DNA of 29,167 nt from positions 1 to 29,167 of IMG/VR virus record IMGVR_UViG_3300049491_000591; one strand, written 5' to 3'. The stretch is from a virus. Each line of letters opens with the position of its first letter. The first letter of the stretch is position 1. Positions 1 to 29,167 of this stretch are shown piece after piece. The notes under the pieces are model-generated. The model saw only the letters and a program-made list of their open reading frames with translations. It was not told the DNA's origin and searched no databases. The translations under genes were made by a program, and so were the position numbers.

Positions 1-1
1 C

Positions 2-394
2 ACTATCCCAGTGACCGGGCTTCGGATCACCGGCGGCGCGGGCGGCGGCGGCCTTCCTGCTGCTGCCGCAAGCGGCACTGGCGGCGGTGGGGTTGTGGGC
101 GCGGGCTCTTTCCCAACCCTCGCGGGTGGGCAAGGTTCCGCCACCGCGACAGTCCCCGGCGGCGATGGCCCAAGCGGGCTTGAGCAGTACGTGCGCGGCC
201 TGCTGTACAGCTACGGCGGCTGCGGCGGCGCGAGTTCTCACGGCACTGCAACCGGCGCTGGCCTGTTCGGCGGAAAAGGCGGCCAAGGCGGCTTCGGCTC
301 GGGCGGCGGCGGCGGCGGCGGGTGCCTCACCGGCGGCACCGCAGGGACCGGCGGCAAGGGCGGCGACGGCCTAGTCATCATCATCTCCTGGTGA
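2..394 (+). CDS. Glycine-rich tail-fibre-like protein, C-terminal end (5' partial)
   Basis: The reading frame is open to the left edge, so this is the end of a longer protein. A GTG at 11 is the first possible start inside the window but is probably internal. The visible part (about 130 residues) is dominated by runs of Gly with Ala, Ser and Thr. It ends in a short hydrophobic strand, GDGLVIIISW. Gly-rich C-terminal domains closing on a VIII-type strand are common at the tips of phage tail fibres and similar receptor-facing virion proteins. The next gene starts 4 bases after the stop, which suggests one operon. Function is inferred from composition and position only; no catalytic motif is seen. 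Confidence 0.6.
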   Translation, partial: TIPVTGLRITGGAGGGGLPAAAASGTGGGGVVGAGSFPTLAGGQGSATATVPGGDGPSGLEQYVRGLLYSYGGCGGASSHGTATGAGLFGGKGGQGGFGSGGGGGGGCLTGGTAGTGGKGGDGLVIIISW

Positions 395-398
395 CCTG

Positions 399-1640
399 AT
401 GCTCGGCTTCGATGCCATCTCGGCGCTACCAATTTCATCTGCGCCAGATGCTGAGCAAGCCGCTGCATCGGCTGCATTCGAAGACTCGTGGGGTTGGGCA
501 GAAGACTCGGACGGGTTCTGCCACGAGCTAGGTGACTTCGGCCTTGAAAGCGGCCCCGTCATCGCCAATGGCCAGGCGCCTGTCGATGCCATCCTGGACA
601 GCTTTGTCGCAGAGGATGAGTACGAAGACCCGACCACTGATCTTGTCGAGGCAAGCAGCGGCCCGGTTCAGGCCAATGCGCCCCCGCTCGATGGGGTCCA
701 AGATGACCCATGGCCATGGGCCACTGACGATGATGTCGCCGACGACTGGCAGCAAGACGCCTACTCGCTCGATGCCGACCCGATCGCCGATGACGCATGG
801 CCATGGTCCATCGAGGACGATGCTGCCGACCTATGGCCGCTCGACGATGTGTTGGTCGACAACACGATCGCCATCGACTCTGCCTTCCAGGCTGACCCAG
901 ATCAGGATGACATCCCCGACGATGCGGTCGACGAGTCCGCGCCTGTCGGGACAGATGCGGCCGCCCCTGTCGAGGCAGCGCAGCCCGATTTTTGGCTTGA
1001 AGAAGACGCCCCCGATGACTTCCAGGATGAATCTGCGCCCGTCATCGCAGATGTTGTGGCGCTTGAGCAGCCGCCGGCCAGCGACTGGCTTGACGAGGAT
1101 GCGCAAGACGACCCGCCTGACGAGCCCGCATTGGTGGGTACTGATGCTGCGCAGGACCAGCCGCCGGTCGATGCCTGGTGGTGGGATGAAGAGCCGGCCG
1201 ACGATGATTTCTGGTGGCAGACGATCGACTGCCCGCTGGTTGATCTGGTCCTGCTGCCCGGCCTGCCCTACGGTGAGGACTGGGGCTGGAACGGCGAAGA
1301 CACCGAGGACGACTCGCACTGGTTCGAGATCCCCGAGCCAGACCCGGCCGGCTTGCCGGCTGACACGTGCCCGGCCCAGCTTGCCGCGGCCATGGCGCAG
1401 ATTGCCGACCTTCAGGCCCAACTTGCAGCGGCCCTGGCCAATGCTGGTGGTGGAGGTGGTGGCGCCGGCGGTGATGGCGACGACAACATCACTAGCCGAC
1501 GCGAGATTGACGAGCAGGCCGCCATCTTCGAGCGGCGGCGCGCCGAGAAGCGCGCCAGAATCGCGCAGCAGAACGCACTCATCATGGCCCTGGTGGGCGC
1601 GACCGTACATGGCCTCAAAGGCCCCAAGGAACCGAAATGA
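399..1640 (+). CDS. Acidic Asp/Trp-rich repeat protein, function unknown
   Basis: This 413-residue protein is not assigned to a family. The first 320 residues are extremely rich in Asp, Glu, Trp and Pro. The motif DDxWPW recurs (DDPWPW, DDAWPW). About three imperfect repeats of 31-33 residues start near residues 177, 210 and 241, with the pattern DExAxVxxDxxxxxxPPxxDWLxEDA. After a Cys near 325 comes a short Ala/Leu/Gln-rich coiled-coil stretch, a Gly run, and a basic helical tail rich in Arg and Lys ending GPKEPK. No signal peptide is visible. It lies between the tail-fibre end and the giant protein, so a virion or assembly role is possible (inference). The stop overlaps the next ATG as ATGA. 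Confidence 0.75.
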   Translation: MLGFDAISALPISSAPDAEQAAASAAFEDSWGWAEDSDGFCHELGDFGLESGPVIANGQAPVDAILDSFVAEDEYEDPTTDLVEASSGPVQANAPPLDGVQDDPWPWATDDDVADDWQQDAYSLDADPIADDAWPWSIEDDAADLWPLDDVLVDNTIAIDSAFQADPDQDDIPDDAVDESAPVGTDAAAPVEAAQPDFWLEEDAPDDFQDESAPVIADVVALEQPPASDWLDEDAQDDPPDEPALVGTDAAQDQPPVDAWWWDEEPADDDFWWQTIDCPLVDLVLLPGLPYGEDWGWNGEDTEDDSHWFEIPEPDPAGLPADTCPAQLAAAMAQIADLQAQLAAALANAGGGGGGAGGDGDDNITSRREIDEQAAIFERRRAEKRARIAQQNALIMALVGATVHGLKGPKEPK

Positions 1641-1783
1641 CCGCAAAGCTCTCGTTCTGCATCAAGGCGGCGACCACGCTGCATGCCGATGACCTGTCGG
1701 ACCTGACCGACAGCATCGAGCACTACGTCAAGGCTGGCATCGCGACCGAGCTGGCCGAGACCCTGGCGGTGTCGAGCTGCTGA
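1637..1783 (+). CDS. Short ORF, probably the frameshifted N-terminus of the giant gene
   Basis: Starting at an ATGA overlap with the preceding stop, this ORF encodes 48 residues (MTAKLSFCIKAATTLHADDL...) with strongly GC-rich third positions typical of coding DNA here. It ends LAETLAVSSC at 1781-1783. In the -1 frame, from about 1771, the sequence continues as VELLKQQHPDLFRSDRP and then runs without a stop into the giant ORF, again with coding-like third positions. One extra G (GCGGTGGTCGAG instead of GCGGTGTCGAG) would join them as TLAVVELLKQQHPDLF. The ORF is therefore either a natural short gene, a product of frameshifting, or one half of a gene broken by a 1-base deletion or sequencing error. 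I favour the broken-gene reading. Confidence 0.55.
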   Translation: MTAKLSFCIKAATTLHADDLSDLTDSIEHYVKAGIATELAETLAVSSC

Positions 1784-1845
1784 AGCAGCAGCACCCGGAC
1801 CTGTTCCGCAGCGACCGACCTGCACCGGCCGACGACCTGGATGCG

Positions 1846-4800
1846 ATGTTCGATGAGCTGATGGCCGCGCCTACTGCCGCACCCGCGCCACGCGCCCCCC
1901 GTGCGCCGCGCGCCCCCACTACAACCCCGCGAGCCCCTAGAACCGCCACTAAAGCGGCAGGGTCAGCCGTGGTCAACACCGCCAAAGCGCTGGACAATGC
2001 GATCGACGGCCTGGGCAAGCTGTTCGGCGGCAACAAGCTGGGTTCCGGCCTGTCCTTCGATGAGGAAACCTATGCCCAAGCCAAGCCGCTGTTCATCGCG
2101 GCGGTCGCAAACCTGAAAGACGCCGCGGCCGATCTTCGCGAAGCAATGCGGACGGTCATCGAGATGATTTCGGCGCGCTTCGGGCGCGACGTGGCGCAGA
2201 ACATGAAGCCCTACATCGTGCGGTTCGTCAGCGACGTGCGCGATGGCAAAGTCGAGATGACACAGGAGCAAGACAATGGACAGAACGACACTCGCGGACA
2301 AGGCCCTCAAGCACTGGACGAAATGGCGCCCGGAGATGGTCAAGGAGCTGAAGGCCGAGGGGAAATTGGCGGAAGCGATTCAGGGCGCGGCGTTACAAAC
2401 CCAACGGATGATCGCGGAGCTCAAGTCCCAAGGGCTTCAGGAACACGAAGCGGAGGAAGTGGCGCTACCTCTGTTCGTGCTCCTTCCACCCGAGGCAAAC
2501 GCAAAGGACAGCCCGGAAATGCAGAGCGAGTTGGCGCAGAAGGAAGCGGACTACCAGCGAATGATGGCGGGAACGGTCTAGAGCCGGTATCGGCCACCAA
2601 CCTGCCGGCCTTCAACTTCCGCATCACCCCGGACGTGCGGCTCGGCAAGGGCGGCGAGGTCGAGAAGTTCAACGACAACCTGAAGGCCATCCGAACGCTC
2701 AAGGCGATCGAGGCCGAGCACCGCCGCGCTACGCCCGACGAGCAGCGCGCACTCGCCCGCTACGTGGGCTGGGGTGGGCTGGCCAATGCCTTCCCGGTGA
2801 AGGACACCGAAACCGGCAAGGAAGTCCTGAAACCAGAATGGGAGAAGCGTGGCCAAGAGCTGGCCGAGCTGTTGAGCGACAAGGAATACCAGCTCGCGCG
2901 CCGCTCGACGCTCGACTCGCACTTCACTTCCGAGGATGTCGTCAGCGCGATGTGGTCGGCTGCGCGCCGGCTCGGCTTCCGAGGTGGCATGACGCTTGAA
3001 TCGTCGATGGGGCCGGGAAATTTCCTGGGACTGATCCCCGACGACATGGCCGGCCAGACGCGCTTCATCGGCGTCGAGTACGACTCGTTGACTGCGCGCA
3101 TCGCAACGTTGCTCTACCCGCAGGAGACCGTGCTGAACGCCGGCTTCCAAGCCGTGCCGCTGCCCGATGGCACCTTCGACCTGAACATCGGCAATCCGCC
3201 GTTCGGCGACCAGTCGCTGCGTTTTCAGTACAAGCCCGAGTTGAACGGCGCGACCATCCACAACCAATTCATCCGTGGCGCGCTCGACGCGCTGAAGCCC
3301 GGCGGCCTGCAGATCCAGGTCGTCAGCAGCTCGCTGATGGACAAGCTCGCCAACAGCGACCGCGCGGCGCTCGCCAAGAAGGGCCGGTTGCTCGGCGCGA
3401 TCCGACTGCCCGACACCGCTTTCAAAGAGAACGCGCGCACTGAAGTCGTCACTGACATCCTCTTCATCCAGCGCCTGACGGCTGGTGAAGAGCGGGCAAT
3501 GGCCGAAGCATTCGAGGCAGCGAACCGCAAGCCCGAGAAGTCGGCAACGGATGAAGCCAAACGCCAGCAGCTTGCCGCTGGCGTGCCGGCGTGGGTCAAG
3601 ACCGCCAAGCTCGCCGACCCGCTGGGCGGCGAAGACATGGATGTCAACCGCTACTTCGTCCAGAACCCGCACATGGTCATGGGCCGTATCGAGCGCTCGG
3701 GCACCATGTACCGCGGCGGTTCGATCAACGTGAAATTCGAGAAGGGCGCCAGCCTTTCGGACGCGCTGGCGCGCGCGATCGAGTTCCTGCCGCAAGACGT
3801 GGCAGGGCTGGAGCCCGATGCGATTGCCAAGGCGCTCACCGGCCACAGCCTGATGAGCGATGCCCTGCGCATCGCCCTGTCTGGCCAGGAGCGCGGCAGC
3901 ATCCGCATCGACCTGGACGGCAAGTTGCAACAGGTGGTCGAGAAAGAAACTGCGAACGGTGAATTCCTTCTGGCGCGCCGCGAGCTGACTGCCGAGTCGC
4001 CTTGGTCGGATCAGCTGCTGCAATCGGTCGATGGCGCCTGGTACAAGCTTGAAGTCAAGAAGGATGCCGAGGGCAAGTCGGTCAAGGTCAAGGACGCGGA
4101 CGGAAAGGACACGCGCACCAACCTTATCGAGCGCACCGACTACCCGACCGATGCCGATGTGCCGGCCTTGATGCGCCTGGGCGAAGCCCGCTTCGAGCGC
4201 CTGAAGCTGCTGGTGGGCCTGCGCGACCTGATGGTCGAGCAGATCAACCTGGAAACTGCCGACGCGCCGACTGCGCGGATGGAAGGAAACCGCGCCAAGT
4301 TCAAAGCTGCCTACCAATCGTTCGTGGCCAAGCATGGCCTGATTTCCGAGCCGAGCAACGCGCGGCTCGTCGATGACATGCCCGATGGGGCCTTGGTACA
4401 GGCGCTGGAGGACAAGTACCGCGCCGCCATCACGCCACTGCGTGCCAAGGCGATGGGCGAGCAGCCGCGCCCCGCCAGCGTCGAGCCGGCGCCAATCCTG
4501 TCGCGCCGTGTCATCCCGAAGTACGAACCCGCAACGAAAGCCGACAGCGCCACCGATGCGCTGCAAATCACTCTCTCGGAGTTCGGCAAGATCAAGATGG
4601 ATCGCATTGCGGAGTTGTTGAGCACCGATGAAAACGGCGCCATCTCACAACTCGCCGAGATTGACCACCCGCTGATCTTCAAAGACCCAGAGACCAACAC
4701 ATGGGAGACCCGCGCCGTCTACCTGTCGGGCCAGGTCAAGCGCAAGCTGGTCGCCGCCCGCGCAGCCGGCCTGCGCAAGAACGCTGAAGCGCTCGAAAAG

Positions 4801-7800
4801 GTGCAGCCCGAGCCTATCGGCCCGGAGAACGTCACCGCGTTGCTCGGTTCGACCTGGGTTCCTCCCGAGATATACGCCGACTTTTTCGAGCACATGACTG
4901 GCCAGAAGCCGCGCATCACGTTCAACCGCACGCTCAATCGTTTCACCGTTCGCATGCCAGACGAGAGCACGCGCGAGCTGAACGAGCAGTGGGGGGGCGA
5001 ACGCATCCGCGTCGAGACCCTGATCGAGAACCAGCTCAACACCGAGCCGGTGCGGGTCTACGACCACACCGATGACGGGCCACGGGTCAACGTCACGCTG
5101 ACCGAGCTGGCGCAGATCAAGGCCGCGCAGATCGCCACCGAGTACCAGAACTGGGTTTTCGATGATGGCGATCGGCGCAATCAACTGGTCGAGGTCTTCA
5201 ACGATCGCTTCAACACCAGGGCCAACCGCCAGCATGATGGTTCGCACCTAGTGCTGCCGGGCAAGGTGCCCGATGTGATCCTGCGCATGCGCCGGCATCA
5301 AAAGAATGCTATCTGGCGCGGCATCACCGAGCGCTTCATGCTGATGGACCACGTAGTCGGCGCCGGTAAGACCTTCACCGCGATCGCGCGCGCCATGGAG
5401 CGCCGCCGCATGGGCCTGTCGAAGAAGCCCATGATCGTGGTGCCCAACCACATGGTCGAGCAGTTCACGATCGATGTGTACCGGCTCTACCCCGGCGCCA
5501 AGGTTCTGTCGATGGGCAAGCGTGACCTGGAGAAGAAGAACCGCCGCAAGGCCTTCGCGAAGATTGCCGCCGGTGACCACGACATCGTGATCGTGCCGCA
5601 CTCGTCTTTCGCCTTCATCGACATCGCCAAGGAGACCGAAGAGCGCTATCTCGAAGTCGAGCTGGCAGCAGCCGAGCAGGCGATCAAGGACGCCGTGGCC
5701 GAAGACCCGAACGGCAATGGCTTCCGCAAGTCGCCGACCGTCAAGCAGGCCGAGCGCCTGCGCGACAAGCTGATTGCGCGTATGGACCGCATCAAGGGCC
5801 GCACCAAGGCCGACCGGCTGCTGACCTTCGAGCAGCTTGGCGTCGACGACCTGACAGTCGATGAGGCGCACGAGTTCAAGAACCTGTTCTACAACTCGAA
5901 GCTCGCGGACGTGAAGGGCATGGGCAACCCGACCGGCTCGCAGAAGGCCTTTGACCTCTACAACAAGGTGCGCGTGCTGCGCGAGAGCCCGACCGGCACC
6001 GTGACCTTCATGACCGGCACTCCGATCAGCAACAGCGCGGTCGAGATGTACAACATGATGCGCTACCTCGCCGCCGACCAGCTCGCCGAGCTGGGCCTCG
6101 AACACTTCGACGCTTGGCGTGCACAGTTCGTCAGCACCGATCCGGGATGGGAAGCCGATGAGACCGGCCGGCTCAAGGAAGTCCGTCGCCTGGGCCGCAC
6201 CTGGTCGAACATGCGCAGCCTGATGGACCTCTACTACTCGTTCACTGATTCGGTCGGCAACGACGACATCAAGGCGGCGTACCGCGAGGACAACAACGGC
6301 GCGGAGTTCCCAATCCCGCGCGTGAAGGGCGGCGATCGTCAGTCGGTTGTGATCCAGCCGACCCAAGCCCAGTCGGAATTGCTGAAAACGATCATCGACG
6401 ACTTCAACAGCCTGCCGGGCATTAAAGATCCGAAGGAACGCAACGCGACGCGCCTGCGCCTGATGGACCGATCCCGCAAAGTCTCGCTCGACGTGCGCGC
6501 AGCCGATCGCAGCAGCGACAGTCTGGAGAAAGGCGGGAAACTCGAAAGGGCCTCCGACGAGACCAAGCGCATCTACGACCAGTTCGCCGACCGGCGCGGC
6601 ACGCAGCTGATCTTCCTGGACCGCTCGGTGCCGAAGGCCTCGGGTGACAAGGCCAAGCTGAAGGACTACGACGCGATCGTTGCGCAGCGCGACGCCGCCT
6701 TGGCCAAGGCCGACGAAGAGGGTTACCGCAAGGCCAACGACAAGCTCGAAGTCTTCGACGCGAACGAAATGGCGGAAATGCGCGCGGCTCAGTCCGGGGG
6801 CTGGAACGCCTACCAGCAGATCAAGGACAACCTGATCGCGCGCGGCATCCCGGCCAACGAGATCCGCTTCATTCAGGAGGCCAACAACGACGCCCAGAAG
6901 CAAGCCCTGTTCGATGCCGTCAATGATGGCACCGTGCGCGTGCTGATCGGCTCGACCCAGCGCATGGGCGCCGGGACCAACGTGCAGAAGCGACTGGTCG
7001 GCCTGCACCATGCGGACGTGACTTGGAAGCCATCGGACATCGAGCAGCGCGAGGGCCGCATCATCCGCCAGGGCAACCTGTTCGCAACGCCGACAATCGA
7101 CGGCCTGCCCAACCCGCTCTACGACCCCGCCTTCGAAGTCCAGATCCTGGCCTACGCTACCGAGCGCACGATCGACGCGAAGATGTGGGGCCTGAACAGC
7201 ACCAAGCTGCGCACCATCAACGGCATCCGCAAGTACGACGGCGCTTTCCAGATGGAGTTTGAGGACGAGGAATCGGTCAGCATGGCCGAAATGGCGGCCC
7301 TCGCCAGCGGCGACCCGCTGCTGATGGAGCGCGTCAAGCTGGTCTCCGAGATCCGCAAGCTGGAAATCCTGGAAGACCAGCACCGGCGCAAGGCCTGGGG
7401 CGTGAAGAGCCAGATCGAGCAGTTCGAGCGCAACATCAAGGACTTCCCGGCCACGATTGCCAAGCTTGACGCGACAGCCAAGCGCCTGACCGAAGCAAAA
7501 CTGGCGCTGGAGGAGCGCGCCGCAGCGCGTACCGTCACGGTCGATGGTCAGGTCTTCAAGCGCGGCCAGTGGTCCGATGCAGTGAAGGCCGCCCAGGCTT
7601 CAGCTGAAGCGCAACAGGCCGGCAACGACAAGGCTCGCTATGCCGTGACCATCGACGGCAAGAAGTACACCAACAAGGAGGCGATCGCGAATGCGGTATC
7701 GGCCGCGCTTGGCGATGCCAACGCCTTCGAGGCGATCATCGACGGGCAGAACTTCACCACCATCACCGATGCCGGCCGCAAGATCGCCGAAATGGTCAAG

Positions 7801-10800
7801 GCCGAAGCCGAAGTGCTCGGCAACGGCTCGACGGTCGAGATTGAATTGGGAGCCTTTGCTGGCTACAAGTTCGGTGCTGACCTGTCGCTGAGTTCGACCG
7901 GCGGCATGTACCGACTTGAGTTGAACGTGAGCGATGAGCAGGGCCGCATCTTGAGCCAGGACTCGGCCAGATCACGTGAGAACCCGGACTACACCACCGC
8001 TGCGCTGACCGGGCCGTTGATGGGCCTGGACTTCAAGCCCTACATCGCCCAGGTCTCGGCAGACAACTACCGCCAGTCGCTCGAAACTGCGCAACGTGAG
8101 TTACCGCTCGTGCAGGCTCGCAAGGGCGCGCCGTTCACGCTCGCCAGCGAGCTTGCCGAGAAGCGCGAGCGCCTGGAGGAAGTCACCAAGCTGCTGGCTG
8201 GCACCAAGTCTGTGGACATCTACCCCGACTTGCGCGACATGCAGGCCGAGGAATGGGACATCGCCAACCCGACCGGCTGGCCGAACGTACCGGATGTGAA
8301 GTTCGACTTCCAGGACACCGAGGTTCTGCCCGTGCCTGAGGCGATCGAGGCTGGCCCCGTGCATAGCGGTGATGCCGCAGCTATGGCCAAACTGCAATTG
8401 GCTTTCCGCTCGAAGGTCCCCTCTTTCAAGGACCTGACGCTCACCGCCCTGCCGCGCGTGACCAAGCCCGGCGCGCGTGACTCGCAGCTCGCGCATGACC
8501 GCTACGCCGCTGTCGACATGATGGAAAAGGCTTACGGCAAGCGCGTGGTGTTCTTCCACAGCAGCACGCAGTTCGCCAACGGCATGCAGGCCGACTACCT
8601 GCCGGGCTACATCTTCATCAACGAGAACACCACCCGGCCGATCATGGCGGTGCTCGGGCACGAGCTGCTGCACAGCCTGCGCGTGGACCATCCGGCGCTT
8701 TACGCGAAACTGAGCGATCGCGTCCGCGCGATGCTTGAGAACCCAGGCGCCTACGGCCAGTTGCTCAACGCGCGCCGCGCGAGCCGCGGCATGGCTCCGC
8801 TGACCTTCGACAAGCTGCGCGAAGAGCTGATCGCCGACATCGTTGGCGACAACTTTACCGACCCGCGCTTCTGGCGCCAGATGAGCCTGAGCCAGCCCAG
8901 CCTGTTTGGCCGCGTGCTGCGCGTCATCCGCGACTTCCTCGACACCCTGCTGTCGAAGCTGAAGAACGAGCGCCCCTACGGCACTGACCGCTACCTGAGC
9001 GATGTCCAGGCAGCGCGCGATGCAGTGGTCGATGCCATGCGCCAGTTCTCCAACGACCCGAAGACCTCGGCCGCCGCGGTGGCCAACGCAGCGGAGAACC
9101 TGACTGACACCAACGAACCCTTCTACAGCGAGCTCGCGCGTCAGGTCGAAACCGCCAAGATGGGCAGCGCCCCGGCGCAAGGCTGGGCCGACTGGCTGAA
9201 GGGCCTGACTTCCAAGGGCACGATCAAGGCCGACGAGGTGGCGTGGACGGGGCTGGATGATTGGCTCGCAATGCAGCCCGGCAAGATCACCCGCGCCCAG
9301 GTGCAGCAGTTCCTGGAGGGCAACGGTGTGAAGGTGACCGAGACGACGCTGGGTGTGCGCGAGGAGCCGATCCTGACGGAGCCCGATGCCATCGCTTATC
9401 TACGGCGCGAAACTGGGCTGGACCCAGAAGAGGAATACGGCTACTCAACGCCGAACGACTACGTTGATCTTGCCAACCAAATGCAGGCCGAGCGCGGCGG
9501 CGGAACCAAGTACAGCCAATACACCCTCCCCGGCGGCACCAACTACAGAGAGGTGCTGCTGACGCTGCCGGGCGAGTTTGAGGTGCGCCGAGCCAAGGAC
9601 GGATCGGTCGTTTCGCGCCACAGTATTTTGCAGGAAGCGCGCGCCGCCGTGACGAGCGAAGCCGGTTTGACGATGGCTGGGTCGAGGGCCTACAAATCAA
9701 GCCACTGGGACCAGCCCAACGTGCTAGTCCATATCCGCCTGAATGACCGCACCGATGCCAACGGCAAGCGCGTTTTGTTCGTCGAAGAGATTCAGAGCGA
9801 TTGGGCGCAGGAAGGAAAGAAAAAGGGGTTCGCGGATCAGCGCGGCGCAGCGCTTACCCCCAATGAACACAAGCGTGCGATCGAGCTTCAAACTATTGAC
9901 CGGCAGCGCGAATTGGCTCCCGCAGAGCGCACCGAACTTGATGACCTGTTGCATCGGCATGGTCGAAGCGCGCCCGGCTTGCTGCTGCCTGTCGCCCCGT
10001 TCGTCGGCAAGACCGACGCATGGATCAGCCTAGCCATTAAGCGCGTCATCAAAATGGCCGTCGACGAGGGCTACGACCGGGTGGCGTTCATCAACGGCGA
10101 CCAGTCGGCCGAGCGCTACGACTTGAGCAAACAAGTGGACAGCATTCGAGTCGTCGGCCGCACAGACGCCAGGACAGGAGAAAAGACCCGTTCAGTCACC
10201 GTCGAGCTGAACGAAGACGGCGGAACTTCTACTTTCGGTGTGGATGCAAACGGCGTTGTTGACAACGTGAGCGGAACCCGGCCGATGCGGGATGCCAAAG
10301 GCAAGCCACTGTCCGATGTGATCGGCAAGGAGATGGCCGAGCGCGTGATGACCGCCGATCTTGGAACGCTGCGCGGCGGCGTGGAGTTCAGGGGCGATGG
10401 GCTCAAGGTCGGCGGCGAAGGCATGAAAGCCTTCTACGACAAGATCGTTCCATCGGTTGCCAAAGACGTGCTGAAGAAACTTGGCGGCGATGAGCTGACG
10501 CAGGTTCCGTTGCGCGTAGGCGCTCCCGCCAAGGTGACGCGCGAGAACAAGTTTGATGATGTTCTGTACCGAGACACTGTGCAGCAACCTGGCTTCGACA
10601 TCACCGACTCCATGCGTGAGAAGGCCGCAGGCGGTCTGCCGATGTTCGACCTGAAGGACTACACCGACGAGCAGCGCGAGGCCCTGGCGCGCGCCGGCAT
10701 TGACACTCGCACGCGCCTGCAACGCGCTGGCGATCGCATCCGCCTGTTCTACGATCAAGCCGCGCGTGCGCTGCGCGGCAACTACGCACGCCAGTTCCAG

Positions 10801-13323
10801 CAGGGCTACCTTGACCAGTTCACTGGCATTAAGGAGGCGATCAAGAACGAGATCGGCGGCCTGCCGACCGATCAAGACCCCTACGTCGCAGCTCGGCTTG
10901 CCAACGGCGGCGCCAGTTCCGTGATGCGCGGCCTGATGCTGCACGGCCAAGCCCGCTGGGCGGCCAATGGTCAGCACCTAGAGAAGATTGATGGCACCGA
11001 GGGCCTGCTCGACATCCTCAAGCCACTGGGCGAAGACCTGAACGACTTCTTCGGCTGGATGATCGGCAACCGGGCCGCGCGCCTGATGGCCGAGGGCCGA
11101 GAGAACAACTTCACCCCCGAGCAGATCAAAGTGCTGCAGGCGCTGAACAAGGGCAAGGAAGCCCAGTTCCGCCGGGCCGCGCTGGGCTACGCCGCGTTCA
11201 AGCGCAGCGTGCTCGACATCGCCGAAGGGGCGGGACTGCTGGATGCAGAGGGTCGCAAGGTCTGGGACCAAGCCGACTACATCCCGTTCTACCGCCAGAT
11301 CGACGACAAGGCCGTCTTCAGCGCGACCGGGAAGAAGGGCTTGTCCGGGCAGACATCGGGGATTCGCACGCTCAAGGGCGGCACATCTGCGCTGAACGAC
11401 CCGATGGAGAACATCTTGATGAACTTCAGCCGGCTGGTCGATGCTTCGCTGAAGAACAGCGCGCTGCGCAAGACGATCAGCGTTCTCGAAGACGCTGGCT
11501 CCGACATCATCAAGAAAGTGGGCTACGACATGAGCCGCCAGATCCTGCCGGCGGCGCAGATTCGCGACGTGCTGGAGCGCGCAGGAACCCCAGACCAGAT
11601 CCTTGACATCATCCCGCCCGATGCCTTCGACGGCATGGCCAAGATGTGGGCGATCCAGCCGCCGGCCGACAAGGACGTGGTGCGCATCATGGTCGACGGC
11701 AAGCCGAAGTTCTACAAGGTCAATGACCCGCTGCTGCTGAAGTCGCTGACCAGCTTCGTGCCGTTCGACTTCCCCGGCTTGGGCGTGGCGCGCGCCTTCA
11801 AGCGCATCCTCACTGGCGCGGTGACCTCGACCCCCGAATTCATGGCGCGCAACTTCATCCGGGACACCGGCGCGACGGCGCTCATCAGCCGCGACGGGTT
11901 CCACCCGTTCAAGTCGCTGGCGGGCATCGCCAAGTCCTACACCGAGAAGGGCGCCTACGAGGCCATGCTGTTCGCGGGTGCGAGTTTCCAGTCTGGTCAG
12001 GTGAATGCCGCGGACCCAACTGGCACCGCGACCGCCATGCGGCGCGCGCTGCGCCAGCGCGGGTTCAATGCCAGCTCGGCGAGCGACTTCATGGCAAGCA
12101 TCGTCGACACCCCGGCCAAGTTCTGGGAGAAGTACCGCCACGTGGGAGATGCGATTGAGAACGCAAACCGCGAGGCCGTCTACGAGGCCGCCATGAAAGC
12201 GGGCCGCGGTGAGACCGGCGCGGCCTTCGAGTCGAAAGACCTGATGGACTTCACGTTGCGCGGCAGCTCGCCGGTGTATCAGCTGATGGCCGATGTGCTG
12301 CCGTTCTTCAATGCCCGGGTGCAGGGCCTGTACCGCGTGGGCCGCGCTGACCCAAAGAGGCTGGCCATGTACGGCACGCTGATGATGATGGCCAGCTTGG
12401 CGCTGGCTTTCGCAAACGCGGGCAACGACGACTACGACAAGCTCCCAGACTGGGACAAGGACAGCTACTGGCACTTCTGGGTGAAGGGCCAGCACTTCCG
12501 TATCCCCAAGCCGTTCGAGCTCGGTGTGGTGTTCGCGACCGTGCCCGAGCGGATCATGCGGTATGCGAAGGGCCTGGACTCTGGCGCCAAGACGGCGGGC
12601 CGGATCTACGCCAACATCCGCGACCAACTCGCTTTTGACCCGCTCCCGCAGATGGTTCGACCTGGGGTGAACGTGTGGGCCAACAAGGACACCTTCCGCG
12701 ACGCGCCGATCGAGGGCATGAGCGACGAGGGCAAACTCCCATCACAGCGCTACTCGAAGTCCACCTCGGCCACGGCTGTTGCGGTGGTCAAGGGCATGGG
12801 CTCGGCGGCCGATGAGATCGGTCTGAGCCCGAAGAAGCTCGAGTACCTGGTCGGCGGCTACCTGGGCACGGCCGGCCTGTACGCACTCGGCCTGTCGGAC
12901 ATGGCGGTACGGGCACTCAACAACGAAGCCCCGGCCCCGGCCAAGCGGCTCGACCAGCTCCCGCTGATCGGCAGCTTCTACCGTCAAGACCCAGGCTTGA
13001 GCACGGTCTACGAGTCGGACCTGTACAAGATGCGGACGGAACTGGATCAAGTATTCGCCTCGATCCATGCGCTACGCAAAGACGATCGCGAAGAGGAAGC
13101 CGATGCGTTGGAGTCAAAGAACGAGAAGCTGCTGGGGGCCCGTCGAGCGATCAACCTTGGGGCCAAGAATCTTGCGGGCCTGCACAAGCAGCGCGACGAA
13201 ATCTATGCCGACCGGGCAATGACCCCGAAGGAGAAGCGAGATGCGCTCGATGACATCGCGCGCGAGCAAGGGAATGTGGCCAAGGAAACGATGAAGAACG
13301 AGGATGTACTCAACGCACGATGA
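1846..13323 (+). CDS. Giant polyvalent protein: N6-MTase, SNF2/DEAH helicase, metallopeptidase, LPD-type regions
   Basis: The ORF encodes 3825 residues, about 0.4 MDa. Visible order: Ala/Pro/Arg linker (about 6-45); helical segment with KPYIVRF (about 70-150); low-complexity Gly/Ser/Arg stretch (about 145-247) that is probably overprinted by the nested gene; YVGWGGL at 306; class-gamma adenine methyltransferase with SAM motif ESSMGPGNF near 385 and catalytic NPPF at 450-453; helicase with Walker A GAGKT at 1172-1176, DEAH at 1339-1342, TGTP at 1390 and motif VI QREGRIIRQ at 1734-1742; coiled coil (about 1765-1880); metallopeptidase HELLH at 2272-2276; a region with VEEIQSDW (2646) and AERYDLSKQVD (2755); and a long C-terminal region (about 2925-3825) with one likely membrane segment near 3505. 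The architecture matches large phage and ICE polyvalent proteins and recalls P1 DarB and the Bcep22 giant protein. Delivery with the DNA and protection against restriction are inferred. ATG 1846 has a weak ribosome site; the true start may be 1637 via a frameshift. Confidence 0.85.
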   Translation: MFDELMAAPTAAPAPRAPRAPRAPTTTPRAPRTATKAAGSAVVNTAKALDNAIDGLGKLFGGNKLGSGLSFDEETYAQAKPLFIAAVANLKDAAADLREAMRTVIEMISARFGRDVAQNMKPYIVRFVSDVRDGKVEMTQEQDNGQNDTRGQGPQALDEMAPGDGQGAEGRGEIGGSDSGRGVTNPTDDRGAQVPRASGTRSGGSGATSVRAPSTRGKRKGQPGNAERVGAEGSGLPANDGGNGLEPVSATNLPAFNFRITPDVRLGKGGEVEKFNDNLKAIRTLKAIEAEHRRATPDEQRALARYVGWGGLANAFPVKDTETGKEVLKPEWEKRGQELAELLSDKEYQLARRSTLDSHFTSEDVVSAMWSAARRLGFRGGMTLESSMGPGNFLGLIPDDMAGQTRFIGVEYDSLTARIATLLYPQETVLNAGFQAVPLPDGTFDLNIGNPPFGDQSLRFQYKPELNGATIHNQFIRGALDALKPGGLQIQVVSSSLMDKLANSDRAALAKKGRLLGAIRLPDTAFKENARTEVVTDILFIQRLTAGEERAMAEAFEAANRKPEKSATDEAKRQQLAAGVPAWVKTAKLADPLGGEDMDVNRYFVQNPHMVMGRIERSGTMYRGGSINVKFEKGASLSDALARAIEFLPQDVAGLEPDAIAKALTGHSLMSDALRIALSGQERGSIRIDLDGKLQQVVEKETANGEFLLARRELTAESPWSDQLLQSVDGAWYKLEVKKDAEGKSVKVKDADGKDTRTNLIERTDYPTDADVPALMRLGEARFERLKLLVGLRDLMVEQINLETADAPTARMEGNRAKFKAAYQSFVAKHGLISEPSNARLVDDMPDGALVQALEDKYRAAITPLRAKAMGEQPRPASVEPAPILSRRVIPKYEPATKADSATDALQITLSEFGKIKMDRIAELLSTDENGAISQLAEIDHPLIFKDPETNTWETRAVYLSGQVKRKLVAARAAGLRKNAEALEKVQPEPIGPENVTALLGSTWVPPEIYADFFEHMTGQKPRITFNRTLNRFTVRMPDESTRELNEQWGGERIRVETLIENQLNTEPVRVYDHTDDGPRVNVTLTELAQIKAAQIATEYQNWVFDDGDRRNQLVEVFNDRFNTRANRQHDGSHLVLPGKVPDVILRMRRHQKNAIWRGITERFMLMDHVVGAGKTFTAIARAMERRRMGLSKKPMIVVPNHMVEQFTIDVYRLYPGAKVLSMGKRDLEKKNRRKAFAKIAAGDHDIVIVPHSSFAFIDIAKETEERYLEVELAAAEQAIKDAVAEDPNGNGFRKSPTVKQAERLRDKLIARMDRIKGRTKADRLLTFEQLGVDDLTVDEAHEFKNLFYNSKLADVKGMGNPTGSQKAFDLYNKVRVLRESPTGTVTFMTGTPISNSAVEMYNMMRYLAADQLAELGLEHFDAWRAQFVSTDPGWEADETGRLKEVRRLGRTWSNMRSLMDLYYSFTDSVGNDDIKAAYREDNNGAEFPIPRVKGGDRQSVVIQPTQAQSELLKTIIDDFNSLPGIKDPKERNATRLRLMDRSRKVSLDVRAADRSSDSLEKGGKLERASDETKRIYDQFADRRGTQLIFLDRSVPKASGDKAKLKDYDAIVAQRDAALAKADEEGYRKANDKLEVFDANEMAEMRAAQSGGWNAYQQIKDNLIARGIPANEIRFIQEANNDAQKQALFDAVNDGTVRVLIGSTQRMGAGTNVQKRLVGLHHADVTWKPSDIEQREGRIIRQGNLFATPTIDGLPNPLYDPAFEVQILAYATERTIDAKMWGLNSTKLRTINGIRKYDGAFQMEFEDEESVSMAEMAALASGDPLLMERVKLVSEIRKLEILEDQHRRKAWGVKSQIEQFERNIKDFPATIAKLDATAKRLTEAKLALEERAAARTVTVDGQVFKRGQWSDAVKAAQASAEAQQAGNDKARYAVTIDGKKYTNKEAIANAVSAALGDANAFEAIIDGQNFTTITDAGRKIAEMVKAEAEVLGNGSTVEIELGAFAGYKFGADLSLSSTGGMYRLELNVSDEQGRILSQDSARSRENPDYTTAALTGPLMGLDFKPYIAQVSADNYRQSLETAQRELPLVQARKGAPFTLASELAEKRERLEEVTKLLAGTKSVDIYPDLRDMQAEEWDIANPTGWPNVPDVKFDFQDTEVLPVPEAIEAGPVHSGDAAAMAKLQLAFRSKVPSFKDLTLTALPRVTKPGARDSQLAHDRYAAVDMMEKAYGKRVVFFHSSTQFANGMQADYLPGYIFINENTTRPIMAVLGHELLHSLRVDHPALYAKLSDRVRAMLENPGAYGQLLNARRASRGMAPLTFDKLREELIADIVGDNFTDPRFWRQMSLSQPSLFGRVLRVIRDFLDTLLSKLKNERPYGTDRYLSDVQAARDAVVDAMRQFSNDPKTSAAAVANAAENLTDTNEPFYSELARQVETAKMGSAPAQGWADWLKGLTSKGTIKADEVAWTGLDDWLAMQPGKITRAQVQQFLEGNGVKVTETTLGVREEPILTEPDAIAYLRRETGLDPEEEYGYSTPNDYVDLANQMQAERGGGTKYSQYTLPGGTNYREVLLTLPGEFEVRRAKDGSVVSRHSILQEARAAVTSEAGLTMAGSRAYKSSHWDQPNVLVHIRLNDRTDANGKRVLFVEEIQSDWAQEGKKKGFADQRGAALTPNEHKRAIELQTIDRQRELAPAERTELDDLLHRHGRSAPGLLLPVAPFVGKTDAWISLAIKRVIKMAVDEGYDRVAFINGDQSAERYDLSKQVDSIRVVGRTDARTGEKTRSVTVELNEDGGTSTFGVDANGVVDNVSGTRPMRDAKGKPLSDVIGKEMAERVMTADLGTLRGGVEFRGDGLKVGGEGMKAFYDKIVPSVAKDVLKKLGGDELTQVPLRVGAPAKVTRENKFDDVLYRDTVQQPGFDITDSMREKAAGGLPMFDLKDYTDEQREALARAGIDTRTRLQRAGDRIRLFYDQAARALRGNYARQFQQGYLDQFTGIKEAIKNEIGGLPTDQDPYVAARLANGGASSVMRGLMLHGQARWAANGQHLEKIDGTEGLLDILKPLGEDLNDFFGWMIGNRAARLMAEGRENNFTPEQIKVLQALNKGKEAQFRRAALGYAAFKRSVLDIAEGAGLLDAEGRKVWDQADYIPFYRQIDDKAVFSATGKKGLSGQTSGIRTLKGGTSALNDPMENILMNFSRLVDASLKNSALRKTISVLEDAGSDIIKKVGYDMSRQILPAAQIRDVLERAGTPDQILDIIPPDAFDGMAKMWAIQPPADKDVVRIMVDGKPKFYKVNDPLLLKSLTSFVPFDFPGLGVARAFKRILTGAVTSTPEFMARNFIRDTGATALISRDGFHPFKSLAGIAKSYTEKGAYEAMLFAGASFQSGQVNAADPTGTATAMRRALRQRGFNASSASDFMASIVDTPAKFWEKYRHVGDAIENANREAVYEAAMKAGRGETGAAFESKDLMDFTLRGSSPVYQLMADVLPFFNARVQGLYRVGRADPKRLAMYGTLMMMASLALAFANAGNDDYDKLPDWDKDSYWHFWVKGQHFRIPKPFELGVVFATVPERIMRYAKGLDSGAKTAGRIYANIRDQLAFDPLPQMVRPGVNVWANKDTFRDAPIEGMSDEGKLPSQRYSKSTSATAVAVVKGMGSAADEIGLSPKKLEYLVGGYLGTAGLYALGLSDMAVRALNNEAPAPAKRLDQLPLIGSFYRQDPGLSTVYESDLYKMRTELDQVFASIHALRKDDREEEADALESKNEKLLGARRAINLGAKNLAGLHKQRDEIYADRAMTPKEKRDALDDIAREQGNVAKETMKNEDVLNAR
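2276..2581 (+). CDS. Conserved-looking phage protein nested in the giant ORF (frame 2)
   Basis: This 101-residue ORF (MDRTTLADKALKHWTKWRP...) overlaps the giant ORF in the other forward frame. It looks like a normal globular helical protein: Leu, Ala, Glu and Lys in a heptad-like arrangement, and an ALPLFVLLPPE segment near residue 65. It resembles small phage proteins with an HWxxxRPxMxxEL opening. Third codon positions in this frame are mostly G or C. The giant frame over the same bases has far poorer third-position GC and reads as Gly/Ser/Arg/Thr low complexity. This frame therefore carries the selected coding signal. The ribosome site is ACAGGAGCAAGACA just before the ATG. Function is unknown. 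Confidence 0.75.
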   Translation: MDRTTLADKALKHWTKWRPEMVKELKAEGKLAEAIQGAALQTQRMIAELKSQGLQEHEAEEVALPLFVLLPPEANAKDSPEMQSELAQKEADYQRMMAGTV

Positions 13324-13570
13324 AGGCTTGAGCAATCTGGACCAAGCCGCCGCAGAAGGCAAAGAACATGAGGCCGGCCATGAACCCATCTTCATCGTTT
13401 GCGGCACCGCGGCGCAGCAGGTAGGCGAGAAAGAAAAAGAATAGCCCGGCCCAGATCGAAAGCGGCGCGGTCAGGAGCCCAGCGATGACGAAAAGGACGG
13501 TTGCTGCTGTAAGCATCCGTGAAGTGTACGAACGCCGATAATCCCCACCACCCAACCCAAGGACGGGCAT
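13310..13570 (-). CDS. Small membrane protein, opposite strand
   Basis: This leftward ORF fills the gap between the giant gene, whose last 14 bases it overlaps tail to tail, and the lysis block. From 13570 it gives 86 residues; an alternative ATG at 13516 gives 68. Neither has a convincing ribosome site. From MLTAATVLFVIAGLL on there are three hydrophobic segments separated by charged turns (RRGAANDEDG), ending AQAFIVR. Codon third positions are GC-rich. No rightward ORF occupies 13324-13568, so this is unlikely to be a shadow. The function is unknown; a membrane or lysogenic-conversion role would fit a lone antisense gene in a late operon (inference). Confidence 0.55.
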   Translation of the reverse strand: MPVLGLGGGDYRRSYTSRMLTAATVLFVIAGLLTAPLSIWAGLFFFFLAYLLRRGAANDEDGFMAGLMFFAFCGGLVQIAQAFIVR

Positions 13571-13880
13571 GATGAAAATTCCAGTGATCCCAGGAGACAA
13601 AGCCAACCATGGGTTTTGGGGCTCGGCAGTCTTTGCCGTAGTCAGCACCGTGGTTTCGTTCTGGTCGAGGCGCTATGCGCGGCCAGCCGGCATCATGGCT
13701 GCTGCGCTGGCCGGCCTGTTCACCGAGTGGCGCCAGGCGCAACTCAACAAGGCCGCGATCGCCGCCGGTAACCCACCGCCGCACACAGTGGACGGATGGG
13801 ATGCCGCAGCGACAGTCATGGGTGCCGTCTACTTGCTGGCCTGCATCACGGCCATGGAAGGAGTCCAGGGCCATGGCTGA
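13569..13880 (+). CDS. Phage membrane protein, lysis block
   Basis: This 103-residue protein opens MMKIPVIPGDKANHGFWG, a start often seen in small membrane proteins of phage lysis regions. The core has two hydrophobic segments (SAVFAVVSTVVSFW and IMAAALAGLF, the latter running into TEWRQAQLNK) and a third near the C-terminus (AATVMGAVYLLACI). AAGGA at 13559-13563 serves either ATG 13569 or ATG 13572; the second has the better spacing. It overlaps the next gene by 8 bases. The role is probably lysis-associated, for instance a holin partner, but this is inferred from position and membrane segments. Confidence 0.7.
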   Translation: MMKIPVIPGDKANHGFWGSAVFAVVSTVVSFWSRRYARPAGIMAAALAGLFTEWRQAQLNKAAIAAGNPPPHTVDGWDAAATVMGAVYLLACITAMEGVQGHG

Positions 13881-14250
13881 ACCAACCACAACCGGCCTCG
13901 CCGGCATCGCGGCCGCAGCTGGAGGCTCGGCGCTCATGGTGACCCTGGGCATCGACCACCAGGCCCTGCTCTGGGCCCTGATCGGCGCCACATTGGGCTT
14001 GACCGCCGCGCCCCAGGCAAGCCGAGCTCGATTCGCTTGCGTCTTTGTCTGCGCCGTCCTGGCCAGCGCCCTTCTGGGAACATGGCTCGCGACCACCATG
14101 GTCGAGCTGCCGACGCGCAAACTCGCAACCCTGGGCGCCTCGCTGATCCTTGGCGCGCTGTTCCACCCCCTTCTGACCGCAGCCATCGGGGTTGTCCCAA
14201 CTATCGTCAAGGCGGCGCTGCGACGCTTTGGCCTGGGAGAGCAAGCATGA
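13873..14250 (+). CDS. Small membrane protein, holin-like
   Basis: A 125-residue protein with at least three hydrophobic segments: SALMVTLGIDHQALLWALIGATLGL, then FACVFVCAVLASALLGTWLA, and ATLGASLILGALFHPLLTAAIGVV. The C-terminus is basic (KAALRRFGLGEQA). AAGGAG about 9 bases before the ATG supports this start; the upstream in-frame extension to 13675 is a shadow of the previous gene. It ends in an ATGA overlap with the next gene. Size, topology and position next to the holin and endolysin suggest a holin or antiholin. No specific family is recognised. Confidence 0.7.
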   Translation: MAEPTTTGLAGIAAAAGGSALMVTLGIDHQALLWALIGATLGLTAAPQASRARFACVFVCAVLASALLGTWLATTMVELPTRKLATLGASLILGALFHPLLTAAIGVVPTIVKAALRRFGLGEQA

Positions 14251-14597
14251 CGCTCGAATTCATCGACCAAGTGCTGAACTTCATTTCCGGCACGCTGGCC
14301 TTTGCCCTTCTGATCCCCTACCTCGACCGCCTGCGCCTGATGGCGTGGAAGACGCACCTTTGGCGCGTGGTCGGTATGCACTTGGCCTGGGCGCTCTGGC
14401 TCGGCTGGGTCGCGTTCCATGGACTGGTGATCGGCGATGTGGACGGCGCGCAGATCCTGGCGCTGATCGGCGCGGCGATGTGGCTGGCTGTCAGCCATGC
14501 CGCGTGGCCGCACAACCACCCTCCCGAAGAAACCGAGAGCGGGCCCGTCCCGCTGGGCATGATTGGTGAGCACACCCGCACCCCGCTGGACACATGA
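14247..14597 (+). CDS. Three-segment membrane protein, lysis block
   Basis: A 116-residue protein starting MTLEFIDQVLNFISGTL. Hydrophobic segments lie at about 10-27 (FISGTLAFALLIPYL), 44-63 (MHLAWALWLGWVAFHGLVI) and 70-88 (ILALIGAAMWLAVSHAAW), followed by a polar tail (NHPPEETESG...). The ATG overlaps the previous TGA, so translation is probably coupled. The long in-frame extension upstream to 14037 overlaps the previous gene and is rejected. No family name can be given; the context suggests a role at the membrane during lysis. Confidence 0.7.
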   Translation: MTLEFIDQVLNFISGTLAFALLIPYLDRLRLMAWKTHLWRVVGMHLAWALWLGWVAFHGLVIGDVDGAQILALIGAAMWLAVSHAAWPHNHPPEETESGPVPLGMIGEHTRTPLDT

Positions 14598-14767
14598 GCC
14601 CGATCATCTGGGTGCTGCTGGGCGCCCTGCTCCTGATCGTGGTCATCGCGGTGCTGGTGTTCCTGCATGATCGCGGCGCCGAGAAAGTCGCCGCTCGAAT
14701 CCGCGCCGAGAACCGAGAATTTGCAGAGCAGGCGAGTTTCCGATGGGACGACCAGAAGAAGAGGTAG
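14594..14767 (+). CDS. 57-residue single-span membrane protein
   Basis: The ATG overlaps the preceding stop (ATGA). Residues 4-22 (IIWVLLGALLLIVVIAVLV) form one clear membrane segment. A charged, helical tail follows (HDRGAEKVAARIRAENREFAEQ...), ending DDQKKR. The N-in, one-span, charged-tail layout is that of an inner-membrane spanin, but the tail is short for that family and no lipoprotein partner is seen. It could equally be an antiholin-like peptide. It overlaps the next gene by 25 bases. Confidence 0.6.
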   Translation: MSPIIWVLLGALLLIVVIAVLVFLHDRGAEKVAARIRAENREFAEQASFRWDDQKKR

Positions 14768-15087
14768 GCCTGCCTGGTGGTGGGCCGGATGTCCTGCTGG
14801 CATCTCTGAACGAGATTCGGGTGCAGTTCCTGCACTCAAGGAACATCCGCGCCAGCGATGGAGTGGCCGCCTCGATCAGCGTCATTCGGCACCTTGCCGA
14901 CACTGACCCGGATCTTCACTCTGCGCTCGACGTGCTCAAGGCCCAGTACCTGAAGGCGGGCAACGGCCGCGGCGCGAATGGTGTGATCGCTTCGATGCGC
15001 GCGCTGCGCCGATGGCTGGAGCAGGTTGACATCGACATCACCGAGCCTGCCCCGCTGTCGAGCCAGTTCGGAGAACTCCCCCCCTGA
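14743..15087 (+). CDS. Small soluble phage protein, unknown
   Basis: A 114-residue protein starting MGRPEEEVGL within the end of the previous gene. The body looks like a compact helical domain with two similar halves: ASDGVAASISVIRHLAD and GANGVIASMRALRRWLEQ share a (A/G)xxGVxASxxxxR pattern about 45 residues apart, suggesting an internal duplication. There is no membrane segment or catalytic motif. It lies just before the holin, 18 bases upstream. Function unknown. Confidence 0.65.
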   Translation: MGRPEEEVGLPGGGPDVLLASLNEIRVQFLHSRNIRASDGVAASISVIRHLADTDPDLHSALDVLKAQYLKAGNGRGANGVIASMRALRRWLEQVDIDITEPAPLSSQFGELPP

Positions 15088-15105
15088 CCCAGAAAGGTCC
15101 AAACC

Positions 15106-15585
15106 ATGATGTCCCTGATCGCGATGCTCGGCGCCGGCGTGTTCCGCCTGATTCCCTTCCTTGTGGACTTCTTCAAGGAAAAGCGCGAGGCCGAACACGA
15201 GTTCCGCATGACCGAGCTGCAACTCAAGATCGACCAGGCGCGCGCAACGCAGCAGATTGACCTCGCGCATGCCCAAGCCGAGATTGCGGCCAATGCGGGT
15301 GAAATGGAGGCTTGGTCCAAGGCAATCGGTGACCAGGGTAAACCGACCGGCGTTGGCTGGGCGGATGCGCTGTCGGCTTCGGTGCGGCCGGTTCTGACCT
15401 ACTGGTGGTGCATGGTGCTGTACACCGCAGCCAAGGTCATCGCGATCATGGTCGCGTTCGAGAATCACTCGACCCTGACGGTCTTCGCTGGAATCCTGGT
15501 GACCGAGTTCGACACTGCGATCATCGGCAGCATCTTCAGCTTCTGGTTCGTCGACCGCGCAATTCGCAAGACGAGTGGGAAATGA
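15106..15585 (+). CDS. Holin, 3-TM (GTA_holin_3TM-like)
   Basis: This 159-residue protein has an N-terminal hydrophobic stretch (LIAMLGAGVFRLIPFLVDFF). A charged coiled-coil region rich in Glu, Gln, Lys and Ala follows (about 24-75), then two membrane segments after SVRPVLTYWW (VLYTAAKVIAIMVAF and ILVTEFDTAIIGSIFSFWF), ending FVDRAIRKTSGK. This order matches the 3-TM holins of gene transfer agents and many betaproteobacterial phages, where RPxxTYW precedes the paired helices. The holin makes the inner-membrane lesion that releases the endolysin. AAAGG about 8-10 bases upstream supports 15106 or the adjacent ATG at 15109. The gene ends in an ATGA overlap with the endolysin. Confidence 0.8.
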   Translation: MMSLIAMLGAGVFRLIPFLVDFFKEKREAEHEFRMTELQLKIDQARATQQIDLAHAQAEIAANAGEMEAWSKAIGDQGKPTGVGWADALSASVRPVLTYWWCMVLYTAAKVIAIMVAFENHSTLTVFAGILVTEFDTAIIGSIFSFWFVDRAIRKTSGK

Positions 15586-16010
15586 ACGCTCTCGATCTGA
15601 TGATGCGGCTGGTCCGCATGTTCGAGGGGTGTTTCCTCAGGGCCTACCTATGCCCGGCCGGAATCCCCACGATCGGATGGGGAAGCACAGGCCCTGACGT
15701 ATTCCTCGGGCTGGTCTGGATCATGTCCCAGGCTGATGCCAGGATGCGCTACGACGCGATGCGGTTCCTCACGGCAAGCCGGGCGCTCTGCCCAACGGCG
15801 AACACTCCAGGGCGCCAGGCTGCGCTGGCAGACTTCGCCTACAACCTGGGGCTGACCCGCCTGAAGGGATCGACCTTGCGGAAGCGGGTGCTGGCCAACG
15901 ACTGGGCCGGCGCGGCGATCGAGCTGGCCAAATGGACCCGGGGAGGGGGCCGGGTGCTGCCCGGCTTGGTACGGCGGCGGAAGGCAGAGATTGCCTTGCT
16001 CGCCGCGTGA
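15582..16010 (+). CDS. Endolysin, GH24 phage lysozyme type
   Basis: A 142-residue muramidase-like protein. The active-site stretch reads FEGCFLRAYLCPAGIPTIGWG: Glu15, then 8 residues, Cys24, then 5 residues, Thr30. This is the E-8-D-5-T spacing of T4-type lysozymes, with Cys in the Asp position. Such E/C/T variants are common in phages, and Asp-to-Cys at this site is known to be tolerated in T4 lysozyme. Further down, ALADFAYNLGLTRLKGSTLRKRVLANDW is typical of the family's C-terminal lobe. There is no signal or SAR anchor, so export would need the holin. No spanin genes follow: the leftward operon ends two bases downstream. Confidence 0.9.
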   Translation: MNALDLMMRLVRMFEGCFLRAYLCPAGIPTIGWGSTGPDVFLGLVWIMSQADARMRYDAMRFLTASRALCPTANTPGRQAALADFAYNLGLTRLKGSTLRKRVLANDWAGAAIELAKWTRGGGRVLPGLVRRRKAEIALLAA

Positions 16011-16011
16011 C

Positions 16012-16230
16012 CTACTTGCGGATGCCGGCCTGGGCACGCAGCAGTTCATTCGCTGCGCGATCGTAGGCCTCGGCCACGTAGAGCGCAGCCGGCTTGATGG
16101 GAAGGTGCCCGGCGCCACGCAGGCGCACCTTCTGTGCCTCGGTGCGCAGCGCGTAGGCCATCTCTTCGAGCGTGATTGAAGCCCAGCGCGCAGCCGACTC
16201 TTCAAAGCTCACCAGAACTTCAGCCGCCAC
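16012..16230 (-). CDS. Small soluble protein, end of leftward operon
   Basis: A 72-residue protein starting at GTG, overlapping the pilin stop by 11 bases. It looks helical and charged ([24 protein letters not shown], then [20 protein letters not shown]). It has no membrane segment or known motif. It converges on the endolysin with a one-base gap, so the two operons face each other with no room for a separate terminator. Function unknown; it may be the original phage gene at this end of the operon, next to which the pilin was inserted. Confidence 0.6.
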
Positions 16231-16702
16231 GGCATGACCCCGGCAAGAACTTGGCCGGGATGTCGGTCAGGAAGGTGCTGGCCCCGAAGCCGGCCACATT
16301 CCCGCAGACCCAGCGAAACACTGTCGCGCCTGGCTTGACCAGCCCACCATCATCGGCCAGCGGCACCAACGAAAGGTAGCGGTCATCGATCGTCTTGTCG
16401 CCCGTCCCCGCAGCCTTGATGCGAATCGCCCCGAAGTCATCAGTCTCGACGGCGGCCACGTACTTGGAGGTAGCTGTCGAACTCTCGCAGCCCCACGTGC
16501 CAGCAGCCGGGAAGCTGCTGGCTGACTGCATGACCTCGGTGATGCTGGTGCGGCAAGCCGATGCAGCGAGCACCACCTCGGAGAGCTTGGCACGCTTGGT
16601 GTAGTCCTGGTACGCCGGCAGAGCGACGGCGGCCAAGATGCCAATGATCGCGGTGACGATCATCAGTTCGATCAGGGTGAAACCGGAATTCAAATGCTTC
16701 AT
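16220..16702 (-). CDS. Type IV prepilin (major pilin-like, PilA family)
   Basis: This 160-residue protein is a complete prepilin. The short leader MKHLNSG ends in the Gly required by prepilin peptidase. It is followed by [20 protein letters not shown], with Phe at +1 (the methylation site) and Glu at +5, then [13 protein letters not shown], the usual start of the pilin globular domain. A Cys-closed C-terminal loop is visible (WVCGN ... [10 protein letters not shown]), as in betaproteobacterial PilA. The start is fixed by AAAGGAG at 16710-16716, 7 bases from the ATG. It sits between ordinary phage genes. Pilus subunits are not normal phage proteins. It may replace or poison host pili, altering attachment of competing phages, or be a captured host gene. 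No frameshift or missing key residue is seen. Confidence 0.92.
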
Positions 16703-17053
16703 GGTGGATCTCCTTTTGGGTTGAGCGGCTGCTGCCGCGGGTTCATCACTGAGGAACCGATTCAGCGCCAGGATGGCTTGTCGTGGTGTCGGGACGGGCA
16801 TGCCGCAGGCGATTCGTGGGGCAAGTGCATGAGCGATTGCGGCCTTTGCTCCATTGCGGGAAACACTGCATGAATTCTGGGCCTGCTTGCCGGTGATCGG
16901 GTCGCGCCAGGAGCCGCAAACGTAGGCGTAGAACGGACCATTGCCGCCAGGGGTACGACACCAGCGAAACATCAGCCCAGCATGCCCGCTGACGCCGCCG
17001 AGCGACATCCCGGTATTCCGCGCGCCGCCGCGGGGAACGCCCTTCTTCGTCAT
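16220..17053 (-). CDS. AP2-like domain ORF that reads in frame into the pilin
   Basis: From ATG 17053 (ATGA overlap with the KTSC gene) the frame runs 277 codons to the pilin stop. The first 117 residues lie upstream of the pilin start. They contain [16 protein letters not shown], a Tyr/Trp strand (FYAYVCGSW), [22 protein letters not shown] and a basic end ([10 protein letters not shown]). The pattern of a strand-forming W/Y region, then CSVxxxGxxxAxxxA, recalls AP2-like DNA-binding domains of phage proteins (moderate similarity only). No stop separates it from the prepilin, so either a 277-residue fusion is made or the AP2-like gene has lost its own stop and the pilin starts internally. The strong internal ribosome site makes separate pilin synthesis likely. 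Confidence 0.55.
16710..16716 (-). promoter_or_regulatory. Ribosome binding site deciding the pilin start
   Basis: Read leftward, AAAGGAG ends 7 bases before the ATG at 16702. This near-perfect Shine-Dalgarno supports internal initiation of the 160-residue prepilin rather than only the 277-residue read-through. The bases around it are translated as PKRRST in the longer ORF. Confidence 0.8.
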
Positions 17054-17331
17054 GCCTCGCCGCCTTCGGAGTCGACCTGCTCTTCGGGCTTGTACATCCG
17101 CTCGAACGAGCCATCGGGGTACTGGTTCTTCACGTTCTTGTAGAAGAACGAGCCGATCGAGGGCGCGGCCTTCAGCTCTTCGTACTTCTCCGCAGGGAAG
17201 TCGGGGTAGTGATACGTCACCTTGGCCGCGTTCGACTTGAATTCGAGTGCCAGGGTGCCGTTCTCGTAGCCGTAGCCATGGATCTGCGAGCTTTCGGGTG
17301 TGAGGGTCAGGGGGATGGTGGATTGAGGCAT
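17050..17331 (-). CDS. KTSC domain protein
   Basis: A 93-residue protein. The core has [34 protein letters not shown] and [14 protein letters not shown]. This matches the KTSC domain: a Tyr-containing strand giving Y-x-Y, a helix starting after the P, then an (S)xGxFF...K..Y end. KTSC domains occur alone or joined to lysyl-tRNA synthetases and are frequent in phages; their biochemical role is unsettled. GGAG 8-10 bases upstream supports the ATG. The stop overlaps the AP2-like ORF start as ATGA, so the two are co-translated. Confidence 0.85.
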
Positions 17332-17357
17332 GTCGTTCTCCAGTGTTGGTGTTCAGT

Positions 17358-17606
17358 TCAGCAGGGGATGGTCTTCAGCAGGTTGCCGGTCATCATGAAA
17401 ACGAATCGCTGGCCGGTCTCATCTCGCAGCACGAAGTCGACGGTCGCATTGCCGGCTTGCGTTCCCTTGCGCACAACGACGACCTGTTGCAGCTCGATCG
17501 GCTTGACTGGAGGTTGTGCCTCACGCCAGTTGAAGCCTTGGGCGATAGCGTCTTCCGCGTCATCGCAGATCGTAATGTTGATGGATTGCTTGATCGGGTT
17601 GACCAT
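17358..17606 (-). CDS. Small phage protein, unknown (82 aa)
   Basis: Not recognised. It begins [21 protein letters not shown] and later has two strand-like segments ([35 protein letters not shown]), suggesting a small beta-rich fold. It ends in Cys. AAGGAG sits 7 bases before the ATG, an excellent ribosome site shared with other genes of this operon. There is no membrane segment or signal. It lies in the same leftward transcript as the KTSC gene, 26 bases upstream of it. Confidence 0.7.
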
Positions 17607-17620
17607 GGTGTTCTCCTTGT

Positions 17621-17701
17621 TCAGCGAGGAATGCGCAGCCGGTGGCGCGCGCCGATGACAACGCGGCCCTGCGGCAAGCGCTCGGGGGTGTGGATGTTCA
17701 T
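17621..17701 (-). CDS. 26-residue basic peptide
   Basis: A very short ORF, MNIHTPERLPQGRVVIGARH then RLRIPR and a stop, preceded by AAGGA 6-8 bases before the ATG. It is rich in Arg and Pro and has no membrane segment. It fits neatly between two good genes of the same operon and carries the same upstream motif as two other leftward genes. This supports expression, but the length makes the call tentative. Confidence 0.45.
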   Translation of the reverse strand: MNIHTPERLPQGRVVIGARHRLRIPR

Positions 17702-17861
17702 GTTGGTCCTTGGTGGTGGGTGGGGTGGCTGGCTTTCTCGGCCCGGCGCGGAGTGGTTCCTACAGTCGGCGCTGCCAACAGACGAGAGGCCCAGGCCACC
17801 GCGCACCTGTTGCTTGGCAAATCGTCGTAGGGTCTGTCTCTGCGGCGTGCCACCCCGAAAA

Positions 17862-18140
17862 TCAAGCCTTCGAGTCGGGCTGGGTCGCTTGCGGCGTAGT
17901 GGCCTTGGCTTGGCCGACCTGGTGCGGCATCCACTTCGCGTGCCGGATGACGGGGGTTTCGTCGCCGTCCTGCACCAGCGTGACGGCATGCCGCACGGAC
18001 TGTTCGCCGCCACGGCTGATGACGAACACGCTGATGAGCCTGTCGTTATGCACGTCGATGACGGTGGCGTCTTGCTCCTTCGAGCCGTCGCCTTCGTAGA
18101 ACCAGACCTTGCGGCCAATGGTGGGGGTAATGATGGTCAT
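17862..18140 (-). CDS. Conserved phage protein, unknown (92 aa)
   Basis: A 92-residue protein beginning MTIITPTIGRKVWFYEGDGS. ATVIDVHNDRLISVFVISRGGEQ and HAKWMPHQVGQAK follow. Small phage proteins with the same TIGRKVWFY opening and xxRWMPYQ end are common in tailed phages of Proteobacteria, so this is a conserved but unassigned family. AAGGAAG precedes the ATG by 6-8 bases. The C-terminal 20 residues are Thr/Gln/Ala/Lys-rich and probably disordered. Confidence 0.75.
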   Translation of the reverse strand: MTIITPTIGRKVWFYEGDGSKEQDATVIDVHNDRLISVFVISRGGEQSVRHAVTLVQDGDETPVIRHAKWMPHQVGQAKATTPQATQPDSKA

Positions 18141-18171
18141 GTGTGCTTCCTTGGTGGTTGAAGAGGAGAAA

Positions 18172-18186
18172 GGTGGGATGGCTGGG
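18172..18186 (-). repeat. Shared leader motif, copy 2 of 3
   Basis: Three leftward genes (starts 17701, 18140, 18951) carry nearly the same C-rich element 17-46 bases before their ATG. Read on the + strand it is GGTGGGGATGGCYGGG-like, at 17719-17733, 18172-18186 and 18974-18989. In the mRNA it is CCCRGCCAYCCCCACC-like. Its repeated position upstream of the ribosome site suggests a regulatory leader or a recombination-generated boundary repeat. The 18172 copy also pairs with CAGCCATCCC at 18270-18279 as a 10-base inverted repeat. Confidence 0.45.
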
Positions 18187-18285
18187 CTGCGATCGCTTGC
18201 TATCTACTGAACCGCCCCATCGGCAACGAACTTTAAGAGGGTCGCTCCGCAGCGCCCAGCTCACGCCATGCAGCCATCCCGAAAA

Positions 18286-18951
18286 TCAGCGGCCGAGCAT
18301 CGCGTGAACGACAGCCCGGAAGATGTAGTCCTTGGCCTGCTGCTCGCGCGGCAGGCGATCGAACGGCATGAAGCAGGGGTGTTCTTTCACATCGGGGTTC
18401 TTCACCATGCCGTACTTCCAGCCTTCTTCGGCCTTCTGCTTCAGCCAACTCTCGTGGCTGGCGGCCGGGGTCGCATCAGGGTTCTCGGTGTGGAGCTTCA
18501 CGCCGAGCAGCGCCGAGTCGCGCTGCCACTGCGGAGCGTCTTCCCATGCCGGCTGGCTGTTGTCACCGAGCGCCTGGCAGTAGGCCCGGTTCACTTCGTG
18601 GCAGGCCCTGGCGATGGTGGAATAAGGCACGCCGCTCTGAGCGGCCTTGAGCGCATAGCCCAGCAGCGGCCAGAGCTTCTGCTTTGCGTTCTCGCGCGCC
18701 ACGCGCTGGCCAATCTCGGCGTCGAAGTTCGCCGGGCTGACGCAGGCCGACTCGCCGGTGACGTTGAACCCGTTGTGCAGCGTGAGCACGCAGACGGTGA
18801 GCTGCGAGTTGGGGAACACGTGGTAGGTCTCGTCGGCGATCGCGGCTTCGAGGTCGTCGGGCTTGATCCGCGGTGCGTTCAGGTTCTTGAATTGGATCTT
18901 GGCCTCGATCGTTTCATCGGTCGTTGGCGCGGGGGATTTGATGTCGTGCAT
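18286..18951 (-). CDS. Gp49-like / RyR domain fusion protein
   Basis: A 221-residue protein with two recognisable parts. Residues about 40-105 carry YHVFPNSQLTVCVLTLHNGF, VTGESACVSPANFD and IGQRVARENAKQKLW, the signature of the phage Gp49/66 family. Residues about 115-215 carry ACHEVNRAYCQALGD, WEDAPQWQRDSALLGV, ASHESWLKQKAEEGWKYG, HPCFMPFDRLP and KDYIFRAVVHA, a full RyR domain (a ryanodine-receptor-type repeat found alone in many phages). Neither part has a settled phage function; RyR domains may bind nucleotides or other ligands. AGGAG precedes the ATG. It belongs to the leftward early operon. Confidence 0.88.
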   Translation of the reverse strand: MHDIKSPAPTTDETIEAKIQFKNLNAPRIKPDDLEAAIADETYHVFPNSQLTVCVLTLHNGFNVTGESACVSPANFDAEIGQRVARENAKQKLWPLLGYALKAAQSGVPYSTIARACHEVNRAYCQALGDNSQPAWEDAPQWQRDSALLGVKLHTENPDATPAASHESWLKQKAEEGWKYGMVKNPDVKEHPCFMPFDRLPREQQAKDYIFRAVVHAMLGR

Positions 18952-19139
18952 CTGGTTCTCCTGGTGATGTAAGGGTGGGGATGGCCGGGCTCAACTCCGG
19001 CTAGGTGTTTGAAGTCTGGGCATTGCTGCCTCTCAGGTCTTTGCTGGCCACCGCCTGCCGTCTACCGATAGTTTTTGGCCCGTCAGTACCGGCAGGCACA
19101 TTGCGTTTCTCGGTCAACGCCGCATCCCCCTTGATCGGA

Positions 19140-19277
19140 CTACTTCGCGCCCTTCGGCGGCTTGCTCGGCCAGTTCTTGATCTTCACCGCGTGTGCCTTC
19201 TTGGCCTTGGCCTCGACGGGCGCAGCGACAGAGAGGGCGAACGCAACGAGTGCGAGGATGGCGATGGTCTTGGTCAT
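19140..19277 (-). CDS. Small secreted basic peptide precursor (45 aa)
   Basis: This gene encodes MTKTIAILALVAFALSVAAP, then VEAKAKKAHAVKIKNW and PSKPPKGAK. A short positive N-terminus, a hydrophobic core (IAILALVAFALSVA) and an AxA-type site (VEAKA) form a clear signal peptide. Cleavage would release a peptide of about 20 residues with many Lys, one Trp and several Pro. AAGGAG is 6 bases before the ATG, and codon third positions are GC-rich. A GC hairpin (19292-19313) stands just upstream. The role is unknown; cationic Pro/Trp peptides can act on envelopes, but that is only inference here. Confidence 0.7.
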   Translation of the reverse strand: MTKTIAILALVAFALSVAAPVEAKAKKAHAVKIKNWPSKPPKGAK

Positions 19278-19291
19278 TCAGTTCTCCTTGT

Positions 19292-19313
19292 GCCGCGCAA
19301 GAGGGCGCGCGGC
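19292..19313 (-). promoter_or_regulatory. GC hairpin before the secreted-peptide gene
   Basis: GCCGCGC (19292-19298) and GCGCGGC (19307-19313) are perfect inverted repeats with an 8-base loop. There is no T-run after it in either direction, so it is unlikely to be a standard terminator. It lies between the preceding gene's stop and the ribosome site and could affect mRNA stability or translation. Confidence 0.4.
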
Positions 19314-19321
19314 GAGCCCAG

Positions 19322-19573
19322 TCAAAGCATGAAATCCAGGCCGCGCTTGGCGACGAGGTTTGCCAGCCCCAGGTGGAACAGGGCATAGGCGCGGTAGTAG
19401 TCGGCCATCTGGCCCAGGCCAAATGTCCGGATGTTCCCTTGCTCATCTTCGAGCACCAATGCACCCATGCTCAAGGTGCCGTACTCGCCTGCCTCGGCTT
19501 CATCAGCGATTGCCCGAAGGATGCGAGGAAAGTCGGCCAGCGGAGCGGCCGGGTGCTCAAAGATGTTGCTCAC
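19322..19573 (-). CDS. Small phage protein, unknown (83 aa)
   Basis: It starts at GTG in a GTGA overlap with the upstream gene's stop, so translation is probably coupled; there is only a purine-rich stretch as ribosome site. Features: PRILRAIADEAEAGEYGTLS, then strand ALVLEDEQGNIRTFGLG, then helix ADYYRAYALFHLGLANLV. Small phage proteins with a VLRAIAD helix, a GALVLxDExGxxxxFGLG strand and a terminal helix are widespread but unassigned. There is no membrane segment. Confidence 0.7.
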   Translation of the reverse strand: MSNIFEHPAAPLADFPRILRAIADEAEAGEYGTLSMGALVLEDEQGNIRTFGLGQMADYYRAYALFHLGLANLVAKRGLDFML

Positions 19574-20304
19574 TTCTTCTTCGCCTTCTTGGCCGCGAGC
19601 GCCATCTTGACCCTGAGCGGGGCCACCTTGGACTTCCGCGGGGGAACAACCTTCTTCGCAGCGACCTTCTTGGCCGGGGCCTTCTTCTCGGGCACCGGCG
19701 CATCGACCCCAGAAACAATGAACAGGTCGGTCGCATCTTTCTTCGGCTCGGCCTTGCCAGCCTTCTTGGTGCCTGGGATGACCTCCTGAGTGTTGTCCGA
19801 GGCCTCGGATGCCACCAGCGTGATCTTCACCTCATGCTTCACAAGCGAGCTGATCTTGCCGAGCGTCTTCTCATCCAGGCCCGATGCCTGAACGCGAAAA
19901 GTGGTCTCGACGGTGCCGCCCTCCTGGCAGCTCACCTTGAAGTTGTTCACGTCGCAAGCCGAGAGCTCGATGTTGCTCTTGCCGCCCAGGCCGAAGTCGA
20001 TGACCAGGTTGCGGCCAAGGTACTCGCGACTCAGAGGCACCGGCATTTCGATCGAGGTCGAGCGCAGCTGCGGCATGCTGGTTACCGCCTCGACGCCGGG
20101 AAGCTCGGGCGTCTTGCTCTTGCCGCTGGCCGGCATGTAGAAGATGCCCTTCAGGCCGGTATCGAACTGGTCGAGCACATCGTTGCTGCCGGTCAGGACG
20201 AAATAGAGGTCGGCTGCTGGCACGGGCTCATTGCCATGCATCTCGGCTCGAATGTTGACCGAGCGCAGCAGCGCAGGGGTGAATTTCTCAATGGCAAAGG
20301 ACAT
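19570..20304 (-). CDS. Phage protein with Lys/Ala/Pro-rich histone-like tail (244 aa)
   Basis: The N-terminal 165 residues form a beta-rich domain (SVNIRAEMHGNEPVPAADLY, MPASGKSKTPELPG, LVIDFGLGGKSNIELSACDV, CQEGGTVETTFRVQASGL). Similar proteins with an NxRxExHGxxxVPAxDL opening occur next to phage recombination genes and have no settled function. The last 60 residues are very rich in Lys, Ala, Pro and Val (KKAPAKKVAAKKV, RKSKVA, AAKKAKKK), as in histone H1 tails, which suggests nucleic-acid binding. The leader before the ATG matches the one before the pilin (GCCGCTCAACC). It lies downstream of NinB in the leftward operon. Confidence 0.7.
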   Translation of the reverse strand: MSFAIEKFTPALLRSVNIRAEMHGNEPVPAADLYFVLTGSNDVLDQFDTGLKGIFYMPASGKSKTPELPGVEAVTSMPQLRSTSIEMPVPLSREYLGRNLVIDFGLGGKSNIELSACDVNNFKVSCQEGGTVETTFRVQASGLDEKTLGKISSLVKHEVKITLVASEASDNTQEVIPGTKKAGKAEPKKDATDLFIVSGVDAPVPEKKAPAKKVAAKKVVPPRKSKVAPLRVKMALAAKKAKKK

Positions 20305-20328
20305 GGTTGATCTTTCAGGTTGAGCGGC

Positions 20329-20778
20329 CTACAGGTCGCGGGGATTTGCGGGAAGAAGCACGCCAAGTTCGTCGACAGCGTAGGCCGCCAGCGCGTGCAG
20401 GTAGAGCGTCATTTCTTCATGGTTCAGGTCGCTGGTGCTCATCATCAGCCGGCGCGACCCGTTGGGCAGGTACTGCCACTTCTCCTGGCCCTTGGCATTC
20501 ACATCGGGCAGGAACAACTCCTTGCCCAGCTCGTTCCAGATGTCGGCCTTGAAGCGCGCACCGGCAATCATGGCTTGCTGCTCCATCGGCTCCAGGATGC
20601 CCGCCCACATATAGGCGTTCTGTTCGTTTGAGCGGTTGCTCTTGTACTCGGCAACCGTGACTTGCAGGAAGCGCTTCTGCTCGGCCATCGGCTTCCGATT
20701 GGCTCGCATGAACGCCATGAAACGCTCGACATCGGCATCGGTAAAGAAAACGAACTTGCGAACAAGGGGCGCGCTCAT
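20329..20778 (-). CDS. ninB: NinB-like recombination protein
   Basis: A 149-residue protein with the NinB hallmark YKSNRSNEQNAYMWAGI and the downstream pattern IWNELGKELFLP, LPNGSRRLMMSTSDLNHEEMTLY, ending with an Ala-rich helix and GVLLPANP. NinB (lambda Orf) helps phage homologous recombination by modulating loading on single-stranded DNA in place of RecFOR. The ATG overlaps the Ref-like gene stop (ATGA). Its position among annealing and nuclease genes fits the role. Confidence 0.85.
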   Translation of the reverse strand: MSAPLVRKFVFFTDADVERFMAFMRANRKPMAEQKRFLQVTVAEYKSNRSNEQNAYMWAGILEPMEQQAMIAGARFKADIWNELGKELFLPDVNAKGQEKWQYLPNGSRRLMMSTSDLNHEEMTLYLHALAAYAVDELGVLLPANPRDL

Positions 20779-21092
20779 GCCGCGGTGAATCCAAGTAACC
20801 GCTCAAGCCGGGCCAGCAACTCGCGTTCTGTCCCGTATTGAGCAATGAACGCAGGCGATCGGCCTGGGTGGATGGAAATGACGCCGCGCGCCTGGCCGTT
20901 CTGGTGGTGTCCAGGATCGCACAACGGCAACGAGTAGCGATGCCCCATGCGTCGATTCGCCATGACGATGTGATGCACCGCCGCCGGCGTGCCGGCATGC
21001 CCATCCAGGAAGCACGCCACGCAGCCAAATTCGATGATGGCGCGCAGCCACTTCTTCTCGGCCACGGTCGGGGCTTTGCCTGAAGGCCCCAT
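20775..21092 (-). CDS. Ref-like HNH nuclease
   Basis: A 105-residue protein. CVACFL then VHHIVMANRRMGHRYSLPLC, CDPGHHQNG, GVISIHPGRSP and FIAQYG-TERELL give a compact Cys/His nuclease core. The two CxxC-like parts and HH pairs match the Ref/RecA-dependent nuclease group (P1 Ref-like, HNH). Ref cuts DNA within RecA-formed D-loops. GGGAGG 6-8 bases before the ATG supports the start. It sits directly upstream of NinB with a 4-base overlap. Confidence 0.82.
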   Translation of the reverse strand: MGPSGKAPTVAEKKWLRAIIEFGCVACFLDGHAGTPAAVHHIVMANRRMGHRYSLPLCDPGHHQNGQARGVISIHPGRSPAFIAQYGTERELLARLERLLGFTAA

Positions 21093-21115
21093 TCAAAACC
21101 TCCCGTTGATGATGC

Positions 21116-22756
21116 TCACGGCAACCCTCGAACGTGATCGACGATCGCAGCCTTGATCGTCGACCAATCCGACTCACGCCAAAGCATGGCTCGCTTGTCC
21201 TGGCCGCTGTGCTTAATGCCAAGAACGCCCTCGATGAAATCGACCGTGAGCGTGAAGCTAAGGCGCGCGCCAATGGTGCCGGCGCTGATGGGCGGCTGGG
21301 TCTCGACCGTAGGTGTTGCCGCTGCTGCAGGGATGACGGTAGCCTGCGCCGGAACTGCGACGGTGACAGGAGCGGCGACAATGGCCGGCACGGGGATCGC
21401 GGCATCCGCAGCCGCCTTCGCGTCCTGCCGCGCCTTCTCGTCGGCCGCGTGCTTCGCGATCCGCGCCGCTGCGATCGCCTGGAAATCTTCGGCAGGCTTC
21501 AGCCCAACGCTGGCGAAGTCGGCAAACAGAAAAAAGTAGTCGATACCAGTCTGACCCACCAAAGCCTTGCGGTTCAAGTCGAGCGTGTCGGCTTTCGCGT
21601 TCATCTCGATCTTCGTGCTGGCCACCACGCCGTCGATCGCATCCTGAAGGCTGGCGATCGTGCGCTTGTTCTTGATGGCATCGACGAAGCTGGTGTTGAA
21701 GTTCGCCAGCCAGTCGGAACCCAAGCGCTTGTTGAGCATCGCGCGGTGATCGTTCAGGATGGCCTGAGCGGCATTCACCCGCTCGATGCGGATGCCCTCC
21801 TTGCGCAGCTTGACCAGCTTCTCGAGCGTAAGCCGCTTCTGCCGCATTTCCTCCTTGATGAAGTCGATGGTGCGGAAGAGTTCGTCGATGGTCGAGGTCT
21901 GCGCCAGGGCCTGGGCCTTGACCAGCTCCAGGCGTTCTTCGCCATCGGCGCAGAACTTCACCGTCTTCTCAGCATCGGCAAAATCCTGATCTGTGTCGAG
22001 GTTGGTCTTGATCTTAGCCAGAAAGGTGCTGGCGGCCCCACGAAAGGCCTCCAGGTTGCTCGCGACCACGCGGCCTTCGACGTTGACGACCAGGGCGGGC
22101 AACTGCTCGATGACAGAAGCAACTGCGGCCGGTGCCGCCGGCTGCGGGGAGATGTAGGACTGCAGGTCTTGCTCGAACTGCGCCCAGCCGGCAATGATCT
22201 TGGCGCGCAACTCCTTGTCTGGCAGGTACCAGCACCAGCGGTACTCAACCAGCGTATCGCCACGCCACTTCGAGGCCATGAACAGCACACGCTCACAGCC
22301 CGAGACCAGGCACTGCTGCTCCATCTGGACCGCGTACATCATGGGCACGCTGAAGTCGCCTCGATCAAAGCCGGGGTCTTCGCTATCCTCCGGAAGAATT
22401 GAGCGAAGTTCATCGTTCAACGACTTGTGCTCATAGGCAATTTCGTCGGCCATAGTCAAGCCATCGAACGATGCCGAAAACTTGCCGCTCGACCCGACCT
22501 TCGGGTACAGGTCCTGACCAATGATCCGCTCTGCGAGCGGCCGGCCCAGCGCCTCGGCGCGATGCCCCTCGTCGAACAGCGCCTGGGTGCCAGCGTCGAT
22601 CGTCGGCGTGATGCCAGATGCATACTCGGCCAGCAACTGGGTGCGGGTCTTGTACTTCGACAGCCCCATCATGGCCGGCGCATCGCTGGCGTTGTAGAAC
22701 TGCGTGCGGTGTGCGAGCCATCCAGGACTGCCCTGCACGATGTGGTGCTCGATCAT
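21116..22756 (-). CDS. YqaJ-type exonuclease with long C-terminal coiled-coil extension
   Basis: A 546-residue protein. Residues 1-205 form a lambda-exonuclease/YqaJ-like PD-(D/E)xK nuclease: QGSPGWLAHR at the N-terminus, ASDAPAMMGLSKYKTR, GHRAEALGRPLAE, catalytic Asp98 (SFDGLT) and Glu109-x-Lys111 (YEHKSL), then YAVQMEQQCLV. Residues about 230-420 are helical coiled coil of unknown role, and 430-480 is an Ala/Pro/Val-rich linker. The nuclease would degrade one strand of a duplex to give the 3' tail used by the neighbouring annealing protein. The ATG overlaps the Rad52-like stop (ATGA), as expected for a two-component recombinase. The extension makes it far longer than minimal YqaJ proteins. 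Confidence 0.88.
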   Translation of the reverse strand: MIEHHIVQGSPGWLAHRTQFYNASDAPAMMGLSKYKTRTQLLAEYASGITPTIDAGTQALFDEGHRAEALGRPLAERIIGQDLYPKVGSSGKFSASFDGLTMADEIAYEHKSLNDELRSILPEDSEDPGFDRGDFSVPMMYAVQMEQQCLVSGCERVLFMASKWRGDTLVEYRWCWYLPDKELRAKIIAGWAQFEQDLQSYISPQPAAPAAVASVIEQLPALVVNVEGRVVASNLEAFRGAASTFLAKIKTNLDTDQDFADAEKTVKFCADGEERLELVKAQALAQTSTIDELFRTIDFIKEEMRQKRLTLEKLVKLRKEGIRIERVNAAQAILNDHRAMLNKRLGSDWLANFNTSFVDAIKNKRTIASLQDAIDGVVASTKIEMNAKADTLDLNRKALVGQTGIDYFFLFADFASVGLKPAEDFQAIAAARIAKHAADEKARQDAKAAADAAIPVPAIVAAPVTVAVPAQATVIPAAAATPTVETQPPISAGTIGARLSFTLTVDFIEGVLGIKHSGQDKRAMLWRESDWSTIKAAIVDHVRGLP

Positions 22757-23484
22757 TGGGCGCTCCCGGTGTTGGTCTTCACGAACGATGCCAGCTCCAA
22801 CTTTTGCGCCTGAGTCATCGGCTTGCCTTTCGACTCGACGGTGAAGATGATTTGCTCGGTGGTCTTGGCGCCGGCAGCGATCATCCTGCCCCAGGCTGGG
22901 AGGTTCTTCTTGAAGTCATCGGCGTGGTAGTGCTCGACGGCTTTCGGCGGCGGGGGCGGCGGGGCGCCGGTGTGGCCGCGATCATCTTCGTCATGCTCAT
23001 CGTCCGCATGCAGGTCGGCTTTGCTCCACAGGTCGAGCGCCAGCCCGAAGCGCATGGCGGCATTGCGGATCGCGTCGCCGATAACTTCCTTCTCGCGCGC
23101 GCCAGCATCGGCATTGTTCTTCTTGTCCGCGTTGCCGTAGCCCAGCCTGGTCTTGCCGCAGACCGTGAGCTTGATCCACAGCCCGCCAGTCGGGTCGAAC
23201 TTGGGCAGGCCGCTTTCATCGAAGGCCAGCGGCTCCCAGTCCCACATCAGATCCGCGTCGAGCAGCAGATGTGTTGCCGCGGCATGCCCGACATAGGACA
23301 GGTGCACGACCTGGGGGTGGTGACTGGTGCCGCAGACCCGGCACCGAATCCATTCCTTCTTGTCGGATTCGGTCTGCCACTTCGCCGGCTTGGGCAAGGG
23401 GCTGATGAGGCGATCGGGGATCGGCTCGCGCAGCAGCAGCAACCCGGCTGCCCTGGAGTTTTCTGGACGCGCCTCGGTGCTCAC
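22753..23484 (-). CDS. Rad52/ERF-like single-strand annealing protein
   Basis: A 243-residue protein. The core reads LDADLMWDWEPLAFDE, GGLWIKLTVCGKTRLGYGN, then EKEVIGDAIRNAAMRFGLAL followed by DLW (about residues 75-153). This is the Rad52-type annealing fold of phage recombinases. Cys48 and Cys51 (CRVC) form half of a possible zinc site near the N-terminus. A poly-Pro linker follows residue 165. The protein binds and pairs complementary strands, working with the exonuclease gene that overlaps its stop. It starts at GTG in a GTGA overlap with the upstream gene, so the three genes 23735-21116 are translationally coupled. Confidence 0.85.
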   Translation of the reverse strand: MSTEARPENSRAAGLLLLREPIPDRLISPLPKPAKWQTESDKKEWIRCRVCGTSHHPQVVHLSYVGHAAATHLLLDADLMWDWEPLAFDESGLPKFDPTGGLWIKLTVCGKTRLGYGNADKKNNADAGAREKEVIGDAIRNAAMRFGLALDLWSKADLHADDEHDEDDRGHTGAPPPPPPKAVEHYHADDFKKNLPAWGRMIAAGAKTTEQIIFTVESKGKPMTQAQKLELASFVKTNTGSAQ

Positions 23485-23735
23485 AGCGGATCTTCCAGGG
23501 GAACGAGAGTGCCAGCCGCCACGCCGATGATGCCAGCGACAGATTCGACATCGTGCGGCACCTTCACCGACTCAGGATCGCTTGTGAATTCGATGCGAGC
23601 ATCGCCGCCATACGACGAGACTGCAATCTCGGTCACACGAACATCGGGCCCAAACAGCACGACCAAGTGAGACTGGATCAGCGAGTTGATTGCCTTCTCG
23701 CTCATCTTGAGGGTATTCTTCCCAGGGAACTTCAT
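23481..23735 (-). CDS. Small phage protein, unknown (84 aa)
   Basis: It starts at ATG 23735, with AAAGG 8 bases upstream (GAAAGGTTGACC). The same spacing and leader type precede the gene at 20304. The product (MKFPGKNTLKMSEKAINSLI..., LFGPDVRVTEIAVSSYG) reads as a small alpha/beta fold with no membrane part. Upstream in-frame codons to 23906 lack a ribosome site and are left out. Being first in the coupled recombinase set, it may bind DNA or partner proteins, but nothing in the sequence shows it. Confidence 0.65.
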   Translation of the reverse strand: MKFPGKNTLKMSEKAINSLIQSHLVVLFGPDVRVTEIAVSSYGGDARIEFTSDPESVKVPHDVESVAGIIGVAAGTLVPLEDPL

Positions 23736-23794
23736 GGTCAACCTTTCAGGTAAAGCCTCACTGCGATGCGCAGCGAAGCGAGAATTGAGTGGGA

Positions 23795-23811
23795 GCACGC
23801 GCGGTGCGTGC
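23795..23811 (-). terminator. Hairpin between small leftward genes, possible attenuator
   Basis: GCACGC (23795-23800) and GCGTGC (23806-23811) pair around a 5-base loop. It follows the gene ending at 23830 in the leftward direction. No clear U-run follows, so strength as a terminator is doubtful; it could be an attenuation or processing site ahead of the recombinase genes. Confidence 0.3.
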
Positions 23812-23829
23812 GGTAGGTTTTCAGGATGC

Positions 23830-23964
23830 TCACCACGGCGCCGGCGTCGGAGCGAACAGCAGATAGGAAAGGGCCCCGCACGCGATGGCCCAGCAGATAC
23901 GGTCAAGCATGCGAGCGCGAGCGCGCTGATGATCGGTGGTGAACGGGCCTTCGATGTCGAACAT
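23830..23964 (-). CDS. Small membrane protein (44 aa)
   Basis: It starts at ATG 23964 with AAGGAAAAGACC upstream. The product begins MFDIEGPFTTDHQRARARML, followed by one hydrophobic segment (ICWAIACGALSYLLFA) and PTPAPW. This is an N-in single-span protein with a charged cytoplasmic part. No family is recognised. It overlaps no other good ORF, and third positions are GC-rich. A small early membrane protein could act in superinfection exclusion, but that is only a guess. Confidence 0.55.
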   Translation of the reverse strand: MFDIEGPFTTDHQRARARMLDRICWAIACGALSYLLFAPTPAPW

Positions 23965-23981
23965 GGTCTTTTCCTTGTTGT

Positions 23982-24173
23982 TCATGCGGGTTGTTGCAGG
24001 GTCGGGAAATGAAGCAGAGACTTCGCCCAACCGACCACAGACTCGAATCTGCCGGTAGCCGTGGGTGTCAAGCGCGCCAGCGGGTTGCCCGTTTTTGTGC
24101 GGTAAGTTTGTCGACGGCGCGTGAAAACGCCGGTTATCGGGTCAAGTTGCTCTTGCGTTGGAACCGGCCTCAT
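23982..24173 (-). CDS. Small basic protein, unknown (63 aa)
   Basis: It starts at ATG 24173, which overlaps the stop of the upstream gene as ATGA. The product is MRPVPTQEQLDPITGVFTRR, then RQTYRTKTGNPLARL... with an Arg/Lys-rich middle and no hydrophobic core, probably small and partly disordered. The longer in-frame ORF to 24212 has no ribosome site. The coupling to the upstream gene is the main support. Function unknown. Confidence 0.5.
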   Translation of the reverse strand: MRPVPTQEQLDPITGVFTRRRQTYRTKTGNPLARLTPTATGRFESVVGWAKSLLHFPTLQQPA

Positions 24174-24436
24174 CTTGCCGCCTTGTAGTCCGAATGCATA
24201 TGCTTGCGCCACAGCGATCCATCCGGGTCTACCTCATGGCTGAGAGTCCTCAACCGCTGTAGTTCGTCGCGGCCAGCACGCCAAATTCTCTGATCGTCAG
24301 AGTGCTCAAACTGAGCATCGAACCGCAGCATGTCCGACACGTAGGCCGCGCGCCGCACGGGCAGCGTGTCGGCATCCTGGGGCATGCCGTGCAACGCGAG
24401 GATGCTGGCGAAAAGTGGGTGCAATTGCTGGTCCAT
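24170..24436 (-). CDS. First leftward gene, unknown (88 aa)
   Basis: An 88-residue protein, MDQQLHPLFASILALHGMPQ..., with helices such as RRAAYVSDMLRFDAQFEH and IWRAGRDELQRLRTLS and a Trp/Lys/His-rich end. No helix-turn-helix or membrane segment is obvious. It is the first gene to the left of the control region. No Shine-Dalgarno lies before its ATG, so the message may be leaderless or the start coupled to promoter position. It may be a small early regulator, but there is no motif to show this. Confidence 0.6.
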   Translation of the reverse strand: MDQQLHPLFASILALHGMPQDADTLPVRRAAYVSDMLRFDAQFEHSDDQRIWRAGRDELQRLRTLSHEVDPDGSLWRKHMHSDYKAAR

Positions 24437-24465
24437 GAATAGGACTGTGCCACGCTTGCTTTACT

Positions 24466-24486
24466 TTTGCAACGCAACCTTGCAAA
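24466..24486. promoter_or_regulatory. Operator-like inverted repeat in the divergent control region
   Basis: TTTGCAA (24466-24472) and TTGCAAA (24480-24486) form a perfect inverted repeat with a 7-base spacer, CGCAACC. TTGC/GCAA half sites recur inside it. It lies in the AT-richer 79-base gap (24437-24515) between leftward and rightward operons, directly upstream of the Cro-like gene. Overlapping promoter-like TTGCAA boxes occur on both strands, but the -10 boxes are poor. A repressor of the CI/Cro type is the likely ligand. Confidence 0.65.
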
Positions 24487-24515
24487 TAATTTTCAGCCGT
24501 GCCACACTGCCGCCC

Positions 24516-24725
24516 ATGGAAACAGAATTCGCCATCAAGAAGGCCGGTGGGACACGGGAGGCGCTGGCCGAGTTGCTGGGCATCTCCAAACTCACCACCT
24601 ACCAGCCGAGCTGGAGCCCGAACATCCCCCCAAAGCACGAGCGCTACCTGCGCCTCGCGCGGCCGGCGTGGTTCGCCGAATGGGAGAAGGTGCAGCGGGC
24701 AGCAGATCGCAGAGGCGCGAAGTGA
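24516..24725 (+). CDS. Cro-like / YdaS-type helix-turn-helix repressor
   Basis: A 69-residue DNA-binding protein. AIKKAGGTREALAELLGIS followed by KLTTYQPSWS is a helix-turn-helix, and IPPKHERYLRLARPAWF matches the tail of small Cro and YdaS-type regulators (IPxxRxxxLxxxRP). It is the first rightward gene after the operator, the usual place of Cro. The matching CI-type repressor is not in the window on the left side, where a small unknown gene lies instead. It ends in a GTGA overlap with the next gene. Confidence 0.82.
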   Translation: METEFAIKKAGGTREALAELLGISKLTTYQPSWSPNIPPKHERYLRLARPAWFAEWEKVQRAADRRGAK

Positions 24726-25006
24726 ACTGCAAGCCCAACGATCTCGCGATCATCGTGCGCAACACCATGCGCAGCAGTTGCATGGACTACATGATCGGAA
24801 CTCCGCTGAAGGTGGTCGATCTTCTGTTTTCCGACATGCTTGGCCACGGGCCGGCCTGGACGTACCAGGGCAAGTACCTTGCCTGTCGCAACTGCGGATC
24901 TCAATTCATCGGCTTCCTGGATGCCGACCTTTGGCCCCTGCGCGGCCAGCCTGCCGATCAAGAGATCCACGTCACGAGCGAAGACTTCGAGAAGGGGCCG
25001 GCGTGA
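24722..25006 (+). CDS. Conserved phage protein, unknown (94 aa)
   Basis: The start is GTG, overlapping the Cro-like stop (GTGA). The product begins MNCKPNDLAIIVRNTM and contains PLKVVDLLF, AWTYQGKYLACRNCG (a CxxC pair) and DADLWPLRGQPADQEI. Phage proteins with an MNCKPGDLAxIV opening followed by a conserved PIR/PLRG end are common next to replication genes; no function is established. The lone CxxC could bind a metal with the Cys at residues 3 and 20 or nearby His. It is co-translated with its neighbours. Confidence 0.72.
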   Translation: MNCKPNDLAIIVRNTMRSSCMDYMIGTPLKVVDLLFSDMLGHGPAWTYQGKYLACRNCGSQFIGFLDADLWPLRGQPADQEIHVTSEDFEKGPA

Positions 25007-25158
25007 TGTTGATTTGTCGGCCAGTAGGTCGCGGCAACTGGCGCGTCATCGTAGTGGCAGTGAACGTTCCGCCCGACCTGTTCCGCTTTCGTTGCGGCCA
25101 GCGCTTCACTTGGGGTGAGCCAGCGCAGACGTTGCGCATCGTCGAGGTGCAGCCATGA
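25006..25158 (+). CDS. Small phage protein, unknown (50 aa)
   Basis: A 50-residue protein, MLICRPVGRGNWRVIVVAVN..., with FRFRCGQRFTWGEP and LRIVEVQP. It resembles the short LLVCRPxGRGNWxxxxLxI proteins seen in other phages beside the previous gene. AAGGGG is 8 bases before ATG 25006; the adjacent GTG at 25003 is an alternative. Two Cys and several Arg suggest a compact fold. It overlaps the methyltransferase start as ATGA. No function can be given. Confidence 0.65.
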   Translation: MLICRPVGRGNWRVIVVAVNVPPDLFRFRCGQRFTWGEPAQTLRIVEVQP

Positions 25159-25448
25159 CAACGCGCATTTTGATCGGCGACTGCCGCGAGGTGCTGAAGA
25201 CACTGCCCGATGACTCGGTGCACTGCTGCGTGACCAGCCCGCCCGCGCTGGCCGAGCGCTGCATCACAGCTGGATGCCCAGTTGAAGGAACGGTGCTTGA
25301 TCCCTTTGGTGGAAGCGGGACCGTAGGCATGGCGGCTGACCGCCAGCACAAGCACGCGATCCTGATTGACCTGGACGAGCGAAATCTCCCGATGGCGACC
25401 GACCGTATCAAGAGCGACTCCCCCCTGTTCGCCGAGGTCTCCGAATGA
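25155..25448 (+). CDS. DNA methyltransferase with its central region missing (97 aa)
   Basis: The protein has the two ends of a beta-class N4-C/N6-A methyltransferase and little between. Residues 5-30 (ILIGDCREVLKTLPDDSV... CVTSPP) give the N-terminal strand and catalytic TSPP at 27-30. Residues 31-97 start at once with ALAERCITAGCP and then carry the SAM-binding VLDPFGGSGT (47-56) and ILIDLDERN. Full-length relatives have a long middle with TSPPYWGLRDY-type sequence and the target-recognition part before (F/K)PxxLAERC. The junction (about 25236-25247) keeps the frame, so this looks like an internal deletion. It is probably unable to methylate DNA but may still bind SAM. It ends in an ATGA overlap with the initiator. 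Confidence 0.8.
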   Translation: MTTRILIGDCREVLKTLPDDSVHCCVTSPPALAERCITAGCPVEGTVLDPFGGSGTVGMAADRQHKHAILIDLDERNLPMATDRIKSDSPLFAEVSE

Positions 25449-26446
25449 ACTTCTTCGACTTCAACATCGGCGACTATGACGAGGCCACGAGCCACCTATC
25501 TTCGCGCGAGGATGGTCTCTACGGCCGGATGATCCGCAAGTACTACGCCAAGGAAGAGCCGCTGCCGCTCGACGTGGCCAAGATCCAGCGGCTGGTGCGC
25601 TGCGCTGACGAAGAGGACCGCCAGGCTGTCGTCGTGCTGCTCCAGGAATTCTTCGAGAAGCGCGAGGACGGCTACCACAAGGAGCCGATCGATCGCCGCA
25701 TCGAAGCCTACCGAGCTGGCCAGCCGCTGCGCGACCAGAAAAAGCAGAACGAGGCCGACCGCGCGACCCGATACAACCTCGAACGTTCGAGGCTGTTTGA
25801 GGCCGTTCGAGGTGCCGGCAAAAATCTGAGGTGGGACACCCCGATGCCGGCACTTCGGGCTGCTGCCGCTGAAATTCTTGCACCTCAAACGCCTTCCGTC
25901 ATAGGTAAACCTCAAACGCCTCAAACGGATCTCAAACGCACCCAAAACGCCACCTCAAACGGCTCTCATACGGCTAAACCAAGAACCAGTAACCAAGAAC
26001 CAGTAATAGATGTTCCGGAGGGGTCTGTGACCCCCCCGGCGCCGAAGCTGAAGAAGCTCAAGGAGCCATCCGCGAGCACTTCGACTTGGGATGCCTACAG
26101 CGCGGCCTACTTGGCCCGCTACAAGGCTGAGCCCGTGCGCAACGCCAGCGTGAACGGGCAGCTCGCCCAGGTAGTGGCGAAACTCGGCGCCGAAGCGGCG
26201 CCCCAGGTCGCGGCCTACTACCTGCGCCACAAGGGCAACCTCTACACCGCGGCGATGCACCCGGTGAACCTGCTGCTGCGCGACGCCGAGAAGCTGCACA
26301 CCGAGTGGAAGACCAAAGCTGCGGACACCCCGGCGAACGGCACGAGCTACATGCGAGAGCGCGAAGCCCAGGCTGCGGGCTGGATGGGCAGCGCCGCGCC
26401 GCGCCGCGTGGCCGACGACCCCGACACGATCGACATGGAGACCTGA
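25445..26446 (+). CDS. Replication initiator-like protein, YdaU/DUF1376 family
   Basis: A 333-residue protein. The N-terminal 100 residues match the YdaU/DUF1376 pattern: FFDFNIGDYDEATSHLSSRE, DGLYGRMIRKYY, LPLDVAKIQRLV, VLLQEFFEKREDGYH, with a short charged segment DQKKQNEADRATRYN. Residues about 140-200 are a Thr/Gln/Asn/Pro-rich linker that carries DNA iterons. The C-terminal part (WDAYSAAYLARYKAEPVRN, VAAYYLRHKGNLYTAAMHPV) recurs in phage replication proteins. Such proteins take the place of lambda O, binding the origin within their own gene and recruiting the helicase loader, which follows next. The ATG overlaps the previous stop. Confidence 0.82.
   Translation: MNFFDFNIGDYDEATSHLSSREDGLYGRMIRKYYAKEEPLPLDVAKIQRLVRCADEEDRQAVVVLLQEFFEKREDGYHKEPIDRRIEAYRAGQPLRDQKKQNEADRATRYNLERSRLFEAVRGAGKNLRWDTPMPALRAAAAEILAPQTPSVIGKPQTPQTDLKRTQNATSNGSHTAKPRTSNQEPVIDVPEGSVTPPAPKLKKLKEPSASTSTWDAYSAAYLARYKAEPVRNASVNGQLAQVVAKLGAEAAPQVAAYYLRHKGNLYTAAMHPVNLLLRDAEKLHTEWKTKAADTPANGTSYMREREAQAAGWMGSAAPRRVADDPDTIDMET
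25884..25972 (+). repeat. Iteron cluster, candidate replication origin
   Basis: The octamer CTCAAACG occurs five times, at 25884-25891, 25911-25918, 25920-25927, 25931-25938 and 25954-25961. A CTCATACG variant follows at 25965-25972, and a degenerate CCAAAACG lies near 25942-25949. All point the same way and lie inside the linker of the initiator gene, as the lambda origin lies in O. An AT-richer stretch and a hairpin follow. Confidence 0.7.
25977..26004 (+). repeat. Tandem 14-base repeat beside the iterons
   Basis: AACCAAGAACCAGT occurs twice head to tail (25977-25990 and 25991-26004), then AATAG. It is AT-rich compared with its neighbours. It may be the unwinding element of the origin or a coding repeat (NQEP-like), since similar peptides recur in this protein family. 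Confidence 0.6.
26015..26039 (+). other. Hairpin downstream of the iterons
   Basis: CCGGAGGGGTC (26015-26025) pairs with GACCCCCCCGG (26029-26039) around TGT with one mismatch. It could be a primer or pausing structure at the origin, or a codon-level coincidence in the linker. Confidence 0.45.
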
Positions 26447-26979
26447 TGGCACTGAACCTCGACACCGTGGACAAGATCCACACCCGCCTGCTGGTGCGCT
26501 ACGCCGGCAAATGGCTGAACCTATACGCCGGGATCGACCCGAGCATGGTGAAGTCCGACTGGGCGGAAGAGCTCGGCGGTATGCGCGGCGGCCGCATCGA
26601 GCACGCTTTCCAGAACCTGCCACCCGACAACCCTCCGAATGCCGCGCAGTTCCGCGCGCTGTGCCTGCTCTGGCGCGCGCCGGCACCCAAGGCCCTGCCG
26701 GCGCCCAAGCCCGACCCAGAACAAGCCAGGAATGGCCTGGAGCGCCTGAATGCGGCCCTGGCTGGCATCGGCAAGGCCCAAGCCTCTCGCGGGCGCCTGC
26801 AATGGGCCTACGACCTCCAGGAGCGCGATAAGCAGGGCGACGACCTCACCCACCGCCAGCGGGCCGACTACAAGCATGCCCTGGCCCGCTACGCACCGAT
26901 CCAGCATAGCGACATGACCCCCGTGCCCATCGAAGCCCTGCCCCCGGCCATGCGCGCCGAAGCCGAAAGGAAATCATGA
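26446..26979 (+). CDS. Lambda P-like helicase-loader protein
   Basis: A 177-residue protein. The N-terminal half has DKIHTRLLVRYAGKWLNLYAG, VKSDWAEELGGMRGGRIEHA, then NLPPDNPPNAAQFRALC, the pattern of the P-like loader domain (F/W-rich helix, K-x-W-x-x-x-L, FPNxxxFxxLC). The C-terminal part is charged and helical (RGRLQWAYDLQERDKQGDD). Such proteins bring the host DnaB-type helicase to the phage origin. It follows the initiator directly (start ATG 26446 overlaps its TGA by one base), which is the usual O-P order. The frame upstream to 26305 is a shadow of the initiator gene. Confidence 0.6.
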   Translation: MALNLDTVDKIHTRLLVRYAGKWLNLYAGIDPSMVKSDWAEELGGMRGGRIEHAFQNLPPDNPPNAAQFRALCLLWRAPAPKALPAPKPDPEQARNGLERLNAALAGIGKAQASRGRLQWAYDLQERDKQGDDLTHRQRADYKHALARYAPIQHSDMTPVPIEALPPAMRAEAERKS

Positions 26980-27656
26980 AGATCGCTCAGTTCAATGTGT
27001 TGCTCGTTCAGGCCCAGCAGGCAGTCGATCAGCACGCGGCCGGCATCCCGGTCAGCGAAAGCCTGCTGGGGTGGTCTCGCGCGCTGCTGGCAAGCAACCC
27101 CACGTCCAAGCGCTTCAAGCCGCGCCCGCGGCAAGACCAGATCATGGCCATGTTCATCTCCGACCCGAAGCGCTACGTCACTCGAAACCAGATCATGGAG
27201 AACGACCCCAGCATGCCCGAATGGGCGGCCGACATCACGTTGAAGAAGATGATGGCGAAGGGGGTGCTTCACGCCTTGCGCGTTGGCTTTCGGAAGCGCT
27301 ACTTCATGAGCAAGGAAGCCCGCGATGCCGGGGCCGCGGAAATCGAGGCCGGCAGGGAGGCTGCGGCCGCGGAGAAGAAGGAGCGCCGGCGCCTTGCCGA
27401 CCAGGCGCGCCAAGCCAGGCGGACCAAGAAAGCGGAGGCCGCGCGCAAACCCAAGGCCGCGCCGAAGCAAATCACCTACTCCAAGAAGCCTGGCCGCGAC
27501 ATGCCGAAAGCTCGTGGTGAAGCCATCATCCCGCCGGGCTTGGTCATCCAGGTCTGCCCAGGCTACGTCGATCGCCGGTTCCTGGTCGAAGGCCCGATCG
27601 TTGGCGGATTCTTGAGCGAGTTCAAGACGCTGCGCTCCAGCAAGGGGGCGTCATGA
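26976..27656 (+). CDS. Basic DNA-binding-like phage protein (226 aa)
   Basis: A 226-residue protein. Residues about 45-110 (RFKPRPRQDQIMAMFISDPK, RYVTRNQIMENDPSMPEWAA, ITLKKMMAKGVLHALRVG) look like a winged-helix fold, with the second helix before a KGVL-type wing. A long Ala/Arg/Lys/Glu helix follows (residues about 113-165), rich in Lys and Arg, then a C-terminal domain (GLVIQVCPGYVDRRFLVEG) with no clear family. It sits in the replication operon with 4-base overlaps on both sides. DNA binding is inferred from the fold-like pattern and charge. Confidence 0.6.
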   Translation: MKIAQFNVLLVQAQQAVDQHAAGIPVSESLLGWSRALLASNPTSKRFKPRPRQDQIMAMFISDPKRYVTRNQIMENDPSMPEWAADITLKKMMAKGVLHALRVGFRKRYFMSKEARDAGAAEIEAGREAAAAEKKERRRLADQARQARRTKKAEAARKPKAAPKQITYSKKPGRDMPKARGEAIIPPGLVIQVCPGYVDRRFLVEGPIVGGFLSEFKTLRSSKGAS

Positions 27657-27883
27657 GCGACACCCCCGTCTTCCTCATCGGCCGGTGCGGCCGAGATTGC
27701 AATGCAAACCAGGGGCGAAACCGTTGCCGCGACTGCCCTGGTAATCGCAGCGACCTCAAGATGTGGCGCTCGATCGCTGTGTCGATCGCTGTCGGGCTCG
27801 TGATCTGGGCGGCGTTGATCTGGACTCTCGGGCCGGTGTTCTGGGCCGCTATCGCTTGGATGCGATTGGCGATGAAGTCATGA
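27653..27883 (+). CDS. Cys-rich single-span membrane protein (76 aa)
   Basis: AAGGGGG is 3-6 bases before the ATG, which overlaps the previous stop. Residues 11-30 contain CGRDC (C12, C16) and CRDC (C25, C28) in an Arg/Asn-rich stretch, spacing consistent with a small metal-binding knuckle. A hydrophobic stretch follows from residue 40 (SIAVSIAVGLVIWAALIWTL ... GPVFWAAIAWM). The N-terminal metal knuckle and C-terminal membrane part are unusual together. No family is recognised. Confidence 0.6.
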   Translation: MSDTPVFLIGRCGRDCNANQGRNRCRDCPGNRSDLKMWRSIAVSIAVGLVIWAALIWTLGPVFWAAIAWMRLAMKS

Positions 27884-28329
27884 GCCTCCCCTACGAAGGC
27901 GCGACCAGCGGCGGCGCTGCGCTGGAAGAGATCCGAAAGCTGTTGACCAAGTTCGGCTGCGCGCGATTCGGCACCATGACCGACGCGGAGCGTGGCGAGC
28001 TGGTGGTGCAGTTCACCTACCGCGGCCGCGATGTGACCGCCAAGGCGAGCTACCGCGGCTACGCGGCGGCGTGGATGCGTGAGCATCCTTTTACGCAGCG
28101 CACGCGCGGCACCAAGGTTGAGCACGAGCGGAAAGCCATGGCCCAGGCTGAAATCAGCGTGTGCAGCATCCTGCGCGACTGGATCAAGGGCCAGGTCATG
28201 GCTGTCGAAACCGGCATCCTCACCTTCGAGGGCGCATTCCTCGGCCAGATCCTGTTGCCCAACGGCAAGACGGTGCTTGAGCAGGCCTCGGACGGCGGGT
28301 TGCTGCCGAAGATCGGGATGGCGTCATGA
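27880..28329 (+). CDS. Phage protein, unknown (149 aa)
   Basis: A 149-residue protein, MSLPYEGATSGGAALEEIRK..., with the segments LVVQFTYRGRDVTAKASYRG, AAAWMREHPFTQRTRG, MAQAEISVCSILRDWIKGQV and ETGILTFEGAFLGQILLPNG. The pattern of a small beta sheet plus helix and an RDWIKGQVxAxExGxxxFxxxFLxxxLLxxG tail is found in small phage proteins near resolvases, but it has no assigned role. It overlaps the RuvC-like gene as ATGA and is probably co-translated with it. Confidence 0.7.
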   Translation: MSLPYEGATSGGAALEEIRKLLTKFGCARFGTMTDAERGELVVQFTYRGRDVTAKASYRGYAAAWMREHPFTQRTRGTKVEHERKAMAQAEISVCSILRDWIKGQVMAVETGILTFEGAFLGQILLPNGKTVLEQASDGGLLPKIGMAS

Positions 28330-28841
28330 TCGTCGTCGCCATCGACATCGGCATGACCGGCGCTGTCGCCTGCATCCGGCCCGATCGCAGCTCGGTCGTG
28401 ACCGACCTGCCCATGACCGAGACCGAGGCCGACAAGTGGCTCGACGCTCGAGCGCTGTACGACATCCTGCTGGCCTGGGTGCCGGTGACCGAGCGCTGCA
28501 TCCTGGTGGTCGAGAACGTGCGGCCGCGATCCATCGGCAACGGCGGCCTGCCCACGAACAGCATGCACAGCCAGGGCGCCCTGATGCGCGGCCGCGGTGC
28601 CGTCGAGGCGGTGGCCAGCATCGCGCGCTGGCCCATCACGTGGGTGCAGCCCCAGACCTGGAAGCGCCACTACGGCCTGAAGCGCGACGAGAACGAGACC
28701 GACAGCGCGATCAAGGAGCGCGGCCGGCAGATGGCCCTGAAACTGTTCCCCGAGCAGGACCAGCAACTGAAGTTCAAGTACCACCACAACCGAGCCGATG
28801 CCCTGCTGATGGCGCACTGGGGAAGGAGTACGCAACTATGA
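28326..28841 (+). CDS. RuvC-like Holliday junction resolvase
   Basis: A 171-residue protein with an RNase H-type core: strand IVVAIDIGMTGAVACI with Asp7, LVVENV with Glu63, and a C-terminal motif KYHHNRADALLMAHW with His154 and Asp158, which fits the fourth acidic residue of RuvC-type enzymes. RuvC-type resolvases cut four-way DNA junctions. In a phage this clears branched replication and recombination products before packaging. It ends the replication operon, and its stop is 8 bases before the attC-like site. No key residue is missing. Confidence 0.82.
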   Translation: MIVVAIDIGMTGAVACIRPDRSSVVTDLPMTETEADKWLDARALYDILLAWVPVTERCILVVENVRPRSIGNGGLPTNSMHSQGALMRGRGAVEAVASIARWPITWVQPQTWKRHYGLKRDENETDSAIKERGRQMALKLFPEQDQQLKFKYHHNRADALLMAHWGRSTQL

Positions 28842-28848
28842 GCTTGCC

Positions 28849-28951
28849 TTCTAACGCAGAGTTGAGCGGACCCGCTCCGGCCCGCACCAAAGGATGACGA
28901 TGACTCAAAGTAACCAAGCCGGAGCGGGTCCGCTCCAACGACCAGTTAGGC
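28849..28951 (+). mobile_element. Integron attC-like site
   Basis: The site shows R''-like TTCTAAC (28849-28855), L''-like GTTGAGCGG (28861-28869), an arm AGCGGACCCGCTCCGGC (28865-28881), the paired arm GCCGGAGCGGGTCCGCT (28918-28934), L'-like CCGCTCCAAC (28930-28939) and R' GTTAGGC (28945-28951). The arms match over 17 bases. GTTG/AGCGG pairs with CCGCTCCAAC only if one base is bulged, as extrahelical bases are in attC sites. Both outer spacers are 5 bases (GCAGA, GACCA). GTTAGGC fits GTTRRRY fully; TTCTAAC fits RYYYAAC at 6 of 7 positions. The total of 103 bases is in the attC range. Confidence 0.7.
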
Positions 28952-29157
28952 CGCACCCGCGAACCTTTGCGCGGTTTCCCGCTGACTCGACGTGCCCGAT
29001 TTGCGGAACGAACGACGAAGGCGAAACGGTGCTCGTGCCGATTGCTGGCACACTAGATGGCAACATTTCGGAAGCCCGACCAATGCACATGGCGTGCTGC
29101 GTTCCGCGCCAGTGGGACGAAGGCTTGCAACTGGCGCTGAACTGGCCCGCCCCATGA
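28900..29157 (+). CDS. Small CxxC protein, likely cassette-borne
   Basis: From ATG 28900 (AAAGGA 5-6 bases upstream) the ORF encodes 85 residues; ATG 28894 is an alternative. The first 20 or so residues are encoded by the attC-like site (GAGPLQRPVRPHPR). The rest is a small domain: FPADSTCPICGTNDEGETVL, VPIAGTLDGNISEARPMHMA, CCVPRQWDEG. The CPIC plus H...CC arrangement suggests a zinc ribbon-like fold. Similar proteins with CP(I/V)CGTN and a GNI...A.P.H...C end are known from integron gene cassettes and other accessory DNA (from memory). The stop is 10 bases before the window end; no second attC is visible. Confidence 0.65.
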   Translation: MTQSNQAGAGPLQRPVRPHPRTFARFPADSTCPICGTNDEGETVLVPIAGTLDGNISEARPMHMACCVPRQWDEGLQLALNWPAP

Positions 29158-29167
29158 AAAACTGTAC

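Follow-up and report, generated by a model that had tools for sequence, protein, structure and literature searches.

The folded site behind the phage resolvase

The window analysed in this work is the whole of the IMG/VR record IMGVR_UViG_3300049491_000591, 29,167 bp of tailed-phage DNA, whose genes encode a RecE-like exonuclease, a single-strand annealing protein, NinB, a Holliday junction resolvase, a primosomal protein and an endolysin, and in which 0 Rfam families and 0 tRNA genes were found. Near its end the resolvase gene (28326-28841, plus strand; phrog_1770, E-value 1.4e-21) adjoins a folded site at 28849-28951, inside which a small gene for a CxxC protein begins (28894-29157, plus strand), and the first bases of a second small gene lie at 29154-29167 (plus strand). 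Two other genes of this phage can be mentioned here. The 97-aa ORF at 25155-25448 has a TSPP methylase motif fused directly to a DPFGGSGT motif and matches the N6_N4_Mtase profile at its end alone (positions 166-219 of 221), as if the middle of a methylase had been deleted. The gene at 1846-13323 encodes a polyvalent protein of 3825 aa with an LPD38 domain; its SNF2/helicase matches are weak, and parts of it are 31-35% identical to long proteins of two contigs (L038 and L040) that carry the phage integron integrases described below.

The site folds into an imperfect hairpin in which L'' pairs with L', and it has spacers and an extrahelical base, as was originally predicted. Its arms (28864-28881 and 28918-28935) are perfectly complementary over 18 nt, not 17 as first counted, and are prolonged outward by GTT/AAC to 21 nt in all, with one unpaired base (C28936 on the plus strand); the spacers are 5 nt long, and the boxes at the two ends read TTCTAAC (28849-28855) and GTTAGGC (28945-28951) on the plus strand. 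The DNA fold of the site has a z-score of -5.66 against shuffles, 0 of 200 being as strong. A scanner for the R''/L''/L'/R' arrangement scored it at 57, against a maximum of 41 when the whole window was shuffled 300 times with a dinucleotide Markov model, and found it to be the sole such site in the window. Finally, a covariance model accepts it on one strand only. This model, R1, is our own rather than HattCI or an IntegronFinder profile; it was trained on 13 attC from class 1 plasmid integrons, the P1 and Shewanella phage integrons and a Kovacikia plasmid, and it recovers held-out control attC in Gemmatirosa (L060; 13 sites) and in L061. It gives the site 42.1 bits (E-value 4.8e-9) on the minus strand and only 7.8 bits on the plus strand. 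The sequence at 28849-28951 is a genuine attC, and it lies on the minus strand.

With the attC on the minus strand, the GTTAGGC at 28945, which does exist but was initially taken for R', becomes the R'' box (GCCTAAC, 28945-28951, minus strand, fitting RYYYAAC), while R' is GTTAGAA (28849-28855, minus strand) and the crossover G|TT is predicted between 28855 and 28854. This R' fits GTTRRRY at 6 of 7 positions, the last base being off, and its counterpart in a sister phage (G001, see below), GTTAGAC, fits at 7 of 7. The extrahelical base, assigned to L'' (28936, minus strand) by alignment of the arms, agrees with this polarity: on the true attC strand, the controls have their surplus of unpaired bases in the 5' arm (with a tie for the blaIMP-8 site, which occurs twice, and with one spurious low-scoring candidate left out), and so does the window on its minus strand. 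Most sites have a second extrahelical base, which this one lacks.

An intergenic hairpin of this strength, covered by no Rfam family, might also be a terminator, a REP-like repeat or a regulatory RNA hairpin, with no role as a recombination site. However, no T-run follows the hairpin, the window holds a single copy of it, and acceptance by the covariance model on just one strand is at odds with such an element; the sister phages bear on this point further, as described below.

The cassette common to two phages

Outside the window record, the arm sequence of the site occurs once in IMG/VR, in the same cassette of the 32-kb contig IMGVR_UViG_3300049491_000135 (G001), which has terminase, portal and head protein genes. 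The stretch common to the two phages comprises the attC and the CxxC gene (318 bp, 99.4% identity); the sequence on the resolvase side differs, and the resolvase gene is missing from G001 despite the common cassette. The homology between the window and G001 (locus L004) begins at 28850, within the minus-strand R' box, i.e. at the predicted G|TT crossover, and this is the same point as the junction between the sister contigs L017 and L023 discussed in the next section. A boundary in this position assigns the attC to the CxxC cassette and the resolvase to the phage backbone, where it flanks the outer end of the array; the site is therefore the outer end of a cassette that starts here and runs off the record.

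The prediction that the site marks the capture of a gene cassette by a phage has held; as far as the window record extends, the cassette is common to it and G001. Its alternative form, in which a plus-strand attC closes a resolvase cassette, could draw on the perfect GTTRRRY match of GTTAGGC at 28945 and on the resolvase stop (28841), which stands 7 bases ahead of the site, one fewer than first stated. We reject it as next to impossible on grounds of polarity and of the boundary in G001: the plus strand scores far below the minus strand in R1, the extrahelical base would be in the wrong arm, G001 has another gene ahead of the site, and the homology sets in at 28850 and not at 28945.

The site lies about 320 bp from the end of a record assembled from a metagenome, and this raises the question of a chimaera, in which a fragment of a bacterial integron was fused to the end of a phage contig. 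However, an independent phage contig, G001, has the same cassette, with attC at both of its ends, and many other phage contigs carry arrays in a like position, which makes an assembly artefact very improbable.

The apical loop of the attC (28882-28917, plus strand) contains an RBS-like AAAGG (28889-28893) and two start codons, ATG 28894 and ATG 28900, of which the spacing from AAAGG makes the latter the more likely start of the CxxC gene. The start codon of this gene is located in the loop and its first ~20 residues are encoded by the attC, to which it is antisense; hence it does not simply come after the site, as had been supposed, but is the cargo of the attC's own cassette. The 87-aa product is 98% identical in L004 and matches DUF5346 weakly, below the cut-off. 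Searches with the CxxC protein in plasmids and phages gave no match, and neither did a nucleotide search of a phage collection with the stretch from the resolvase to the end of the record. The second cassette ORF (MKNC...) overlaps the stop of the first (ATGA); it is incomplete at the end of the window and complete in G001 (L004 5261-5479), where the next attC closes the cassette (L004 5474-5563, minus strand; R1 45.9 bits). The window contains 1 attC up to the end of the record, which falls inside the array, and G001 contains 2 attC within 0.6 kb and 1 at its other end; no intI was found in the 29-kb window or in G001. At the array end of G001 there is also a palindrome, GGGGCCTAACGTGATATAGGCCCC (31545-31568, corresponding to L015 11545-11568; minus strand), with an R-box inside, which resembles the phage TJE1 terminator with an inverted GTTRRRY that appears in the accessible text of Qi et al. 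2023 (PMC9892861).

Integron integrases and cassette turnover in sister phages

A relative of the CxxC protein led to L005, a 6-kb IMG/VR contig that encodes an integron integrase (256.6 bits with TIGR02249; E-value 8e-44 against IntI4 in the PDB, 2a3v). Approximately 28 IMG/VR contigs encode relatives of this integrase with 46-90% identity; they were gathered by searches with the L005 integrase, by alignments and by one search with an attI-like motif, an exact search with the block described below having turned up a new intI contig. Among the members scanned, most score 236-287 bits with TIGR02249 and the most distant 187, several exceeding the cut-off of 265. In a tree, 11 of the phage integrases, chosen without the more distant relatives, form one clade with support of 100/100 and a long stem. 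The residues that align with the recombinase catalytic motifs (R138, the R269/H270 region, H292 and Y301, numbered as in A1) do not vary among the first ten sequences. Genes for terminase, helicase or other phage functions occur on several of the integrase contigs, and terminase, portal and head protein genes are present among the sister contigs. A scan of ~85,000 bacterial and archaeal species genomes with short exact peptides, a method blind to distant relatives, found no member of the clade. The intI of L063 (857-1794) seems to be frameshifted near its C-terminus, as two tblastn pieces lie in different frames; the cause may be an error in sequencing or decay of the gene. In addition, the "xerD" gene of Virus Rctr41k (L030; KX853513, 4680-5678) encodes an integron integrase according to TIGR02249 (383 bits, cut-off 265), and this virus is missing from the four cases of phage integrases in the accessible text of Qi et al. 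2023 (PMC9892861).

The sister phages in which a complete integron was sought (L005, L016-L029, L063, L069-L095) have in common a block upstream of intI, AACNNNGATTNNNCAAC..., in which AAC is invariant and the preceding bases vary from phage to phage. Cassettes joining at this point, at G|TTRRRY of the opposite strand, would produce such variation, and from its sequence and its place beside intI we regard the block as a putative attI-like site. Arrays of uniform polarity accompany it: all 49 distinct attC hits of R1 in the intI-bearing loci (18 in a first set and 31 in a second, E-values up to 0.1, duplicates removed) are on the strand opposite intI, as they also are in the class 1, Shewanella, Kovacikia and Diaphorobacter controls.

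Two of these phages, L017 and L023, share 99.98% identity over 11,002 bp, intI included, and L017 is without exactly 1,454 bp of L023, which correspond to two cassettes (two attC units), the break falling exactly at attI. The junction in L017 reads ...AAAAAATCTAA|CGATG... (ATCTAA|C), with the overlap AACG, and the contig of a third relative, L018 (98.4%), begins exactly at AACGATG. This is the trace that excision or insertion by an integrase would leave, and we infer that IntI was the agent. Exact changes by cassette units, together with a mosaic boundary at the predicted crossover, a single copy in the window and acceptance by the model on one strand only, lead us to reject the terminator or REP-like reading of the site, to which we attach almost no probability.

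Cassette genes read against their attC sites

Integrons are mainly known as bacterial devices, and attC sites in phages have been taken as pieces derived from the host. By the standard rule, the orientation of the cassettes lets a fixed promoter drive them. In the sister phages, the cassette ORFs do not run in the attC orientation. A plain count of the longest ORFs in the phage arrays gives 13 antisense and 7 sense, but this count is too noisy in GC-rich DNA, and we therefore used a codon model trained on the long ORFs of the same contigs, calling a cassette informative when its best score was at least 5. All 34 informative cassettes have their ORF antisense to the attC (17 of 17 in the first set, after which the threshold was fixed, and 17 of 17 in the second, scored with it unchanged); the model fails on some short cassettes, and 7 in the first set and 14 in the second were uninformative. 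In the bacterial controls, the ORF lies on the attC strand in 26 of 26. The CxxC ORF of the window itself scores near zero (-3.1), yet above both antisense ORFs. In many sites the start codon lies inside the attC and the first 15-25 residues come from its 3' arm, and in other cassettes the best-scoring ORF begins further inside. As for recognizable cargo, L019 has two DNA methylase genes, and further ones occur in L020 and L029; L027 encodes an SspD-like protein and L005 a Lar-like one. All these genes read in the direction of intI, in agreement with the codon model. ORFs reversed in this manner could not use Pc at its usual place.

Taken together, these data lead us to propose, with a probability of about 85%, that the minus-strand attC of the window is the outer end of an array located behind the resolvase of a tailed phage, with two antisense genes on the plus strand through which the phage operon reads. 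Since the cassette genes are antisense to the attC, their translation would start in the attC loop and their transcription would be read through from the phage operon, the transcript running from the phage replication genes through the array. The attC hairpin, extruded in single-stranded phage DNA, would be the substrate of IntI, which would recombine the folded site at G|TT, and the phages would swap small accessory genes via their arrays, several of them for anti-restriction or DNA modification. The window phage presumably belongs to the phage-IntI system, its intI lying beyond the end of the record or acting in trans; as neither the window nor G001 has intI, it is the anatomy of the array that places it in the intI-bearing lineage.

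It is also conceivable that the array is a captured cassette cluster (CALIN), i.e. that the attC cassettes came from elsewhere to a phage without an integron of its own. This would be equally compatible with the attC call and would differ only in the location of the integrase. Phage CALINs are already known from the accessible text of PMC9892861, neither the window nor G001 has intI, and G001 lacks it although both ends of its contig are in an array, so that a phage CALIN with its integrase provided in trans has to be considered seriously. On the other hand, the ORFs of the window are antisense to the attC as in the intI-bearing phages and opposite to the bacterial controls, and the same cassette is found in two different phages. 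We consider a captured cluster unlikely, though clearly less so than the other alternatives, and prefer an array that belongs to the phage-IntI system.

On a broader scale, we lean, with less confidence, towards a widespread lineage of tailed phages that has its own class of integron, with a private IntI clade, attI and attC, and with the ORFs flipped, in which the attC provides the start region and an N-terminal leader for many cassette proteins and counter-restriction cassettes are traded between phages, that of the window included.

The phage sites have the R''/L''/L'/R' boxes, 5-6 nt spacers, L'' extrahelical bases and G|TT crossover of canonical attC from class 1 and chromosomal integrons, and differ from them in that the cassette ORF is antisense and starts inside or near the attC. 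In the plasmid integron of Gemmatirosa kalamazoonensis (L060) the model also accepts the attC, and intI and the ORFs are likewise on one strand, but there the attC is on that strand too. In the inverse integrons of Treponema (PMC3607928), intI and the cassette genes read one way, as in the phages. There, however, it is intI that is reversed with respect to attI; it points towards attI, and the cassette genes come after. In the phages intI and attC keep their usual relation and the cassette genes have been turned round, so that the two rearrangements are distinct. In archaeal integrons (PMC9668308) the ORFs generally have one orientation, like in the bacterial ones. The one directly relevant paper that our search for phage integrons and antisense cassettes found, preprints being outside it, is that of Qi et al. 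2023 (PMC9892861), whose accessible text reports attC, CALINs and bacterial-type integrons in phages, cassettes with methylase cargo, and phage attC that work with IntI1. According to the same text, the complete integrons are in temperate phages and of bacterial integron origin where traced, and the CALINs are without intI; neither a phage-specific IntI clade nor reversed cassettes are described in it. A search for papers on such a clade or on attC-antisense arrays, from which preprints and most subscription papers were absent, found none. Thus attC in phages are already known from the accessible text of PMC9892861, and the phage IntI lineage and the reversed cassettes were not found in the literature searched.

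A dedicated phage integron lineage with turnover at the strain level, if confirmed, would be a site-specific route for the exchange of accessory genes, some of them with an anti-restriction role. The reversal of the genes with respect to the attC breaks the rule of orientation and fixed promoter, conceals such genes from annotation that presumes the usual orientation, and makes it testable whether the folding of the attC doubles as a translation-start element. Attention should also be drawn to attC-like sites on the 3' side of intI, in L027 (6065-6158), L091 (2333-3529), L016 (7602-7690) and L029 (2265-2385), of which the site in L027, detected by the scanner alone, is of the other polarity, judging from its extra bases; the arrays may stretch to either side of intI.
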